A stretch of DNA of 64,000 bases from Bacteroidota bacterium (lineage in GTDB: Bacteria; Bacteroidota; Bacteroidia; B-17B0; Aurantibacillaceae), in assembly GCA_019638705.1 (NCBI GenBank), contig JAHBTI010000015.1:18457-82456 (forward strand). The letters run 5' to 3'. This document shows, one piece after another, positions 1 to 64,000 of this stretch (within the stretch, counting starts at the first letter, position 1; each line of letters starts with the position of its first letter). The position numbers and the translations under genes were made by a program. The notes beneath the pieces are model-generated. The model was not told the origin of the DNA, searched no databases, and saw only the letters and a program-made list of their open reading frames with translations.

Positions 1-710
1 GTATCATATCGGCACAGACCATCATATAAATTAGCGAACCAAATGTTACCTTTTTTATCTTCTATAATACTCATAATTTGACTGCTGAAACAACCATCTC
101 CGTTGACTTTAGTAAATCGGTTTAAAGAAGAATCGTAACGGCTCACACTTCCTGCTCTTTCGCCAGCCCAAATGTTTCCTGTATTATCTTCTAAAACACA
201 TTGAACAGCATCACTTCCTAATCCGTCTTTCATTGTAAAATGTGAGATGGATTTTTTATCAGTCTTTTCTGTAGATGGGGTATAACGGCATACTCCCCAG
301 CCATTTGTTCCAAACCAAAAATTTCCGTTTTTGTCTTCCAAAATAGAATTGATTTCGCCATTGCATACGGGTTCATTTTTCGTAATATCAGTAAATGATT
401 TTCCGTCATAATGACAAACACCTTTAGCAGTTCCAAACCAAATATTGCCAGCTTTGTCTTCTATAATAGTATAAATGAAGTTATCTGAAAGTCCATCACT
501 TTTTGTGAAATGAGTAAAGTTGTCTTTGTCAGTGTTGTATCGGTAAACCCCTTTACCAGTAGTTCCAAACCATAGATTTCCGCTATTGTCAAGTAAACTG
601 CAACGAAACATTTGTTCCAAGTCAGTTTTGTTTTGTCCGCTACAAAATGAAATACAGGCGAAAACAAAAAGGATTGAATAAATTAGTTTAAGTGTTAAAT
701 ATTTTTTCAT
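1..710 (-). CDS. Two-component-regulator-type propeller protein (partial)
   Basis: The reading frame is open from an ATG at 708-710 to the left edge, about 236 codons, so the C-terminus is missing. The N-terminus is hydrophobic and then reaches CSGQ, which looks like a signal peptide or lipoprotein signal. After it come five or more blades with the pattern EDxxGNIWFGT..GVxRYD, the Reg_prop repeat found in the periplasmic sensor part of hybrid two-component systems and in free-standing propellers. It is the first gene of the leftmost cassette, about 70 bases after the crossover point at 786/787. Whether a kinase domain follows cannot be seen. The family is clear; the function is not. Confidence 0.85.
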   Translation of the reverse strand, partial: MKKYLTLKLIYSILFVFACISFCSGQNKTDLEQMFRCSLLDNSGNLWFGTTGKGVYRYNTDKDNFTHFTKSDGLSDNFIYTIIEDKAGNIWFGTAKGVCHYDGKSFTDITKNEPVCNGEINSILEDKNGNFWFGTNGWGVCRYTPSTEKTDKKSISHFTMKDGLGSDAVQCVLEDNTGNIWAGERAGSVSRYDSSLNRFTKVNGDGCFSSQIMSIIEDKKGNIWFANLYDGLCRYD

Positions 711-778
711 TGGTCTGTTTACTTTTTAGTGTTTCTTTTTTTCTGTCAGTTTGATGTTAGCACTGTCGCCCTAGTATG

Positions 779-914
779 ACGCATAACGTCCCGGCGCTTG
801 GCGAGGTTGCGAACTTCGGAACCGATTGTTTTCTATCAAAGATAAAATTTCTTGCGAGAAATAAACGTGTATTTACCACAAAATTCGCAATCTTGCCAAA
901 CGCCTGTTACCTGC
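779..914 (-). other. attC-like site 1
   Basis: A 136-bp imperfect palindrome. On the - strand it opens with GCAGGTAACAGGCG and closes with ACGTTATGCGT. The inner arms are GTTTGGCAAGATTGCG against CGCAACCTCGCCAAGC, with unequal unpaired bases beside the terminal boxes. It lies only 5 bases after the DUF389 stop codon, as expected for the tail of a cassette. Its left-hand box GTTACCTGC (906-914) matches the start of the same cassette at 3807-3799. Confidence 0.78.
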
Positions 915-919
915 TGCCC

Positions 920-2218
920 TTATTCTTGCTTAATTAATTTCACATTTGTTGTTTTCAATTTTTGGTTTAACCAATTTCTGATTTTTTCTGTATCTACATT
1001 TTCCTTTTTATTGTCAATTTGATAAAGAACAACTGTTAGAACTTTTGTACTATCAGTATTTTGATTTATTGAATGTCTTCCAAACGATACATTTTTAAGT
1101 TCTGGAAATAATATTTTTAATTCTTTATGAATATCAGAATTATCAAATTTATATTCTCCAAGTTCATTTTGAAGATTATTTATTAAAACATCTTTTTCAG
1201 ATAAATTTTTATTTTGATTATTTACTTCATTTAAAATTTCACTTTTCAAATCTTTTGCATCTTGTTTTATTTCTAATTTTGTATTGCTAATATCGTATTG
1301 AATTAACCTTTGATTTAACACTTTTATTTCTTCAGCATTAAATTTTTTGGTCAAAAATGCGACTTCAATTTTTTTAGGATTTGAATTAAATTTTGTGTTC
1401 TTATAAATAATTGTGTAACCTTTATTTGTAAACTCGTTTGAGATAAATTGTTCTACTTTTTGAGCGTATTTTTTTTCATTGAGTAGATTATATGCTAAAT
1501 AAAAACTTGGAATTATCATAATCAAAATTAAAGAAGTGATACCGTATCTAATTTGTTTTTCAAATTTAGGATTCAAACTTCTTACAGGTTCATATTTTAG
1601 ATATTTAATTATCAAAAAAGTAGAAATACATATAAAAAAACAATTAATCGTGTATAAATAAAAAGCACCAAAAAAATAAGAAAAATTTCCTATCGCTAAA
1701 CCATAACCTGCTGTACAAAGAGGAGGCATTAAAGCCGTGGCGATAGCCACGCCTGGAATTGGATTTCCTTTTTCTACTCTTGTTAGAGCAATAACACCTA
1801 CTAAACCACCAAAAAAAGCGATAAGAACGTCATAAATATTTGGAGATGTTCTTGCTAATAGTTCTGATTGAGCTTCTTTAAATGGACTTATGTAAAAATA
1901 GATTGAAGCAACTGCTAAACTTACAATTGTTGCTATTAATAAATTTTTCCCTGACTTTTTTAGTAGATCAAAATCATAAATTGCCAAGGCTAAACCTGCT
2001 CCAACGATAGGACTCATTAGTGGAGAAATAAGCATTGCGCCAATTATTACTGCTGTTGAATTTACATTTAAACCAACCGATGCAATTACAATAGCACAAG
2101 CTAAAATCCATAAATTAGAACCACGAAAAGAGATATTAGATTTTATATTTTCTAAAACTTTTTTTTGTTCTTCTTCGCCTTTATGAAGACTAATAAAATC
2201 AAAAATTTTATTGCTCAT
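920..2218 (-). CDS. DUF389 (TIGR00341-type) membrane protein
   Basis: 432 residues. About residues 35-245 hold several membrane segments with the family signature NSTAVIIGAMLISPLMSPIVG and a second conserved block GNPIPGVAIATALMPPLC. A further segment lies near 230-250, and a charged soluble C-terminal half follows (about 250-432) with coiled-coil character. The biochemical role of DUF389 proteins is not established. The start codon overlaps the end of nhaA by 11 bases, so the two are translationally coupled. It is the last gene of its cassette and ends directly at attC-like site 1. The sequence is noticeably more AT-rich than the core genes further right, consistent with transfer. Confidence 0.88.
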   Translation of the reverse strand: MSNKIFDFISLHKGEEEQKKVLENIKSNISFRGSNLWILACAIVIASVGLNVNSTAVIIGAMLISPLMSPIVGAGLALAIYDFDLLKKSGKNLLIATIVSLAVASIYFYISPFKEAQSELLARTSPNIYDVLIAFFGGLVGVIALTRVEKGNPIPGVAIATALMPPLCTAGYGLAIGNFSYFFGAFYLYTINCFFICISTFLIIKYLKYEPVRSLNPKFEKQIRYGITSLILIMIIPSFYLAYNLLNEKKYAQKVEQFISNEFTNKGYTIIYKNTKFNSNPKKIEVAFLTKKFNAEEIKVLNQRLIQYDISNTKLEIKQDAKDLKSEILNEVNNQNKNLSEKDVLINNLQNELGEYKFDNSDIHKELKILFPELKNVSFGRHSINQNTDSTKVLTVVLYQIDNKKENVDTEKIRNWLNQKLKTTNVKLIKQE

Positions 2219-3362
2219 CGTCTATATATGTTTTGTTTAAAATTCCATTCAGAACAAAAAAGCCTAAAAGCCCTGCAATTAATGAGGAAATTAAAATTAT
2301 TAATTTTGAGTTATTTATTATTGTTTCGTTGTCAAATGCAAGCAAGGTTACAAAAATTGACATTGTAAATCCTATTCCTGCCAAAAGGCCAACGCCAAAA
2401 ATTGATTTCCAATTTAGATCTGTTGGTAATTTGCAAAGACCAAACGTCACGGCTAAAAAAGTAAAAATAAATATACCTAATGGTTTGCCTACGATTAGTC
2501 CAAGTGCAATGCCTAAACTATTGTTTTCTGTCAATGTTTGTGATATGTCGCCACTAAAAACGATTGCTGTGTTTGCCAAGGCAAAAATTGGCAAAATGAT
2601 AAACGCAACTGGTTTATGTAAAAAATGTTGTAAGATAAAGGAAGTTGATTTTTCGCCTCCATTTCCAAATGGAATAGCAAAAGCCAACAGAACGCCTGTA
2701 ATAGTGGCGTGAACACCTGAATGAAGCATAAAATACCACATTGCAACTCCACCTATTAAATACGGAAATAAATTTCTTACTTTTAGTTTTCCAATGATAA
2801 ATAACAAAAGCCAAATACCTAATGCAATAAATAAGTTTGTCCAAAGTAAGGTTTTTGTATAAAAAATTGCAATGATAATTATTGCACCCAAGTCGTCAAT
2901 AACGGCTAATGCGGTCAAAAATATTTTAAGTGAAGTTGGTACCCGATTTCCTAACAATGATAATATTCCCAATGCAAAAGCAATGTCAGTTGCCATTGGA
3001 ATTCCTGCTCCTGATTGTGTTGCAGTTCCAAAATTGAATAGCAAAAAAATTCCTGCTGGAATTAACATTCCACCCAATGCTCCAAAAATTGGCAATAAAG
3101 CATCTTTTATGTTTGAAAGTTCGCCTTGATAAATTTCTCTTTCTAATTCCAAACCAATGAGCAAAAAGAAAATTGTCATTAGTCCGTCATTTATCCAATG
3201 CTCAAAACTATGCCCTGCAAATTGAGTTTGAAAAAAGTCGTGATAACTTGTGCCATAATTTGAGTTAGCAAGTAAAAGCGATAAAATAGTACAAGCAATT
3301 AACACAAGTCCTCCTGTTTTTTCGCTGTTGAAAAAATCTTTAAATAATGTAGTTGCTTTCAT
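2208..3362 (-). CDS. nhaA: Na+/H+ antiporter NhaA
   Basis: 384 residues, normal length for NhaA, with about twelve hydrophobic segments. It exchanges protons for sodium or lithium across the inner membrane and protects against salt and alkaline pH. The paired aspartates of the ion site are present in VIDDLGAI (residues 156-157), as is the conserved ATDIAFALGIL block (Asp126). The GVHATITGVLLAF and GIGFTMSIFVTLLAF signatures are also seen. It is the middle gene of a three-gene cassette, 3 bases after the small membrane protein and overlapping DUF389. A stress-tolerance gene fits an accessory cassette. Confidence 0.95.
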   Translation of the reverse strand: MKATTLFKDFFNSEKTGGLVLIACTILSLLLANSNYGTSYHDFFQTQFAGHSFEHWINDGLMTIFFLLIGLELEREIYQGELSNIKDALLPIFGALGGMLIPAGIFLLFNFGTATQSGAGIPMATDIAFALGILSLLGNRVPTSLKIFLTALAVIDDLGAIIIIAIFYTKTLLWTNLFIALGIWLLLFIIGKLKVRNLFPYLIGGVAMWYFMLHSGVHATITGVLLAFAIPFGNGGEKSTSFILQHFLHKPVAFIILPIFALANTAIVFSGDISQTLTENNSLGIALGLIVGKPLGIFIFTFLAVTFGLCKLPTDLNWKSIFGVGLLAGIGFTMSIFVTLLAFDNETIINNSKLIILISSLIAGLLGFFVLNGILNKTYIDDEQ

Positions 3363-3365
3363 TTG

Positions 3366-3755
3366 TTATATAACGCTATAAATTAACCAAGTTCCAATTA
3401 AAAAAGCGAATGGCGAAATTAACTGAAAATAAATTGGCTTTAAAATATCTGCTGCTTTTAATGAAAAATTATGGTGCAGTTGTCTTGGAACAAAATACAA
3501 AACCAAAGAAGTTAGCAACATAAACCAACCAAATATTTTAAAAATGTCTGGATATTTTGAATTGTCTGCCGACAAAATAAGTCCAACGGCAGGAATTATT
3601 CTGGTAGTGATTTCGGCATAGTTAATAAAATTGGTACTTCCTGCTTTTCTCAAAATGTCATTTGCTTTTTTAGGATTGAAAAGCATCAAAAGTCCAACGC
3701 AAATAAAAAATATTCCGAAAAGTATAATTGTCCATTTTGATAATATGTCTATCAT
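3366..3755 (-). CDS. Small membrane protein of unknown function
   Basis: 129 residues from the ATG at 3755. A longer frame starts at 3842, but its first 29 codons run through the palindromic attC-like site 2, so 3755 is preferred. About four hydrophobic segments are visible (residues 7-27, 48-62, 73-89, 108-126), and a soluble loop contains FNPKKANDILRKAG. I do not recognise the family. It is the first gene of the NhaA-DUF389 cassette and lies 44 bases past the crossover point at 3806/3807 plus a short leader. A role accessory to the transporters is possible, but nothing in the sequence shows it. Confidence 0.7.
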   Translation of the reverse strand: MIDILSKWTIILFGIFFICVGLLMLFNPKKANDILRKAGSTNFINYAEITTRIIPAVGLILSADNSKYPDIFKIFGWFMLLTSLVLYFVPRQLHHNFSLKAADILKPIYFQLISPFAFLIGTWLIYSVI

Positions 3756-3798
3756 TTTTATCTGTCTGTTAGTTGTTTGTAAGGTCGCTCGTAGGGTT

Positions 3799-3933
3799 GC
3801 AGGTAACGTTTTGCGGCTTGGCGAAGGTGGCGATTTAACCACAAATGTTCATACGAAGCACACACTTCAAATTTACGAAAAACTGTCATACGAAGCACTG
3901 AACCGCCACTTTTGCCAAACCGCTGTTAGTGGC
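3799..3933 (-). other. attC-like site 2
   Basis: A 135-bp palindrome. On the - strand it opens GCCACTAACAGCGG and closes AAAACGTTACCTGC. The inner arms GGTTTGGCAAAAGTGGCGG and CGCCACCTTCGCCAAGCC pair with G-T wobbles, and a run of As beside the right box is left unpaired. The outer box GTTAGTGGC (3925-3933) matches the start of the ArsR cassette at 5242-5234. The other end (3807-3799) matches attC-like site 1. Inner arm sequences are shared with sites 1 and 3. Confidence 0.8.
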
Positions 3934-3956
3934 TGGGCTTCTTTGTTTTCCGTCTG

Positions 3957-4163
3957 TCAGCAACATTTTTTGTCCTGCTGAATTGGTGGACAAGCAACAC
4001 TTCCGTAGCTACAATAAACACAGCAGTCGCCTTGTTTTGGTTTTAGAACTTGTTTGCATTTTTCACATTCGTAAAAATATTGGCAAGCGTCTGTCGGCAT
4101 TGTTTCTTCTTTCTTATGTCCGCAGTTGGGGCAAGTTATTGTTGATTGTAATTTGATTTCCAT
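3957..4163 (-). CDS. GDCCVxC domain protein
   Basis: 68 residues with eleven cysteines. A CPNCGHKKEE zinc-ribbon-like start is followed by CEKCKQVLKPK and then the family signature GDCCVYCSYG, ending in CPPIQQDKKCC. Proteins with this motif are small metal-binding proteins that usually sit in mercury or other heavy-metal resistance loci. Their exact role is not established. It follows merTP by one base and shares its cassette with ArsR, so it probably belongs to the same metal response. The cassette ends 24 bases later at attC-like site 2. Confidence 0.9.
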   Translation of the reverse strand: MEIKLQSTITCPNCGHKKEETMPTDACQYFYECEKCKQVLKPKQGDCCVYCSYGSVACPPIQQDKKCC

Positions 4164-4164
4164 T

Positions 4165-4764
4165 TTAATTTTCTTTTTTGTCGGTTACAGAATATCCTGT
4201 TGAGTTTATTGCTTTTTCGATTTCAGAAATATTTGTTTTTGAGTTGTCAAATTCTATGATTGCATTTCCATTTTCATATGAAGCGTTTGAACTTATTATT
4301 CCTGTCAATTTATTTACTTCGTGATTTACGTGTTCTTCGCAACTCGCACAAGTCATTCCGCTAATCGTAAATTTTACTTTTTGAATATTGGATTTGTCCA
4401 CTACTATGATTTGCTTTTCTTTCTTTGGGTAGAAAATGCTTGAATAGTATGGAAAGGCAAGCATAACGATTGCAAATGCTGTTACAATTCCTAAAAACAT
4501 TTTTGACTGAATGAATTTTGGTTTTTCTTCTGTCTCACAGTTGCAGTCAATTTGCTTTTTAGGTTTCAACTTTTGATACCAAGCAAAACCAAGAACCAAA
4601 ATTGTCAAACCGATAAAATACGGTCTGAAAGGTTCGAGCCAAGAAAAAGTAGAAGCAAGTCCGCTTGTTCCTGCAATGAGAGCCAAGACAGGTGTAATGC
4701 AACACAATGAAGCTGCAATTGCTGTTAAAAGTCCTGCTCCGATTAGTTTGTTGTCTGTTTTCAT
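4165..4764 (-). CDS. merTP: Mercuric transport fusion protein MerTP
   Basis: 199 residues. The N-terminal MerT-like part has three hydrophobic segments (about 8-35, 47-64, 88-112) and the vicinal pair SLCCITP (Cys21, Cys22). A cytoplasmic-type DCNC pair follows at 74-76. The C-terminal 70 residues are a heavy-metal-associated domain with GMTCASC (Cys139, Cys142), equivalent to MerP. The fusion brings mercuric ion across the inner membrane. No mercuric reductase (merA) is present in the cassette, so on its own it would take mercury up without reducing it; a merA may lie elsewhere, or another metal may be moved. Its start overlaps the ArsR stop by 4 bases. Confidence 0.9.
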   Translation of the reverse strand: MKTDNKLIGAGLLTAIAASLCCITPVLALIAGTSGLASTFSWLEPFRPYFIGLTILVLGFAWYQKLKPKKQIDCNCETEEKPKFIQSKMFLGIVTAFAIVMLAFPYYSSIFYPKKEKQIIVVDKSNIQKVKFTISGMTCASCEEHVNHEVNKLTGIISSNASYENGNAIIEFDNSKTNISEIEKAINSTGYSVTDKKEN

Positions 4765-5135
4765 AATGTTTCTAATATTTTGTTTTCGTCAAGTATTTTG
4801 AAAAACGGTTTCAGCATTTTTTCATACTCTTTTGTTAATGAGTAAAAAATGGTTTGAGCTTCTCTTTCTGTTTCAATGAGTTTTCTGTCTTTGAGTTTTC
4901 GCAAGTGTTGTGAAACCGCTGAAATTGTCATACCAAGAATATCGCTTATATCACAAACACAAAGTCGTTTTTCTTCATAGATCAGAAAGAGAATTTTCAG
5001 TCTTACGTTGTTTCCTGCCAATTCAAGTCCGTTTGATAAATAGTCAAATGAGCCGTTGAGTTCTGAAACTCTGTCTTTACAGCGATTTATTTGTTTAATG
5101 TCCGCTTGTTGTCGTATGCAAGAATTGTTGTCCAT
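4761..5135 (-). CDS. ArsR/SmtB-family metal-responsive repressor
   Basis: 124 residues. A winged-helix domain spans about 35-105, with the metal-sensing motif LCVCD (Cys59, Cys61) in the alpha-3 position typical of ArsR/CadC/MerR-like sensors and a recognition helix SAVSQHLRKLK. Further cysteines occur at 6 and 19. It is the first gene of the merTP cassette and overlaps merTP, so it probably represses the operon until metal binds. A TAnnTTTG promoter box ends 4 bases before the start codon, so the message may be leaderless. Residues 1-30 are the least conserved part. Confidence 0.9.
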   Translation of the reverse strand: MDNNSCIRQQADIKQINRCKDRVSELNGSFDYLSNGLELAGNNVRLKILFLIYEEKRLCVCDISDILGMTISAVSQHLRKLKDRKLIETEREAQTIFYSLTKEYEKMLKPFFKILDENKILETL

Positions 5136-5139
5136 AGTA

Positions 5140-5169
5140 CAAAGGTAGTCAATTTGCTTATTTAAGCAA
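5140..5169 (-). promoter_or_regulatory. ArsR operon promoter and operator palindrome
   Basis: On the - strand TACCTTTG (5147-5140) fits the Bacteroidota -7 consensus TAnnTTTG. Immediately upstream lies TTGCTTAAATAAGCAA (5169-5154), two perfect 7-base arms around AA. It covers the area between the -7 and -33 boxes, where an ArsR/SmtB repressor would block the polymerase. Autoregulation is inferred from this position. Confidence 0.65.
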
Positions 5170-5233
5170 CTACTAAAATACGAAACATCAAAAAGAACCC
5201 GATTTGTCTGTCGGGTTGTGTCGTCATAGCCTT

Positions 5234-5370
5234 GCCACTAACGTTTTTGGGCTTGGCGAAGGTGGGGTTTAGAAAGTACTAAAGTTCAAATTTAGTACAA
5301 AAGTTAATAGAAACTACAAATGTTCAGCCTAGTACTAAAGCCCCACTTTTGCCAAACCCATGTTAGCGGT
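5234..5370 (-). other. attC-like site 3
   Basis: A 137-bp palindrome. On the - strand it opens ACCGCTAACATGGG and closes AAAACGTTAGTGGC. Inner arms GGGTTTGGCAAAAGTGGGG and CCCCACCTTCGCCAAGCCC pair along 19 positions with wobbles; an AAAAA tract remains unpaired. The box GTTAGCGGT (5362-5370) equals the start of the TetR-KS cassette (7313-7305). The box at 5242-5234 equals the one on site 2. Confidence 0.8.
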
Positions 5371-5385
5371 TCGTTCTTTTTCTCG

Positions 5386-6636
5386 TTATGGGTTCTCTTC
5401 AAACTTCTTGAAAATAGAACTTGCAATGTGTCCGCCAAAGCCAAAAGTATTACTCATTGCATAGTTGACATTCCTTTTTTGAGCAGTCCCAAGTGTCAAA
5501 TTAAATTTATCCGCAAATTCAGGTTCTATTTGTTCTGAGTTTATCGTTGGTGGGATAATGCTTTCTTGAATAGCTTTTATACAAGCAATGGCTTCAATCG
5601 CTCCTGCACCGCCAAGTAAATGTCCTGTCATAGATTTTGTGGCACTTATATTTGCATTTGGCTTTATACCAAATACTTTTTCCATTGCTTTCAATTCACT
5701 CAGATCTCCCGTAGGTGTAGATGTGGCATGTGCATTAATGTAGTCTATTTGGTTAGGATTAATTCCTGCTTCCTCTAATGCAAGAGTCATACCTAAAATT
5801 GCACCTTCGCCATCGGGGTGCGTACCAGTCAAATGATACGCATCGCCTGCAAGTCCACCGCCAACTATTTCTGCAAGTATAATTGCATTTCTTTTAATAG
5901 CGTGCTCATAACTTTCAAGAATAATTGCACCTGCACCTTCTCCTAACACAAAACCATCTCTTGTAATATCAAAGGGTTTTGATGCTTTGATAAAATTTTC
6001 GTTTTGCGTTGACAATGCTTTTGAAGCATTAAAACCACCTATCGAAGTTTGTGTAATTGACGCCTCAGAACCTCCTGTAATTATCAAATCTGCTTTGTTC
6101 CAACGAATATAATTAAATGCATCTATAATGGCAGTATTACTTGCTGAACACGCAGAAGCAGTTGTATAATTAACTCCTCTAAGTCCGTATTTAATTGAAA
6201 TAATGCCAGATGCGATATTAATAATTCTTTTGGGTATAAAAAAAGGATTAAATCTCGGTATTCCATCACTTTTAATAAATTCGCTTAATTGTTCCTCAAA
6301 AGTAGAAACTCCGCCATCTCCTGAACCCCAAATGACGCCAATTCTATCTTTGTTTAACGTTTCAAAATCAATATTTGCATTTTTTATCGCCTCGTCTGTT
6401 ACCAACAATGCATATTGCGTAAACAGGTCATATTTTCTTATTTCATTTTTTTCAAAAATATTCTGAGGGGCAAAATTCTTTACCTCACAAGCAAATCTTG
6501 TTTTAAATTTTGAAGTGTCAAATTTAGAAATTAATGTTGCCCCACTAATACCATTAATCAACGAGTGCCAATATTCAGCTACATTGTTTCCAATTGGAGT
6601 TACTGCTCCTAATCCTGTAATTACTACTCTTTTCAT
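5386..6636 (-). CDS. Beta-ketoacyl-ACP synthase II-like (FabF family)
   Basis: 416 residues, normal length for a KAS II enzyme. The catalytic triad is complete: Cys163 in TTASACSASNTA, His303 in NAHATSTPTG and His339 in SMTGHLLGGAGA. Lys334 and the C-terminal NTFGFGGHI block are also present. Such enzymes condense acyl chains with malonyl-ACP in fatty-acid, polyketide or aryl polyene synthesis. No acyl carrier protein or other pathway gene lies in the cassette, so it must draw on the host fatty-acid system or act as a substitute KAS. Its start overlaps the TetR stop by one base (TAATG), so the pair is coupled. It ends 16 bases before attC-like site 3. Confidence 0.92.
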   Translation of the reverse strand: MKRVVITGLGAVTPIGNNVAEYWHSLINGISGATLISKFDTSKFKTRFACEVKNFAPQNIFEKNEIRKYDLFTQYALLVTDEAIKNANIDFETLNKDRIGVIWGSGDGGVSTFEEQLSEFIKSDGIPRFNPFFIPKRIINIASGIISIKYGLRGVNYTTASACSASNTAIIDAFNYIRWNKADLIITGGSEASITQTSIGGFNASKALSTQNENFIKASKPFDITRDGFVLGEGAGAIILESYEHAIKRNAIILAEIVGGGLAGDAYHLTGTHPDGEGAILGMTLALEEAGINPNQIDYINAHATSTPTGDLSELKAMEKVFGIKPNANISATKSMTGHLLGGAGAIEAIACIKAIQESIIPPTINSEQIEPEFADKFNLTLGTAQKRNVNYAMSNTFGFGGHIASSIFKKFEENP

Positions 6637-7193
6637 TAGATATGTGGTCTTAAATCTTTAATTATGGCTTCTTTTACAATATCAAAATCCTCTGCTTGGG
6701 TAAGTCGAGATAATTGAACTATAGCTAAAATATTAGTTATTATCATTAACGCTTTTGTCCTTGGTGTAGTTTGAAATTCGAACATTTTTTGTTTTTTTCC
6801 TTCTGTTAAAATTTCAGTAACCCAAAGCAAAACAAGCTCAGCAAAGTTTTTTAGTTCATTTTTTATGCTGTCTTCAACCGTGTTTAAGTCTGTTGCTAAA
6901 GAACCAACAAGGCAAACTTTATTTTCCGATTTTATTTGAGAGTAGATTGATAGAAAACCATTTAGTTTTTGCAAAGGTGACTTGTTTTCAAACTCCTTTT
7001 TTAAATACTCAAACCGTTCAATATGTTCCTTTATGGTTGCTACACCTAAATCCGATTTAGTGGGAAAATGATAATGAATTGAAGCGGTTTTAATCCCAAT
7101 CTTGTTAGAAATATCTTTAAAACTAAAGGCGTTAAAACCATTACTTCTGATAAGATGGTCGGCTGTGTCAATAATTGTTTCTCTTGTTGTCAT
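6636..7193 (-). CDS. TetR/AcrR-family regulator
   Basis: 185 residues from the ATG at 7193 (MTTRETIIDTADHLIR). A frame starting at 7214 is rejected because its first codons lie inside the -7 promoter box at 7219-7212. The N-terminal helix-turn-helix is SFKDISNKIGIKTASIHYHF (about 28-47). The C-terminal part is the all-helical ligand-binding and dimer domain. It is the first gene of a cassette and translationally coupled to the ketoacyl synthase, which it probably controls. An imperfect palindrome over its own promoter suggests autoregulation. The ligand cannot be predicted. Confidence 0.88.
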   Translation of the reverse strand: MTTRETIIDTADHLIRSNGFNAFSFKDISNKIGIKTASIHYHFPTKSDLGVATIKEHIERFEYLKKEFENKSPLQKLNGFLSIYSQIKSENKVCLVGSLATDLNTVEDSIKNELKNFAELVLLWVTEILTEGKKQKMFEFQTTPRTKALMIITNILAIVQLSRLTQAEDFDIVKEAIIKDLRPHI

Positions 7194-7211
7194 AAAATAA
7201 ATATCTTTCAG

Positions 7212-7238
7212 CAAAGATACTACCTATTAGTAGATAGG
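7212..7238 (-). promoter_or_regulatory. TetR promoter and imperfect operator
   Basis: TATCTTTG (7219-7212, - strand) fits TAnnTTTG. The adjoining 18-mer CTATCTACTAATAGGTAG (7237-7220) matches its own reverse complement at 14 of 18 positions, a plausible TetR operator just upstream of the -7 box. Confidence 0.6.
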
Positions 7239-7304
7239 CAAAATATTTTATAATTTTTTATTAATTAAGAAAATTGGATTGTAGGTGGGTGTTGTTTTAG
7301 AATG

Positions 7305-7442
7305 ACCGCTAACGTTTCTCAGCTATACGCAGGCAGGGATTTTAACCACTGAACTTCCTACGAAGAACTGAACTTCAAATTTACCACTTTCCTGTCTTAC
7401 GAAGCACGAACCCCCTGCTTGCGTATAGGTGATGTTATGCGG
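7305..7442 (-). other. attC-like site 4
   Basis: A 138-bp palindrome. On the - strand it opens CCGCATAACATCACC and closes GAAACGTTAGCGGT. The inner arms CTATACGCAAGCAGGG and CCCTGCCTGCGTATAG differ in sequence from sites 1-3 but sit at the same distance from the ends, as expected for structure-recognised sites. The loop region shares words such as TTCAAATTTAC with site 2. The box GTTATGCGG (7434-7442) equals the array boundary at 8441-8433. Confidence 0.8.
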
Positions 7443-7473
7443 TCGGCTTTCATTTTCTCTTCTTTCTCGTTAA

Positions 7474-7499
7474 TTTGTCAAGCAAAGTTACTAAATTTG
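7474..7499 (+). promoter_or_regulatory. Possible erm(F) promoter
   Basis: TAAATTTG at 7492-7499 fits TAnnTTTG and lies 74 bases before the erm(F) start. A TTTG at 7474-7477 is present, but the spacing of 14 is shorter than the usual 19-21, so only the -7 box is persuasive. No IS4351-type element, which drives erm(F) in Bacteroides, is seen beside the gene. Confidence 0.35.
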
Positions 7500-7572
7500 C
7501 AGTCAAGCAATTTCAATTTTTGAATTATGAATTGTGATTTGAATTCAAGTATTCACCTGTAAGAAGTTACTA

Positions 7573-8373
7573 ATGACAAAAAAGAAATTGCCCGTTCGTT
7601 TTACGGGTCAGCACTTTACTATTGATAAAGTGCTAATAAAAGATGCAATAAGACAAGCAAATATAAGTAATCAGGATACGGTTTTAGATATTGGGGCAGG
7701 CAAGGGGTTTCTTACTGTTCATTTATTAAAAATCGCCAACAATGTTGTTGCTATTGAAAACGACACAGCTTTGGTTGAACATTTACGAAAATTATTTTCT
7801 GATGCCCGAAATGTTCAAGTTGTCGGTTGTGATTTTAGGAATTTTGCAGTTCCGAAATTTCCTTTCAAAGTGGTGTCAAATATTCCTTATGGCATTACTT
7901 CCGATATTTTCAAAATCCTGATGTTTGAGAGTCTTGGAAATTTTCTGGGAGGTTCCATTATCCTTCAGTTAGAACCTACACAAAAGTTATTTTCGAGGAA
8001 GCTTTACAATCCATATACCGTTTTCTATCATACTTTTTTTGATTTGAAACTTGTCTATGAGGTAGGTCCTGAAAGTTTCTTGCCACCGCCAACTGTCAAA
8101 TCAGCCCTGTTAAACATTAAAAGAAAACACTTATTTTTTGATTTTAAGTTTAAAGCCAAATACTTAGCATTTATTTCCTGTCTGTTAGAGAAACCTGATT
8201 TATCTGTAAAAACAGCTTTAAAGTCGATTTTCAGGAAAAGTCAGGTCAGGTCAATTTCGGAAAAATTCGGTTTAAACCTTAATGCTCAAATTGTTTGTTT
8301 GTCTCCAAGTCAATGGGTAAACTGTTTTTTGGAAATGCTGGAAGTTGTCCCTGAAAAATTTCATCCTTCGTAG
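7573..8373 (+). CDS. erm(F): 23S rRNA (adenine-N6) methyltransferase Erm(F)
   Basis: 266 residues, the length of Erm(F). From memory the protein is nearly identical to the Bacteroides Erm(F), from MTKKKLPVRFTGQHF to the VVPEKFHPS end. The SAM-binding motif LDIGAGKGF (residues 38-46) and the adenine-site motif NIPY (103-106) are intact. The enzyme dimethylates A2058 of 23S rRNA and gives resistance to macrolides, lincosamides and streptogramin B. It occupies the first cassette of the array, in the opposite orientation to the other cassette genes, reading towards the recombinase. No IS4351 or Tn4351 gene is near. Exact identity needs an alignment, but transfer of this gene is near certain. Confidence 0.95.
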   Translation: MTKKKLPVRFTGQHFTIDKVLIKDAIRQANISNQDTVLDIGAGKGFLTVHLLKIANNVVAIENDTALVEHLRKLFSDARNVQVVGCDFRNFAVPKFPFKVVSNIPYGITSDIFKILMFESLGNFLGGSIILQLEPTQKLFSRKLYNPYTVFYHTFFDLKLVYEVGPESFLPPPTVKSALLNIKRKHLFFDFKFKAKYLAFISCLLEKPDLSVKTALKSIFRKSQVRSISEKFGLNLNAQIVCLSPSQWVNCFLEMLEVVPEKFHPS

Positions 8374-8432
8374 TTCAAAGTCGGGTGGTTGTCAAGGTGA
8401 TTTTTTTTGGTTTGGTGTCGTCTTTTAAGCTG

Positions 8433-8466
8433 CCGCATAACTCTCTAATATGCGAAACTGCATATT
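8433..8466 (-). other. attI-like recombination site
   Basis: Read on the - strand: GCATATT (8453-8447), AGAGA, then GTTATGC (8441-8435), two inverted 7-base boxes around a 5-base spacer with the G/TT crossover in the second. A further box AATATGC (8466-8460) forms a perfect inverted repeat with 8453-8447 across 6 bases. The site separates erm(F) from the recombinase and its outer 9 bases GTTATGCGG equal the far end of the erm(F) cassette at 7434-7442. This is where an attI site is expected. Confidence 0.68.
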
Positions 8467-8543
8467 AAAGCCCAAATTAACAAATCTAACTCAAAAAAAC
8501 CATAATATTTCTGATAATAAACCACATATAGCTTTATCTGTTT

Positions 8544-8612
8544 TTGCGCATTTTGAATATTTATTTCTTGGGATTATTGCGCATATTTGTAGCAGATATT
8601 TAAAATGCGCAA
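8544..8612. promoter_or_regulatory. Inverted repeat before the recombinase start
   Basis: TTGCGCATTTT (8544-8554) and AAAATGCGCAA (8602-8612) are perfect 11-base inverted arms. A third copy of the core, TTGCGCAT, lies between them at 8577-8584. The right arm ends 2 bases before the recombinase ATG. These may be accessory recombinase-binding sites, or an operator or mRNA hairpin that limits recombinase expression. Confidence 0.6.
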
Positions 8613-8614
8613 CA

Positions 8615-9700
8615 ATGGAAAATCAAAAATTTAATTCGGCAAATTACAGTTTTGAACCTGCCACGCATAAAACGCAACAAGTTATTTGGATTAAATTTCC
8701 TTACAACAAAAATTTAATTGAAGCCCTGAAACAAGTTGCCAAAGTAAAATGGAGCAGTTCTAAAAAGGCTTGGTACGCCTTTGATAACGACCACCACCGC
8801 CAAATTTTTGTTTTACAGGCAAAATCGCATACACAAGAAATGTTTCGGCAAATTCACGCTGTAAACCAGCCTGCAATTCAACGTTATGTGCAACAATTGC
8901 AACTTAAAGCGTATAGTCCAAACACAATTAGAACTTACACCATAGAGTTTGCGCAGTTGTTAAAAACATTGAGTTCGCACAAAGTTGATGATTTGTCTTC
9001 TGAAAAAGTTCGCTCTTATTTTTTGTATTGTATAAACACACTTAAACTTTCCGAAACTTCGGTTCATAGCAGAATGAACGCCGTAAAATTTTACTTTGAA
9101 CAAGTTCTTAAACGCGATAAAATTTTTCTTGAAATTCCGCGTCCTAAAAAACCAAGCACTTTGCCCAAAGCCCTTTCGGTGCAAGATGTAAAGAAAATGC
9201 TTGGTACCGTAGAAAATGATAAACACAAACTCTTGTTGATGCTCTGTTACGGCATGGGTTTGCGCGTAAGCGAATTGGTAAAACTAAAAGTTACCGACAT
9301 TGACAGTAAACGTATGCAAGTATTGGTGCAATCGGGCAAAGGTAAAAAAGACCGTTATGTAAATCTTCCACAAAGCATTTTAAAATTGTTGCGTGCATAT
9401 TACAAAGAATACAAGCCCAAAAAATTTTTGTTTGAAGGTCATTTTGGCGGTGCGTATTCTGTTCGCAGCGTGCAAAATGTTTTTAAATCAGCCATGCGAA
9501 AAGCAAAAATATATAAACCCGTTGGCATTCACAGTTTGCGCCATAGCTACGCCACACATTTATTAGAAGCCGGCACGGATATTTCTTTTATTCAAAAACT
9601 GCTCGGACACAACAACATCAAAACTACTTTAATTTACACTCAAATTTCTGATAAAAACCTTTCAAAAGTGCAAAGTCCTTTGGATAAACTGTTGGAGTAA
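8615..9700 (+). CDS. IntI/Xer-like tyrosine recombinase
   Basis: 361 residues from the ATG at 8615; a frame from 8450 exists, but its first 55 codons cross the attI-like boxes. Residues 1-75 are an extra N-terminal domain with KWSSSKKAWYAFDN. Residues about 85-170 are the SAM-like core-binding domain and 185-361 the catalytic domain. Catalytic residues are visible: Arg217 (GLRVSEL), Lys242 or Lys244, His306 and Arg309 (HSLRHSYATHLLE), His332 (LLGH) and Tyr341. The tail SKVQSPLDKL closely recalls the VRSPLDAL end of integron integrases. The roughly 30-residue insertion that defines IntI before the HxxR motif is absent. It is transcribed divergently from most of the cassettes. It probably catalyses cassette insertion and excision; generic Xer-like integrase is the alternative. 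Confidence 0.85.
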   Translation: MENQKFNSANYSFEPATHKTQQVIWIKFPYNKNLIEALKQVAKVKWSSSKKAWYAFDNDHHRQIFVLQAKSHTQEMFRQIHAVNQPAIQRYVQQLQLKAYSPNTIRTYTIEFAQLLKTLSSHKVDDLSSEKVRSYFLYCINTLKLSETSVHSRMNAVKFYFEQVLKRDKIFLEIPRPKKPSTLPKALSVQDVKKMLGTVENDKHKLLLMLCYGMGLRVSELVKLKVTDIDSKRMQVLVQSGKGKKDRYVNLPQSILKLLRAYYKEYKPKKFLFEGHFGGAYSVRSVQNVFKSAMRKAKIYKPVGIHSLRHSYATHLLEAGTDISFIQKLLGHNNIKTTLIYTQISDKNLSKVQSPLDKLLE

Positions 9701-9729
9701 AGCAAACATCGGTATTTGATTTTCCACAA

Positions 9730-11637
9730 ATGCACTATCTTTACCCAAAAATTTTGCAACAATCTTACGACATCATAGTAGTAGGCGCAGGGCACGCAGG
9801 TTGCGAAGCCGCCGCTGCTGCTGCCAACATGGGTTCTAAAGTGCTTTTAGTAACCATGAATATGCAAACCATTGCACAAATGAGTTGCAATCCTGCTATG
9901 GGCGGCATTGCCAAAGGGCAAATAGTGCGCGAAATTGATGCTATGGGCGGTTACAGCGGCATTGTGTCCGATAAAAGTGCCATACAATTCCGTATGCTTA
10001 ATCGCAGCAAAGGACCTGCCATGTGGAGTCCGCGTACTCAAAACGACAGAATGTTGTTTGCCGCTACTTGGCGAGAAATGCTGGAACAAACGCCCAACGT
10101 TGATTTTTGGCAAGACATGGTTCGCGGGCTTATTATCAGCAAAGACGGAAAACGTGTTGAAGGCGTTGTTACAGGCATGGGTATGGAATTTCGCGCAAAA
10201 GCAGTTGTGCTTACTAACGGCACTTTTTTAAACGGTATCATTCACATTGGCGAAAAACAATTGGGCGGAGGAAGAACAGGCGAACCCGCAAGCAAAGGAA
10301 TTACGGAACAATTAGTCCAATTAGGCTTTGAAAGCGGACGCATGAAAACCGGAACTCCTCCGCGCATTGACGGACGTTCTTTGGATTATTCCAAAATGGA
10401 AATTCAGCACGGCGATGAGGTGATAGACAAATTTTCGTATTTGGATAATACTTCGCCTTTTCTCAATGGAAGCAAAAAACAGATTCCTTGTCATGTAACT
10501 TACACCAACCAAAAAGTGCACGACATTTTAAAAACAGGCTTTGAAAAATCACCCATGTTTCAGGGGCGTATTCAGGGTTTAGGACCAAGATATTGCCCAA
10601 GCATTGAAGATAAAATTACACGCTTTTCCGAAAGAGAGCGTCACCAATTGTTTGTTGAGCCCGAAGGTTGGAACACGGTGGAAATTTACCTCAACGGATT
10701 TTCCTCTTCCCTGCCCGAAGATGTTCAGCAGAAAGCCTTGCGATTAATTTCGGGATTTGAAAACGCAAAAATGTTTCGTCCCGGTTATGCCATTGAATAC
10801 GATTATTTTCCACCAACCCAATTAAAACTGACTTTAGAAACCCATTTGCTTGATAATCTGTATTTTGCAGGGCAAATAAACGGAACAACAGGTTACGAAG
10901 AAGCGGCAGGTCAGGGTTTAATGGCGGGCATAAACGCACACTTAAAAATAATGGAAAAACCTCCAATGGTTTTAAATCGTTACGAAGCATACATTGGTGT
11001 TTTAATTGACGATTTGGTTACCAAAGGAACAGACGAGCCTTATCGTATGTTTACTTCGCGGGCAGAATACCGTTTGCTGCTTCGTCAGGATAATGCCGAT
11101 GTGCGCTTAACTCCCATTTCTCATGCCGCAGGTTTGGCAAGCAAAGAGCGTTTTGATAAGGTAAACCAAAAAGTTGCCGATTACAATTCGGTTATTCATT
11201 ATTTCAAAAACACAAGCGGCGAGCCAAATGTGTTAAATCCATTTTTGGAAACAATCGGCTCGGCAGCTTTAACGCAAAAAATGCGTTATTACAACATTTT
11301 GTCAAGACCAAATATTTCCGTTGCCGATATGTTTAAGAACGATTTGGAATTGAAAACCGCTATGTCAAAACACAGCAACGAAGTAATTGAGCAAGCCGAA
11401 ATTTTGATGAAGTATGACGGTTATATTGAACGCGAAAAAGACAATGCCGATAAATTGAAACGCTTGGAAGATGTGAAAATCGGCAACGACTTTAATTTTG
11501 ATTTACTTGGCGGTTTGGGTACGGAGGCAAGAGAAAAACTGAAAAAGTTTAAACCTGCAACAATCGGGCAGGCGAGCAGAATTTCAGGAATTAATCCTGC
11601 GGACATTTCTGTTTTGCTCATTCATTTGGGCAGGTAA
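9730..11637 (+). CDS. mnmG: tRNA uridine-5-carboxymethylaminomethyl modification enzyme MnmG
   Basis: 635 residues, normal for MnmG (GidA). With MnmE it installs the cmnm5 group on the wobble uridine of several tRNAs. The FAD-binding GAGHAGCEAA motif is at residues 19-28. The family blocks SCNPAMGGIAKGQ, GRTGEPASKG and GTTGYEEAAGQGLMAGINA are all present, with the C-terminal helical domain for MnmE and tRNA contact. The ATG at 9730 is used, but TATCTTTA just inside it resembles a -7 box, and a TTG nine codons in would give MQQSYDIIVVG, so the start is slightly uncertain. In many bacteria mnmG lies close to the replication origin, which agrees with the parS sites downstream. Confidence 0.97.
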   Translation: MHYLYPKILQQSYDIIVVGAGHAGCEAAAAAANMGSKVLLVTMNMQTIAQMSCNPAMGGIAKGQIVREIDAMGGYSGIVSDKSAIQFRMLNRSKGPAMWSPRTQNDRMLFAATWREMLEQTPNVDFWQDMVRGLIISKDGKRVEGVVTGMGMEFRAKAVVLTNGTFLNGIIHIGEKQLGGGRTGEPASKGITEQLVQLGFESGRMKTGTPPRIDGRSLDYSKMEIQHGDEVIDKFSYLDNTSPFLNGSKKQIPCHVTYTNQKVHDILKTGFEKSPMFQGRIQGLGPRYCPSIEDKITRFSERERHQLFVEPEGWNTVEIYLNGFSSSLPEDVQQKALRLISGFENAKMFRPGYAIEYDYFPPTQLKLTLETHLLDNLYFAGQINGTTGYEEAAGQGLMAGINAHLKIMEKPPMVLNRYEAYIGVLIDDLVTKGTDEPYRMFTSRAEYRLLLRQDNADVRLTPISHAAGLASKERFDKVNQKVADYNSVIHYFKNTSGEPNVLNPFLETIGSAALTQKMRYYNILSRPNISVADMFKNDLELKTAMSKHSNEVIEQAEILMKYDGYIEREKDNADKLKRLEDVKIGNDFNFDLLGGLGTEAREKLKKFKPATIGQASRISGINPADISVLLIHLGR

Positions 11638-11646
11638 TTTTCGCCT

Positions 11647-11710
11647 TGTCATGTTGACGATAGGAAGCACCTGTTCTTGGGTTTTAGATTTTTCGTTCCT
11701 CAAAATGACA
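11647..11710. repeat. TGTCAT...ATGACA interspersed palindrome
   Basis: Begins TGTCATGTTGACGA and ends CGTTCCTCAAAATGACA, with partly complementary ends. It belongs to the loose family of intergenic palindromes also seen at 12665, 40903, 50129 and 61873. It fills most of the 113-base gap after mnmG and may act as a transcription end. Confidence 0.5.
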
Positions 11711-11750
11711 AAATGCAAAAAGAAATAATCAAAACAATATAATTCTATTT

Positions 11751-12626
11751 ATGTTCCAACACGAAAAATGTCCCCTTTGTGGACACAGCAAATTTCAACC
11801 CTTTCTTTCCTGTAAAGATTACACCGTAAGCAACGAAGCCTTTCAAATCGTTTCCTGCGAAAACTGTTCTTTCAAATTCACCAACCCCATTCCCGAACTT
11901 TCTCAAATCGGGAATTATTATAAGTCCGAAGACTACATTTCTCACTCCAACACCAAAAAAGGACTAATCTCAAAACTTTACCATTTTGTTCGCAACTACA
12001 CATTAAAACAAAAACTAAGTTTAGTTTCAAACCATGTTCCACATGGAACAATTTTAGATTATGGTTGTGGAACGGGAATGTTTTTAAATATCTGCCAAAA
12101 TAACGGCTGGAAAACTTTAGGCATTGAACCCGATGAGGGCGCAAGAAAAATCGCTTCCGAAATGGGTTTGGAAGTTGTATCAGATAAAAGCCAAATTTCC
12201 AAAGCCAAAAAATTTAACGCCATAACTCTTTGGCACGTTTTAGAACATGTTTACGACCTCAACGAAACCCTGACATTTTTTTCAGAGCAGTTAGAACAGA
12301 ATGGAGTTTTAATTATAGCCGTTCCAAACCATAAAAGCTACGATGCAAAACTTTATAAAGAGTTTTGGGCTGCTTATGATGTTCCCCGACACCTTTATCA
12401 TTTTGAAAAGAAAACCATGGGGCAACTGCTTTTAAAATTTGGTTTTACTTTGGTTGAAACCAAACCTATGAAATTTGACAGCTTTTATGTAAGTCTGCTT
12501 AGCGAGAAATATAAACACGGGCGAACAAACTATTTGAGCGCTTTTTGGACAGGCTTAAAATCAAACTTTGCTGCTAAGAAAGCCGAGAATTATTCAAGTG
12601 TGATTTATGTTTTTAAAAAGAAATAA
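11751..12626 (+). CDS. Class I SAM-dependent methyltransferase with N-terminal zinc motif
   Basis: 291 residues. Residues 7-46 hold two CxxC pairs (CPLCGHSKF and CENCSFKF), a likely zinc ribbon. The Rossmann-like methyltransferase core follows, with motif I ILDYGCGTGMFL near 100 and the LWHVLEHVYD motif near 163. Proteins of this build act on small molecules, sugars or polyketide intermediates; the substrate cannot be told. It stands alone between mnmG and the hexapeptide protein. A parS-like 16-mer (12035-12050) lies inside the coding sequence, encoding HVPHGT just before motif I. Confidence 0.85.
   Translation: MFQHEKCPLCGHSKFQPFLSCKDYTVSNEAFQIVSCENCSFKFTNPIPELSQIGNYYKSEDYISHSNTKKGLISKLYHFVRNYTLKQKLSLVSNHVPHGTILDYGCGTGMFLNICQNNGWKTLGIEPDEGARKIASEMGLEVVSDKSQISKAKKFNAITLWHVLEHVYDLNETLTFFSEQLEQNGVLIIAVPNHKSYDAKLYKEFWAAYDVPRHLYHFEKKTMGQLLLKFGFTLVETKPMKFDSFYVSLLSEKYKHGRTNYLSAFWTGLKSNFAAKKAENYSSVIYVFKKK
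12035..12050. other. parS-like site A (inside a CDS)
   Basis: TGTTCCACATGGAACA differs from the palindromic parS core by one central base (CACATG for CACGTG). One of four such sites within 1.5 kb. Confidence 0.6.
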
Positions 12627-12642
12627 TGTTTCACGTGGAACG
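12627..12642. other. parS-like site B
   Basis: TGTTTCACGTGGAACG contains the full GTTNCACGTG core of bacterial parS. It begins directly after the methyltransferase stop codon. Confidence 0.75.
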
Positions 12643-12664
12643 TTTTAAGAATACAAGATTGCCC

Positions 12665-12734
12665 TGTTGAGGAACGAAGCATCTAAATAACTATGAAAAA
12701 AACAAAAGAGATTCTTCGCTCCGCTCAGAACGAC
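12665..12734. repeat. Interspersed palindrome related to TGAGGAACGAAG family
   Basis: Starts TGTTGAGGAACGAAGCATC and ends AGATTCTTCGCTCCGCTCAG. The ends are complementary over most of their length (GAGGAACGAAG against CTTCGCTCCGCTC). Same family as 50129-50190. Confidence 0.55.
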
Positions 12735-12744
12735 AAAACAAAAA

Positions 12745-12760
12745 CGTTTCACGTGGAACA
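12745..12760. other. parS-like site C
   Basis: CGTTTCACGTGGAACA has the full GTTTCACGTGGAAC core, a near mirror of site B 118 bases away. Confidence 0.75.
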
Positions 12761-12803
12761 GAACAACATTAAACGAATTCGAATAAATTTAAACTAAATA
12801 GTT

Positions 12804-13409
12804 ATGCCAAACATTTTTGAATTTAAAGGTTATAAGCCTGTAATCCACAAAACCGCATTCATTCACCCTAACGCTACGGTAACAGGAAACGTAATAATCG
12901 GCAAGAACGTTTATATTGGTCCCGGGGCAGCCATTCGTGGCGATTGGGGGCAGATAATTATTGAAGACGGCTGCAATGTGCAAGAAAATTGTACCATACA
13001 CATGTTCCCCGGAACAACCGTTTTACTGAAAGAAGCCGCTCATGTGGGACATGGTGCAATTATTCACGGCGCAACTTTGGGCAGAAATTGCATGATAGGA
13101 ATGAACTCTGTGATTATGGATAATGCTGTTATTGGCGATGAGTGTATTGTCGGAGCATTGACCTTTGTTCCTGCCGAAATGGTAATTGAAAACCGAAAAG
13201 TGGTAGTAGGAAATCCCGCTAAAATAATCAAAGATGTGAGCGATGAAATGATTGCATGGAAAACACAAGGAACAGCTTTGTACCAAAAATTGCCTGCTGA
13301 TTGTCATGCAACATTGAAACCCTGTGAGCCCTTGCGTATAATGCCTGCATTTCGTCCACGGCAGCAAGACGAATACAAAACATGGGCAAAAGAGAAAAAG
13401 AAAAAATGA
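12804..13409 (+). CDS. Left-handed beta-helix (gamma-carbonic anhydrase/PaaY-like) protein
   Basis: 201 residues of hexapeptide repeats. Conserved features of the gamma-class carbonic anhydrase fold are visible: RGDWGQIII (Arg and Asp near 48-50), QENCTIHM and the metal histidines in HVGHGAIIHG. The C-terminus (AWKTQGTALYQKLPADC and EPLR) follows PaaY, the hexapeptide protein of phenylacetate pathways. PaaY itself is a thioesterase, and no other paa gene is near, so the substrate is open. It could be a carbonic anhydrase or an acyl-CoA-acting enzyme. The last residues are lysine-rich (KEKKKK). Confidence 0.85.
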   Translation: MPNIFEFKGYKPVIHKTAFIHPNATVTGNVIIGKNVYIGPGAAIRGDWGQIIIEDGCNVQENCTIHMFPGTTVLLKEAAHVGHGAIIHGATLGRNCMIGMNSVIMDNAVIGDECIVGALTFVPAEMVIENRKVVVGNPAKIIKDVSDEMIAWKTQGTALYQKLPADCHATLKPCEPLRIMPAFRPRQQDEYKTWAKEKKKK

Positions 13410-13480
13410 TAGAGTGAAAAAGCCACAAAACGCAAGTTCAACGGAGCTAAACTTACTAATTTCACAAAAACAATCACGAA

Positions 13481-13509
13481 AGGATTGTTCCACGAGGAAC
13501 AGTCCTTTT
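13481..13509 (+). terminator. Hairpin that is also parS-like site D
   Basis: AGGATTGTTCC and GGAACAGTCCT pair around CACGA and are followed by TTTTG, so this can end transcription of the hexapeptide gene 72 bases upstream. The same bases contain TGTTCCACGAGGAACA (13486-13501), one change from a parS core. The two roles can coexist; terminator is the safer reading. Confidence 0.55.
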
Positions 13510-13722
13510 GTTTTTAGAGCATAAATATAAGTTAGTGTTATTCGTGAAATTCGTGGCTAATAAACCCGTGCGCCTTCCCGGCCAATTATAGCCGTTTTGC
13601 GCGCATTTCCTCGCATATAGCCCCTAAGACACTCCCGAAGACTGAACAGCCCTGTGGCGGGAAATTAAACAGGAAATAGGGGCATTTCCTATGACTGTTC
13701 CAATAGCGCGGAAAACATTTGT
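13510..13722. other. Gene-free stretch with small hairpins
   Basis: No reading frame of note. The part from about 13563 is more GC-rich than its surroundings. It contains GGAAATAGGGGCATTTCC (13672-13689, a six-base stem) and several repeated words: ACTGAACAG/GACTGTTC, TAGCCCC/AGGGGC. No known RNA family is recognised. It could be a decayed repeat or an unannotated structured RNA. Confidence 0.35.
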
Positions 13723-14331
13723 TTAGTGTACAATTGTCCTGAATGTAAGGTTTACTCTCGGTGTCGTTACTTTTTTAGTTGGTGGAAGTCTGTGTAACCA
13801 ATGCGTTTGTGTGGTGTCTTTCATTACTAAAAGACCTCCGTGTTCTAAAATCAATTCTACTTTTTCGTTGGTTTGTTTGTGCTTAAATGCAAATTTTCGT
13901 TCTGCTCCAAAACTTAATGAACCGATTGCCCCGTCTTTCTTTAAATCGATTTCTCCATCACTATGCCACGCCATGCCCTCGTCCCCGTTGTGATACAAAT
14001 TCAGCAAACAAGAATTAAATGTTTCGCCTGTTTCTTTTTCAATGATAGTTTTTAGTTCTAACAATTCTTTTGTCCAAGGCAATGCGTATTTGGTTGTGTT
14101 GGAATAAGTGTATTCAAAGGTTTTTTCGCCATACCACGCTACTTTACGTTTGGTTGTGATTTCCTTTCCGAAAATAATTGCCTTATCGTTTTTCCATTCA
14201 ATTTCGTTAAGCAATTTTTCCAAATAATAATCCGATTTTTCTTTTGAAAGAATTTTTCCGTGATAGTTTACCGTTCCGTCTTTTGGCAACCAATTTTTTG
14301 TTTTATCAATGATGTTTTCAAATAAATCCAT
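13723..14331 (-). CDS. AlkB-like 2-oxoglutarate/Fe(II) dioxygenase
   Basis: 202 residues from the ATG at 14331 (MDLFENIIDKTKNWLPKDG), which matches the usual start of this group. The iron ligands are His123 and Asp125 (WHSDGE) and His180 (WLHRLPP). The 2-oxoglutarate arginines are Arg192 and Arg198 in TPRVNLTFR. Such enzymes oxidise alkyl groups off N1-methyladenine and N3-methylcytosine. It lies downstream of the Ada-type gene on the same strand, so the two form an alkylation-repair operon. The frame stays open to 14415 and that extension begins MKAMTLNIILLFLFGQLCC, which looks like a signal peptide and would be odd for a DNA-repair enzyme. Confidence 0.9.
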   Translation of the reverse strand: MDLFENIIDKTKNWLPKDGTVNYHGKILSKEKSDYYLEKLLNEIEWKNDKAIIFGKEITTKRKVAWYGEKTFEYTYSNTTKYALPWTKELLELKTIIEKETGETFNSCLLNLYHNGDEGMAWHSDGEIDLKKDGAIGSLSFGAERKFAFKHKQTNEKVELILEHGGLLVMKDTTQTHWLHRLPPTKKVTTPRVNLTFRTIVH

Positions 14332-14454
14332 TCTTGTTTTTTCTTTAATTTTCTGTCCGCAACAAAGTTGTCCGAAAAGAAAAAGCAAAATTATGTTTAG
14401 TGTCATTGCTTTCATTTATACACGGCATCAATGCAAAGGCAGAAATTATTTGCT

Positions 14455-15303
14455 CTATAATGTAATGTCGGTTTTTGCACTTTCCCAACCGATGATAGCG
14501 GTCTTTCTTGTATTGCCCCACATATAACTGCCAATATTTCCCGATGATTGGATAACACGATGACAAGGAATAAGGAACGCAACAGGATTGCTTCCAATGG
14601 CTGTGCCTACGGCTCTGGAAGCATTTGCGTTGCCGATTTGTTCCGCAATGTTGCCATAAGTAGAAAGTTGCCCCATTGGAATTTTTAAAAGTGTTTCCCA
14701 AACTTTCAGTTGAAAATCCGTGCCTTTTAAATGCAATTTTATTTCGGGCAATTTGCTCCAATCGTTTTGAAAAATGAACAACGCATTTTGCTGTATCAAA
14801 TCTAATTTTCGTAGAAAAGTAGCGTTCGGAAATTTTTGTTTCAAGTCGTTCAATGCGTTGGCTTCATTGTCATTGAAAGCCATATAACAAACTCCCTTTG
14901 GCGTAGAAGCTACAATCAAATTACCAAATGGACTTTCGGCAAAACTGTAACTGACAGAAAGATTGTTGCCTCCGTTTTTATATTCGGCAGGGGTCATTCC
15001 CTCAATGTTGATGAAAAGGTCGTGCAGCCGTCCTGCGCCTGAAAGTCCTGTTTCAAAAGCGGTGTCAAAAAGCGTAGCTTGTTTGTCTTTCAATAATTTT
15101 TTGGCGTGTTCAATGCTTGTGTATTGTAAAAACTTTTTGGGTGTTGTTCCTGCCCATTCGTGAAACAAACGCTGAAAATGAAACGGACTTAAATGTACTT
15201 GTTCGGCAAGTTCATCTAAGCTGGGTTGTGATTTAAAATTTGTTTTAATGTATTCTATCGCTTCGGCGATGCGATGATAATTTAGTTGGCTTTGCGTTTC
15301 CAT
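14455..15303 (-). CDS. Ada-type AraC/O6-methylguanine-DNA methyltransferase
   Basis: 282 residues. Residues 10-110 form an AraC-type double helix-turn-helix (SLDELAEQVHLSPFHFQRLF). Residues about 115-282 are the alkyltransferase, with the active-site Cys247 in IPCHRVI and the RAVGTAIGSNPV helix-turn-helix finger. The zinc-binding N-terminal domain of enterobacterial Ada, which senses methyl phosphotriesters, is missing, so activation must differ from E. coli. It transfers alkyl groups from O6-methylguanine to itself and probably regulates its own operon with the AlkB-like gene downstream (40-124 bases, depending on start). Confidence 0.92.
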   Translation of the reverse strand: METQSQLNYHRIAEAIEYIKTNFKSQPSLDELAEQVHLSPFHFQRLFHEWAGTTPKKFLQYTSIEHAKKLLKDKQATLFDTAFETGLSGAGRLHDLFINIEGMTPAEYKNGGNNLSVSYSFAESPFGNLIVASTPKGVCYMAFNDNEANALNDLKQKFPNATFLRKLDLIQQNALFIFQNDWSKLPEIKLHLKGTDFQLKVWETLLKIPMGQLSTYGNIAEQIGNANASRAVGTAIGSNPVAFLIPCHRVIQSSGNIGSYMWGNTRKTAIIGWESAKTDITL

Positions 15304-15407
15304 AATTTAATAACGCAAAGGTGAAAATGATTTTTATTTTATAAAATCCGTTTCTTGCGGAGAATGTATTTATTGGAGTTTATTATTACTTAAAATTTAA
15401 TTAACGT

Positions 15408-16964
15408 TTACTTCGCGCTCAGCACCACATACGGAATTATCATTTCTTCCAAACTTATGCCGCCGTGCTGAAAAGTGTTGCGGTAATAATTGACGTAATG
15501 ATTAAAATTATTTGGGTAGGCAAAAAAGCGGTCTTCTCTTGCAAACACAAAACGCGAACTCGGGTGTTGTTTCGGTAAAAAAGCATCTGCCGGATTTTTT
15601 ACTTCAAACACTTCTTTTGGGGTGTATTCTAAAGCCTTGCCTTGCTTGTAACGCAAATTGCTGTTCACGTTTTTGTCGCCCAAAATTTTGGTTGGCTCTT
15701 TTACATGAACAGTTCCGTGGTCGGTGGTGATGACGATTTTTATTTTTTTTGCCGAAAGTTGTTTAATGATGTCAAACAAAGGCGAGTGTTCAAACCAAGA
15801 GTAAGTAATGCTTCGGTAAGCAGGTTCGTTTTCTGCCAACTCACGGATTACTTCCATTTCAGTTCGCGCATGACTGAGCATATCCACAAAATTGTAAACA
15901 ATAATATTCAGTTTGTTTTGCAATAAATTGTTGATGTTGTCCGATAATTTTTTTCCCGCAGTGAAGTTGGTGATTTTGGTGTAACTCATTTTCACGTCTT
16001 TGCCCAAACGTTTCAGTTGCGCTTGCATAAAGGCTTCTTCGTGCAGATTTTTTCCGCCTTCGTCTTCATCGTTGAGCCACAAATCAGGAAAACGTTTTTC
16101 AATTTCACTTGGCAGCAATCCGCTGAAAATGGCATTACGCGCATATTGTGTGGCTGTGGGCAAAATGCTGAAAAACGTTTCTTCGCTCTCGGTTTTGTAA
16201 TAATTTTGCAACAAGGGCTGAATGGTTTTCCATTGGTCAAAACGCAAATTGTCAATCAAAATAAAAAACACAGGCTCGTTTGAACTCAACTCCTGCAAAA
16301 ATTTATTTTTAATCAGCGTGTGGCTCATCACAGGCGGATTGGGATTTTTTCCGTTCAGCCAGTTCACATAATTTTTTTCAACGAATTTAAAAAACTGTGT
16401 GTTAGCATCGGATTTCTGCATTTTCAAAACGTCCAACATGCTTTTGTCTTGCAGCTTGTCCATTTCCAATTCCCAATAAATAATTTTTTTGTAGAGCTCT
16501 GCCCACTCTTCCCAAGTGAGGTTATCGTTAATACTCATACCTATTTGCCCGAACTCTTTGCGGTAATCGGTGTTGGTTTTTTCGCTCACCAAACGTTTGT
16601 TGTCCAAGGCTTTTTTCAGCGACAATAAAATTTGATTTGGATTGACGGGCTTAATCAAATAATCCGCAATCTTGCCGCCAATGGCATCGTCCATAATGTG
16701 TTCTTCTTCACTTTTGGTAATCATAATCACGGGCAAATCGCTGTTCACCTGTTTTATTTTCAGCAAAGTTTCTAAGCCTGTAAGTCCCGGCATATTTTCG
16801 TCCAGCAACACCGCGCTGATATTTTTGTCTTCTTTCACAATGTCCACCGCTTCATCGCCGCTCAAGGCTGTGAGTGTTTCGTAGCCTTTTCCGTCCAAAA
16901 ATAAAATGTGTGGTTTTAATAGTGCGATTTCATCGTCAGCCCAAAGTATTTTGATTTTATCCAT
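15408..16964 (-). CDS. porX: PorX, response regulator with PglZ/alkaline-phosphatase domain
   Basis: 518 residues. Residues 1-120 are a receiver domain: acidic pocket WADDE (10-12), phospho-acceptor Asp55 in LLDENMPG, and Lys in YLIKPV. A linker of helices follows. The C-terminal two thirds are a PglZ-type phosphatase fold with VFFILIDNLRFDQW, YNFVDMLSHAR and TTDHGTVHV metal-binding blocks. PorX works with the PorY kinase to control type IX secretion genes and hydrolyses cyclic or linear oligonucleotides in characterised species. Its presence agrees with the sorting-domain proteins in this window. It is a single-gene unit here. Confidence 0.95.
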   Translation of the reverse strand: MDKIKILWADDEIALLKPHILFLDGKGYETLTALSGDEAVDIVKEDKNISAVLLDENMPGLTGLETLLKIKQVNSDLPVIMITKSEEEHIMDDAIGGKIADYLIKPVNPNQILLSLKKALDNKRLVSEKTNTDYRKEFGQIGMSINDNLTWEEWAELYKKIIYWELEMDKLQDKSMLDVLKMQKSDANTQFFKFVEKNYVNWLNGKNPNPPVMSHTLIKNKFLQELSSNEPVFFILIDNLRFDQWKTIQPLLQNYYKTESEETFFSILPTATQYARNAIFSGLLPSEIEKRFPDLWLNDEDEGGKNLHEEAFMQAQLKRLGKDVKMSYTKITNFTAGKKLSDNINNLLQNKLNIIVYNFVDMLSHARTEMEVIRELAENEPAYRSITYSWFEHSPLFDIIKQLSAKKIKIVITTDHGTVHVKEPTKILGDKNVNSNLRYKQGKALEYTPKEVFEVKNPADAFLPKQHPSSRFVFAREDRFFAYPNNFNHYVNYYRNTFQHGGISLEEMIIPYVVLSAK

Positions 16965-17035
16965 ATTGTAAATAACGTATTAAATGTATTTCTATTATTT
17001 GACTTAACGAATTTTAATTTGATTACATTTATTGT

Positions 17036-17572
17036 GTGAAAGCATTTGATTACATACCTCTTTATTCTTACGAAGATTACAAACTTTGGGAAGGTGATTG
17101 GGAATTAATTCACGGGTATCCTTACGCCATGAGCCCCTCGCCTGTGAGGAAACATCAGAGTATTGTAAATAAACTTAGCGGTCAATTCATCAAATTGTTG
17201 GAAGCAAATATAGTTTGCGAAGTTTATTCCGCGTTGGATTGGATAATCAATGACAACACCGTTGTTCGTCCTGATGTGATGATTGTGTGCGGAGAATTTA
17301 AAGAAGATTTTTTAACCTTTCCGCCAACCTTGATTGTGGAAGTGCTTTCTAAAAGCACGTCCATGAAAGACCGAAACGTGAAATATAATCTTTATCAGGA
17401 ACAAAAAGTAAACTATTATATTCTTGTTGAACCCGAAACGCAAACGGTTGAAATTTTTGAATTACAAAACCAAGCGTATGTTCCAAACAATTCTTTGAAC
17501 AACTTTTTGCTTCACAATAACTGCAATTTACAGTTTGATATTTCTGCTTTTGTAGCTTCGTTGAAATTGTGA
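17036..17572 (+). CDS. Uma2-family (DUF820) putative endonuclease
   Basis: 178 residues with a GTG start. The PD-(D/E)XK nuclease-like core shows WELIHGYPY near 22-30, VVRPDVMIVC (Asp in motif II near 83) and PTLIVEVLSKST (Glu-x-Leu, motif III near 103). Uma2 proteins are abundant in some bacteria and their role is unsettled. No neighbour suggests a partner. A strong terminator follows directly. Confidence 0.85.
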   Translation: MKAFDYIPLYSYEDYKLWEGDWELIHGYPYAMSPSPVRKHQSIVNKLSGQFIKLLEANIVCEVYSALDWIINDNTVVRPDVMIVCGEFKEDFLTFPPTLIVEVLSKSTSMKDRNVKYNLYQEQKVNYYILVEPETQTVEIFELQNQAYVPNNSLNNFLLHNNCNLQFDISAFVASLKL

Positions 17573-17577
17573 TTTCA

Positions 17578-17609
17578 CCATATCGTGGATTATCACGATA
17601 TGGTTTTTT
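17578..17609 (+). terminator. Rho-independent terminator of the Uma2 gene
   Basis: CCATATCGTG and CACGATATGG form a perfect 10-base stem around GATTAT, followed by six Ts. It begins 6 bases after the stop codon. Confidence 0.93.
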
Positions 17610-17622
17610 ATTTGTAGCAAAC

Positions 17623-17655
17623 AAAAACAGCTACCAAAATTTGATAGCTGTTTTT
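17623..17655 (-). terminator. Bidirectional terminator
   Basis: AAAAACAGCTA and TAGCTGTTTTT form an 11-base stem with an 11-base loop. The A and T runs serve both directions, so it can end the outer-membrane gene at 17702 from the right and back up the Uma2 terminator. Confidence 0.85.
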
Positions 17656-17701
17656 AAAATTAAAATGTGAGGTTTCATTGTCAGTTCAAAGTATTTTGAT
17701 T

Positions 17702-18472
17702 TTATTCATTTTGCGAATTAGTTTTTATATTCTTATTCGTTGTATTTGCTTCTTGCAATGCGTATTTCAATCCTATATGTAAAGCCATTCCATTATGTCT
17801 TATTTTAAGTCGTGAAGTAAAATAATTATCATTTGTTATTGAGGTTAGGCTATGTTGATATGCGAATGAAGCAAACAAGCAATACCTGCTTTTAAACTTA
17901 TAACCACCACCGATTTCGGCAATACCTGCAAAATCAAATTTATTCACTCTATCTGTTACATCAGATGAATAACCTTCAATGTACACAGGTGCTGAAATAA
18001 CGGTAACTGTTCCTGCACTATTTGTTTCTGTTGTTACACTTGCTGGAATATTAATGGTAGGCACTATTGTCTTAGCATGAACCAACAAAGACAGAATTAC
18101 ACCAATATTCATAAATCCATAAAACTTATTCCCAATATTAAATCCTGTCTTGATTGGAAGAGAGAGATAATCATAATTATATATGCTTATATATCTTTCC
18201 CCTGTCGGATTTCCTGTATTGTTAGTAAGAACAAGGTCGTTGGTGAAGCCACGCTGATTGTATATTAAATCCGTTCCAACCAAAAAATTCTTTTTAAATA
18301 AATATTCATACGTCAATCCTGTGGATATACCCTTTCTATAATCAGGTGGATATAAAAAAAAGTTTTCGGTAATATTTGTCATACTAATTCCGCCTTTCAA
18401 TCCAATAAAATGATTTTGTCCAAAAACGTTCAAACTTCCGATAACCAATACAACTAAAAATGTTTTTCTCAT
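17702..18472 (-). CDS. Outer-membrane beta-barrel protein
   Basis: 256 residues. A cleavable signal (MRKTFLVVLVIGSLNVFGQ) is followed by alternating strands with aromatic residues: HFIGLKGGISMTNI, KNFLVGTDLIYNQRGF, FYGFMNIGVILSLL, GIAEIGGGYKF, LHIGLKYAL. This is the PorT/OMP_b-brl_2 type of small barrel common in Bacteroidota. A 15-residue polar tail follows the last strand, so the barrel end is not exactly at the C-terminus. Function unknown. Confidence 0.82.
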   Translation of the reverse strand: MRKTFLVVLVIGSLNVFGQNHFIGLKGGISMTNITENFFLYPPDYRKGISTGLTYEYLFKKNFLVGTDLIYNQRGFTNDLVLTNNTGNPTGERYISIYNYDYLSLPIKTGFNIGNKFYGFMNIGVILSLLVHAKTIVPTINIPASVTTETNSAGTVTVISAPVYIEGYSSDVTDRVNKFDFAGIAEIGGGYKFKSRYCLFASFAYQHSLTSITNDNYFTSRLKIRHNGMALHIGLKYALQEANTTNKNIKTNSQNE

Positions 18473-18558
18473 AATTTGAATTTTTGAAAACCAATTTACA
18501 AATATATAAACGTTCCTCTCATCAAACTATTGTATATTTGAAAGCACTTTTTTAAGGC

Positions 18559-19797
18559 ATGGCGAACTCCACCAACAAACGCAAAATTATCAACGACCCC
18601 ATTTACGGTTTTGTAACTATTCCAAGTGATTTGATTTACGACCTTATCAATCACACCTATTTTCAGCGTTTGCGGAGAATTAAGCAATTAGGCTTGACGA
18701 ATTTGGTTTATCCCGGTGCCTTGCACACACGTTTTCATCATGCTATTGGCGCCATGTATTTAATGCAGGAAGCGGTTTTGACCTTGCGACTAAAAGATAT
18801 TGCAATTTCCGATGAAGAAGAACAAGCCGTACTCGCTGCGATTTTGCTGCATGATATTGGTCATGGTCCGTTTTCTCATGCTTTGGAACACAGCATTGTA
18901 AAAGGCATCAATCACGAAACAATCAGTTCTTTGTTAATGAACAAACTGAACAAAGAATTTAAAGGCAAATTGGATTTGGCAATCAAAATTTTTAACAACC
19001 AATATAAAAAACAATTTCTTCACCAACTCGTGAGTTCGCAGTTGGATATGGACAGATTGGATTACCTGAAACGCGACAGTTTTTTTACAGGCGTGAGCGA
19101 GGGCGTAATCAGCAGCGACCGCATTATAAAAATGCTGAATGTAGTGCGCGGAGAATTGGTCGTGGAACAAAAAGCCATTTACAGCATCGAAAAATTTTTA
19201 ATTGCACGGCGACTAATGTATTGGCAAGTGTATTTGCACAAAACCGTGTTGAGTGCCGAAAATTTGTTGGTGAATATTTTAAAACGCGCCAAAGAATTAT
19301 CGGGTAATGGTGCGGAACTATTTGCTACGCCTGCTTTTCAACTGTTTTTAAAAAATGATTTTACGCAAGCACATTTTGAAAAAGACACTTCTTTGCTTGA
19401 CAAATTCGCGAAGTTGGACGACAACGATATTATGGCTTCCATAAAAGTTTGGAGCGAAGGCGATGATAAAATCCTTAGCAAACTTTGTCTGAAATTATTA
19501 GACAGACATCTTTTAAAAATTGAAATTCAAAACTCTACTTTCCCCGCCAACTACAAACAAAGCTTGATTGACAAAGTATGTGCGCAATATAAAATTTCCA
19601 AAAAAGAAGCGGAATATTTTGTTGTAAGCGATAAAGTGAACAACAGTGCCTACAACGCTCAAAAATTCAACATTAATATTTTGATGAGTAACGGCGAACT
19701 CATTGATGTAGCCCAAGCCAGCGACCAACTGAATTTGCAAAGCCTAAGCAAAACGGTAACCAAATATTTTATTTGTTATCCGAAAGGATTAAAGTAG
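18559..19797 (+). CDS. HD-domain phosphohydrolase (dGTPase/SAMHD1-like)
   Basis: 412 residues. The start INDPIYGFVTIP and FQRLRRIKQLGLTNLVYPGALHTRFHH are typical of the family. Metal ligands are visible: His in TRFHHAIG (about 55), the HD pair in LLHDIGHGPFSHALEH (about 98-99) and the distant Asp in SQLDMDRLDYLKRD (about 169). These enzymes hydrolyse deoxynucleoside triphosphates or other phosphates; the substrate here is not known. It is a single gene, converging with the efflux operon. Confidence 0.92.
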   Translation: MANSTNKRKIINDPIYGFVTIPSDLIYDLINHTYFQRLRRIKQLGLTNLVYPGALHTRFHHAIGAMYLMQEAVLTLRLKDIAISDEEEQAVLAAILLHDIGHGPFSHALEHSIVKGINHETISSLLMNKLNKEFKGKLDLAIKIFNNQYKKQFLHQLVSSQLDMDRLDYLKRDSFFTGVSEGVISSDRIIKMLNVVRGELVVEQKAIYSIEKFLIARRLMYWQVYLHKTVLSAENLLVNILKRAKELSGNGAELFATPAFQLFLKNDFTQAHFEKDTSLLDKFAKLDDNDIMASIKVWSEGDDKILSKLCLKLLDRHLLKIEIQNSTFPANYKQSLIDKVCAQYKISKKEAEYFVVSDKVNNSAYNAQKFNINILMSNGELIDVAQASDQLNLQSLSKTVTKYFICYPKGLK

Positions 19798-19806
19798 TAG
19801 TGGTTT

Positions 19807-21249
19807 TTATTTCCAACCACCGCCCAAAGCTTTGTAAATATTTACAATCGCAATTTTTTGGCGTTTGCTTACTTGCACCCACTCCAATTTTGTTTGCAGG
19901 GAATTTTGTTGTGTAATCAGCATTTCCAAATATTCCGCTTTGCCGCGCTTATAAAGCTCTGCCGAAGTTTCAACGGACTGAATTAAAACATCGTTTTGTT
20001 GTTTTTTCAAGGCATTAATTTCCTGCAAATTTTTAATGTTTGATAATTCGTTTACCACTTCCACATAACCGTTCAATATTGCTTTTTGATAATTGTACAT
20101 GGCGGTAATTTGTTTTGCCTTTGCCGTTTTAAATTGCAGTTTCAAAGCATTCATATTTATTAAGGGCGCAACCAATCCGCCCAAAGCCGAATAAGCAAGC
20201 GAAGGAGGATTAAACAAATATTGCGCGTTGAACGACTGAAAACCTAATGCCCCCGCAAGATTTATATTCGGGAAAAACGCAGCCTTTGCCGCTTTTACAT
20301 CAAACTTACTTGCGCGAAGTTGATATTCAGCTTCGCGAATGTCGGGGCGGCGAGAGAGAAGTTGCGAAGGAATGCCTGAAGAAATTTGTTGCGGCACTTC
20401 CTGAAACAAAATTTCTTTTTTGCGCTCAATGGTTTGCGGAAATCTGCCCAAGAGAAAATTAATTTTGTTTTCGGCTTCGGTAATTTGTTGCGACACTTCT
20501 TTTTCCAAAGCCTTAGAATTTAAAAGTTGCGCTTCAAATTGCTGAACGGCTAATTCTGTTACTCTGCCCGCGTCTTTCTGCAATTCTACGGCGGTTAAAG
20601 CGTCTTGTTGCTTCTGAATGGTTTGTTGAATAATTTCCAATTGATTGTCTAACGCCAACAAATTGTAATAGGCAACCGAAATTTCAGAAACCAAATTAGA
20701 CACCACAAAGTTTTTTCCTTCCACACTTGCCAAATAATTGGAGAGGGCTGCTTTCCTTTGTCCGCGCAGTTTTCCCCAAATGTCAATTTCCCAACTTGCA
20801 GTTAAGCCCACATAAAAATCGTTCAATGGATTTGGAACTGTTTTAGTAACACCGTTATCATCGTAATAAGTTGTTACGTTTCCTAAATATTCCTGCGTGT
20901 ATTTTGCGTAGTCTGTTTGTCCCGCATAACCTTTGGCAGAAACGCTTGGCAACATATTGCCTGTTGAAAAACGCAGACCCGAACGCGCCACTTGCACACG
21001 CTGTAAAGTCATTTGCAAATCCAAATTGTTTGTTAGTGCTGTTTCAATCAATTTTAATAAGGTTTCATCAGCAAAATAATTTTTCCAATTAATATCTGCA
21101 ACGGTAGTCGTATCGTTTGAATTATTATTGTAGTTCGTTGGAATTTCCTTTCCAGCTATGGTTACTTTAGTATCAAGCGATTTGCAGTTTGTAAGCATTA
21201 TCACACAAACAACATATATAAGCGCAAATCTTATTTTGTAATTCTTCAT
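19807..21249 (-). CDS. TolC/OprM-type outer-membrane efflux lipoprotein
   Basis: 480 residues from the ATG at 21249 (MKNYKIRFALIYVVCVIMLTNC). The lipobox LTNC supports this start over an in-frame ATG at 21363, which would place 38 residues before the signal. Two outer-membrane efflux repeats follow: long helices with GLTASWEIDIWGKLRG and the PSQLLSRRPDIREAEYQLRASKFDVKAAKAAFFPNINL block typical of NodT/OprM. It forms the outer-membrane channel for the RND pump encoded just upstream. An unrelated lipoprotein gene lies between the pump gene and this one. Confidence 0.93.
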   Translation of the reverse strand: MKNYKIRFALIYVVCVIMLTNCKSLDTKVTIAGKEIPTNYNNNSNDTTTVADINWKNYFADETLLKLIETALTNNLDLQMTLQRVQVARSGLRFSTGNMLPSVSAKGYAGQTDYAKYTQEYLGNVTTYYDDNGVTKTVPNPLNDFYVGLTASWEIDIWGKLRGQRKAALSNYLASVEGKNFVVSNLVSEISVAYYNLLALDNQLEIIQQTIQKQQDALTAVELQKDAGRVTELAVQQFEAQLLNSKALEKEVSQQITEAENKINFLLGRFPQTIERKKEILFQEVPQQISSGIPSQLLSRRPDIREAEYQLRASKFDVKAAKAAFFPNINLAGALGFQSFNAQYLFNPPSLAYSALGGLVAPLINMNALKLQFKTAKAKQITAMYNYQKAILNGYVEVVNELSNIKNLQEINALKKQQNDVLIQSVETSAELYKRGKAEYLEMLITQQNSLQTKLEWVQVSKRQKIAIVNIYKALGGGWK

Positions 21250-21331
21250 ACTCGGGCGGGTAATCCCGACAGGAATTTGCCATTTGAACGGTAGCCAGCC
21301 TAATTTCAAACTCGTGTTACGTGTTGTGGTT

Positions 21332-21925
21332 TTATCTTTCAATTTTGTTATTTGTCTTGCCATTTAGTTTTAAATGTCCATTGGTTAAACTATAAAAATA
21401 AGTTGTACTGTCAATACTGCTTAACCCCTCACTTTGCCCAGAGGTTATTACACAATCCTCTTTGTCTGTTTGAATAATTACGGTGTCTTTAATTGAGGTT
21501 GTAGTAAAATAATTACATTCTGCAAAGTTGGTTATTTCTGCGGCGATAAATGCGTTTATAACCTGCCCTTCTCTGTCGAGTAGTGCCATAATTAACTGGT
21601 CTGAAGCTCCACTTTGTAGGTTGTTTTCTTTTGCAAAAATCGCTGCCGTAAGTTCTCTGTTAAATTTAAAATAACTGTAATAATATAATTGGACAGGACA
21701 ATCATTACAACCTCTATTTGATAATACCTCATATTTTGCCAACGCTTTAAAAAAAACGGTATCAAGTTTAGTGAGTTCTTCAAAATCAATATCCTTATCA
21801 AGCTGAAAAAAAGTTGAGTGATTATTTTTTGAGTTTTTTTTCAAAAGGTCGAATAAATTTTGCTTACTTGTCTTTGGTGAACAAGCTGTCAAGATTATGA
21901 TTATACATATTAAAGTTTTAGTCAT
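21332..21925 (-). CDS. Lipoprotein of unknown function inside the efflux operon
   Basis: 197 residues. MTKTLICIIIILTAC is a lipoprotein signal with lipobox LTAC. The mature part is mixed alpha/beta with four further cysteines (SNRGCNDCPVQLYYY, FAECNYF, KEDCVIT). I do not recognise the family. It sits between the RND pump (50 bases upstream) and the TolC-like gene, and is more AT-rich than both, so it looks like a later insertion. It could be an unrelated passenger or an accessory to the pump. Confidence 0.75.
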   Translation of the reverse strand: MTKTLICIIIILTACSPKTSKQNLFDLLKKNSKNNHSTFFQLDKDIDFEELTKLDTVFFKALAKYEVLSNRGCNDCPVQLYYYSYFKFNRELTAAIFAKENNLQSGASDQLIMALLDREGQVINAFIAAEITNFAECNYFTTTSIKDTVIIQTDKEDCVITSGQSEGLSSIDSTTYFYSLTNGHLKLNGKTNNKIER

Positions 21926-21975
21926 ACTACATTTTTATTTGTTCCTGACTTTTATTTCATTCGCATAGTGCGTAA

Positions 21976-24900
21976 CTACACAGTTTCCGTAAAAGGCATT
22001 TCATCTTTTCCTTTCTTGTTCTTAAATTTTTCGCCGAGTACAGTAAAAAACACATACAAGCCCGGCACTACAATCACACCCAAAACTGTTCCGAACAACA
22101 TACCGCCAACGGTTGCCGCGCCAATAGTTCGGTTGCCGATTTCGCCCGCACCGCTTGCAAATACCAAGGGCAACAAACCTGCAATAAACGCGAACGATGT
22201 CATTAAAATTGGTCGCAAACGCTCTGCTGCACCTTGAATGGCGGCTTCTACGGCGGTTTTTCCTTCGCGGTATTTTAAGGTGGCAAACTCAATAATCAAA
22301 ATGGCGTTTTTACCCAAAATACCAATGAGCATAATCATGGCAATTTGCGCGTAAATATTGTTTTCCAAACCTAAAATCATTAAGAAAAATAACGCGCCGA
22401 AAACGCCCACAGGCAAAGACAAAATTACAGGCAAAGGCAACAAAAAACTTTCGTATTGCGCGGCAAGCAACAAATACACAAACAACAAACATATTGCGAA
22501 AATAAAAATGGCTTGATTTCCTGCATTTGCCTGGTCGCGCGAAGAACCCGCCCAATCGTAGCCGTAGCCTTTCGGTAATTTTTCTTTGGCGGTTTCCTTA
22601 ATGGCTGCAATGGCTTGTCCGCTGCTGAAACCTTTGGCGGGCTGTCCGTTTACCATAGCAGACGTGTACATATTGTAGCGTGTAACCTGTTCGGGTCCGT
22701 AAACTTTTTCAATGCTTAAAAACGATGAGTACGGCACCATTTCGCCTGCATTGTTTTTAATGTAAAATTTCAATATGTCTTCGGGGTGCGCACGATATTC
22801 GGGCAAAGATTGCACCATAACTTTATACAACTGACCAAAGCGAATAAAATTTGTGGCGTATTCGCTGCCGATGAGCGTTTGCAAGGTGCTCATCGCATTA
22901 TCGGCGGTAATGCCTTTTTGCGCGGCTTTGTCTTCGTCCATACGCAACAAAAATTGCGGAAAACGCGCGTTGAATGTGGTAAACACACTTTGCAATTCAG
23001 GACGTTTGTTTAATTCTTTCACAAAATCATCGGTAACTTCTTGCAATCTCACCAAATCACCTGAGCCGCTTTTGTCCAACAAACGCATTTCAAAACCGCT
23101 TGAATTTCCATAACCCGGAACAGGCGGCGGCGTGAAAAATTCAATGGTGGCAGCCTTAATGTGATTTGTTTTTTCTTTCAGCAATTCAATAATTTCTTTG
23201 TCGGAATGTTTACGTTCGCTCCAATTTTTTAAACTGATTAAGTTCATACCATACACCGCGCCCGAACCTTCTGATAAAATGCTGTATCCTGCCAATCCCG
23301 ACACGGATTCCACATCTTCCATTTCACTTGCAATGCGCTGAACTTCGTCCGACACTTCTTCGGTGCGCTCTAATGTTGCGCCTGAAGGCGTGGTAATGTT
23401 GGCGTAAATTGCGCCCTGGTCTTCTTCGGGAATAAAACCTGAGGGAACAAAATTTCCTACCAAGCCCGCGCCAATGCTAAACACAATTAAAATGCCGTAA
23501 GTAATGATGCTGCGATTTGCGATTTTGGAAATTAAAGTTTTGTATTTATCTGAAACATTGTTGTAAGCGGTGTTGAACTTTTCAAAAAATTTTGTGAGCC
23601 ACGATTTTTTTGCGGGAGAAGAATTTGCATGAACGTTTTTGAGAAATAACACGCATAAAGCAGGCGTTAATGTAAGAGCCGTAACACCCGATAACACAAT
23701 AGACACAGCCATAGTTAATGAAAACTGACGGTAGAAAATTCCGGTTGGTCCTTCCATAAACGACACAGGAATAAACACCGCGCTCATCACCAATGTAATG
23801 GCAATAATTGCGCCCGAAATTTCGCGCATCGCCTCTTCGGTTGCTTTTTTTGCACCCATGCGCGCGTGTTCCATTTTGGCGTGAACGGCTTCTATCACCA
23901 CAATGGCGTTATCCACCACAATGCCTATTGCCAACACCAAAGCAAATAAGGTAATTAAGTTGAGCGAAAAGCCCATGAGTTGCATAAAGAAAAATGTTCC
24001 GACCAAGGACACGGGCACAGCCAAAATTGGAATGATTGTAGAACGAAAATCCTGCAAGAAAATAAATACCACAAGTGCCACCAAAATAAATGCTTCAATC
24101 AAGGTTTTAATTACTTCGTGAATAGAAGCATCTAAAAACTGCGACACATCATAGCTCACGGTGTAATCCATTCCTTTAGGAAAAGATGCTGCTTTAATTT
24201 CAGTCATGCGCGTTTTTATGTTTTCAATAACTTCCTGCGCGTTTGTGCCGGGGCGTTGCTTCAACATAATTGCGGCAGAAGGCTGTCCGTTTTCTTTTGA
24301 AAGCACATCGTAATCCTGCGAGTCAAAAGCAATTTCGGCAATGTCTTTCAGGCGAATGGCTTCGCCCTCTTCGCTGCTGCGCAATACAAGTTTTTCGTAG
24401 GCTTCCTGCGTATTGCGCTTACCTGTATATTTCAACACATATTGCAAGGCTTGCGCTTCACGCCCCGAACTTTCTCCGATTTTTCCCGGTGCAGCTTCCA
24501 CGTTTTGTGCGCGTAGCATTTCAATAACTTCGGTGGCAGAAATGTTGTACATCTGCATACGGTCGGGTTTCAGCCAGATGCGCATAGCGTATTCGCGTTG
24601 CCCCATAATGTCGGCGAAACCAACGCCCTCAATGCGTTTGAGTTCGGGCAACACGTTTATATCAACAAAATTGTAAAGAAATTTTTCGTCCAAAACACTG
24701 TCTGTGCTCAAAATGTTTAAGTAAAGCAACATACTGTTTTGAACTTTCTCAACCACCACGCCCGCTTTAATGGCTTCTTCGGGAAGCTCGTCCAACGTTG
24801 ATGACACGCGGTTTTGCACGTTTACTGCCGCCACATCAGGGTCTGTTCCTGCTTTAAAAATAATTTGAATAACACTTGTGCCGTCATTCCCCGAAACGGA

Positions 24901-25137
24901 AGCCATGTATGCCATGCCCGGAACACCGTTAATAGCACGTTCAAGCGGCGTAACCACTGCTTTCACACAGGCTTCGGCATTTGCGCCAATGTATTTTGTA
25001 GTTACGTTTACTTCGGGCGGTGCAATGTCAGGGTATTGCGTTACGGGTAATTGCATTAAAGCAATAACGCCCAATAACATAATGAAAACAGAAATAACGA
25101 TGGAGAGTACAGGTCGGTGAATAAATTTTGAGGTCAT
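21976..25137 (-). CDS. RND multidrug efflux pump (HAE1/AcrB family)
   Basis: 1053 residues, full length. It starts TSKFIHRPVLSIVISVFIML, and has the QLPVTQYPDIAPPEV and QNRVSSTLDELP periplasmic blocks. The proton relay ALVLAIGIVVDNAIVVIEAV holds the two TM4 aspartates (about 406-407). Repeat structures of two large periplasmic loops and twelve membrane segments are clear; KNAILIIEFA and RLRPILMTSFAFIAGLLPLVFASGAG mark the C-terminal half. It exports drugs and other hydrophobic compounds together with the adaptor encoded 3 bases upstream and the TolC-like channel downstream. Confidence 0.96.
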   Translation of the reverse strand: MTSKFIHRPVLSIVISVFIMLLGVIALMQLPVTQYPDIAPPEVNVTTKYIGANAEACVKAVVTPLERAINGVPGMAYMASVSGNDGTSVIQIIFKAGTDPDVAAVNVQNRVSSTLDELPEEAIKAGVVVEKVQNSMLLYLNILSTDSVLDEKFLYNFVDINVLPELKRIEGVGFADIMGQREYAMRIWLKPDRMQMYNISATEVIEMLRAQNVEAAPGKIGESSGREAQALQYVLKYTGKRNTQEAYEKLVLRSSEEGEAIRLKDIAEIAFDSQDYDVLSKENGQPSAAIMLKQRPGTNAQEVIENIKTRMTEIKAASFPKGMDYTVSYDVSQFLDASIHEVIKTLIEAFILVALVVFIFLQDFRSTIIPILAVPVSLVGTFFFMQLMGFSLNLITLFALVLAIGIVVDNAIVVIEAVHAKMEHARMGAKKATEEAMREISGAIIAITLVMSAVFIPVSFMEGPTGIFYRQFSLTMAVSIVLSGVTALTLTPALCVLFLKNVHANSSPAKKSWLTKFFEKFNTAYNNVSDKYKTLISKIANRSIITYGILIVFSIGAGLVGNFVPSGFIPEEDQGAIYANITTPSGATLERTEEVSDEVQRIASEMEDVESVSGLAGYSILSEGSGAVYGMNLISLKNWSERKHSDKEIIELLKEKTNHIKAATIEFFTPPPVPGYGNSSGFEMRLLDKSGSGDLVRLQEVTDDFVKELNKRPELQSVFTTFNARFPQFLLRMDEDKAAQKGITADNAMSTLQTLIGSEYATNFIRFGQLYKVMVQSLPEYRAHPEDILKFYIKNNAGEMVPYSSFLSIEKVYGPEQVTRYNMYTSAMVNGQPAKGFSSGQAIAAIKETAKEKLPKGYGYDWAGSSRDQANAGNQAIFIFAICLLFVYLLLAAQYESFLLPLPVILSLPVGVFGALFFLMILGLENNIYAQIAMIMLIGILGKNAILIIEFATLKYREGKTAVEAAIQGAAERLRPILMTSFAFIAGLLPLVFASGAGEIGNRTIGAATVGGMLFGTVLGVIVVPGLYVFFTVLGEKFKNKKGKDEMPFTETV

Positions 25138-25140
25138 CGT

Positions 25141-26244
25141 TTAATCGTTTATTTGATTGAATAAAATGCGTGCAGGAATAATTTTATCACCCTCTTTTGC
25201 GCTTTGCACGCCTTCAAAAAGAATGGTTTCGTTTGCTTTCAATCCGCTTTCAACAATAAAAATATGCGGTAGGCGAATGTTTGAAACAATATTGCGTTGC
25301 TCCAATGTGCTGTCCGGTTTAACCACATACACATACAATTTATCCTGAATTTCAAAGGTTGATTTTTGAGGAATGAGAATGGCTTTTTTCAAAATTCTGT
25401 CTAACACCACTTTTCCGTTTGAACCGTGTTTCAGCAATCCTTCGGGATTTGGAAACTTGGCGCGAAAGGCAATGTTTCCGGTAGTTTGGTCAAACTCACT
25501 TTCAGACGTTTCAATAATTCCCTGATGCGCATATTCATCGCCGTTTGCCAAAATAAGCGACACTTCGCGTTCCAAAGATTTTTTTTCGGTGGGCGATGAA
25601 GTAGCATAATCCAAATATTCTTTTTCCGACACATGGAAATAAGCATACACATTGCTGCTGTTTGAAATGGTAGTGAGCAAATCGCCTTCTTCAATTAAAC
25701 TTCCTGTTTTGTTTGGAATGCGATTAATAATGCCGTCAAACGGTGCTTTCACTTCGGTAAATGAAAGACTGATATTGGCGCGTTCTTCATCTGATTTTAC
25801 TTCGTCCACTTTGGCGTGAAGTGCTTCTACTTTTGCAGCCGCAAAATCGTATTCAGGTTTGGCAATAATATCTTTTTCCAATAATTTTTTTGAATTTTCC
25901 AATTCAATTTCAGCAGCTTTTAATTCGGCAGCCGCACTTTTGGTAATGGCGCGGGCTTTAAGCAAACGCTGTTCGTAATCTTTGCTGCTAATCAAAAAAA
26001 GTGTTTGACCTTTTTTTACGCTTTTGCCTTCGTCAACAAAAATGGTTTCAATAAAACCTTTTACCCGCGCACGGATTTCTACATTTTGTAAAGCGTGAAT
26101 GCTCGCTACAAACTCATCGTTATAAACGGTATCAATAACAAGCGGCGAAACAACGCGGTATTTTTCTCTGTCATCGGTTTTTTCGTTTGACGAACATGAG
26201 GCTAAAACAAAAGCAACGCCCAAAAGCGAGGAGAGATTTTTCAT
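25141..26244 (-). CDS. RND periplasmic adaptor (MFP/HlyD family)
   Basis: 367 residues. A lipoprotein signal MKNLSSLLGVAFVLASC is followed by a lipoyl-like half motif (IRARVKGFIETIFVDEGKSVKKGQ), a helical hairpin (about 90-150), the second half motif (ITEVKAPFDGII-type: SFTEVKAPFDG), beta-barrel and membrane-proximal domains. It links the RND pump to the outer-membrane channel. First gene of the operon; nothing resembling a dedicated regulator lies next to it. Confidence 0.94.
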   Translation of the reverse strand: MKNLSSLLGVAFVLASCSSNEKTDDREKYRVVSPLVIDTVYNDEFVASIHALQNVEIRARVKGFIETIFVDEGKSVKKGQTLFLISSKDYEQRLLKARAITKSAAAELKAAEIELENSKKLLEKDIIAKPEYDFAAAKVEALHAKVDEVKSDEERANISLSFTEVKAPFDGIINRIPNKTGSLIEEGDLLTTISNSSNVYAYFHVSEKEYLDYATSSPTEKKSLEREVSLILANGDEYAHQGIIETSESEFDQTTGNIAFRAKFPNPEGLLKHGSNGKVVLDRILKKAILIPQKSTFEIQDKLYVYVVKPDSTLEQRNIVSNIRLPHIFIVESGLKANETILFEGVQSAKEGDKIIPARILFNQIND

Positions 26245-26365
26245 CGTAATTTTTTTGGAACCGCAAATGTAACATTTAAATATTGATTTGTTTTTTGTGT
26301 GCGTGAGGGCGTTGCCGTTGCAAAGATTAAGGAAAACATACTATTTCAAAATCAAAAATTTTATG

Positions 26366-26373
26366 TACGTTTG
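26366..26373 (+). promoter_or_regulatory. gcvH promoter, -7 box
   Basis: TACGTTTG fits TAnnTTTG and lies 20 bases before the gcvH start, leaving a short A-rich leader. Confidence 0.6.
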
Positions 26374-26393
26374 CACACCAAAAAAAGAAGATT

Positions 26394-26780
26394 ATGGAAT
26401 TTCCTGAAGATTTAAAGTACACCCCTGACCACGAATGGATTAGAGTAAACGACACACAAACCGAAGCCACCATTGGCATTACCGATTTTGCACAACGCGA
26501 ATTGGGCGATATTGTTTACGTTGATGTAAGCACCATTGGCGAAACCGTTGCACACGGCGCAGTATTTGGCACAATAGAAGCCGTAAAAACGGTAAGCGAT
26601 TTGTTTATGCCTGTTAGCGGTGCGGTGCTTGAAGCCAACAGAGAAATTGATGCCAATCCCGCACTTGTAAATACTGCCCCTTATGGCGCAGGCTGGTTGG
26701 TTAAAATCCAAATTGCAGACCCTAATCAGTTAGGTACTTTATTAAGAGCAGACGAATACAAAAAATTAATCGGCGCATAA
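26394..26780 (+). CDS. gcvH: Glycine cleavage system H protein
   Basis: 128 residues, normal length. The lipoylated lysine is Lys65 in [12 protein letters not shown], and the family frame YTPDHEWIR ... [17 protein letters not shown] ... GAGWLVKI is complete. It carries the aminomethyl group between the P, T and L proteins. No other gcv gene is nearby, which is usual in Bacteroidota. A terminator follows within 25 bases. Confidence 0.98.
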
Positions 26781-26800
26781 TTTTAACCGTTGAATTTTAC

Positions 26801-26835
26801 AAACCCTTTTGAGTAACAACTTAAAAGGGTTTTTT
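26801..26835 (+). terminator. gcvH terminator
   Basis: AAACCCTTTT and AAAAGGGTTT form a 10-base stem with a 12-base loop, followed by a T run. It ends 4 bases before the ATG chosen for the VanZ-like gene and overlaps the first codons of a longer frame starting at 26809. Confidence 0.88.
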
Positions 26836-26838
26836 AGT

Positions 26839-27228
26839 ATGAGAACACTTTTATACAAACACGTTTTACTGTTTTCAATTCTGTGGGCAGGTGTTATTTT
26901 TATGTTGTGCGCCACACCGGGGCAATACATTCCCACCGCTAACTGGCTTGAACTGTTGAGCTTTGATAAATTTGTTCACGCTTCGGTATTTTTTGTTTTA
27001 ACTGCTTTGTGGCTGCTTGTGGCACTTAAATACAGACAGTCAAAAACAACGGCGTGGCTTTATTTTTTGCTGTGTGTGGTGTATGGCGGTGCTTTGGAAA
27101 TGATGCAAGCCACTGTTTTCAGTAACCGCAGTGCCGACTGGCAAGACATGGTTGCCAACACGCTTGGTTGTGTGGTGGCGTTATGGCTGTTTAAGAAAAT
27201 TAAAACGCTGTTTGTTGCGGTAAACTAA
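26839..27228 (+). CDS. VanZ-like membrane protein
   Basis: 129 residues with four hydrophobic segments. Conserved VanZ points are FDKFVHASVFFVLTALW and the E-x-x-Q-x-x-x-x-R-x-x-D-x-x-D-x-x-A-N-x-x-G pattern in EMMQATVFSNRSADWQDMVANTLG. The start at 26839 is chosen because an upstream in-frame ATG (26809) lies inside the gcvH terminator stem. VanZ proteins affect teicoplanin tolerance in some Gram-positives; in Bacteroidota the role is unknown. Confidence 0.85.
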   Translation: MRTLLYKHVLLFSILWAGVIFMLCATPGQYIPTANWLELLSFDKFVHASVFFVLTALWLLVALKYRQSKTTAWLYFLLCVVYGGALEMMQATVFSNRSADWQDMVANTLGCVVALWLFKKIKTLFVAVN

Positions 27229-27232
27229 AAAA

Positions 27233-27574
27233 TTACCCGCCTGCTTTTTTAATTTTATATCCCTCTTTCATTAATAACTCAACAATTTTATCGCGCTTAT
27301 CGCCCTGAATAAGAATATCGCCCTCTTTTACGTTGCCGCCCACGCCGCATTTTTGTTTCAACGTTTTTCCCAATGTTTCAAGGTCGGCGGTTGTGCCGGT
27401 GAAGCCTGTAACGCGGCTCACAAATTTTCCGCCACCCAGGCGGTCTAAATACACTTTCAGGTTTTGTTGCGCAGGCGGCAAGGTTTCGGCTTCTTCCTCG
27501 CTGTCGTGTTCGTAATTAAAATTCGGGTTGGTGGAATACACCACGTTTATTCTGTTCTTATCTTTCTTGCTCAT
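27233..27574 (-). CDS. SUI1/eIF1-like translation factor (YciH family)
   Basis: 113 residues. A short acidic N-terminus ([10 protein letters not shown]) is followed by the SUI1 fold with [26 protein letters not shown] and [18 protein letters not shown], the segment that binds the small ribosomal subunit in eIF1. Bacterial YciH can influence start-site fidelity. Its ATG overlaps the stop of the TPR gene upstream (ATGA). Confidence 0.93.
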
Positions 27575-28689
27575 CGTTTAAATCGGATAAAATAAAAGGG
27601 AATAAAAATTACCAATGCAAACACCGACACCAACAACCAAACATTGTGCAAGGCTTGATGTTTTTGATATTGGTAATGTTCTGCCTCTTCGTCAAAATCA
27701 AATTGTCTTTTATCTTCTGCCTGCATGGCAATAATGCTGTCGCCCAAATCGTAATATTTTTTCAGCCAGATAAACGCTTCTTTAAAATTTTTAGTTTCGT
27801 TATGGTAAAGCGCAAGCCCTTTGTATGCCTGATACCGCAGTTCAAAATAATTATTCTTGTTGGCAATGTACAAGGCGGTGTCTATGTAATATTTGGCTTT
27901 GTCAAAATTTCCTAAGGGCAAATGTGCTTCGCCAATGTTTAAATAATTATCTCCTGTTTCCAAATAATTGTCTGCCATAAGTCGAAGTTTCAAAGCATCT
28001 TGGTTGTATGCAATGCCTTTTTCAATCATTTCTTTGTCAATAGTACCTTTTAGCATATCAATCACTCCTTTGCCAACGTAAGCCTCGCCAATGTTGGTAA
28101 GAAAAATAGCTTTGGAATAATAATCGTTCATAGGCAAAATCTCTGTTGCCATTTTGTAACTTCCTATGGCGGCATCGTATTGCTTTTGTTTGTGTTTTAA
28201 AACGCCGATGTTTAAAAGACAGTCGGCAATTTTTTCGTTGTTGCCCGATTGCTTGTAGGCTTTTATGGCGTTTAAATAGGCTTCTTCGGCTTCGTACAGC
28301 ATTTCAATATCGCTATATACATTTCCTAAATTGGTTTGGCTCTGTGCAATACCCAATACATCATTAATTTTTTCGCGCAAATGCAATGCCTGTTTATGAT
28401 AGCGCATGGCGGTGCGGTAATTGCCGCGTTTGTAAAACATAATGCCCAACAAATTATAGCTTTTGGCAATGTGTTTTTTTGATTTTGTTTTCAAGGCTTC
28501 TGTTTCGGCACGTTTGCCGTACTCAAACGCCCATTGCGGGTTTTGATTGCGCAACGAAAATCCGCGTTTGTATAATTGGTTTACGCGCTCGGTGTCGTTT
28601 TGAACGGATATAATACGCGAAAACAAAGTATCGTTATCCTGCGCGTGAATGCTGAATGAAATGAAAAATAAAAAAAGGAAGAAACGCAT
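27571..28689 (-). CDS. Secreted TPR protein with C-terminal membrane anchor
   Basis: 372 residues. Signal peptide [17 protein letters not shown], then about seven tetratricopeptide repeats (residues 40-320, for example [20 protein letters not shown]), then one membrane segment ([18 protein letters not shown]) and a short basic end. The layout equals the sensor half of Bacteroidota TPR histidine kinases, but no kinase domain follows. It probably holds a protein complex at the periplasmic face. It is coupled to the SUI1-like gene. Confidence 0.85.
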
Positions 28690-28736
28690 GATTTATTCTT
28701 TTCAAAAGTATAATTTTAAGCACACAAATTAAAAAC

Positions 28737-30452
28737 ATGATACATTATTTGTTCTACCAAAAAAATCCCGCATCGCATTATGTGTATATTGATATGATTG
28801 TGGACAATGTGGAAGCCGACAAACTGCAATTACAACTCCCCGCTTGGCGACCGGGACGATACGAATTGGGAAATTTTGCCAAAAACATTAAGCGCGTGGA
28901 TATGTTTAACGAAAAAAACGAACAGCTCGCTTACACCAAACTGAACAAAGATTTGTGGGAAGTAGAAACAAAAAATGCTGTGCGCGTAAAAATCACTTAC
29001 AGCTACTATGTCGCCGAACTTAATGCAGGCGCGTGTTTTGCCGATGTGTCGCAACTGTATATAAACCCTGTGCATTGCTGTATGTACGTTGTCGGGCGAA
29101 CAAACGAAGAACACCGTGTGGAATTGGACGTTCCCGAAAATTACGCCATTGCCTGTTCTTTGCCGAAACAAGGAAACACGCTGATAGCGAAAGATTACGA
29201 AGAATTGGCGGACAGTCCTTTTATTGCTTCGCCCAATCTTCAAACATTTTTTTATGAAGTAAACAACATAAAATTTCACATTCACTTTAACGGCGAATGC
29301 AAACCCGACGAAAAATTATTCAAAAAAGATTTTCTCGCATTCACGCAAAAGCAATTAGAGTTTTGGAATGATTTTCCTTTTGACGAATATCATTTTTTGT
29401 TTCAGGTGTTGCCGCACAAATTTTATCACGGTGTGGAGCATAAAAAAAGCACTGTGATTGCTATTGGCGCGGGGTATTCGCTCAATTCAGGAAAAACGTA
29501 TGAAGACGTGTTGGGCGTGAGCTGCCACGAATTGTTTCACGCATGGAATGTCAAAACCATTCGCCCTGCCGAAATGCAGCCTTACGATTACACCAAAGAA
29601 AATTACGCCCGCACGGGTTATGTTTACGAGGGATTTACCACTTACTACGGCGATAAATTATTATTGAGCAGCAACGTATTTTCTTTGCAACAATATTTTG
29701 AAACCTTGCAGGAACGCTTAACAAAACACTTTCACAATTTCGGGCGGTATAATTTGAGTGTGGCGCACAGCTCTTGGGAAACGTGGTTGGACGGCTATGT
29801 GCAAGGCGCGCCGTACCGCAAAACAAATATTTACGACGAGGGAAATTTAATTGCTTTGATGTTGGACACACGGATTTTGCAAGCCACCGAAAATAAAAAA
29901 TCGTTGCGCGATGTGTGTGTGTTGTTGTATGAACGCTTCGGCAAAAAAGAAATCGGCTACACCGAACAAAATATAATTGAACTGGTGAACGAAGTAAGCG
30001 GAAAAAATTTTTCTGAATTTTTTAAAGAGTACGTTTATACTGCAAACGATTTTGAAAAACCCTTGCAGGAAAGTTTTGATTACTTGGGCATTGAATTTAT
30101 AAAACAACCAAATCATTTGGCGAGTGAAAATTATTTCGGCTTCAAAACTATGGATAACGGTAATTTCAGTAAGGCAACTTTGGTTGCTCCGTATTCTCCT
30201 GCATGGAAAGCAGGTTTGTTTGCAAACGATGAGATTATGGCGGTAAACAACATTTTTCTCAAAAATAATTTAGACAACTGGCTGAATTATTTTTTTAACG
30301 ATGATGAAATTGTGTTAAGCGTTAATTCAAACGACAGACTAAAAACCATTCGTTTGGAAAAAGACAAAAAAGGGAACAGCTATTTCTTTACCCCGATTTT
30401 GAAACTGAAAGAACAGGCAAGTGAAAATTTTGATGTGTGGAAACAAGGATAA
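28737..30452 (+). CDS. M61-family metallopeptidase with PDZ domain
   Basis: 571 residues. The zinc site is CHELFHAWNVKTIRP (His264, Glu265, His268), with the third ligand in YEGFTTYYGD (Glu near 298). An N-terminal beta-domain precedes it (PAWRPGRYELGNFAKNI, conserved in glycyl aminopeptidases), and a PDZ domain follows near 455-550. No signal peptide is evident, so it may be cytoplasmic. M61 enzymes release N-terminal glycine or alanine. The next gene starts 11 bases after its stop. Confidence 0.92.
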   Translation: MIHYLFYQKNPASHYVYIDMIVDNVEADKLQLQLPAWRPGRYELGNFAKNIKRVDMFNEKNEQLAYTKLNKDLWEVETKNAVRVKITYSYYVAELNAGACFADVSQLYINPVHCCMYVVGRTNEEHRVELDVPENYAIACSLPKQGNTLIAKDYEELADSPFIASPNLQTFFYEVNNIKFHIHFNGECKPDEKLFKKDFLAFTQKQLEFWNDFPFDEYHFLFQVLPHKFYHGVEHKKSTVIAIGAGYSLNSGKTYEDVLGVSCHELFHAWNVKTIRPAEMQPYDYTKENYARTGYVYEGFTTYYGDKLLLSSNVFSLQQYFETLQERLTKHFHNFGRYNLSVAHSSWETWLDGYVQGAPYRKTNIYDEGNLIALMLDTRILQATENKKSLRDVCVLLYERFGKKEIGYTEQNIIELVNEVSGKNFSEFFKEYVYTANDFEKPLQESFDYLGIEFIKQPNHLASENYFGFKTMDNGNFSKATLVAPYSPAWKAGLFANDEIMAVNNIFLKNNLDNWLNYFFNDDEIVLSVNSNDRLKTIRLEKDKKGNSYFFTPILKLKEQASENFDVWKQG

Positions 30453-30463
30453 TTTTTTTGAGA

Positions 30464-31426
30464 ATGAAACGTTATAAAAAAACAGTGCTTAAAAAAATTA
30501 TATTTCTTTCCTTTCTCGTCATGAATGTTTGTGCCGGGGCGCAAAAAGACAGCTTGCTTTATCTTTTTAGAAGTGCCGAGCAACAATTAATGGCTTTGCG
30601 CCAACCTTTGTTTTACAGCCGCAACCAAGCCGAACGCACCGAAGCCAACAAAGAGTTTATTGAAATTTGGGAAACAATTATTGAGAACCCGAAAGTGCTG
30701 CATTATCCTTTTGACAGTTTAAAAAAAGATGTGTCGTTTCTTGCGCCCAAAAACAAAAACTTCAGGCTCATTACCTGGGATTTTCGTAAAGACGACGGCA
30801 CATATTTGTATTACGGTTTTTTGCTGGTAAACAACAGCAAGCGCGTAAAAGTGGGTTTCCTTAAACACAAAACCATAGAAGAATACGAAACGTTTCAGTT
30901 GGTGGATAAATCTGACAACATAAAATCTCCCGAAAATTACATCGGCTCGCCGCAGCGTTGGTTTGGTATGCTTTACACACAATTAATTGATTGCGGCGAT
31001 TTTTACACCCTGATTGGCTGGGACGGCAACACCAAACTGTCGCAGCGTAAATTTGTGGATGTGCTTTATTTCCGCAGCAACGGCACGCCCGTGTTTGGCA
31101 AAGATGTGTTTAAGTTTCCGAAAAAAAACCCGAAACGCCTGATGTTTGAATACAGTCAGGAAGTAAGTATGAGCGTGAAATACAACGAAAAGAAAAATCA
31201 AATCATCTATTCTCATCTTGCAGCCCGCGAAGAAGGCGCGCCCACCGAAGGGCTGTTTCAGTATTACGGACCTGACGGCAGTTTTGATGCGCTGGTATTA
31301 AAAAAAGACAAATGGGTAACGGTGGAAGACATTGATGCGCGTCAGGAAAAAAGCAAAAACGACAATGCCACCAAACCCGACCCAAAAAAGCAAAAAGCCA
31401 TATACGACCCAAAAAAGAAACGATAA
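30464..31426 (+). CDS. Secreted protein of unknown function
   Basis: 320 residues from the ATG at 30464, where a signal peptide (KKIIFLSFLVMNVCAGAQ) starts cleanly; nine extra codons upstream are ignored. The mature part has an N-terminal helical stretch, then a mixed fold with RLITWDFRKDDGTYLYYGFLL, SPENYIGSPQRWFGMLYTQ and LIGWDGNTKLSQRKFVDVL. The last 35 residues are lysine-rich and low in complexity. Similar proteins occur widely in Bacteroidota without known function. It probably shares a transcript with the M61 peptidase. Confidence 0.78.
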   Translation: MKRYKKTVLKKIIFLSFLVMNVCAGAQKDSLLYLFRSAEQQLMALRQPLFYSRNQAERTEANKEFIEIWETIIENPKVLHYPFDSLKKDVSFLAPKNKNFRLITWDFRKDDGTYLYYGFLLVNNSKRVKVGFLKHKTIEEYETFQLVDKSDNIKSPENYIGSPQRWFGMLYTQLIDCGDFYTLIGWDGNTKLSQRKFVDVLYFRSNGTPVFGKDVFKFPKKNPKRLMFEYSQEVSMSVKYNEKKNQIIYSHLAAREEGAPTEGLFQYYGPDGSFDALVLKKDKWVTVEDIDARQEKSKNDNATKPDPKKQKAIYDPKKKR

Positions 31427-31457
31427 AAAAATTTCTTAATTTCAATCTCTCAAAAAA

Positions 31458-32189
31458 ATGAATCCTGTTCTTGCCATAATTCTTTTAATTGCGCCTATTT
31501 TAATTGCGGGCGCAGTTGCGTTTTCAATTAAAGTTAATCAAACACGCCTGCGATTAATTTTGGCGTTTAGCGCGGCATATTTATTTTCCATTTCCATTAT
31601 GCACATGTTGCCCGAAGCCTTTGAAAACGATAACGTAAAACTCACGGGCTTGTTTATTGTATTGGGTTTTATTTTGCAGGTGCTTATGGATACCTTCAGC
31701 ACGGGCATTGAGCACGGGCACGTTCATTTACATTCTCATTCCTGCCAAAAACAGTTGCCTGTGGGCATTATCATCGGCTTGTTTTTACATTCTTTTTTAG
31801 AAGGTTTGCCGATTTACGATGTAAACGCCACCGAAAGTTCTAACATCAATTATCAATTAATTTTAGGATTGGATATTCATAACCTTCCGATTACCATTGC
31901 TTTTGTTTCCTTATTAAAAGAGCATGAAAAAAATTTCGCAAAAAACATAGTATTGCTTTTGCTCTTTTCGGTAATGACACCACTCGGCTACCTCGCAAGC
32001 TACGCGCTGCAATCTTTCGGTTTTCAGAATTACGAATTATACAGCCAAGCCGCGTATTCGGCAGTGATTGGCATTTTTCTGCACATTTCCACTTCTATTT
32101 TATTTGAAACAGGCGAACATCACAAATACAACATTGCCAAAGTGTTTGCAATGGCTTGTGGCATTATTTCAGCGTATTTTATTTCGTAA
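31458..32189 (+). CDS. ZIP-family metal transporter
   Basis: 243 residues with about seven membrane segments. The metal-path motifs are HMLPEAFEND in TM2, the histidine-rich loop HGHVHLHSHSC, GLFLHSFLEGLPI in TM4 and LDIHNLPITIAF in TM5. It probably brings zinc or another divalent ion into the cytoplasm. It lies 31 bases after the secreted protein and 9 bases before the Fic remnant. Confidence 0.9.
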   Translation: MNPVLAIILLIAPILIAGAVAFSIKVNQTRLRLILAFSAAYLFSISIMHMLPEAFENDNVKLTGLFIVLGFILQVLMDTFSTGIEHGHVHLHSHSCQKQLPVGIIIGLFLHSFLEGLPIYDVNATESSNINYQLILGLDIHNLPITIAFVSLLKEHEKNFAKNIVLLLLFSVMTPLGYLASYALQSFGFQNYELYSQAAYSAVIGIFLHISTSILFETGEHHKYNIAKVFAMACGIISAYFIS

Positions 32190-32198
32190 TCTAACAAA

Positions 32199-32792
32199 AT
32201 GGAAAATTTTGATGATTACATACGACAAGGCGAGCCGAATAAAGCAGAAAAAGCAAAGATTTGGAAAACGGCTATAGGTTTGCAACAGGTGGACGGGCTG
32301 AAACCGTCTGATTACCTCATAGAAACCGCCAGACAAAACATTGAAGGCGACATTACCATTGAGGAAGTAAAACAGCGTATTGATGTTTACTACAAACAGC
32401 AGCCCGTAAAAAACGATGAAAACCGCACCGACTACAAAAACCATACAAAGAACATTCACGCTACAACTAAGTTTTTGTTGCGTTTTTTTGAAAATCTGTT
32501 ACTCAACGAAAATCACACATTGAAAAACCGAGACATGTCAGTGAATGTTGTTGCAGGCGAAACATATCTTGTAAAAGCTCAAAATGTCCCTGTAAATGTC
32601 CCTGTAAATGACACAGAAAAAACAGTTTTAGAAATAATAAAAAACAATCCAAGTACAACGTATGATGATATTGCTTCAATGATAAAGCGAGATAGAAAAA
32701 CAGTACAACGGGCAATAAATAAACTTAAAAAACTTGGTTTAATAGAGCGCACAGGCAGCGACAAAACAGGACATTGGAAAATTATTAAATAA
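32199..32792 (+). CDS. Fic protein lacking its catalytic core (antitoxin module plus winged helix)
   Basis: 197 residues. Residues 1-67 match the VbhA-like start of Bacteroidota Fic proteins: MENFDDYIRQGEPNKAEKAK, then GLQQVDGLKPSDYLIETARQ with the inhibitory SxxxE-type helix. Normally about 130-150 residues of Fic domain with HPFxxGNxR would follow. Here the sequence passes straight to KNIHATTKFLLRFFENLLLN, which is the end of the Fic part. A winged-helix domain (about 135-197, TYDDIASMIKRDRKTVQRAI) closes the protein. The frame is intact. It cannot transfer AMP. It may be a decayed gene or a free antitoxin/regulator. Its stop overlaps the priA start (TAATG). Confidence 0.75.
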   Translation: MENFDDYIRQGEPNKAEKAKIWKTAIGLQQVDGLKPSDYLIETARQNIEGDITIEEVKQRIDVYYKQQPVKNDENRTDYKNHTKNIHATTKFLLRFFENLLLNENHTLKNRDMSVNVVAGETYLVKAQNVPVNVPVNDTEKTVLEIIKNNPSTTYDDIASMIKRDRKTVQRAINKLKKLGLIERTGSDKTGHWKIIK

Positions 32793-35317
32793 TGACTACC
32801 CCAACATTTTTTATAGATGTGATTGTTCCGCTTTCCGTGCCGAATAAATATACCTATCGCGCACCCAAGCAAATGAACGACGAGCTTGCCGTGGGGAAGC
32901 GCGTGTTGGTGCAGTTCGGTAAATCAAAAATTTACACGGGCATTATTTATCGTATTCATAGCGAAGCACCCAAGCAATACGAAGCAAAATATTTGGAAGC
33001 TGTTTTAGATGAAACGCCAATCGTAACAGAAACACAATTAAAATTTTGGGATTGGATTTCCTTTTACTATTGCGCTAATCCGGGTGATGTGATGAATGCC
33101 GCCTTGCCTTCGGGATTAAAATTGAGCAGCACTTCGCATTTGCAATTAAATCCTGATTTTAATTTTGAGGAAACGGCGCACACGCATTTCACCGAACGCG
33201 AACATAGTTTGTTGGACACTCTGCACGCCACGCCAAATTTGAGTTTTGACGATGCCGCAAATCTACTGAACATAAAATCCGTTCAAACAATCATAAACAA
33301 TCTGCTAAAAAAAAATGCAGTGCAAGTGTATGAAGATGTTAAAGACAAATACAAACCAAAATTACAATCGTTCATTAAGTTGAATGAAAATTACAACAAC
33401 GAAACACTTTTACACGACACCTTAAATCAATTAGAGAAAAAAGCATTTAAGCAAGCGGAGGCACTGTTGTATTTTTTGCATTTGAAAAAAGCACAAAACG
33501 ATGATTGGCTCAAAAAATCCACGCTTCTGAAAAAGAGTGAGAATGGGGCAATCAACGCACTCGTGAAAAAAAATATTTTTGTTGAAGAACAATTTGAAGT
33601 GGGGCGTTTGCTTTTTGAAAAAGGAAAAAACGTTTCCAAACAATTAAGTGCGCAACAACAAACAGCCTACACACACATTGTTTCCGCTTTTGAAAAAAAC
33701 AAACCTGCACTTTTGCACGGCGTAACAGGCAGCGGCAAAACGGAAGTATATATTGAACTCATTAAAGACACGCTCAAACAAAACAAACAAATTTTATTTC
33801 TCATTCCCGAAATTGCTTTGACTACACAACTGATTACTCGTCTTCGCGCTGTGTTTGGCGAGATAGTTGGCGTATATCATTCGCGCTTTAGTGAAAATGA
33901 ACGGGTGGAGATTTGGAACAACGTTTTACATCAGTTTAAAGTTCAAAGTTCAAAGTTCAAAGTTGCCGAAAGTCAAAACTTCAAACTTCAAACTTCAAAC
34001 TTCTCACTTATCTTGGGAGCAAGGTCAAGTTTGTTTTTACCTTTTTCCAATTTGGGTTTAATTATTGTTGACGAAGAACACGACAATTCTTTTAAGCAAC
34101 ACGACCCTTCACCGCGTTATCATGCGCGAGATGCGGCTTTGTATTTGGCAACTTTGCATAAAGCAAATGTATTATTGGGAAGCGCAACGCCGTCGGTAGA
34201 AAGTTTGTATAATGTTGCTCAACAGAAATATGAATTGGTTGAATTGAAAAATCAGTTTGTAGAAAGCGGCGGAACTCTTGTAGAAGTTTGCGATACCTTG
34301 CGTTTTGAACAAACCAATCAAATGAAAGCAAGCCTCACGCCGCCTTTGTTTGAAGCTATTGAAAAAGCATTGGCGAAAAAAGAACAAATTATTTTGTTTC
34401 AAAACCGTCGCGGCTTCGCGCCTTATACCGAATGTCGCCAATGCGGACACGTGCCTCATTGCGTGCAATGCGATGTGAGTTTAATTTATCACAAGCAGCA
34501 ACAAAAATTAATTTGTCATTATTGTGGTTACAGCATTACACCGCCGAAAACCTGCACGGCTTGCGGAAGTAACCAGCTTCACTACAAAGGCATGGGCACT
34601 GAAAAAATTGAGGAAGATGTGGAAATTCTTTTTCCGAAAGCAAAAATTGCGCGCATGGATTTGGACAGCACGCGCAGCAAATATGCCTACAAGCAACTGA
34701 TTGACGATTTTGAAAACGGACAGATTGATATTCTCATCGGCACGCAAATGGTAACCAAAGGCTTGGATTTTAATAATGTGAGCGTGGTCGGCATTTTAAA
34801 CGCGGACAGTATTTTAAATTTTCCCGATTTCCGTTCCTTTGAAAAAGCGTTTCAACTCATTACACAAGTGAGAGGTCGCGCGGGGCGCGGCACAGAAAAG
34901 GGGAAAGTGTTTATACAAACATCGCAACCCGAACATAAAGTCATAAAAAGCATTGTGGAAAATACCGCGCAGGAATTTTTAAATGAAACTTTAGCTGAAA
35001 GGCAGCATTACCATTATCCGCCTTTTTCGCGCCTGATAGAAATTACCGTCATTTCAAAAGACCTGAATGAGGTCAATCATTTATCCAAAGAGTTGTTTTT
35101 GTTGCTGAAACCTCACTTTTCTGAAAACCTTTTGGGACCTGAATTTCCGCTTATTTCCAAAATAAAAAATCAGTATCACAAACACGTTTTAATAAAATCT
35201 TCAAAACAACACACGCCGCTTTCGGTGCGCCAACTCATTTTTTCTTCTTTAAATGAATTGCAAAGCAATTACAAAAACTGGCGGTATAAGGTTGCGATTG
35301 ATATTGACCCGATGTGA
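32792..35317 (+). CDS. priA: Primosomal replication helicase PriA
   Basis: 841 residues, near normal length. N-terminal 3'-DNA-binding domain (VPLSVPNKYTYRAP), Walker A LLHGVTGSGKTEVY, DEEH box VDEEHDNSFKQHDPSPRYHARD, the zinc-binding region with C-x2-C pairs (CRQCG, CVQC, CHYCG, CTACG), and QMVTKGLDFNNVSVVG are all present. It restarts collapsed replication forks. Residues about 381-404 (FKVQSSKF ... LQTSNF) are an extra segment between ERVEIWNNVLHQ and SLILGARSSLFLPF; this is encoded by an inverted repeat (33935-34003). Confidence 0.96.
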   Translation: MTTPTFFIDVIVPLSVPNKYTYRAPKQMNDELAVGKRVLVQFGKSKIYTGIIYRIHSEAPKQYEAKYLEAVLDETPIVTETQLKFWDWISFYYCANPGDVMNAALPSGLKLSSTSHLQLNPDFNFEETAHTHFTEREHSLLDTLHATPNLSFDDAANLLNIKSVQTIINNLLKKNAVQVYEDVKDKYKPKLQSFIKLNENYNNETLLHDTLNQLEKKAFKQAEALLYFLHLKKAQNDDWLKKSTLLKKSENGAINALVKKNIFVEEQFEVGRLLFEKGKNVSKQLSAQQQTAYTHIVSAFEKNKPALLHGVTGSGKTEVYIELIKDTLKQNKQILFLIPEIALTTQLITRLRAVFGEIVGVYHSRFSENERVEIWNNVLHQFKVQSSKFKVAESQNFKLQTSNFSLILGARSSLFLPFSNLGLIIVDEEHDNSFKQHDPSPRYHARDAALYLATLHKANVLLGSATPSVESLYNVAQQKYELVELKNQFVESGGTLVEVCDTLRFEQTNQMKASLTPPLFEAIEKALAKKEQIILFQNRRGFAPYTECRQCGHVPHCVQCDVSLIYHKQQQKLICHYCGYSITPPKTCTACGSNQLHYKGMGTEKIEEDVEILFPKAKIARMDLDSTRSKYAYKQLIDDFENGQIDILIGTQMVTKGLDFNNVSVVGILNADSILNFPDFRSFEKAFQLITQVRGRAGRGTEKGKVFIQTSQPEHKVIKSIVENTAQEFLNETLAERQHYHYPPFSRLIEITVISKDLNEVNHLSKELFLLLKPHFSENLLGPEFPLISKIKNQYHKHVLIKSSKQHTPLSVRQLIFSSLNELQSNYKNWRYKVAIDIDPM
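33935..34003 (+). repeat. Palindromic in-frame insertion inside priA
   Basis: Left arm: three to four copies of AAAGTTC. Right arm: four copies of AACTTCA or close. The arms pair as a hairpin with mismatches. The insert is 69 bases, 23 codons, and keeps the frame. It reads FKVQSSKFKV then NFKLQTSNF. Such GTTCAAA/TTTGAAC arrays occur between genes in Bacteroidota; here one has landed in a helicase gene. Confidence 0.75.
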
Positions 35318-35407
35318 TTGACAATTTTTTAATTTTGTTTGCTTTGGATTTATCTGAAAATATAATTTAGAAATTAGTAAATTTACTCTCACCAACAACA
35401 GCAAACC

Positions 35408-35629
35408 ATGACGGAATTTAAAGTTCAATTAGAAGATAAATTGGTGCAAACCATTGGTTACAGCACTATTGAAAAATATTTAAACGAGTATCTCAATCAA
35501 ATTATTCTTAAAATTTCTGCCCAAGAAGTGTTGAGCGATTTGAAATCGTTTGACTTGGAAAACGACAGCAAATGGAAACTTGCCCGTGAACAGGCTTGGA
35601 AAGAGCAAGGGTATTTGTACCATAAATAA
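35408..35629 (+). CDS. Putative antitoxin partner of the PIN-domain protein
   Basis: 73 residues, rich in charged and helical sequence (TEFKVQLEDKLVQTIG ... KYLNEYLNQIILKISAQ). It lies 9 bases before the PIN gene. The first 35 residues could form a small DNA-binding fold and the rest the toxin-wrapping tail (SDLKSFDLENDSKWKLA). I do not recognise the family by motif; the call rests on size and position. Confidence 0.7.
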   Translation: MTEFKVQLEDKLVQTIGYSTIEKYLNEYLNQIILKISAQEVLSDLKSFDLENDSKWKLAREQAWKEQGYLYHK

Positions 35630-35638
35630 CTATGCCTT

Positions 35639-36064
35639 ATGGTGCGTGATTTTGTTGTAGATGCCAATGTTTTAATCAGCATGATGATTAGCGGAAAATC
35701 TTCGTACAAGCCTGTTTTATCTTTCTTTAATTTTAATACGCCTCAATTCGCATTTGCCGAAATTGAAAAATATGCCGACAGCATTTTTGAAAAAAGCAAA
35801 CTTAACGCACCCGAACTTAAACGGTTTACGTTTTTTATTTTTAATCATGTATCTGTAATTCCACGTTTGGTAATTAGCAGCGAAGCCATTGAAAAAGCTA
35901 CTGAACTTACACACGATGTGGACATTAAGGATTTAAGTTATGTGGCTTTGGCTATTGAGTTGGATTGTGTTTTATTGACAAGAGATAAACCGCTTATAAA
36001 TACCTTAAAGAAAAAAGGATTTAGAAAAGTAATGGCTTTTGAAGATTTTTTAATTACACTTTAA
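35639..36064 (+). CDS. PIN-domain RNase (VapC-like toxin)
   Basis: 141 residues. The acidic active site is visible: DFVVDANVLIS (Asp8), FAEIEKYAD (Glu near 41), DVDIKDLSYVALA (Asp near 98-101) and LLTRDKPL (Asp near 116). PIN toxins cut RNA, often tRNA, unless held by the antitoxin. It follows the 73-residue gene by 9 bases and precedes a DUF2442 gene by 11 bases. Confidence 0.87.
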   Translation: MVRDFVVDANVLISMMISGKSSYKPVLSFFNFNTPQFAFAEIEKYADSIFEKSKLNAPELKRFTFFIFNHVSVIPRLVISSEAIEKATELTHDVDIKDLSYVALAIELDCVLLTRDKPLINTLKKKGFRKVMAFEDFLITL

Positions 36065-36075
36065 AAAATAAAAAC

Positions 36076-36315
36076 ATGATTGCAACTCACAACATTCAGA
36101 ACATCACATTTGACAAGGGTTTCATGTGTTTGAAAATTGACAACAAGTCAATTAAAATTGCTTTGGATAAAATTTCTTCCAAGTTGAAAAACGCTGATGA
36201 CTTGCAAAGAAGTTTTTATAAAATTTCTCCTTCAGGGTACGGTATTCATTGGTCGCTTATTGACGAGGATTTGTCCGTTGAAGCAATTTTAAAGCAATAC
36301 GTTCCGCAGGATTAG
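36076..36315 (+). CDS. DUF2442-family small protein
   Basis: 79 residues with the family pattern FDKGFMCLKIDNKSIKIAL and SPSGYGIHWSLIDEDLSVEAIL. DUF2442 proteins are often next to toxin-antitoxin or DUF4160 genes and may be antitoxin-like. Here it is the third gene of the PIN operon. The terminator follows 23 bases later. Confidence 0.8.
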   Translation: MIATHNIQNITFDKGFMCLKIDNKSIKIALDKISSKLKNADDLQRSFYKISPSGYGIHWSLIDEDLSVEAILKQYVPQD

Positions 36316-36338
36316 CCACTTGTTAATGTTGCAGCTAC

Positions 36339-36363
36339 CGGCACGGCAGTTGCCGTTTTTTTT
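36339..36363 (+). terminator. Terminator of the PIN toxin-antitoxin operon
   Basis: CGGCA and TGCCG (or, two bases in, ACGGCA and TGCCGT) form a short GC-rich stem followed by eight Ts. It also helps separate this operon from the converging lipoprotein gene. Confidence 0.75.
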
Positions 36364-36392
36364 AAGTTTATCATTTTCATATTTATTTGTTT

Positions 36393-37445
36393 TTAATTGT
36401 TAGAATACTTAAATGTGAATTGTGCAGAATTAGACCCGTCATTGCTGGAAACAGTAAATTCCGTCAAATCACTGGATAAAGCTACTGAGCCTGCTACAAA
36501 AGGTCCTGAAGTGGTACTCATAGACATATACTGGCTGTCGCTACAAGTGGGTACGCTATTAGTACCTGTGCTTTCGGAAGAATTACCGTTGCAATTATCA
36601 CTGCCTACATGATATTTCCATGTGCCGTTGGCATAAAACTTAATGTAATCGTCTTTATTGCAGTCAGGAACAGGAACGGAGTTTCCATTAATTTGAGTGG
36701 AATATAATTTCCACTTGCCCCTGAGAAATTTCTTTGTTTCCGTTGATAAACTTGTCCAGCCGCTATTGTCGCTCCACTGATTATTGTGTATGCCCACTAA
36801 TCCGCCAGTGTTCTCTTGAATTATACTTCCCCAATTAGTTCGCGTGTCATTTGGCGTTTGCGGATTTCGGTATTCTACGCTCACATATACTTCCGTGCCG
36901 GTAGGAAATGTTTTTTTGAAATAAGCCCCGCTTGTGCCTTGTTGATATGTGCAGGTGGTGGAGTCTAAGCAGAAATTGTGATTACCGTTGTCCACATCGT
37001 TTGCCCAGCTTGCTTTGCCGGCATACAAATAGGCTTTATAATTTGCAAGGTCAGGTGTATTGTATATTGTGCCGCTGCCTCCGCCGCTAATACACGCATT
37101 GCTTATAGCACACCACACATACGATTTTTCTCCGCACTTCACAGAATGCTCTCCCTCTGCCCGAAATCCAACGCCTTTCAAAACAATTTTATTTCTCGCG
37201 CGGACATAAATACTACGAGACCCTTTGTGTTCAAAAGAGGTAGTGAAAGTACGTCCTTCGCCGGAGTTTCCCTGACCGTCGTCCCATTCAATTATATCTG
37301 CATATTCCCCGCACCATGTAAAAGTAACCTGTTCGCCCACCTCGCAGGTTTCGGGTCCCTGAATGCAGGTATTAGGTTTTTTGAATTGTTTGCAGCTTGC
37401 AAGCATGGCAACTGCGAGAAAAAGAAGTATAGTTTTTGATTTCAT
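36393..37445 (-). CDS. Secreted lipoprotein with PKD-like and lipocalin-like domains
   Basis: 350 residues. Lipobox LASC at 15-18 after MKSKTILLFLAVAML. Residues about 28-85 resemble a PKD fold (CEVGEQVTFTWCGEYADIIEWDDGQGNS). The middle part (100-240) is rich in Cys, Asn, Gly and aromatic residues. The end (about 242-350) starts LRGKWKLYSTQINGN and resembles Bacteroidota lipocalin-like domains. At least twelve cysteines suggest disulphide bonding. Probably exposed at the cell surface. Function unknown. Confidence 0.78.
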   Translation of the reverse strand: MKSKTILLFLAVAMLASCKQFKKPNTCIQGPETCEVGEQVTFTWCGEYADIIEWDDGQGNSGEGRTFTTSFEHKGSRSIYVRARNKIVLKGVGFRAEGEHSVKCGEKSYVWCAISNACISGGGSGTIYNTPDLANYKAYLYAGKASWANDVDNGNHNFCLDSTTCTYQQGTSGAYFKKTFPTGTEVYVSVEYRNPQTPNDTRTNWGSIIQENTGGLVGIHNNQWSDNSGWTSLSTETKKFLRGKWKLYSTQINGNSVPVPDCNKDDYIKFYANGTWKYHVGSDNCNGNSSESTGTNSVPTCSDSQYMSMSTTSGPFVAGSVALSSDLTEFTVSSNDGSNSAQFTFKYSNN

Positions 37446-37535
37446 GTTTTTGTGTATTTAAACTTGTTTATGTTTTTTAAAACCTTATTGTGTTATTAAT
37501 TATATAGTTCGTAGCTGTAGTTTCCTGACAATTTT

Positions 37536-38978
37536 TTAATCCCATTTATCAACGAGTTTGGCAAATTTTTCAGTCTGACTTTTTTCAAAGCGTTCAAGTG
37601 CCTGCTTTGTATCTGTCATCTCTTCAAATTTCTCCATAGTGCCACAGTCCTTATATTTAACGGCATTGCTGTAACCGTCGCCCATACTGTACATGCGTTT
37701 TAAATAATCGGTTTTGTTTTTACCATCATCAATAAATTCCATTACCGTTGCTTTATTATTAATAAAATACTGAACCTCATTTTCTCCGCTTACCTGGTTT
37801 ATAGTGGCTGAATAAACGCGGCTTTGGTTTAGTGATACCAGCACTTTGTAGCAAGTTGACCACCAATCGTCAACAGAAAAGGATTTTACTTGTTTTAAAG
37901 GCACCTGACTTGCATCTACTGCTTCAAAAATGGTGGTTTGGTATAATTCATTCAATTTTGAAACAACAAAAGCCGCATAGTTCTCATCTTCAAAATCTTT
38001 TTCCTTAGCCCCTTCTACGCAGGCACCTCCCGGAGTTAAGGTTCTTATTATGGTTTTCTGAAACTCAATTGTTACACCTATTTTATTGCCTTCGCTTTCT
38101 AAACGCTTAACCTTTGCCGAAAATGTTTCTTTTTTAGGCGGCAGGTTAGGTTTTTTAGAAGCAATGCCCGGGTCGGGAGTGCTTGGTCTGGAAGCCATTC
38201 TTGCTGTGCGAATACTGTCTTTTATTTCCTTTTCCCTTTTCATCTGCGCTTTCATATCTTTAAAATCTTTAAATTCATTGGCAGAAGCTCCTGTCTTTGG
38301 CATTGGTAAGGGACCATTAGCGAAAATATATTTTACCTGACCCGGATTTTGTTTCTCATACCAAATATTATACAGCGTAAGCACAGAGTCAAGATTTGAA
38401 TTGTCTTTGCGTAACGAGCCTTTCAATTCCTCGCAGTCGGCAATCATTTCAGCGTAGTTGGTACCCGGGGCTTTTTCGCCCGCTTTCCATGTAATTTTAT
38501 TTACATATTTTCCAACCACCACGTTGTTTTCTTTATAATCAATGGTTACGTAATAATATTGCTGAATGCCGCCCTGCCTTGTGAGCACCACAAAATTTTG
38601 CGCAACTCCTACATTGGTGCTAACGCCTGAAATAGGCACTGCTCTTTTTGCCCAAAGATTACCATCAACGCTAAACGCTTCAAGTGTTCCTGAAGTTATT
38701 TTGGATGGAGTGCCGCTTTTCTCTATTTCTAAAGTGTTATCTGTTTTTTTCAGTTGTTCGGGTAGTTGCATTTTTACAGTTACTTGTTCTGTTTTCCCGT
38801 CAGGATACAAAATGGTTGCAGGAAGCATTTTTCCGGCATTTTCTCTGCGAAATACAGGTTCGTTCTTGTCTTTTGAGAACAATTGCGAAAAGCCTTTTTG
38901 GGCTGTGAGCAGCATTAAAGCCCACAGGATAAATGCTGAGGTGCTTATAACACCTGTAAAATTGTGTTTCTTTTTCAT
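37536..38978 (-). CDS. Secreted protein of unknown function
   Basis: 480 residues. Signal segment VISTSAFILWALMLLTAQKGFSQ. The N-terminal part (about 40-175) is beta-rich (MLPATILYPDGKTEQVTV ... QQYYYVTIDY). The middle is charged with a proline-rich linker (RPSTPDPGIASKKPNLPPKK). The end carries helices with GYSNAVKYKDCGTMEKFEEM. No family is recognised. It lies between the lipoprotein and the GloVer-repeat protein on the same strand, so the three may form a surface-protein transcript. Confidence 0.75.
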   Translation of the reverse strand: MKKKHNFTGVISTSAFILWALMLLTAQKGFSQLFSKDKNEPVFRRENAGKMLPATILYPDGKTEQVTVKMQLPEQLKKTDNTLEIEKSGTPSKITSGTLEAFSVDGNLWAKRAVPISGVSTNVGVAQNFVVLTRQGGIQQYYYVTIDYKENNVVVGKYVNKITWKAGEKAPGTNYAEMIADCEELKGSLRKDNSNLDSVLTLYNIWYEKQNPGQVKYIFANGPLPMPKTGASANEFKDFKDMKAQMKREKEIKDSIRTARMASRPSTPDPGIASKKPNLPPKKETFSAKVKRLESEGNKIGVTIEFQKTIIRTLTPGGACVEGAKEKDFEDENYAAFVVSKLNELYQTTIFEAVDASQVPLKQVKSFSVDDWWSTCYKVLVSLNQSRVYSATINQVSGENEVQYFINNKATVMEFIDDGKNKTDYLKRMYSMGDGYSNAVKYKDCGTMEKFEEMTDTKQALERFEKSQTEKFAKLVDKWD

Positions 38979-39011
38979 TGTTTTTAATTGTTTAAAAGGT
39001 TATGTATTCGT

Positions 39012-40772
39012 TTATTGTTTAATGAGTTTAACTTGCGTAACAGAACGGCTTTCGGTTATGATTAAAAAGTAAATACCGCTTGGCAAGCCGCTCACATCTA
39101 ATTTTGAATGTGGCGTGATAAACGATGAATGATAAATTACTTCCTTACCCAAAACATCAAGCACTTTTACCGAGTACGTACCTTGCCCATTTTTTTGGCT
39201 GATGTGTATTTCATCGTTTGCGGGATTGGGAAATAAATTAAACTTTAAACTCTCATCTTTCAACCCCTCGATGCCCACTGTTTCGCACACATCAACCGAC
39301 ACATTTAATGAAACAGTTTTTGAGCCAATGCAACCATTATCATCTGTACCTTGCAATTGAACGCTGTATGTAGTGCTGCCTGTTGTTGTAAATGCAGCAC
39401 TTGTAAACGTAGTGCCTATTGCAGTATTTGTTTGGGTACTCCAAGTATTGGTGTGTACACTCCAAGTATAGGTGTTTGCACCACTTGCAGTAAATGTTAA
39501 GCCTGAATTTAGGCAAGCCGAAGTTTGGTTGGCTGCCACTACCGCAACAGTGGGGTTTACACAAACCAAATTATAGCCAAAAACTACACCTCTACCACTT
39601 CCGTTTTCTCCTCCGCCATAACTTGCCGTGCCATACAAATGAGTGCCCACTTTAATTAAAGAGCCTAAAGGCTGCAGTCCATAAGCTCCGTTGTTGTTGG
39701 TTGTGTAGTCGCCACCAAAATTAGATAAAATGCTGTGTTCTGTTCCGTCGGGTTTTATTTTAAAAATTGAACCGCTACCACTGAGGAAGTTACCGGTACC
39801 GCCCATACTGGTTGTGCCATACAAATACGTGCCGTCGCTAATTAAAGAACCTTGAGGTCTGCCACCGTTTGCAAAGTTAAAATCAAGCAATTTGGTAAAG
39901 TCGGTTCCGTCAGGTTTTATTTTAAAAATTACACCGTATTTACTTGTGGTGGCTGTGTTTGTTACACCTTCGCCGCCTTCTTTTGTCATACCATACAAAT
40001 ACGTGCCGTCGCTAACTAAAGAACCATAAGGCTCTCTTCCGTTGTTTATATTATCAAAACCAAATAAAATCGTATAATCTGTTCCGTCGGGTTTTAGTTT
40101 AAAAATTGCACCACCATAACCATCATAACCACCATCAGAAGTTGTACCATACAAATAAGTACCGTCGCTAATTAAAGAACCATAAGGCATTCTTCCGTTT
40201 GTATTATTAAAATTATGTAAAACAGTATAACCTGTTCCGTCGGGTTTTAGTTTAAAAATTGTACCGTAGCCACCTGTGCCACCGTCACTTGTTGTGCCAT
40301 ACAAATACGTGCCGTCGCTGAGTAAAGAACCTCGAGGATAGCTTCCGCCCGTGGCACCCAAAGAGGTACAATTATGTATAACGGTATAATCTGTTCCGTC
40401 GGGTTTTATTTTAAAAATTGTACCGTAACCGTTTGTACCGCCTTGTTGTGTTGTGCCATACAAATACGTGCCGTCGCTAATTAAAGAACCTTGAGGTCTG
40501 CCACCGTTTGCAAAGTTAAAATCAAGCAATTTGGTAAAGTCGGTTCCGTCGGGTTTTATTCTAAAAACTGTGCCGTTGTTGTTTGTGCCACCGTCATACG
40601 TTGTACCATACAGGTAAGTGCCGTCACTGTATAAATCACCTTTTGGCTGGCTTCCGATTGTTGTGCCGGTAGTGCCACTAAACGTACATAATATTGAGTA
40701 GCCGTTTAGTTGTGTTTGTGCATTTATCCCAAATGCTACTGCTAATGTTGAGAGTAAAGTTAATTTTTTCAT
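39012..40772 (-). CDS. GloVer tandem-repeat protein with type IX sorting domain
   Basis: 586 residues. Signal peptide MKKLTLLSTLAVAFGINAQ. Residues about 40-385 contain eight repeats of about 40 residues (LISDGTYLYGTTxxGG ... IFKIKPDGTDY), the choice-of-anchor GloVer type (TIGR03803). A PKD-like segment follows (NTYTWSVHTNTW). The C-terminal 75 residues are a type A sorting domain (FNLFPNPANDEI ... GLPSGIYFLIITE) for export through the type IX system. Two repeats are almost identical at the DNA level (39815-39920 and 40455-40560). Confidence 0.92.
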   Translation of the reverse strand: MKKLTLLSTLAVAFGINAQTQLNGYSILCTFSGTTGTTIGSQPKGDLYSDGTYLYGTTYDGGTNNNGTVFRIKPDGTDFTKLLDFNFANGGRPQGSLISDGTYLYGTTQQGGTNGYGTIFKIKPDGTDYTVIHNCTSLGATGGSYPRGSLLSDGTYLYGTTSDGGTGGYGTIFKLKPDGTGYTVLHNFNNTNGRMPYGSLISDGTYLYGTTSDGGYDGYGGAIFKLKPDGTDYTILFGFDNINNGREPYGSLVSDGTYLYGMTKEGGEGVTNTATTSKYGVIFKIKPDGTDFTKLLDFNFANGGRPQGSLISDGTYLYGTTSMGGTGNFLSGSGSIFKIKPDGTEHSILSNFGGDYTTNNNGAYGLQPLGSLIKVGTHLYGTASYGGGENGSGRGVVFGYNLVCVNPTVAVVAANQTSACLNSGLTFTASGANTYTWSVHTNTWSTQTNTAIGTTFTSAAFTTTGSTTYSVQLQGTDDNGCIGSKTVSLNVSVDVCETVGIEGLKDESLKFNLFPNPANDEIHISQKNGQGTYSVKVLDVLGKEVIYHSSFITPHSKLDVSGLPSGIYFLIITESRSVTQVKLIKQ

Positions 40773-40828
40773 GATAATAGAGTTTTAGTTATGCGAATTA
40801 AGCTATTAGCTGCGATATAAATTTGTGT

Positions 40829-40889
40829 GATTTTGTGAGTGGCAGGAATTATTTTGTGAGTGAACGGAATTGTTTTGTGAATGGAAATT
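40829..40889 (-). promoter_or_regulatory. 21-bp-spaced direct repeats, copy 1
   Basis: On the - strand CACAAAA occurs three times at exact 21-base spacing, each after CA(C/T)T, 57 bases before the GloVer gene start. The same 61 bases recur at 41334-41394. The spacing matches LytTR-type sites, and a LytTR regulator is encoded at 43650-44423. Confidence 0.55.
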
Positions 40890-40902
40890 TGAATTTCATT
40901 TC

Positions 40903-40973
40903 CGTCATTGCGAGAAGGTACGACGAAGCAATCTGCCGCAAAAAATGAGATTGCTTCGTTTCTCGCCATGACG
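40903..40973. repeat. CGTCATTGCGAG interspersed palindrome
   Basis: CGTCATTGCGAG at the left and CTCGCCATGACG at the right are near-perfect inverted ends; inner words GAAGCAATCT and AGATTGCTTC also pair. This is the widespread Bacteroidota intergenic palindrome. It accounts for a spurious reading frame here. Confidence 0.8.
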
Positions 40974-40978
40974 TTTAC

Positions 40979-41272
40979 TTAATTTATTTCATTAGATTTG
41001 GCGCGGTGCTTTCTCTCTGTGGCGTAAAAATCGTAAGTAACGCCTGCTTTGGTTATCCATGCGTCTAATCCGCCTGTGCGCACAAGGTACAGCACATCAG
41101 CGTGCCACTGCCCTTTGTTCTCAATAAAAAATTGTTGGCTTGGCAGTTGCGTTGTTGGCAACATGTCTTTTTCAGCCCTTGCAAAAAGACCGCCGAAAGT
41201 TAAAAGTATGGCTAAAGCCGCTCTGAATGCGCCCTGCGCGGAAGTTGCGAGTTGTTTTTGTGTGTATTGCAT
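40979..41272 (-). pseudogene. N-terminal remnant of an SBBP/DUF7948-type surface protein
   Basis: 97 residues. After a signal-like region the sequence FFIENKGQWHADVLYLVRTG and GLDAWITKAGVTYDFY is the conserved start of very large secreted proteins (DUF7948, usually followed by SBBP repeats and a sorting domain). The frame then stops after ERKHRAKSNEIN. The missing body suggests a deletion. A second copy of the last codons appears at 41478-41513, so a related gene end or duplication was once present. It may still be expressed as a short secreted peptide. Confidence 0.7.
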
Positions 41273-41333
41273 TTTTTCCTGTTTTTAATATTCTGGAACG
41301 AAATTAAGCGATTGGCAGCGGTATATTTTTAAC

Positions 41334-41394
41334 GATTTTGTGAGTGGCAGGAATTATTTTGTGAGTGAACGGAATTGTTTTGTGAATGGAAATT
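41334..41394 (-). promoter_or_regulatory. 21-bp-spaced direct repeats, copy 2
   Basis: Identical to 40829-40889 over 61 bases, 62 bases before the start of the remnant gene at 41272 and 157 bases before the histidine kinase start on the other strand. Three CACAAAA words at 21-base spacing. Confidence 0.55.
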
Positions 41395-41477
41395 GATGAG
41401 AGTGTAAAAGCAGTTAGCAGTAAGCAGACTGCCAAAGCGGACTTACGACTTATGACTAAGAATTTGCGACTTATAAT

Positions 41478-41513
41478 TTTATTTCATTAGATTTGGCGCG
41501 GTGCTTTCTCTCT
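41478..41513. repeat. 36-bp duplicate of 40983-41018
   Basis: The same bases as the 3' end of the remnant gene, coding ERKHRAKSNEI on the - strand, here without a gene in front. Together with the 61-bp repeat it shows that a segment of roughly 500 bp was duplicated and then eroded. Confidence 0.8.
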
Positions 41514-41550
41514 TGGTACCGTTTAATTCACTTTTAAAACAATTTATTTT

Positions 41551-43653
41551 ATGACACACAGTAAAAAAAATTTCCCGCACACACTTGTTTTAACGGCACT
41601 CCTGCTGTTGTTTCCCTTTGTTAAATTAAGCGCTCAGGAACATAACCTTGACAGCTTGAAACGGGTTTATAAAACTGCAACACATGATACAACGCGATGC
41701 AGCACACTTGAGTTTTGGGGTATGGCTGTTGAAGATTCAAATCCGGATACAGCAATCATATTGTATAAATCTGTAATTGATATAGCGGATAATGCACTGA
41801 AACAGCAAAAAAAAGGAACGCATTTGCACACTGTTTTTATAAAACATCTTGCTGTCGGTTATAATGATTTGGGACTTCTTTATTTGAATTTAAACGATGC
41901 AGACTCCTCTAAAAAATATATGAATAAAGCCACAAGCCTGCTTGCAATTGTAAATGATAAACAAGCCTTAGCAGATAACTATACTCACATGGCAGGGCTA
42001 TATGATATGGAAGGAAATACTGCTTTAGCCCTTGAACATGAATTAAAAGGTTTAAAACTCAGAGAAGAAATAAAAGACACTATGGGAATTGCCAGCAGTT
42101 TAAACAATCTTGGAAATTATAACGAAATGGCGGGCAATGTTGTGGAAGCCATGAATTACTACAGCCGTTGCTTAAAAATATGCGAAATCATAAAAGATAA
42201 AAACGGCACAGCCATGTCTTTGTTAAGTATAGCACGAAACTTATATAAACAAGAAGAGAAAAAAGAAGCACTTGATTACTTTTTGAAAAGTTTAAAATTA
42301 ATGGAAGAATTAAATAATCATCGGGCTATGGCAAGCATTTTATATAGCATAGGCAATATTTACAGTAATGATGGTGATTATGCAAAATCTTTCAGTTATC
42401 ATAAAAGAGCAATAGAGTCGGGTGAAAAAGCACAAACTAAAAATATCCTTGCAGGCGCGTATAATGCGCTTGGAAATTTATATGCCGGAACTGATAAATT
42501 AGATTCTGCTTTTATTTACCTTAACAAAGCAAAAAACATAAGCGAAACAACTAAGGATAAAGTTGGTATGACTCGTGTTTATACCGATATATCAAAAGTA
42601 TTGTTAAAGCAAGGAAAAACGCTGCCTGCGTTAGAATACAGCAAACAAAGTATGTCCATTGCACAAGAAATCGGACAGCCGAGATATACTATGCACGCAG
42701 CAAAACAACTGAAAGAAGTATATCAAAAAAACGGAGACGCTGCCAATGCTTTGAAAATGTACGAAGTGTATGTGCAAATGCGCGACAGCACTCAAAATGA
42801 GCAAGCAAGAAAAGCAAGCATAAGAACCCAAATGCAATATGAATACGACAAAAAAGAAACAGAATTAAAAGCCCAAGCAGAAAAAGAAAGCCTGCTTGCC
42901 GCACAACGCCACGAAAAACAAAAGATTATTATTGGCGCAGTGGTTGCGGGTTTGGTTTTGGTAGTAATTTTTGCTTTTCTTCTTTTTAACCGTTTACGGA
43001 TTACACGCACACAAAAAGAATTGATAGATAAGAAAAATAAAGAAAACGAATTGCTGCTGGCTGAAATACACCACCGCGTTAAAAATAATTTGCAGGTAAT
43101 ATCAAGCCTGCTGAATATGCAGGAAAGAAACATTGACAACCAAAAAGCCCGCTCGGCAATTATGGAAAGTAAAGAAAGACTAAGGTCAATGGAACTGATA
43201 CATAAAATGCTTTACAGAGAAAATTTTTTCAGCGGTGTGGAAATGCGCGAATATTTAAAAGCACTCACAGACGGACTGACAGAAAATTTTGGCTTGAACA
43301 AAGAAAAAGACGTGGAAGTGAATTTGAATTTTGAACCTCTTACCATAGATGTGGATACCGCCGTGCCGCTTGGGCTTATTTTAAATGAACTGATTGTAAA
43401 CAGTTTTAAATATGCCAAACGCGAAACAGAAAAACTTATTTTGAAAATTGCTTTAAACGAGCATGACGGACAATTAAAACTTTCTCTTTCCGATAACGGC
43501 AAGGGTAAAAAATCAGAGGTTGAAAATTCCAATTCGTTTGGGTTAAGAATTATCAAAGCATTGGTGAAACAACTGAACGGTGCCATGGAAATTTCGGAAC
43601 AAAACGGATTGAATTATAATATTACATTAAAAACAATAAAAGCAACAACATGA
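41551..43653 (+). CDS. TPR sensor histidine kinase (HisKA_2 type)
   Basis: 700 residues. Signal/anchor at 8-30 (HTLVLTALLLLFPFVKLSAQ), six or more TPR units in the periplasm (about 85-420), coiled coil 425-470, a membrane segment IIIGAVVAGLVLVVIFAFLLF (about 467-487), then the HisKA_2 motif LLAEIHHRVKNNLQVISSLL with the phospho-accepting His near 517, and an ATPase domain with GLILNELIVNSFKYA, SDNGKG and NSFGLRIIKAL. It phosphorylates the LytTR regulator whose start overlaps its stop by 4 bases. Confidence 0.95.
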   Translation: MTHSKKNFPHTLVLTALLLLFPFVKLSAQEHNLDSLKRVYKTATHDTTRCSTLEFWGMAVEDSNPDTAIILYKSVIDIADNALKQQKKGTHLHTVFIKHLAVGYNDLGLLYLNLNDADSSKKYMNKATSLLAIVNDKQALADNYTHMAGLYDMEGNTALALEHELKGLKLREEIKDTMGIASSLNNLGNYNEMAGNVVEAMNYYSRCLKICEIIKDKNGTAMSLLSIARNLYKQEEKKEALDYFLKSLKLMEELNNHRAMASILYSIGNIYSNDGDYAKSFSYHKRAIESGEKAQTKNILAGAYNALGNLYAGTDKLDSAFIYLNKAKNISETTKDKVGMTRVYTDISKVLLKQGKTLPALEYSKQSMSIAQEIGQPRYTMHAAKQLKEVYQKNGDAANALKMYEVYVQMRDSTQNEQARKASIRTQMQYEYDKKETELKAQAEKESLLAAQRHEKQKIIIGAVVAGLVLVVIFAFLLFNRLRITRTQKELIDKKNKENELLLAEIHHRVKNNLQVISSLLNMQERNIDNQKARSAIMESKERLRSMELIHKMLYRENFFSGVEMREYLKALTDGLTENFGLNKEKDVEVNLNFEPLTIDVDTAVPLGLILNELIVNSFKYAKRETEKLILKIALNEHDGQLKLSLSDNGKGKKSEVENSNSFGLRIIKALVKQLNGAMEISEQNGLNYNITLKTIKATT

Positions 43654-44423
43654 CAACAACAGAAGAAGCAACCAACAACATAAAAGTATTGATTGTAGAA
43701 GACGAAGCTTTGATAGCGGAAGATTTATCCGATTCCCTGACAGACTTCGGCTTTACGGTAACAGACATAGCCGCTTCGGGCGAAGCCTGCTTTGAATCTA
43801 TTAATTCAAAAGCCCCCGACATTGTGATTATGGACATTAATCTGCAAGGCAAATTAGACGGAATAGAAACAGCCAAAATTTTAAATCAAATCCACCGGCT
43901 GCCTTTTATTTTTCTTACCTCTAATTCCGACACAAATACCGTAAGCCGTGCCATTCCTTTAAATCCGCATGCGTTTATTTCAAAACCATACAACAAAAAC
44001 GACCTGAAAATTGCCATTGAGCTGGCTTGCCAAAAACACAACAGTCGTATAATTAATAACGCCTCGTATGACATTGATGTGATTAATCATTCCATGTTTG
44101 TGCTTGAGGGTTCTGTATATAAACGTGTGGATGTGCCCACTGTATTATACATTGAAGCCAAAGGCAGCTATTGCGAAATTGTAACCTGCGGAAAAAGCTA
44201 CACACTTTCATATAACCTCAACCATTTTGTAACGCACGTTAAAAACCCTGTCTTTAAACGGGTACACCGCTCTTTTATCATCAATGTAAATAAAGTGGAG
44301 GCAATTGATAATAATTCTCTGATTATAAATACAACTCATATTCCTGTAAGCAAACAACATCAAAAAGAAGTTTCGGAAATGTTTTTGAAGTTGGGAGCGT
44401 TTGTTGACCTGAGAAAAACATAA
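43650..44423 (+). CDS. LytTR-family response regulator
   Basis: 257 residues. Receiver domain 10-125: acidic pair VEDEAL, phospho-acceptor in DIVIMDINLQGKLDG (Asp near 58), Lys in AFISKPYN. LytTR DNA-binding domain about 150-250 (TVLYIEAKGSYCEIVT, FKRVHRSFIINVNKVEAI). Translationally coupled to the kinase. Duplicated regions with 21-base direct repeats just upstream of the kinase are candidate targets. Confidence 0.95.
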   Translation: MTTTEEATNNIKVLIVEDEALIAEDLSDSLTDFGFTVTDIAASGEACFESINSKAPDIVIMDINLQGKLDGIETAKILNQIHRLPFIFLTSNSDTNTVSRAIPLNPHAFISKPYNKNDLKIAIELACQKHNSRIINNASYDIDVINHSMFVLEGSVYKRVDVPTVLYIEAKGSYCEIVTCGKSYTLSYNLNHFVTHVKNPVFKRVHRSFIINVNKVEAIDNNSLIINTTHIPVSKQHQKEVSEMFLKLGAFVDLRKT

Positions 44424-44453
44424 AAAATCCTGTGGAGCGACAGAGGAATTGCG

Positions 44454-46142
44454 CTACTGAATAATAACTTTCCTCACCGCCGTATAATTTGCCGTTGTAA
44501 TTTTAAAAACATACAACCCCGCAGCAAGTGAGTTTTCTTTCAACTCAAATTTTGATGTGTTTGGCATATAAATCCCAACTCGCTTACCGCTGTAATCAAA
44601 GATTTCAAGTTTAATTATCGCTTCGCTTGCGTTAATGTTTACAATCCCATTGGAAGGATTTGGGAAAATGTTTAGTTCGGTTTCGTATGGCGAGTATTTT
44701 TTAATATCAGTTAGTTTTATTTCAAGTGAAATAGGCGAACAGGTTGTATTATTTGAAACTTCATAATCATTTGTACTGTCGGGAACGGAGGTGTACATAC
44801 ACATATTGAAATTGAATTTTTTTGATGTATCACTTACAGCAAAGGGACGAATGTTCATTGTTCCGGTAAAAATGCCGACAGTATCTCCGGGGCGAAGTTC
44901 GGCATTATGGTATTCATTAAGCCCAATAAGGCAATACGATATTCCTGTAATCAATTCATAATAACTAAGTTTAAAATTTTTAACCGTTTCGTTTCCCAAA
45001 TTCTTTACAACAACTTTCATTCTTAACTTTGCGTAACATTCCCACACATTGAAAGGAGAAATATATCTATTGACAGTTACGGTATAATCTAACAATTTTA
45101 AATCCACCACACCAATGTCTTTTGTTCCGGTAATATTCCCTAAAAAATTTGTGTGAAAATATCCCGAAAAAGTATGTGAATGAGTCATGTTGCTGTCAGA
45201 CGAGCCGTAAGAAAGAATTTTTACGGTTTTATCACTTACCGTTATACCTGTGCATTGCACTTGTTCAAGATTTGAAGACGACTGGTGAAGAATATTAAAC
45301 GCTGTATCTAATAACACATATTTTGGAACTAAATTGGCTTCGTTGCCCGCAACAAAAACGGAGTCGTTTCGGAAATAATATGCGCTTGCCGAAAAATTAG
45401 AGATTGATGAAGAAGCAAGTACGCTGTAAGCAGAAGACAATCGTACAATATTTCCCGATGAAATACCATATATCTCGCCTGCTGGAACTTGGCTTAATTC
45501 AGAGAACGGAGCAAGCGTTGTGGTGTTTATGGCATTGCCTAAAGTGTCAGTTTCTGCGAGCGTGTTACCATAACTTACAAGAATATTGCCATTGTTTAAA
45601 ATGCAGGCACTGTTTAAAGGGCTTACAAAACTTGTTGTATATGTTGCAAGGGTTTGTCCGTTTGCATTTAATTTAAGCATAGCGTTAGATGTCAGCATTA
45701 TTCGGTTTCCGCTTGGTAAGGGCAAAAGTGCTTCTACTTTTTGGTTAGAAATAACAGATGACCAAAGCACATTGCCCAATGTGTCAATTTCTTTTACCTG
45801 AAATTTTGTGTCATTATAATCGCACCCTCCCCATTCCGTTCCCGCATACACTAACAATGTTTTTTTCTCTGTAACGGTTACTCGTCCGTAATTCATGTGA
45901 GCCCCTCTTGCAACAGGTAAATTCATTATTTGATTGCCGTTGTTGTCTCGCCCAACCAATTGTACACTATCCAAACAACAATATTGCATGGGCGTGTTTT
46001 TTTCCAAATAAAAACTCTTATTATTTATCCCAACCATATTAAACGTTTGGTTTCTGCCTTCGTGTTTAGCTACATTAAAGGTTTGCGAGAATGAAACAGC
46101 GTAAGCAAAAAAGAACAGAGCAATGAATAAATAATTTTTCAC
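44454..46142 (-). CDS. Secreted protein with type IX sorting domain
   Basis: 562 residues with a GTG start. A strong AAGGAGG (46155-46149) lies 6 bases upstream, unusual in Bacteroidota and decisive for this start. Signal peptide YLFIALFFFAYAVSFSQ. The body is beta-rich with repeated segments of a propeller or similar (GRVTVTEKKTLLVYAGTEWGG, ILNNGNILVSYGN). The C-terminal 75 residues are a type A sorting domain (ELNIFPNPSNGIVNIN ... SLAAGLYVFKITT). Role unknown. Confidence 0.9.
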   Translation of the reverse strand: MKNYLFIALFFFAYAVSFSQTFNVAKHEGRNQTFNMVGINNKSFYLEKNTPMQYCCLDSVQLVGRDNNGNQIMNLPVARGAHMNYGRVTVTEKKTLLVYAGTEWGGCDYNDTKFQVKEIDTLGNVLWSSVISNQKVEALLPLPSGNRIMLTSNAMLKLNANGQTLATYTTSFVSPLNSACILNNGNILVSYGNTLAETDTLGNAINTTTLAPFSELSQVPAGEIYGISSGNIVRLSSAYSVLASSSISNFSASAYYFRNDSVFVAGNEANLVPKYVLLDTAFNILHQSSSNLEQVQCTGITVSDKTVKILSYGSSDSNMTHSHTFSGYFHTNFLGNITGTKDIGVVDLKLLDYTVTVNRYISPFNVWECYAKLRMKVVVKNLGNETVKNFKLSYYELITGISYCLIGLNEYHNAELRPGDTVGIFTGTMNIRPFAVSDTSKKFNFNMCMYTSVPDSTNDYEVSNNTTCSPISLEIKLTDIKKYSPYETELNIFPNPSNGIVNINASEAIIKLEIFDYSGKRVGIYMPNTSKFELKENSLAAGLYVFKITTANYTAVRKVIIQ

Positions 46143-46280
46143 GGTAAACCTCCTTTTTTAGTTTATGCCAAATGTAGTGAATTTTTTTCGCGCCCATCTG
46201 TTTAAAAAAATCTACGCAATCCGCAGCACAAAAAATATCTTTCATTTGTGTAAATTCGCCATCTCTACACAAAAAATAAA

Positions 46281-47507
46281 ATGCGCATTTCAAAATTCAC
46301 ATACACATTTTTCCTTTTGCTCATAAGCGTTTCGGTGTTTTCAAAAAAGCTAAAAGAAGGAACATACCGCGCTGTTTTATTTATTAATGAAACAACAAAG
46401 TTGCCTTTTAATTTTGATGTGAAGTATGAAAAGAAAAAGCCGCGCATCATCATTCGCAATGCCGATGAAAAAATTGTGGTGGACGAAATCACCATAAAAG
46501 GCGATTCGGTGAATTTTAAAATGCCTGTGTTTGATACGGAGTTTCGCACCAAATTAATCGGCGACACTTTGCAAGGCGTATGGATTAATCATTACAGAAC
46601 GTCAAACAACATCATGCGTTTTAAAGCTGTGTTTGGTGAAAGCAGACGGTTTTTATTTTCGTCTGCACAAAGCAATCCTGTGTTTGAAGGCAAGTGGGAA
46701 ACAATTTTTTCACCGAACACAAACGACAGTTCAAAAGCAATCGCAGTTTTTCATCATCAAGAGCAAACGGATTTTGTAACAGGAACGTTTCTCACCGAAA
46801 CAGGCGATTACCGCTATTTGGAAGGTATGAAGCATGAGAACAAATTGTATTTGTCATGCTTTGACGGAAGTCATGCGTATTTGTTTGTTGTTGAATATCA
46901 AAACGGAGAATTGGTAAACGGAAAATTTTACAGCGGCATCCATTGGCAGGAAAACTGGACAGCAAAACGCAACGATAATTTTAAGCTCGCCAACGCGGAA
47001 GAAATTACGCTTGTGAAAAATAAAAACGAGGCTCTGAATTTTTCTTTTCTCAACACAGAGGGGAAACCAATTTCTCTCAACGACCAACGTTATCAAAACA
47101 AAGCGGTGATTGTGCAAATTATGGGAAGCTGGTGTCCCAACTGCATGGACGAAAGCCGCTATTTTGCTGAGGTGTATAGGCAATACAAAAATCAGGGTTT
47201 GGAAATTATTGCTTTGGCATTTGAAAAAACTACCGATTTTGAAAAAGCAAAAACCCAAGTGCAGCGCATGAAAAAACGTTTGAACGTAGAATATGAAGTA
47301 TTAATTACACAACAAACAGGCAAACAACAAGCAAGCGAAACCTTATCTTTGCTGAATAATATTTCCGCTTTTCCTACGGCAATTTTTTTAAACAAACAAC
47401 ATTTGATTACTACCGTTCACACAGGTTTTAGCGGACCTGCCACAGGCAACGAATACGAATTGTTTAAGCAACACACGGAAACATTGATTAAAAACCTTTT
47501 AAAATAA
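46281..47507 (+). CDS. TlpA/ResA-like thioredoxin-fold protein
   Basis: 408 residues. Signal peptide FTYTFFLLLISVSVFS. A large N-terminal domain (about 25-245) of beta character is common in Bacteroidota redoxins. The thioredoxin fold begins near 250, with active site GSWCPNCMDE (Cys285, Cys288) and cis-proline region NISAFPTAIFLN. It probably reduces disulphides in the periplasm. It stands alone, divergent from the sorting-domain gene. Confidence 0.92.
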   Translation: MRISKFTYTFFLLLISVSVFSKKLKEGTYRAVLFINETTKLPFNFDVKYEKKKPRIIIRNADEKIVVDEITIKGDSVNFKMPVFDTEFRTKLIGDTLQGVWINHYRTSNNIMRFKAVFGESRRFLFSSAQSNPVFEGKWETIFSPNTNDSSKAIAVFHHQEQTDFVTGTFLTETGDYRYLEGMKHENKLYLSCFDGSHAYLFVVEYQNGELVNGKFYSGIHWQENWTAKRNDNFKLANAEEITLVKNKNEALNFSFLNTEGKPISLNDQRYQNKAVIVQIMGSWCPNCMDESRYFAEVYRQYKNQGLEIIALAFEKTTDFEKAKTQVQRMKKRLNVEYEVLITQQTGKQQASETLSLLNNISAFPTAIFLNKQHLITTVHTGFSGPATGNEYELFKQHTETLIKNLLK

Positions 47508-47516
47508 AATTGAAAC

Positions 47517-47650
47517 CACATGGGTACATAGAAAGCATAGTTTTAAGAACACAAAAGTTTTCACATAGTATAAGTGTCGCTTGCGACACTCTATGTGCAA
47601 CTAAATAAGTTTAGTGAGAACTATGAAAACTATGTTCCTATGTGTTTAAT
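47517..47650. repeat. Nested palindrome (CATAG family)
   Basis: Outer arms: CCACATGGGTACATAG plus GCATAGTTTT on the left, AAAACTATGTTCCTATGTG on the right. An inner hairpin CACATAG...CTATGTG encloses AGTGTCGC TTGC GACACT. The repeat fills the whole gap before ribE and its right end lies 15 bases from the ribE start. It may be a terminator for the redoxin gene. Confidence 0.7.
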
Positions 47651-47664
47651 AAAATTGTGATAAT

Positions 47665-48249
47665 ATGTTTACAGGAATTATAGAAACACTCGCACGAGTA
47701 GAAAAAGTAGAGCACGAACAAACAAATAGTCATGTCACGTTTTCAAGTGCAATTACACACGAATTAAAAATTGACCAAAGCGTGTCGCACAACGGCGTGT
47801 GCTTAACGGTGGTGAAAATTGACGGAAACAATTACACCGTTACCGCCATTGACGAAACTTTGAAACGCACCAACATAGGCGATTTAAAAGTTGGCGACCT
47901 TGTGAACATAGAACGCTGTATGCCCGCCAACGGACGTTTTGACGGACACATTGTGCAAGGGCATGTGGACAGCACCGCCATTTGCAAAGAAGTAAACGAC
48001 CTCAAAGGCAGTTGGGAATTTGTGTTTGAACACGAAAAAAGCAAACAAAACATTACCGTTGAAAAAGGCAGCATTACCATTAATGGCACAAGCCTCACGG
48101 TGGTAAAATCAGGCGACACATTTTTTTCGGTGCATATTATTCCTTACACCTTTGAAAACACCAATTTTAAAAACATAAAAGCAGGAACAAAAGTGAATCT
48201 GGAATTTGATATTGTAGGGAAGTATGTAGCGAGGCTGTTGGGGAAGTGA
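47665..48249 (+). CDS. ribE: Riboflavin synthase alpha chain
   Basis: 194 residues, normal length, made of two lumazine-binding repeats (MFTGIIETLARV at 1 and GRFDGHIVQGHVD at about 91). The catalytic N-terminus MFTGIIE, SHNGVCLTVV and the second-repeat INGTSLTVV are intact. It converts two molecules of dimethylribityllumazine to riboflavin. No FMN riboswitch is seen upstream; the gap is filled by the nested palindrome. Confidence 0.97.
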   Translation: MFTGIIETLARVEKVEHEQTNSHVTFSSAITHELKIDQSVSHNGVCLTVVKIDGNNYTVTAIDETLKRTNIGDLKVGDLVNIERCMPANGRFDGHIVQGHVDSTAICKEVNDLKGSWEFVFEHEKSKQNITVEKGSITINGTSLTVVKSGDTFFSVHIIPYTFENTNFKNIKAGTKVNLEFDIVGKYVARLLGK

Positions 48250-48298
48250 TTTTTGTTTGTACCCATTCTTTTAGTACCTTTAAAAATGCAGAAACAGT

Positions 48299-48568
48299 AT
48301 GGCACTTTTTTTTGAATGGGATTTTAATAAAGCAAAAGCGAACATTGAAAAACATCACGTTTCGTTTGAAGATGCCGCAACGGTGTTTGGAGATAAAAAC
48401 GCATTAACGATTGATGATGTGTTTCACTCACAAAACGAAAAAAGAGAAGTTACCATAGGAAAATCTGCAAACAATCACATTTTGGTTGTAGTACATACCA
48501 TTCGCGGAAAAAATTTGCGAATTAGTAAGTGCAAGAAAAGCGAACAAAAAAGAAAGAATACAATATGA
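48299..48568 (+). CDS. brnT: BrnT-type toxin with frameshifted C-terminus
   Basis: 89 residues as read. Residues 1-74 are canonical BrnT: FFEWDFNKAKANIEKHHVSFEDAATVFGD and VVVHTIRGKNLRI. The usual end RIISARKA-KKERxQYE is replaced by SKCKKSEQKRKNTI. Deleting one base (G at 48525) restores RIISARKANKKERIQYEKY and a stop at 48576-48578. So a single-base insertion has changed the last 15 residues, which include the basic part of the RNase. BrnT cuts RNA and is held by BrnA. Sequencing error cannot be excluded. Confidence 0.82.
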   Translation: MALFFEWDFNKAKANIEKHHVSFEDAATVFGDKNALTIDDVFHSQNEKREVTIGKSANNHILVVVHTIRGKNLRISKCKKSEQKRKNTI

Positions 48569-48768
48569 AAAATACTAAAGATATGCTTGACGATTACGAT
48601 TTCTCTAAAGGAAAACGTGGCAAATACGCAAAACAATATGCGGCAGGAACAAACTTAATTGCACTTGAACCTGATGTGGCAAAAATATATAAAGACGCAG
48701 AAATCATAAATGAAACCTTGCGTGCCGTAGCAAAAATAGCTTTCCGTAAAAAGAAACACGCAGCGTAA
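48565..48768 (+). CDS. BrnA-like antitoxin
   Basis: 67 residues from the ATG at 48565, which overlaps the brnT stop (ATGA). MKNTKDMLDDYDFSKGKRGKYAKQYAAGTN is the usual beginning of antitoxins paired with BrnT and related toxins in this phylum; the tail is basic (IAFRKKKHAA). A longer frame from 48529 is rejected. It probably binds the toxin and represses the operon. Confidence 0.8.
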   Translation: MKNTKDMLDDYDFSKGKRGKYAKQYAAGTNLIALEPDVAKIYKDAEIINETLRAVAKIAFRKKKHAA

Positions 48769-48799
48769 GTGTAAAAAATAACGTTTACTTTTTAACCTC

Positions 48800-49627
48800 A
48801 TGCGCAAAGTTTATTTCATTTTCCTTGTAACGGCTTTTTTGTTTAGTTCCTGTCTTGTGCTTCATCGGGGCGATGTAAGCAGTAATTCACTTCCAAATCA
48901 AAATGTTTCTTACGTTGATATTGCAAGAGGAAACTCAAAATCTGTTTTTGTTTTCGGATTGGGAAATTTAAAAAACGAGGGCTTGGTTGCAAAAGCCAAA
49001 TACGATATGTATCGCAACAGACCATTGAAAGAAAATGAATTTTATTCCAACTTCACAACTTCCATTACCGATAAATACATTTTTCTGTTCGCGCACATTA
49101 CCCGCGTAAACGTAAGTGCAGATGTGTTGAAACCGAAAACCGAAAATTCGGAAGTGGCATTTTCGGAAAACTTTAAAAACATTATTTGGCAAGTTCCCGA
49201 TAAAGATAAATTACAAAATCACATTGCTGTTCAGATGAGTAACGGACAGACATTGCACATCGGTGATACCGTTTATTATGCTCCCTACAAGGGAAGTTCG
49301 CTGTACAATCTTTACACGATTTCTTCCTTATCAAAGGAAAAGGTTTTGCTTGCAGCAACTTCAACAAACTATGAAAACATTTTGGTCGTTCCCGAAGAAA
49401 ATAAAAACACATTGGCTTCATCAATCAACAATTTAATCTTTTTTAAAAATGAAACCGCAGGAGAATATAGACACGGCGACCGCGTATTAGTAGAAGTTCT
49501 TACTTACAATAATAGTTTTGAGAGAATAAACGGAATTGTTTTAGGCTGTGCCAACGGTCATATTCTTGTAAAAACAGAAAAGGGCATTATTACCTCGCAA
49601 ACTGCACGAGTGATAAAAGCACCGTAA
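48800..49627 (+). CDS. DUF6567-like lipoprotein
   Basis: 275 residues. Lipobox FSSC at 15-18. Residues about 25-110 match the TRL-like/DUF6567 pattern VDIARGNSKSVFVFGLGNLKNEGLVAKAKYDMY followed by NFTTSITDKYIF. The C-terminal half (about 130-275) is unusual: two similar beta modules (GQTLHIGDTVYYAPYKGSSLY and GDRVLVEVLTYNNSFERING) that look like Tudor or SH3-like folds. Function unknown. Confidence 0.75.
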   Translation: MRKVYFIFLVTAFLFSSCLVLHRGDVSSNSLPNQNVSYVDIARGNSKSVFVFGLGNLKNEGLVAKAKYDMYRNRPLKENEFYSNFTTSITDKYIFLFAHITRVNVSADVLKPKTENSEVAFSENFKNIIWQVPDKDKLQNHIAVQMSNGQTLHIGDTVYYAPYKGSSLYNLYTISSLSKEKVLLAATSTNYENILVVPEENKNTLASSINNLIFFKNETAGEYRHGDRVLVEVLTYNNSFERINGIVLGCANGHILVKTEKGIITSQTARVIKAP

Positions 49628-49631
49628 ATCT

Positions 49632-50117
49632 TCAATACAACCGTTTCTTCACATCTTCCGTAATCCTCAACACCGCAGGGCAAACCAAAGTATTGCGAAA
49701 GGTTAAATCTAAAATTTGTTTTATGTTTTTGCGGTTGGTGTGCGGATACTCGCGACAGGCTTTGGGGCGGCTTTCGTAAATAGTGCAATAATTTTCTTTA
49801 TCCAAAAAAGGGCAGGGCGCAGATTTAAAAACAAAATCGCCCTCTTCGTCCATTTCCAAATAGGTTTGAATAAAGTCGCCCACTTTCATTTTCTTGGCTT
49901 TGGCGGCGCGCTCAATATCGTGCTGCAAAAAAATGGGCGAAGTGGTTTTACAACAATTTGCGCAAGAGAGGCAATCAATTTCCAAAAATGCTTTTTCGTG
50001 TTCTTCGTGAAAAAGCGTATCTAAATTTTTCGGCGGCTTTTGTTTCAGTTGCCTGAAAAACTTTTGATTTTCTTTTTTCTGCGATTGCGCTTTGTTATGG
50101 AAGTCGTCTAAGTTCAT
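49632..50117 (-). CDS. YkgJ-family cysteine-cluster protein
   Basis: 161 residues from the ATG at 50117; the upstream frame to 50210 runs through an interspersed palindrome and is dropped. The cluster CLSCANCCK, APCPFL, YCTIY and RPKACREYPH supplies the ligands of a predicted zinc- or iron-sulphur site. A final cysteine lies in TLVCPAV. The biochemical role of this widespread family is not established. Confidence 0.9.
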   Translation of the reverse strand: MNLDDFHNKAQSQKKENQKFFRQLKQKPPKNLDTLFHEEHEKAFLEIDCLSCANCCKTTSPIFLQHDIERAAKAKKMKVGDFIQTYLEMDEEGDFVFKSAPCPFLDKENYCTIYESRPKACREYPHTNRKNIKQILDLTFRNTLVCPAVLRITEDVKKRLY

Positions 50118-50128
50118 TTTTGTATGGT

Positions 50129-50190
50129 TGTCATTCTGAGGAACGAAGAATCTCATTACCGAGTTAGATGCTTCCTTCGTCAGCATGACA
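50129..50190. repeat. TGTCATTCTGAGGAACGAAG interspersed palindrome
   Basis: Left end TGTCATTCTGAGGAACGAAG, right end CTTCCTTCGTCAGCATGACA, imperfect inverted arms. Common in Bacteroidota genomes between genes. Related copies at 12665 and 11647. Confidence 0.75.
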
Positions 50191-50211
50191 AAGAAAATAT
50201 GGCAAAACAAA

Positions 50212-50235
50212 AAAGCTGTCTATCACGACAGCTTT
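50212..50235 (-). terminator. Terminator of the bTHX gene
   Basis: AAAGCTGTC and GACAGCTTT form a 9-base stem with a 6-base loop. On the - strand it is followed by a T run and lies 6 bases after the stop codon. Confidence 0.88.
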
Positions 50236-50241
50236 AATTTT

Positions 50242-50397
50242 TTACTCTGCTTTTTTCTTTGCAGCTTTTTTAGCGGCTTTTTTCGGAGCAGCTTTCTTGG
50301 CTGCCTTTTTCACAACCTTTTTCTTTTTCGGGCGGCTTACGCCTGTTGAACCGATGTGAATTTTTCCGCGTTTGGTTTTTTTATCACCTTTTCCCAT
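50242..50397 (-). CDS. 30S ribosomal protein bTHX
   Basis: 51 residues. MGKGDKKTKRGKIHIGSTG and VSRPKKKK is the bTHX signature; this small basic protein packs in the head of the 30S subunit in Thermus and is present in Bacteroidota. The C-terminal 25 residues are a lysine/alanine tail (KKAAKKAAPKKAAKK) longer than in Thermus. It is divergent from rnpA, 54 bases apart. Clear terminator downstream. Confidence 0.9.
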   Translation of the reverse strand: MGKGDKKTKRGKIHIGSTGVSRPKKKKVVKKAAKKAAPKKAAKKAAKKKAE

Positions 50398-50451
50398 AAT
50401 GAATTTATTTGTTATGCGTGTAAAAGTAAAAAATTATCTTTACCAATCACA

Positions 50452-50829
50452 GTGCCAATAAAAAATACATTTAACAAACAAGAACGCTTGTGCAGCAAAA
50501 AAGAAATGGAGTTTCTTTTTAACAAAGGAAATTCATTTACAAATTATCCTGTTAAATGTATGTTTATTGAAACGCAAACAAAGTTTCCCTTTCCCGCGCA
50601 AGCCATGTTTGTAGCACCCAAACGAAATTTCAAAAAGTCGCCCGACAGAAATACTTTGAAACGCAGAATGCGCGAAGCCTACCGCTTAAACAAACATTTG
50701 TTTTACGAAGCCTTAAATGCACAAAACAAAAAAATAGTCTTGGCTTTTATCTACATCGGCAAAAAAGAAGAAGAGTATGCGGTGATAGAAAACGCGGTGA
50801 TGAAAAGTTTGAAGAAAATTGCGGAGTAA
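50452..50829 (+). CDS. rnpA: Ribonuclease P protein component
   Basis: 125 residues from a GTG at 50452. The frame is open further upstream to 50356, but those codons overlap the divergent bTHX promoter and add nothing conserved. The family signature is RNTLKRRMREAYRLNK (about 63-78), with NKQERLCSKKEMEFLFNKG at the start. It supports the catalytic RNase P RNA in cutting the 5' leader of tRNA precursors. Confidence 0.93.
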   Translation: MPIKNTFNKQERLCSKKEMEFLFNKGNSFTNYPVKCMFIETQTKFPFPAQAMFVAPKRNFKKSPDRNTLKRRMREAYRLNKHLFYEALNAQNKKIVLAFIYIGKKEEEYAVIENAVMKSLKKIAE

Positions 50830-50835
50830 TTTTTT

Positions 50836-50921
50836 CCCGCAGATAATACAAATTTTAAGCGCAGATGTTCGCGGATTTTTTCTGCGTAAATCAGCGAAAC
50901 TCATCAGCGACAATCAGCGGG
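50836..50921. repeat. CCCGCAGAT...ATCAGCGGG interspersed palindrome
   Basis: Inverted ends CCCGCAGAT and AATCAGCGGG enclose several copies of CAGCGA/CGCAGAT-like words. A common Bacteroidota intergenic repeat; here it fills the gap between the converging rnpA and hemD genes. Confidence 0.7.
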
Positions 50922-50927
50922 AAAGGC

Positions 50928-52004
50928 TTATCGTTTATTCGCCTCTTTAATATAAGCGTCCAATGTACCCGTCATGCTTGGGTTTTGAGGGTTTGGCGCA
51001 AAAATATCCAAGCGATAACCCAACGATTGCACCATTTGTGCGGTGGCGTGCCCAAAGGCTGCAATGCGCGTGTTGCCTTGTTTAAAATTCGGGAAGTTAT
51101 GTTTCAACGATTTTACGCCTGCAGGTGTAAAACACACCAGCACATCGTAGTTTGAAAGCGACTTGATTTTGCTTAAATCGGCACTCACGGTTTTGTAAAA
51201 CGTGGCTTTGGTGTAAGTAATGTTTATTTTATCTAAAATATCGGCAATCAACTCTTTGGTAACATCGCTCACAGGCAGCAAAAACTTTTCGGTTTTGTTC
51301 TTTTTAATCACATCAACCAAATCTAAAATAGTGCCGTGTCCGAAAGAAATTTTGCGTTTGCGGTATTGAATGTGTTTTTGAAGGTAATACGCCGTTTGTT
51401 CGTTAATGCACAAATATTTCATGGATTCGGGAACGGTAACACGCATTTCGTTACACATTCTAAAATAATGGTCAACCGCTAATTTGCTGGTAAGAATTAC
51501 CGCACCGTGCGCTAAAATGTCCACACGCTGCAAACGGAATTCCTGTGAAGTAAGCCCTACTATTTTTATGAAATGACGAAAGGTAATATCCAAGCGGTGT
51601 TTGTCTGCCAAATCCAAGTAAGGGTTTGGTAAACCTTCCACAGGTTTGGGTTGCGATACCAACAGTGTTTTTACTTTCAGTTTCGGAAAATCGCTCACCT
51701 CAATGTGAGGGAGGGGCGGTAACGAAATCAGCGGTCGTTTTCTGGAAGGCTTGCGGGGCTTTTGTTCAGGCAACGCTATTTTGGAAATTGTTTCTTTTGC
51801 TTCTGCATTAAGAATTACTTTTTTTTCCTTAACAGGGGCGGTCGGTTTTTTTGGAGCAGGTTTTACGGCTGTTGTTTTTTTGGCAGCAACCTTTGCCGTT
51901 TTTTTCTTGCCCAAGGCAACGGCTGGCTTTGCTTTGCCACCTGACTTTTTAACTGCTTTTTTTGTTGCGACTTTTTTTTTCGCCGTGCTTTTTTTTGATG
52001 ACAT
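50928..52004 (-). CDS. hemD: Uroporphyrinogen-III synthase with lysine/alanine-rich extension
   Basis: 358 residues, about 100 more than usual. Residues 1-105 are low-complexity Lys/Ala/Pro (STAKKKVATKKAVKKSGGKA), like a histone H1 tail. The enzyme part starts LKVKTLLVSQPKP near 108, with ITFRHFIKIVGLTSQEFR, AVILTSKLAVDHYF and CFTPAGVKSL. It closes and inverts ring D of the linear tetrapyrrole in haem synthesis. Neighbouring DUF4271 downstream of it is a usual Bacteroidota pairing, although here DUF4271 is upstream in the transcript. Confidence 0.93.
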   Translation of the reverse strand: MSSKKSTAKKKVATKKAVKKSGGKAKPAVALGKKKTAKVAAKKTTAVKPAPKKPTAPVKEKKVILNAEAKETISKIALPEQKPRKPSRKRPLISLPPLPHIEVSDFPKLKVKTLLVSQPKPVEGLPNPYLDLADKHRLDITFRHFIKIVGLTSQEFRLQRVDILAHGAVILTSKLAVDHYFRMCNEMRVTVPESMKYLCINEQTAYYLQKHIQYRKRKISFGHGTILDLVDVIKKNKTEKFLLPVSDVTKELIADILDKINITYTKATFYKTVSADLSKIKSLSNYDVLVCFTPAGVKSLKHNFPNFKQGNTRIAAFGHATAQMVQSLGYRLDIFAPNPQNPSMTGTLDAYIKEANKR

Positions 52005-52019
52005 TAAAATTTGTCTCGT

Positions 52020-52754
52020 TTAAAAAGTTTCAATTATGAATTTTACCAACACTAAGAGGGGTAAAATTTCTAAGGCGCAAAAGTACGAGAAAGTTTGTAA
52101 TAATCCTATTCTTTGTTGGAACAAAGAAATAACCACGCCGCGATACCATTTAAACACAATGGAAGCCGCCAAAACGCCTATGCCTGCATAAATAAAAATA
52201 AGCGGATTAAAACGGCTGAATTCAGCCATAATTAAAAGCGGAAAAAGAACCAAGCCCACACTTTGGTTGGCAAGCGCACAGCTTGTAATGTATTCGGCAA
52301 CCGCCCTTCGTTGATTGGTAACAAAAGCAATAACGCCGTTTGCCGCATACCTGAAAACAAAAAGCCCCGCAATGGGAACAATAAAAAAACAGTAGATAAC
52401 AAAGTTGCTTTCCTGTATAGTAACCAATTGGTAAACCGAATTGAATTTATATGCCAAAAAAGAAATGTTGAGCACCGAAAAAACACTTAAAGCGGCATTG
52501 TAAAGTTTAAAGGGGCTTACATCTTCGCGCTGAAACCGGCTTAATGTTTGTGCGTTAAACACAGCGTTCATTACCTTGCTTAGTTGTGCGTTTGAGTTTG
52601 TTTTTACAATAACAATAAGCAAAAGCCCAAGCACCAAAAAAACGGAAGTCCATATTTCTTCCGCAGCGGAATTTGGCACAGGAGCAAAATGTTGTGTGCG
52701 CAACAGGTGATTGTAAAAAATATGTTCGTTCACAAAAAAAGTATTACATGGCAA
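52020..52754 (-). CDS. DUF4271 membrane protein
   Basis: 244 residues with about six membrane segments. Conserved family words are FYNHLLRTQHFAPVPN, YFCALEILPLLVLVKFI at the end and CALANQSVGLVLFPLLIMAEF. Its gene regularly neighbours hemD in Bacteroidota, and here it lies 15 bases upstream in the same direction. Its start overlaps the end of the DUF5777 gene by 11 bases. Role unknown. Confidence 0.9.
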   Translation of the reverse strand: MPCNTFFVNEHIFYNHLLRTQHFAPVPNSAAEEIWTSVFLVLGLLLIVIVKTNSNAQLSKVMNAVFNAQTLSRFQREDVSPFKLYNAALSVFSVLNISFLAYKFNSVYQLVTIQESNFVIYCFFIVPIAGLFVFRYAANGVIAFVTNQRRAVAEYITSCALANQSVGLVLFPLLIMAEFSRFNPLIFIYAGIGVLAASIVFKWYRGVVISLFQQRIGLLQTFSYFCALEILPLLVLVKFIIETF

Positions 52755-53697
52755 ATGTACGCGAAATGCAAAAGCCCAGTTTCACTTGTCCTTTCGTCCA
52801 GGTATCGGTAGTGTAGGGGATAAAATTGTTTTCAATTAAGCCGGGCGCGTTGGTAAACAAAAAGGTAAAAACGTGTCCGCCTGTTTCCATTTCAATGCCC
52901 ACAGACAAAGGATTAAAAATGCCCGGATTGTTTTGATAATACTTGGCAAAGTTAAAAAAGTAATCTGCCACAATGCTTGTGCGCTTGCTTAGTTTAATGC
53001 GCCCGCCAATGCCCATTGAAAAAAAACCGTTCACGTCTTGCGCGTTGTTGTTGGGGTTTACATCGGCTCTGATAAAATTGCGGTACATATAACTCGGAAT
53101 TAACTCTAACGACAACCAAGAATTTATTTTACTGGCAATTAATAACTGGTTACAAAAATTAAACCGGTGCAGTTCGTTTGTTTTAAAATCTTTTACCACG
53201 CCGTTGTATATAGTGCTCATGTGGTCATGCGAGTACGCCGAACTGGAATAAAACGCCATAGTAACAGGGATTTTAAAATCAGCCGTTTGTTCCAAAAATT
53301 TCCATTTAATGTTTCCGTCAATTAAATGTTTCATTTTGCTGCGCCCGATACCAATGGTAAGATTATCGGTAACACCGTACTCCAAACTGAAACGAATGTC
53401 GTTAGCCACATCAAAGCCCAAAAAGGTTTGTGCGGTTTCGTTTATGGGATTGCTGTTATCAGAATTATAAAGGTTTCCAAACCGGTGCGCTATCCTAAAA
53501 TCCAAATGTTTCTTTTTGGTGGTTTCGGTGCTTTGCGCGTTGCCAATGCGAATGGTTTTAAAAGTAGCAAACACTTTTTTTGATGTTTGGCTGTCGTTGT
53601 CGTCCAGCAAACTCAGCAAATCATCTTGCGCAAAAAAGGCATTTGCCGAAACAACAAACGCTGCGCAGAAAAACATTTTTTTAACTGAAAATTTCAT
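52744..53697 (-). CDS. DUF5777 beta-barrel protein
   Basis: 317 residues. Signal peptide KMFFCAAFVVSANAFFAQ, then FKTIRIGNAQSTETTKKKHLDFRIAHRFG, the family start, and alternating strands (FSLEYGVTDNLTIGIGRSK, LFTNAPGLIENNF). In this family the proteins are often found with cytochrome or YceI genes. Here YceI lies directly upstream. Probably an outer-membrane barrel. Confidence 0.88.
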   Translation of the reverse strand: MKFSVKKMFFCAAFVVSANAFFAQDDLLSLLDDNDSQTSKKVFATFKTIRIGNAQSTETTKKKHLDFRIAHRFGNLYNSDNSNPINETAQTFLGFDVANDIRFSLEYGVTDNLTIGIGRSKMKHLIDGNIKWKFLEQTADFKIPVTMAFYSSSAYSHDHMSTIYNGVVKDFKTNELHRFNFCNQLLIASKINSWLSLELIPSYMYRNFIRADVNPNNNAQDVNGFFSMGIGGRIKLSKRTSIVADYFFNFAKYYQNNPGIFNPLSVGIEMETGGHVFTFLFTNAPGLIENNFIPYTTDTWTKGQVKLGFCISRTFAM

Positions 53698-53700
53698 GCT

Positions 53701-54255
53701 TTATTTTTTTTGAAAAGGTTCAAGAATACTGTTAATGCTCACTTCCACTTCTTCGGCTATGTTTTTTATATACATATTCGGCACTTTAATATTGTAATCT
53801 GCCACTTTAATTTTAAACTTACTTGCAATGGCAATTTCGCTTCCGTTTTTGGTTAAAGTTCCGTTAATGGTAATATCGCGGGTAACGCCGTGCATTTCCA
53901 TTTTTCCGCTCACCGTTACTTTGTTTTCACCGTCTTTGTTGTAATCAATGGGTTCGTTTATTTTTCCTTTAAATATGCTTGACGGAAATTTGTGGCTTTC
54001 CATATAATTCTCGTTAAAGTGCTCTTCCATTAAGGAGTTTTTAAACTTAAAATTTTGAATGGTTACGCGGATTTGAATATCGTTGTTTGTACTGTTCAGC
54101 ACAATAATGGCACTTTTGTTTAAAGCCTCAATATTTTCAAGCGGTGCTTGCGAGAAAAAAGAAATTTGCGTGCCGCCGTCTTTGGCTTTAAAAATTTGCG
54201 CACTGCCGTTTTGAAAAATAAAAAGCGGCAGCATAAGAGATAAAATTTTTTTCAT
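53701..54255 (-). CDS. YceI-family periplasmic protein
   Basis: 184 residues from the ATG at 54255; ten further codons upstream are not used because the signal peptide MKKILSLMLPLFIFQNGSAQ begins here. The lipocalin-like YceI fold shows NFKFKNSLMEEHFNENYMES, FKGKI and KMEMHGVTRDITINGTL. YceI proteins bind isoprenoids or amides. Operon with DUF5777, DUF4271 and hemD. Confidence 0.9.
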   Translation of the reverse strand: MKKILSLMLPLFIFQNGSAQIFKAKDGGTQISFFSQAPLENIEALNKSAIIVLNSTNNDIQIRVTIQNFKFKNSLMEEHFNENYMESHKFPSSIFKGKINEPIDYNKDGENKVTVSGKMEMHGVTRDITINGTLTKNGSEIAIASKFKIKVADYNIKVPNMYIKNIAEEVEVSINSILEPFQKK

Positions 54256-54365
54256 GTTCAATGTGCTTTTTTTGTGTCCTACCAAAAATAAGCCATTTAT
54301 TTCTCTAAATCAAATTTCGGAAACCGTTAAAAAATTTTGCCCGGTAAAATTTGCGGCAGATTAAA

Positions 54366-57300
54366 TTACTTCCTGTTCCCCAAACTCACTTTCAGCTTGT
54401 CGCTTGTGCCTTTCATGTTTATGGTAACAAAGCGAATTTTTTTGTCTTTATCTCTGTATTGAATGTCATCTACCTGCTCGGCTTCTACTTCTTCTCTGTT
54501 TCTGCCAAACAAATAGGTTACGCCCACATCGGTAACTAACTTCAAGGGCACTTTTATTTTATAATCCATTTCGCCGTTGTCGGAAAGATTTTGTTGTCCG
54601 CCTATTTCTAAAAACCCGAGTGTGGAATTTATGTTCATTGCCGGCACTTGCAGCACGCCTTTTCTCAGTTCAAACACATTAGCCAGCGTATCAAAGCGAA
54701 TGTTGTTTATGTTTTTGTCTTTAAAATAATCTTTCAGTGCCAGCATGGGCGCGTAATTGTTTAGCTCGCCGTTATACACCGCCACATCGGCTTTAATGCG
54801 CGATTTGTCCATAATGGGAATTAAATCGGTGTGCATACGCACTCTGCCCGAAATTGTTCCGTTTAAATGACCTTTTATATTATCGGTTAAAATATAATCT
54901 TGCCCAAAATTATCAAAGCGCAAAAGCAATTTAGAAAGGTCAATGTTTTTTACCGTAATGTTCGGTCTGAAAACCAATTTTTCGGCATTAGACCCGTCAA
55001 ACACGCCTGCAATATCCAAATGTCCGTCTGCCACGTCCATAGACAAGGTATCAATATAAAACTGATGTGTTTTGGTCATACGCATACGCGATTTAAAATT
55101 GTCTAATTCAATGTTGTTGTAAATTAATTTGGCAACGTCTAACTTAATTTTCATGTTGCTGAACGGAACGCTGAAAATATTAAACACTGTATCGTGCGGG
55201 TTTACAACTTCCACAACTTGCAGGCTGTCTTTTTTTCTGCGTTTACGTTCTACTTTACTTAAATCGTAATTCATTACTTCATTAACGTTTAAGTAAGGTG
55301 CTTTTAACGAAATACGGTTGTCTTTTTTAAACACGCTGTCTTTGCCCAAATAGTAAGCCATGCTCACCGTAATTTCATTATCGCCAAGTTTGGCGGTGAG
55401 TTGGCGCGCACTCAACCGCTCGTTTTCGTATTTAATTTTTCCTTGCACACGGCTTAAAGGCAAGGGGTGAATTTTTGATTTTACTTCGGCATTTTCAATA
55501 ACCGTGCTTGCCGATTTCAGATTTTTTTTGTCAAACGTTAATTGAGCCGTTCCTTTCAGTTTAAAGTTTCTCAATACTTCGCGCCGAATGTGGTCAGGAA
55601 TGTAATTTACCTTTTTGTAACTGAATGTTCGTCCAAAACGCAAAGTATCGCAGGCAATATCATAAGTAATGTGTGAAGTGCCGCTCATGTTCCCGTCAAA
55701 CCACATATTGTAGTTTTTAATTTCGGCTTTCAATGAAAAATCGCTTTTTCCACTAATGCCTTTAAAGTTGCGGATTTTTACAGAGGAAGAATCTATCAGC
55801 ACATCAGCCGTAACATTATCTAATTTGTTGGGATAATGTTTGAGTTTTCCGCCGAGTTTTTCAATGGTAAATTCGCCTTCGGGCAAAAGCATTTTTTTGT
55901 TACTGAAATTTTTTGCGTTTGTTTTTACCGTAATCACCGCCTGAAAATCCGTAACAGCTTCGTCTATGGGTTTCATTTTTGTGGTGTCAAACGTGGTAAG
56001 CTGTTTAATATCCAAATTGTTTGAAGTAATCACCAAACGCGCATCAAGCGGCATTTCTTTTTTGTGCAGCATGGCGGGCAAATTGTTTAAACCAAAAATT
56101 AAAAACACATCGCTGTTGCCCACCTGCATAGTGCAATTTTCTATAAACAAACTTTTGTTGCGCATCACGGCATCTATATTCACATGCTTAACCGTGTGCG
56201 GATAATTCGGGTATTTAAACGTAAGGTTGCGAACGTGCAGTTCGCTTTCCACACCGTCTTTCAGTTTGGCAAAGGTGGTGGGCGCGGTAATATCCACCAG
56301 CTCTTTGTAAAGCACTTTTAAGTTTACCTGTCCGCTGAGGTTTTGCAGTTCTTTTACCTGCAAAAATTTAGAAAGAAACTGCAAATCAAAATCGGTGTTC
56401 ACATCCATATTCACGTTGGGGTCGTTAAAATTTCTTACAATAATGTTGCCTTGCACATCGCCTTGTTCGGGGTGTGCTTTAATGTCGGTTAAGCCAAATT
56501 CGGAAGTGCTCAGGTCGCGTTTTTCGCCGTTGGTAAAATAGCCCTTAAAAAAGAGTTTATCCATGGTTTTGTTGGCGGCGGTGTTGGTAAAAAAACCGTT
56601 TTCGCAGCCAAAGTCGGCTCTAATGGCAGGCTGCAAATTGCCGCCGACTGCGCCTTTTACGGTAACGTTAAAAAATATGTTTCCGGCATTTTTAAATTGC
56701 TTCATATAATCGGCAGTTTCTTTGGGCAGAAAAGCAAAAATTAAATTAAAGTCGGATTTTTCGCCTTTAAACTGCAAGTCTAAATCCACATATTCGCCAA
56801 AGCCTATTTTTCCGCCACCGCCAAAAGAAACGCCCTCCAAATACACATCAGACGGTTTTATGGTAAGTTCGTTTTCTGTTTTATTGTAAACCACCGAGGT
56901 GTTCAGTTCAATTTTTTTGTGGCGGAAAAAAGAGGTGTCGCTGCCGTTAATTAAGGTAAGAAACAGCGTTCCTTCCACCGAAACTTTTATGCTTTTTTCG
57001 CCCATGCGGAAACCCGCTTTTGCTTTTTGCAAATCCAAATCAATAATGTGATTGTTAGCTTCGTTAATGTGTTTTATGTTCACACCGTTCAGGCTAATGT
57101 TTTTCAACCCGAATTTTATGGCAGAACTGTCGGGCGAAACGGCGGTGTCGCCTTTCATTTCAAAGGCTTTGGCAATGTTAAAATTTCCCGCAGTATCTTG
57201 CACCACCAGCAAATCGCCTTGGTTAATGTCTATGTGATTAACGGAATATTTGCCTTTTAAAATTTTGCGCAGGTTAAAATCCAAGTAAATGTCTTTTACT

Positions 57301-57602
57301 TTTACAATGGGCGTATGTGAGGTTTTGTTTTCAAAAATTTCTACATCTTTCAAATCAATAGACACACTCGGAAAATTATGGAAAGGCGAAATGCGGCTGC
57401 TTTTAATAATTAATTTTCCATGCAGGGTTTCGTTAAACTCGCCCAAAGCTTGCTGCACAAAACGGCTTTGGTTAAAATACAAATATGCCGTCAGCGCGGC
57501 TGCCAACACAACAGGCAAACACAATATCCACAAAAAAACTTTGAGCAGGCGTTTCCAAATTGGTTTTTTGCGTTTAACTTTTTCCATTTTTTTGTGGTTC
57601 AA
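54366..57602 (-). CDS. Giant AsmA-like protein
   Basis: 1078 residues. One N-terminal membrane anchor (LLKVFLWILCLPVVLAAALTAYLYF), then repeated beta-groove modules: the N-terminal AsmA block LHGKLIIKSSRISPFHNFPSVSIDLKDV and the C-terminal SRIKADVAVYNGELNNYAPM ... DYKIKVPLKLV block. AsmA-like proteins are thought to move phospholipids between the membranes. The start may be at 57602 or five codons later (57587). Its start is 2 bases from the mutY stop. Confidence 0.9.
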   Translation of the reverse strand: MNHKKMEKVKRKKPIWKRLLKVFLWILCLPVVLAAALTAYLYFNQSRFVQQALGEFNETLHGKLIIKSSRISPFHNFPSVSIDLKDVEIFENKTSHTPIVKVKDIYLDFNLRKILKGKYSVNHIDINQGDLLVVQDTAGNFNIAKAFEMKGDTAVSPDSSAIKFGLKNISLNGVNIKHINEANNHIIDLDLQKAKAGFRMGEKSIKVSVEGTLFLTLINGSDTSFFRHKKIELNTSVVYNKTENELTIKPSDVYLEGVSFGGGGKIGFGEYVDLDLQFKGEKSDFNLIFAFLPKETADYMKQFKNAGNIFFNVTVKGAVGGNLQPAIRADFGCENGFFTNTAANKTMDKLFFKGYFTNGEKRDLSTSEFGLTDIKAHPEQGDVQGNIIVRNFNDPNVNMDVNTDFDLQFLSKFLQVKELQNLSGQVNLKVLYKELVDITAPTTFAKLKDGVESELHVRNLTFKYPNYPHTVKHVNIDAVMRNKSLFIENCTMQVGNSDVFLIFGLNNLPAMLHKKEMPLDARLVITSNNLDIKQLTTFDTTKMKPIDEAVTDFQAVITVKTNAKNFSNKKMLLPEGEFTIEKLGGKLKHYPNKLDNVTADVLIDSSSVKIRNFKGISGKSDFSLKAEIKNYNMWFDGNMSGTSHITYDIACDTLRFGRTFSYKKVNYIPDHIRREVLRNFKLKGTAQLTFDKKNLKSASTVIENAEVKSKIHPLPLSRVQGKIKYENERLSARQLTAKLGDNEITVSMAYYLGKDSVFKKDNRISLKAPYLNVNEVMNYDLSKVERKRRKKDSLQVVEVVNPHDTVFNIFSVPFSNMKIKLDVAKLIYNNIELDNFKSRMRMTKTHQFYIDTLSMDVADGHLDIAGVFDGSNAEKLVFRPNITVKNIDLSKLLLRFDNFGQDYILTDNIKGHLNGTISGRVRMHTDLIPIMDKSRIKADVAVYNGELNNYAPMLALKDYFKDKNINNIRFDTLANVFELRKGVLQVPAMNINSTLGFLEIGGQQNLSDNGEMDYKIKVPLKLVTDVGVTYLFGRNREEVEAEQVDDIQYRDKDKKIRFVTINMKGTSDKLKVSLGNRK

Positions 57603-57604
57603 AC

Positions 57605-58654
57605 TTACAATTTTTTGTCCTCCAAAAACTTTTCTATCAATCGCGGAAAAGCAAGATTTTCCAAGTTTTTCAGAGAAATAAAAGTTTGCGTTTTCTTAAA
57701 CGCAAAAGGCACATTCAGCACATAAAATTTTGCGTACAAATGTTGGTGCGACAAAATGTGCTTATATGCTTTTGAAACCTGTGTTAAATTGATGCGGGAT
57801 TTACAAAGCGTTTTAATTTCTTTCAGCTTCAAAACCTGCTCGGTGTTTAATTCCTGTTCGCTTTCAATTAAATAAAACTCATACAAACCTCGCCAAATGT
57901 CATTTTCGGCACGTTTGTTGATGAGCACATTTTTGTGTTTATCCATCAGCACCACATAATTAAAATAACGGTTTTTTATTTTTGTTTTCTTGGCTTTAAT
58001 CGGCAATTCGGCAACACGATTGTTTTGAAACGCAAAACATTTTTCTTTCAGCACGCAGTTTTCGCAATCGGGATTTTGCGGTTTACAATACTGCGAACCA
58101 AACTCCATAATGGCTTGATTATAGGTGGCAGGATTTTTTTTATCCAACAACTCATCGGCAAGCTGCTGAAATTCTTTTTTTGCCCTGCTGCTGTCAATCG
58201 GCGTTTCAATGCCAAACACGCGGCTCAGCACACGATATACATTTCCGTCCACCACGGCGTGAGGCAAATTATACGCAAAACTTGCAATGGCGGCGGCGGT
58301 GTAATCGCCCACACCTTTCAGTTCGCGGATTTCCGAAAACGTTTTCGGAAATTTTCCCCTGTGTTTTTCAACTACAAATTTGGCGGCGGCGTGTAAATTC
58401 CGTGCGCGGGAATAATAGCCCAAACCCTGCCACAGTTTTAAAACGCTGTCTTCGGGCGCGTTTGCCAAACTTTTTATGTCAGGAAAATGTTGTGTGAACT
58501 TTATATAATAACTCAAACCCTGCACAACTTGGGTTTGCTGTAAAATAATTTCAGACAACCAGATTTTGTATGCGTTTTTTTCGTGCCGCCAGGGCAAATT
58601 TCGCTTGTTTATGGTGTACCATTTTATAAGTTTTTGACTGAAACCGCTTTCCAT
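57605..58654 (-). CDS. mutY: Adenine DNA glycosylase MutY
   Basis: 349 residues. Helix-hairpin-helix-GPD domain with SEIILQQTQVVQGLSYY (catalytic Glu), LKGVGDYTAAAIASFAY and VDGNVYRVLSRVFGI (catalytic Asp). The [4Fe-4S] ligands are C-x6-C-x2-C-x5-C in CKPQNPDCENCVLKEKC. The C-terminal NUDIX-like domain recognises 8-oxoguanine. It removes adenine opposite 8-oxoG. Upstream neighbour of the AsmA-like gene on the same strand. Confidence 0.96.
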   Translation of the reverse strand: MESGFSQKLIKWYTINKRNLPWRHEKNAYKIWLSEIILQQTQVVQGLSYYIKFTQHFPDIKSLANAPEDSVLKLWQGLGYYSRARNLHAAAKFVVEKHRGKFPKTFSEIRELKGVGDYTAAAIASFAYNLPHAVVDGNVYRVLSRVFGIETPIDSSRAKKEFQQLADELLDKKNPATYNQAIMEFGSQYCKPQNPDCENCVLKEKCFAFQNNRVAELPIKAKKTKIKNRYFNYVVLMDKHKNVLINKRAENDIWRGLYEFYLIESEQELNTEQVLKLKEIKTLCKSRINLTQVSKAYKHILSHQHLYAKFYVLNVPFAFKKTQTFISLKNLENLAFPRLIEKFLEDKKL

Positions 58655-58740
58655 GAGCCTCCAAAAGTACAGTATTTACAGGCTTTTTGAGGAATTATGC
58701 AATAAAATCAAAAAAAATTTTCAAATCAAATCAATAGTAG

Positions 58741-58748
58741 TATCTTTG
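58741..58748 (+). promoter_or_regulatory. Promoter of the HU gene, -7 box
   Basis: TATCTTTG fits TAnnTTTG, 48 bases before the HU start, in an AT-rich region. The leader GCTGCCCGTTTTAAAAC follows. Confidence 0.55.
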
Positions 58749-58795
58749 CTGCCCGTTTTAAAACACAATTTATTGATTTTAAACATATTGTAAAG

Positions 58796-59113
58796 ATGAC
58801 AAAAGCAGACATAGTAAACGAGATTTCAGAAAAGACAGAAGTAGAGAAATCGGTGGTTCAAGCCACAGTAGAAGCATTTATGAAAACAATCCGCAATTCC
58901 ATGACGGACGGAAAAAACGTGTATTTACGCGGATTTGGAACATTTGTGGTGAAAAAACGCGCCGAAAAAATCGGGCGTAACATTTCAAAAAACACAACGG
59001 TAGTAATTCCGGCGCACTACATTCCGGCATTTAAACCGGCTAAAACTTTTGCAGAAAAAGTAAAACGCAACGTAAAAGTTGCCGAGCCTCTGCAAAAAAA
59101 CAAAGAAGATTAA
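58796..59113 (+). CDS. HU-family DNA-binding protein
   Basis: 105 residues. Typical HU start TKADIVNEISEKTEVEKSVV, GRNISKNTTVVIPAHYIPAF (the beta arm, with proline near the tip) and KPAKTFAEKVK. It bends and compacts DNA. The tail (VAEPLQKNKED) is slightly longer than in E. coli HU. The TPR gene follows 9 bases later. Confidence 0.95.
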   Translation: MTKADIVNEISEKTEVEKSVVQATVEAFMKTIRNSMTDGKNVYLRGFGTFVVKKRAEKIGRNISKNTTVVIPAHYIPAFKPAKTFAEKVKRNVKVAEPLQKNKED

Positions 59114-59122
59114 TAAAGTATA

Positions 59123-59947
59123 ATGCGCACTAAGAAAATACAGATTATCTTAATTGCAGGCGCATTGCTTTTATTCGTTCTTTTATTTATTGCACCAAAA
59201 ACAGCACCAAGCAAAGGCAACCATGTTTCAGAGCAATCGGAAACAAACCTTGCCCCCAACGCCAACTTGGAAATGTATTTGACAATGGCTGTAAAAGCCC
59301 TTGAACCAAACAAAAAACAAGCGTTGGACAAACTGGTAAACGCAAAAGATTACGACAGTGCGCAGGTGTTTTGGGATAAACTGAAACGCCCCGATTTGGC
59401 TTCGCATTACGCAGAAGAATCGGCGAAGGAAAACAACGGCGCGGAACAGTGGCTGAAGGCAGGCAACCGTTATTACTACGCCATTCAGTTTACGCAGGAC
59501 AAAACCGAAATTCCCGTGTTGTATCAGTGCGCCACACGTTGTTTTGAAAAATGTTTGGCTTTGGACGACAAAAACACCGATGCGAAAATTATGCTCGCTT
59601 CGTGTTATGTAGAGGGAAGTTCAAATCCCATGCAGGGCGTGTCTTTGTTGCGCGAGGTGGAACAGGCGGACAGCAACAATGTAAAAATGCAATTAGCTTT
59701 TGCCTTTTTCTCGGTAAAAAGCGGACAGTTAGACAAAGCGATTACACGCTTTAATAAAGTGCTGAAAATAGACAGCACCTACATTGAAGCCTATTTGCAT
59801 TTGGCTGATGCTTATGAGCAACAGGGCGATGAACACAACACCATTGAAGTGCTTAAAAAATATGCCGCCAAAACCAACGATGTAACGGCGCGCATAGAAA
59901 TTGGAAAGTACATTAAACAATTAGAACAACATCATGGCACTCATTAA
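59123..59947 (+). CDS. Membrane-anchored TPR protein
   Basis: 274 residues. A membrane anchor (IILIAGALLLFVLLFIA) near the N-terminus, then four or so TPR units: ARCFEKCLALDDKNTDAKIMLASCY, AFAFFSVKSGQLDKAITRFNKVLKI, AYLHLADAYEQQGDEHNTI. The anchor is preceded by basic residues, so the repeats face the periplasm. The order HU, TPR, basic peptide, RNase G appears to be a conserved Bacteroidota neighbourhood; this is from memory. Confidence 0.88.
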   Translation: MRTKKIQIILIAGALLLFVLLFIAPKTAPSKGNHVSEQSETNLAPNANLEMYLTMAVKALEPNKKQALDKLVNAKDYDSAQVFWDKLKRPDLASHYAEESAKENNGAEQWLKAGNRYYYAIQFTQDKTEIPVLYQCATRCFEKCLALDDKNTDAKIMLASCYVEGSSNPMQGVSLLREVEQADSNNVKMQLAFAFFSVKSGQLDKAITRFNKVLKIDSTYIEAYLHLADAYEQQGDEHNTIEVLKKYAAKTNDVTARIEIGKYIKQLEQHHGTH

Positions 59948-60008
59948 ACAGAGTGTTCATAACAAAAACGAAATAAAAATTATTATTAACTATTAAAAAG
60001 CAGAATTT

Positions 60009-60098
60009 ATGCCAAGCGGAAAAAAAAGAAAAAGACATAAAATGGCAACGCACAAACGCAAAAAACGTTTGCGCAAAAACCGTCATAAAAAGAAATAA
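60009..60098 (+). CDS. 29-residue basic protein (likely bS22/mS38-like)
   Basis: MPSGKKRKRHKMATHKRKKR then LRKNRHKKK, 29 residues, 19 of them Lys, Arg or His. It resembles the AURKAIP1/COX24 type (mitochondrial mS38, mycobacterial bS22), which binds small-subunit rRNA. A terminator hairpin follows immediately and overlaps the stop codon. The call as a ribosomal protein rests on composition and memory of similar Bacteroidota peptides. Confidence 0.75.
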   Translation: MPSGKKRKRHKMATHKRKKRLRKNRHKKK

Positions 60099-60123
60099 TC
60101 AGTTCGTCTGATTATTTCTTTTC
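60090..60123 (+). terminator. Terminator with TTCG-type loop
   Basis: AGAAATAATCAG and CTGATTATTTCT form a perfect 12-base stem around TTCGT, followed by TTTC. The stem includes the stop codon of the 29-residue gene. Confidence 0.88.
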
Positions 60124-60134
60124 TTAAAAAAACA

Positions 60135-60174
60135 AATCAAACGGAAAAGTTCAAAAGGCTTGTTCCGTTTGATT
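60135..60174. terminator. Second hairpin before RNase G
   Basis: AATCAAACGGAA and TTCCGTTTGATT, a perfect 12-base stem with a 16-base loop. It could be a second terminator or a control element in the RNase G leader. Confidence 0.65.
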
Positions 60175-60275
60175 ATTTATATGCATGAGCCTTTTACAAA
60201 TCCTTATGGATAGAGCAATTTCAAAGGGTTATGTTTTTATAATTCACAGAATTTACAAACTAAAAAAATTATTGC

Positions 60276-61832
60276 GTGAACCAAGAATTAATTATTAATT
60301 CCACGCCCAACGAAGTTGTTATAGCTCTGCTGCACGATAAACGTTTAGTGGAGCTGCATCGCGAAAAAAACAACTCAAAATTTGCGGTGGGCGATATTTA
60401 TTTGGGCAGAGCTAAAAAAGTCATGACAGGACTTAATGCCGCCTTTGTGGATGTGGGATATGACAAAGACGCTTTCTTACATTATCTGGACTTAGGTCCT
60501 CAAGCCAACTCGTTAATCAAATACGTTGAGAATACGCAAAGCGGAAAACAAAACGTGAGCAACCTCATGTATTTTAAAAACGAGCCTGAAATAAAGAAAG
60601 ACGGAAAAATAAACGATGTTGTAAAATCAGGTCAAAATTTGCTGGTGCAGGTGGCTAAAGAACCAATCAGTTCCAAAGGACCGCGCATTACCACCGAAGT
60701 GAGCCTTGCAGGAAGATACCTTGTGCTCATTCCGTTTACCGATAAAATTTCGGTATCCTCCAAAATCAGACAGCAAGCCGAAAAACACCGCCTTAAAGAG
60801 TTGATGCAATCCATTAAACCAAAAAACTTTGGTGTAATTGTGCGCACCGTTGCCGAAAATAAATCGGTGGCTGATTTGGAAGCCGATTTGAATGATTTGG
60901 TGCAACGCTGGAACGAATGTTTCACCGCCTTAAAAACGGCAACGCCTCCAACCCGCCTGCTTGGCGAAATGGACAGAAGCAGTGCCATGTTGCGCGATTT
61001 TTTAAACCCGAGTTTCAATGCCATTCATGTAAACGATTTGAATTTGTATGAAGATTTAAAATCGTACATCAAAACCATTGCACCCGATAAAGCGGACATC
61101 ATAAAATTATACAGCGGCAAGCTCCCTATTTTTGATGCTTACGGCGTTGAGAAACAAATTAAAGGTTTGTTCGGAAAAACCGTGCACATGAAAAGCGGAA
61201 CATATTTGGTGGTGGAACACACCGAAGCCTTGCACGTTTTTGACGTAAACAGCGGCAACCGTTCAAAAAGCGAAAACACACAAGAGCAAAATGCCTTGGA
61301 CGTGAATTTGGAAGCGGCTGCCGAAGTGGCGCGCCAACTGCGTTTGCGCGATATGGGCGGAATTATTGTGGTGGATTTTATTGATATGCACAATCTTGAT
61401 AACCGCAAATTGCTTTTTGACAAACTGAAAGAAGAAATGAAAAGCGACCGTGCAAAACACAATATTTTGCCGCCAAGTAAATTTGGTCTTATTCAAATTA
61501 CACGCCAGCGTTTGCGCCCCGAAGTAAATATAGAAGTTGCGGAAAGTTGCCCAAGCTGTGGCGGCACGGGCAAAGTGCAGGCAAGCATTTTGTTTGTTGA
61601 CCAGATTGAAAATACCTTGCGCTACATTCTTACCGAACAAAATCAAAAAAACATTACGCTACAAGTTCACCCTTACATTGAGGCATTTATTAAAAAAGGC
61701 GGTTTGTTCCGCAGTCTGCAATGGAAGTGGCGTTTTAATTACAAGCAATGGGTAAAAATTGATGCCATTCCAAGCATGGGCTTTATGGAATACAAATTCT
61801 TTAACAAAGAAATGGACGAGATTAATGTGTGA
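60276..61832 (+). CDS. rng: Ribonuclease E/G family protein
   Basis: 518 residues with a GTG start (NQELIINSTPNEVVIALL). S1-like domain near 35-120 (GDIYLGRAKKVMTGLNAAFVDVG). The catalytic metal-binding aspartates are in LHVFDVNSGNR and GGIIVVDFIDMHN. The Zn-link CPSCGGTGKVQ is near 430. It lacks the long disordered tail of RNase E, as in RNase G. It processes rRNA ends and turns over mRNA. The 177-base gap upstream carries two hairpins. Confidence 0.95.
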   Translation: MNQELIINSTPNEVVIALLHDKRLVELHREKNNSKFAVGDIYLGRAKKVMTGLNAAFVDVGYDKDAFLHYLDLGPQANSLIKYVENTQSGKQNVSNLMYFKNEPEIKKDGKINDVVKSGQNLLVQVAKEPISSKGPRITTEVSLAGRYLVLIPFTDKISVSSKIRQQAEKHRLKELMQSIKPKNFGVIVRTVAENKSVADLEADLNDLVQRWNECFTALKTATPPTRLLGEMDRSSAMLRDFLNPSFNAIHVNDLNLYEDLKSYIKTIAPDKADIIKLYSGKLPIFDAYGVEKQIKGLFGKTVHMKSGTYLVVEHTEALHVFDVNSGNRSKSENTQEQNALDVNLEAAAEVARQLRLRDMGGIIVVDFIDMHNLDNRKLLFDKLKEEMKSDRAKHNILPPSKFGLIQITRQRLRPEVNIEVAESCPSCGGTGKVQASILFVDQIENTLRYILTEQNQKNITLQVHPYIEAFIKKGGLFRSLQWKWRFNYKQWVKIDAIPSMGFMEYKFFNKEMDEINV

Positions 61833-61872
61833 AGGTTACTTCGAGTAGCTGATGAAAGGAGGCGTATCCTTT

Positions 61873-61916
61873 GTCATTTCGAGTAGCAGACGACAGGAGG
61901 CGTATCGAGAAATGAC
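61873..61916. repeat. GTCATTTCGAG...TCGAGAAATGAC palindrome
   Basis: GTCATTTCGA and TCGAGAAATGAC are inverted ends. The inner words GTAGCAGACGACAGGAGGCG are nearly repeated just upstream at 61846-61868 (CGAGTAGCTGATGAAAGGAG), so a partial tandem copy exists. Confidence 0.7.
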
Positions 61917-61935
61917 TTTACGACTTCGTTGCAAG

Positions 61936-61974
61936 AAACCGCCGCAAAATATACACTTGCGGCGGTTTTGTTTT
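61936..61974 (+). terminator. Terminator of the RNase G gene
   Basis: AAACCGCCGCAA and TTGCGGCGGTTT form a 12-base GC-rich stem with a 9-base loop, followed by TGTTTTTT. Confidence 0.92.
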
Positions 61975-62095
61975 TTCATTTCACACACCCAAACCACCCT
62001 TTCACAAAGTCAAAAGGGTATTTCGCACAATTTTCTTGGTTTTTAACATTTGATTTTCTACCTTTCACGCCTTAACTCTTTGATTATGAAAAAAT

Positions 62096-64000
62096 ACACA
62101 CACCTATTTTTTCTGCTTTGCTTGTTTTGCACGGCACAGTTGTTTTCTCAAAACGAAAACAAGAAATGGTATTTTCCGTATTATGCCGCTTTAGATTTTA
62201 TGGGTGGCGGTGCGCCCACACCGCTAAATAACTCTGCCATGACACAAAATAATTATGGCTGTTCCAGCATAGCTGATGCCAACGGTAATTTATTGTTTTA
62301 TACAAACGGAGCTACGGTTTGGGACGCCTCGCATACAGTTATGGCAAACGGTACAGGGCTGTTTGGCTTCGGCACGCAAAGCTCACTTATTGTAAAGCAA
62401 CCCGGCAGTTCCACCATTTACTATATTTTTAATATAAGGTCTTTGAACAATAACAACAACCCTGGTTTTTATTATTCCATAGTGGATATGAGCTTGGCAG
62501 CGGGCATGGGTTCTGTTACCGTAAAAAATGCCGTGATATACAGCGGCAATGTGATGAGTAAACTGCACGGCACTAAACATGCCAACGGCATGGATTACTG
62601 GATAATGATACATGAACGTGGCTCTTATAATTTCAGAGCTTATCAGTTTGGTTCGGGTGGCGTTAATCTCACCCCTGTAATATCTGCGGTAGGCACATAT
62701 ACGAACAACTGGAATAATAATAATTATTACTACGACGGACAGATGAAGTTTTCAGCCAACGGACAAAAATTGGGAACAGCTTGGTATGATAATTATTACG
62801 TTAATAGTCAGTCACCCATTGATACCGTAGGAGAAGTTTTTGACTTTAACAAAGCCACAGGTATAGTAACCAATGCCATACCATTGTCTTTGCCAAGTTA
62901 TTCAAACGGCAATTACTATTATAACTACGGTGGTTGGGGTGCTGAGTTTTCGCCCGACGGTTCTAAATTTTATGTCAGCAGATTAAACAACTACTATAAC
63001 AATAATCAGCAAAATATTTTGATTGGACAATGGGATATGAATGCAGGTTCAAATCAAGCCGTTCAATCTTCTTCATTGGCGGTATATTCTTATACTTATA
63101 TCAATAATAATAATTACTATCATCATTTTTATGATATGCAGCTTGCCCCTGACGACAAAATATATTGTGTAAGTTATTTTAATAATGTCGGTTGGCAAAA
63201 CAATACACATTTAAGCGTAATTAATGACCCCAACAATACAGCACCACTCTGTAATTTTACCCCAACAAGTCAGCTTATTTCAGCATCACCGCTTTTAAAT
63301 GCGCCAAATAATTTTACGGCAAGTTATACTTATGTTTCTCTTCCCAACCAAATCCCCCAACCCTGCTTAACCTTTACGGCAGGTAACAACAATATAACCA
63401 CTTGCCACGGCGTAAGCACGGCTTCGGCGGCTGTGTTGTCGGTGGTGGGTAATACAGGCACACCAAGCTACACATGGACAAACGGACAAAGCACTCATAC
63501 TACACAAGCCATAAACAACGTGCCCGCAGGTGCGTGGACGGTAACTGTAAGAGATACCATTGGCTGTGCTTCGTACTCGGTAGTTACTATTACTGAACCT
63601 CCTGCGATAACCGTAACACTCACGAGCAGCAGCCCAAGCATCTGCGCGGGCGGCGGCGTATTACTCACCGCCACGGCAAGCGGCGGCGCAGGCAGCAGCT
63701 TTACATACAGCTGGAGCAACGGCATTAATTTTTCGGTCACCATAGGCAGCCAAGCCCTTGCGGGTACTCATGTTTATACCGCCGTAGCCACCGACATCAA
63801 CAACTGCACGGGCAGCAACACCATTTCGGTGCTTTATCAGCCCAATCCCCCGCTTACGGCTTTGCCCAACCAAACGATATGCGCAGGGCAATCTGCCACC
63901 CTCAGCACCACAGGCGCAACAGGCTACACCTGGCAACCCGGCGGCGCCAACACAAATTCCATTGTGGTTTCACCAACCGTGCCTGTAACCGTTTACACAT
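62096..64000 (+). CDS. Large SprB-repeat surface protein (partial)
   Basis: 635 codons from the ATG at 62096 to the right edge, frame open, end missing. Signal peptide MKKYTHLFFLLCLFCTAQLF. Residues about 25-410 form a propeller-like domain (SIADANGNLLFYTNGATVWD, AEFSPDGSKFYVSRLN, DMQLAPDDKIYCVSYF), rich in Asn-Tyr runs. A SprB repeat follows (about 440-505: VLSVVGNTGTPSYTWTNGQS, WTVTVRDTIGCA), then PKD/Ig-like repeats (GGGVLLTATASGGAG). Proteins of this build are large adhesins or gliding-related surface proteins sent through the type IX system. Confidence 0.88.

What the first reader, a model, noticed from the sequence alone, without database searches (positions are those of the whole stretch)
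1..9700. Integron-like cassette array in a Bacteroidota chromosome
Seen: four palindromes of 135-138 bp separate five gene units, and the terminal 9 bases agree between the two ends of each unit (GTTATGCGG, GTTAGCGGT, GTTAGTGGC, GTTACCTGC) but not between the two ends of each palindrome. That pattern arises only if each unit once existed as a circle whose own palindrome was completed by its own first bases, and entered by a G/TT crossover. A tyrosine recombinase lies at one end, divergent. Known: this is the logic of integron attC sites. Inferred: the boxes (GTTA then variable) do not fit the usual GTTRRRY, so standard integron searches would probably miss the array; similar TAACG...GTTA palindromes between Bacteroidota genes may be a large unrecognised cassette pool.
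Basis: partly seen in the sequence, partly recalled or inferred. Interest (0 to 1): 0.97.

Follow-up and report, generated by a model that had tools for sequence, protein, structure and literature searches.

The report
Patchless integron shuffling Bacteroidota gene cassettes
This stretch of a Bacteroidota chromosome is a row of swappable gene cassettes, one carrying the antibiotic-resistance gene erm(F), set beside a recombinase unlike known integron integrases that likely inserts and excises them, and the same kind of cassette joint turned up in half of the sampled species of the phylum.

Summary
Four palindromes (window 784-909, 3804-3928, 5239-5365, 7310-7437) separate five units whose ends match per unit, not per palindrome; nine such sites span 22 kb of the contig. 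A covariance model finds such sites in 149 of 296 sampled genomes of the phylum. In 80 loci of the neighbouring recombinase's family, 118 of 121 sites point the same way relative to it. 57 of 67 adjacent site pairs share cassette ends (best of 2000 shuffles: 10). An attI-like motif lies beside the recombinase in 61 of 81 loci (one copy elsewhere, misoriented). The ArsR-MerTP cassette recurs at 97-98% identity in four other families and the erm(F) cassette in seven fetched plasmids, cut at the predicted ends. The recombinase keeps the catalytic residues, lacks the IntI-specific insert and falls outside IntI; site presence follows this recombinase family and not IntI. A published Riemerella transformation moved a unit whose reported flank lengths coincide with such a cassette. 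Best reading: an integron-type system run by a patchless recombinase. Its activity and single-strand folding are inferred, not shown; parts of the idea (attC-like fold in Riemerella) are in print.

The parts
8615..9700 (+). Tyrosine recombinase, 361 aa (ORF open from 8450): N-terminal bbabb-a domain, SAM-like core-binding domain, catalytic domain without the IntI insert
8439..8457 (-). attI-like site: cassette end AAC (8439-8441) followed by TCTCTAATATGCGAAA (8442-8457), 174 bp from the recombinase start; consensus TCNCAAATATACGCAA
7310..8441 (-). Cassette 1 (next to attI): erm(F), ends GTTATGCGG; gene 7573-8373 on the + strand, against the array direction
7310..7437 (+). attC-like palindrome of cassette 1 (strand = the one modelled, 'bottom' relative to the array)
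5239..7313 (-). Cassette 2: TetR-type regulator (6636-7214) and FabF-type ketoacyl synthase (5386-6636), ends GTTAGCGGT
5239..5365 (+). attC-like palindrome of cassette 2
3804..5242 (-). Cassette 3: ArsR (4761-5135), MerTP (4165-4764), small Cys-rich protein (3957-4163), ends GTTAGTGGC
3804..3928 (+). attC-like palindrome of cassette 3
784..3807 (-). Cassette 4: small membrane protein (about 3366-3755), NhaA antiporter (2208-3362), DUF389 protein (920-2218), ends GTTACCTGC
784..909 (+). attC-like palindrome of cassette 4
1..787 (-). Cassette 5 (cut by the window start): Reg_prop beta-propeller protein (3-710), end GTTATGCGT

Best explanation
This is an integron-like platform: a recombinase gene, an attI-like site beside it and a row of gene cassettes, each with one attC-like palindrome, in which the recombinase likely inserts incoming cassettes at attI and excises or shuffles them. 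Shown: the arrangement, the common orientation, the cassette-specific ends, the attI-like motif, and the recurrence of single cassettes with exact ends among different neighbours and in other genomes. Inferred: that the adjacent recombinase is the enzyme; that the exchange falls within the shared GTT of the boxes; that the palindrome is used as a folded single strand (the strand opposite to the array direction); that a cassette circle, or linear DNA taken up by transformation, is the incoming form; that the newest cassette (here erm(F)) is the one next to attI. The enzyme lacks the IntI insert that reads folded attC sites, so folded sites would have to be recognised in another way; its N-terminal HARP-like/DUF5710-like domain is a candidate.
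For: Orientation: 118 of 121 sites in 45 of 80 recombinase loci. Cassette ends: 57 of 67 pairs. attI motif: 61 of 81 loci in the right place and orientation, one other copy, misoriented, in 2.35 Mb of both strands; 21 of the 35 loci without a detected site also have it. Mobility: ArsR-MerTP cassette 97-98% identical in four other families with both breaks at the predicted ends; erm(F) cassette whole in 7 of 7 fetched plasmids that keep the palindrome; constant end boxes with changing neighbours. Association: recombinase family (E<=1e-80) and sites co-occur, 47 of 53, odds ratio 10.8, p 2e-10, also within classes; IntI shows no such link (odds ratio 0.93, p 0.89 outside the window's class). Gene direction: in 71 of 85 cassettes with an ORF the longest one reads toward its own site, stop a median of 25 nt from it. 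Fold: 17 of 22 pairs with compensatory change, 93.1% of cells paired against 69.2% shuffled. Catalytic R, K, H, R, H, Y all present. PMC13148043 (section 11 read): homology-independent insertion of aph(3')-IVb with 27 bp 5' and 140 bp 3' flanks; on the named strain's plasmid these lengths end inside the AAC of both predicted cassette ends.
Against: No recombination was observed here. 35 of 80 recombinase loci have no detected site (31 of these have under 3 kb of contig on one side). 3 of 121 sites are misoriented, one of them in Riemerella (L163), whose recombinase also has no attI motif. 10 of 67 pairs fail the end match. Of 68 genomes with at least 5 sites, 31 lack the recombinase at my threshold. 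Strand choice is weak: the modelled strand folds better in 70 of 107 sites, worse in 34, and the wobble bias is position-bound: offsets 12-20 after AAC have 181 G.T and 0 A.C, but offsets 8-10 have 1 and 58 and offset 25 has 0 and 23; without the three richest offsets the total reverses, 56 to 108. HARP likeness is weak (not among the 50 rows).
Confidence: 0.88

Rival explanations
1. A canonical integron or CALIN: the palindromes are ordinary attC sites moved by a true IntI elsewhere in the genome, and the adjacent recombinase is a bystander.
For: 84 of 296 genomes of the phylum carry an integrase above the TIGR02249 cut-off; site layout and cassette logic are those of attC; canonical arrays give weak same-strand matches to the model in 4 of 20 IntI neighbourhoods (E 0.0035 to 0.43).
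Against: None of the own genome's recombinases passes the cut-off. Sites follow the patchless family, not IntI. 18 of 20 IntI neighbourhoods have no match at E<=1e-3; the exceptions are L248 (four sites, facing away from the IntI) and L243 (one, 27 bits). No match in the class 1 integron of R388.
Confidence: 0.05
2. Host XerC/XerD, or a phage- or ISCR-like recombinase, moves the units as dif-type modules; the palindromes are just paired binding sites in duplex DNA.
For: The recombinase is Xer-like; inverted repeats can be kept by a dimeric protein; strand asymmetry of the fold is modest.
Against: Array orientation and the attI motif are tied to this recombinase gene; unit ends match per unit; the sites are about 126 bp with a variable middle and compensatory changes along two helices, not short dif-like sites (recalled: about 28 bp).
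Confidence: 0.04
3. Palindromic repeats (REP- or MITE-like) scattered between genes; end matches are coincidence or mutational pairing, and shared units reflect ordinary recombination.
For: Sites also occur on contigs without a recombinase of the family in view.
Against: End matches exceed all 2000 shuffles; shared units break at the same base at both ends with unrelated flanks; orientation is fixed relative to the recombinase.
Confidence: 0.02

Closest known systems
Integron (intI - attI - attC cassette array)
   Same: Recombinase beside an attI-like site, divergent or inverted; one-way array; one palindrome per cassette, gene stop close to it; cassette ends complementary within a cassette; GTT core
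   Different: Recombinase lacks the IntI insert (89 against 131 residues between the catalytic R and H) and misses the integron-integrase cut-off; box GTTRNNNG instead of GTTRRRY; fixed AACG...TGTTR edges and own site family
XerA/XerH-type simple tyrosine recombinases (PDB 5hxy, 4a8e, 5jjv)
   Same: Core-binding and catalytic domains, all catalytic residues; top sequence and fold matches
   Different: Linked to a cassette array and attI-like motif; extra N-terminal domain; grouped nearer IntI than the three Xer proteins in my tree (few Xer rows)
aph(3')-IVb unit of Riemerella anatipestifer (PMC13148043, March 2026)
   Same: Same kind of site in its 140 bp 3' flank, called analogous to attC by the authors; inserts without homology
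   Different: Authors name no recombinase, attI or cassette array; 'integrase' and 'recombinase' do not occur in the text
HARP domain of SMARCAL1 (PDB 4o66) / DUF5710
   Same: Top Foldseek hit of the N-terminal domain (E 0.27, probability 0.35); weak Pfam matches: DUF5710 in 20 of 26 members (best 1.2e-4), HARP in 5 of 26 (best 0.0026)
   Different: All matches below Pfam's cut-offs; function in a recombinase untested

Membership tests
Integron | Array of cassettes, each with one palindromic recombination site in a common orientation | tested here: met
   118 of 121 sites concordant; 57 of 67 adjacent pairs share cassette ends
Integron | attI site next to the integrase gene where the array begins | tested here: met
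   Conserved motif in 61 of 81 loci, right place and orientation; one other copy
Integron | Cassettes move as discrete units | tested here: met
   Comparative only; published homology-independent insertion, section 11 of PMC13148043
Integron | Integrase of the IntI family with the IntI-specific insert | tested here: not met
   R-to-H spacing 89 against 131 in 24 IntI; 193.1 bits against 265; IntI clade 100/100 excludes it
Integron | Recombination of the adjacent enzyme with attI and attC shown | not testable with these tools
   needs an assay
Canonical attC sites | R box GTTRRRY | tested here: not met
   11 of 114
Canonical attC sites | Imperfect hairpin, one strand favoured | tested here: inconclusive
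   Hairpin and covariation yes; strand bias modest, 70 to 34 of 107, and position-bound
Canonical attC sites | Extrahelical bases docked by the integrase | not tested
   Bulges counted (29 left arm, 16 right arm) but not assigned a role
HARP domain | Match above Pfam's gathering score | tested here: not met
   14.7 bits against 25 for the window protein; 5 of 26 members at E<=0.1
HARP domain | HARP fold | tested here: inconclusive
   4o66 top by Foldseek but E 0.27; not in the 50 rows

The most novel reading that the evidence does not exclude
A second integron lineage: a patchless sister group of IntI, with its own attI and attC families, is the main cassette-capture system of the class of Bacteroidota to which this genome belongs and the assembly line of that phylum's resistance clusters (erm(F), tet(X), blaOXA-347, ere(D), estT, aph(3')-IVb), and it handles folded single strands through a HARP-like N-terminal domain instead of the IntI I2 helix. 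It would show that cassette capture either predates that helix or arose twice.
Probability: 0.45. Interest if true: 0.96.

Novelty: new variant of a known kind. Interest (0 to 1): 0.9.

Why it matters
Integron integrases are held to have gained single-strand recombination through the I2 helix, and the lack of intermediates is noted (PMC7790495, passages). A working integron with no such insert would give that missing comparison. Practically, IntegronFinder 2.0 reported within Bacteroidetes one complete integron, in Salinibacter, after In0 only (PMC9024848, passages), whereas half of the sampled genomes of the phylum carry sites of this kind, and known resistance genes of Bacteroidota plasmids sit in such cassettes, so resistance clusters now described as insertion-sequence mosaics may be read as cassette arrays.

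Tried and rejected
A general strand bias of G.T over A.C pairs: rejected as stated; totals 196 to 108, but the sign depends on position. 'Bacteroidota lack IntI': rejected. Rfam: no family matched the window at the gathering score, so the site is not in that library at that threshold. HARP membership: not established (the last listed no HARP chain among 50 rows). Resolving the crossover base: not possible, AAC is shared by all boxes, and the base after AACG toggles G/T between copies of one cassette. Search for the Riemerella insertion site beside its recombinase: L163 shows no relE/hthR/cdf neighbours by the ORFs I read, and it is another strain (CCUG25054) than the published recipient. Whether the work is already in print: searches in the open-licence PMC library found only PMC13148043 as a partial forerunner; subscription papers and preprints are not held. 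Papers: PMC13148043 section 11 and passages; PMC9024848, PMC8352920, PMC8618304, PMC7790495, PMC8138268, PMC10100655, PMC8694125 and PMC3414803 passages only; all others listings.

Rows dropped: one search used 111 of 130 sites (the rest lacked a clear AAC/GTT edge or flank); and one search used 110 distinct sites with a clear stem of 134; one search used 107; the tree left out the ISCR-type integrase and used 16 of the 20 IntI neighbourhoods. The attI consensus was read by eye from the 40 junctions (three of them, L124, L150, L171, lie over 1 kb from the recombinase and lack it); one search then scanned those same loci as well as 35 others. The threshold E<=1e-80 for 'has the recombinase' is mine. 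Genome searches over 40 genomes score at most 11 sites per genome.
Full report
What is there. The window is part of an 82,456-base contig (positions 18457-82456) of a Bacteroidota genome. On the strand opposite to the recombinase, five units are separated by four palindromes, TAACG...GTTA, 125-128 bp. Five more such sites lie on the same contig beyond the window start, nine in all over 22 kb, with one gap of 5.6 kb whose ends do not match. Reading away from the recombinase the cassettes hold erm(F); a TetR-type regulator with a FabF-type synthase; ArsR with MerTP and a small Cys-rich protein; a small membrane protein with NhaA and a DUF389 protein; and a Reg_prop protein cut by the window. erm(F) is the only one of these whose gene runs against the array.

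Ends belong to cassettes, not to palindromes. In this contig 7 of 8 adjacent pairs share ends. Over 45 loci of related recombinases plus this contig, 57 of 67 pairs share at least four bases beyond GTT; shuffles reach at most 10 (mean 3.4), and the two ends of one palindrome do so in 10 of 111. Boxes follow GTTRNNNG (100 of 114); the usual GTTRRRY fits 11 of 114.

The site family. A covariance model from 18 sites has 22 pairs, 17 with compensatory changes; 93.1% of cells pair, shuffles average 69.2% (the structure was derived from the same alignment, so it leans toward it). The model finds 26 matches at E<=0.1 in the own genome on ten contigs and matches at E<=1e-3 in 149 of 296 genomes of the phylum. 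It finds none in the class 1 integron plasmid R388.

The recombinase. It keeps all catalytic residues but has 89 residues between the catalytic R and H, as its relatives do (89-90 in 20 of 20 rows), against 131 in 24 IntI including 16 from this phylum and 92-96 in three Xer proteins. It scores 193.1 bits with the integron-integrase model (cut-off 265), in two pieces with model positions 180-240 missing. In a tree of 47 rows IntI is a clade (100/100), this family is a clade (100/99), and the array-linked recombinases together form one group (94/83) next to IntI and apart from Xer. Only three Xer rows were used and the program warned of long branches, so a sister relation to IntI is suggested, not established. 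Members of the family carry an extra N-terminal domain (model pLDDT 79) with weak likeness to DUF5710 and HARP; some array recombinases lack it.

Recombinase, attI and array go together. In 80 loci of the family, 121 sites were found in 45; 83 lie upstream and point one way, 35 lie beyond the 3' end and point the other way, 3 disagree. That is one rule: the array always reads away from the recombinase. At the recombinase-side end of the array, AAC is followed by TCNCAAATATACGCAA in 61 of 81 loci, 111-235 bp upstream of the gene or 132-581 bp beyond its end; the only other copy in 2.35 Mb of both strands is a misoriented one beside the recombinase of L123. In the window it is 8442-8457. Of the 35 loci without a detected site, 21 have the motif. 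In the phylum sample 47 of 53 genomes with the recombinase (E<=1e-80) have sites (odds ratio 10.8, p 2e-10); IntI shows no association (odds ratio 0.93, p 0.89 outside the window's class; 0.57 over the whole sample). Around 20 IntI genes the model gave E<=1e-3 in two neighbourhoods: four sites in L248, facing away from the IntI, and one in L243.

The units move. The erm(F) cassette (window 7310-8441) is whole, from its first or second base to its last, in 7 of 7 fetched plasmid records that keep the palindrome, at 94.6-99.8% identity by piece, in five of them with an insert in its middle. The box outside its palindrome changes with the neighbour: ere(D), tet(X2) and others, identical in L034 and L039. 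erm(F), blaOXA-347, estT, ere(D) and tet(X2) keep their own boxes across records; one blaOXA unit, in L031, has unlike ends. In some Bacteroides records only the gene side is kept. The ArsR-MerTP cassette is 97-98% identical in four genomes of other families (126 of 395 genomes of the class match at E<=1e-20, many by the palindrome or gene alone); at both ends identity stops at AAC/G and an unrelated neighbour begins, on one side with another palindrome.

Link to published work. PMC13148043 (section 11) reports that aph(3')-IVb enters Riemerella by natural transformation without homology, always with 27 bp before and 140 bp after the gene, and that the 140 bp fold resembles attC; no enzyme is named. 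The plasmid of strain RCAD0416, named there, has a 262-aa APH(3') gene whose 3' flank holds a site of this family (E 8e-16). Counting 140 and 27 bp from that gene ends inside the AAC of both predicted cassette ends. I matched gene and strain by name and length, not by the authors' sequence. A Riemerella anatipestifer genome in the collection carries a member of the recombinase family (L163), but without the attI motif, with one misoriented site, and in another strain.

Mechanism. Most likely: the recombinase binds attI and the cassette's palindrome, exchanges strands within GTT, and so inserts a cassette next to itself; recombination between two palindromes releases or reorders cassettes. erm(F), at 99% identity to copies in Bacteroides and Riemerella and next to attI, fits a recent arrival. 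Whether the palindrome acts as a folded single strand is open: the modelled strand folds better in 4 of 4 window sites and 70 of 107 overall (34 worse), spacers are unequal (5-6 and 1-3 nt), and core offsets 12-20 keep only G.T exceptions (181 to 0 A.C), but offsets 8-10 and 25 show the reverse.

Verdict. It works like an integron and has an integron's anatomy, but its recombinase fails the test for IntI and its sites fail the canonical box. I file it as a new variant of a known kind.

Noticed in passing
window 8534-8622: Inverted repeat (27 nt arms, 81% complementary) with TGCGCATTTT-like words between attI and the recombinase start; perhaps an operator or a second binding site.
   Followed up: no
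G000 contigs C12, C44, C45, C1, C40, C16, C37 (L041-L044): More sites of the same family on other contigs of the own genome, whose integron-integrase search listed no further family member there.
   Followed up: partly
phylum sample: 84 of 296 genomes carry an IntI-type integrase above the NCBIfam cut-off, 83 of them outside the window's class; canonical integrons in this phylum look commonly under-reported too.
   Followed up: partly
L034:2835-4123 and L039:1955-3252: erm-type cassette alone in small plasmids, with an outer box (GTTTGGTTG) unlike the cassette boxes: possibly insertion at a non-cassette site.
   Followed up: no
L227:3001-6843: Bacteroides plasmid where the erm(F)-type palindrome lies inverted and away from erm(F), across blaOXA-347 and ISBf12 copies: a cassette array broken up by insertion sequences.
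   Followed up: partly
L129, L130: Family members with attI motif and arrays in Kapaibacterium and Ignavibacteria records, outside Bacteroidota in the narrow sense.
   Followed up: no
window 3804-3813; L211-L214; L031-L037: The base after AACG toggles between G and T among copies of the same cassette without following the neighbour in the erm(F)/ere(D) case.
   Followed up: partly
L215: ArsR-MerTP genes at 92% identity without palindrome ends in another genome: the genes also exist outside the cassette.
   Followed up: no
L205:2027-3139, L199, L201, L204: A second clade of array recombinases, partly with a related N-terminal domain, with their own junction sequences next to arrays of the same site family.
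   Followed up: partly
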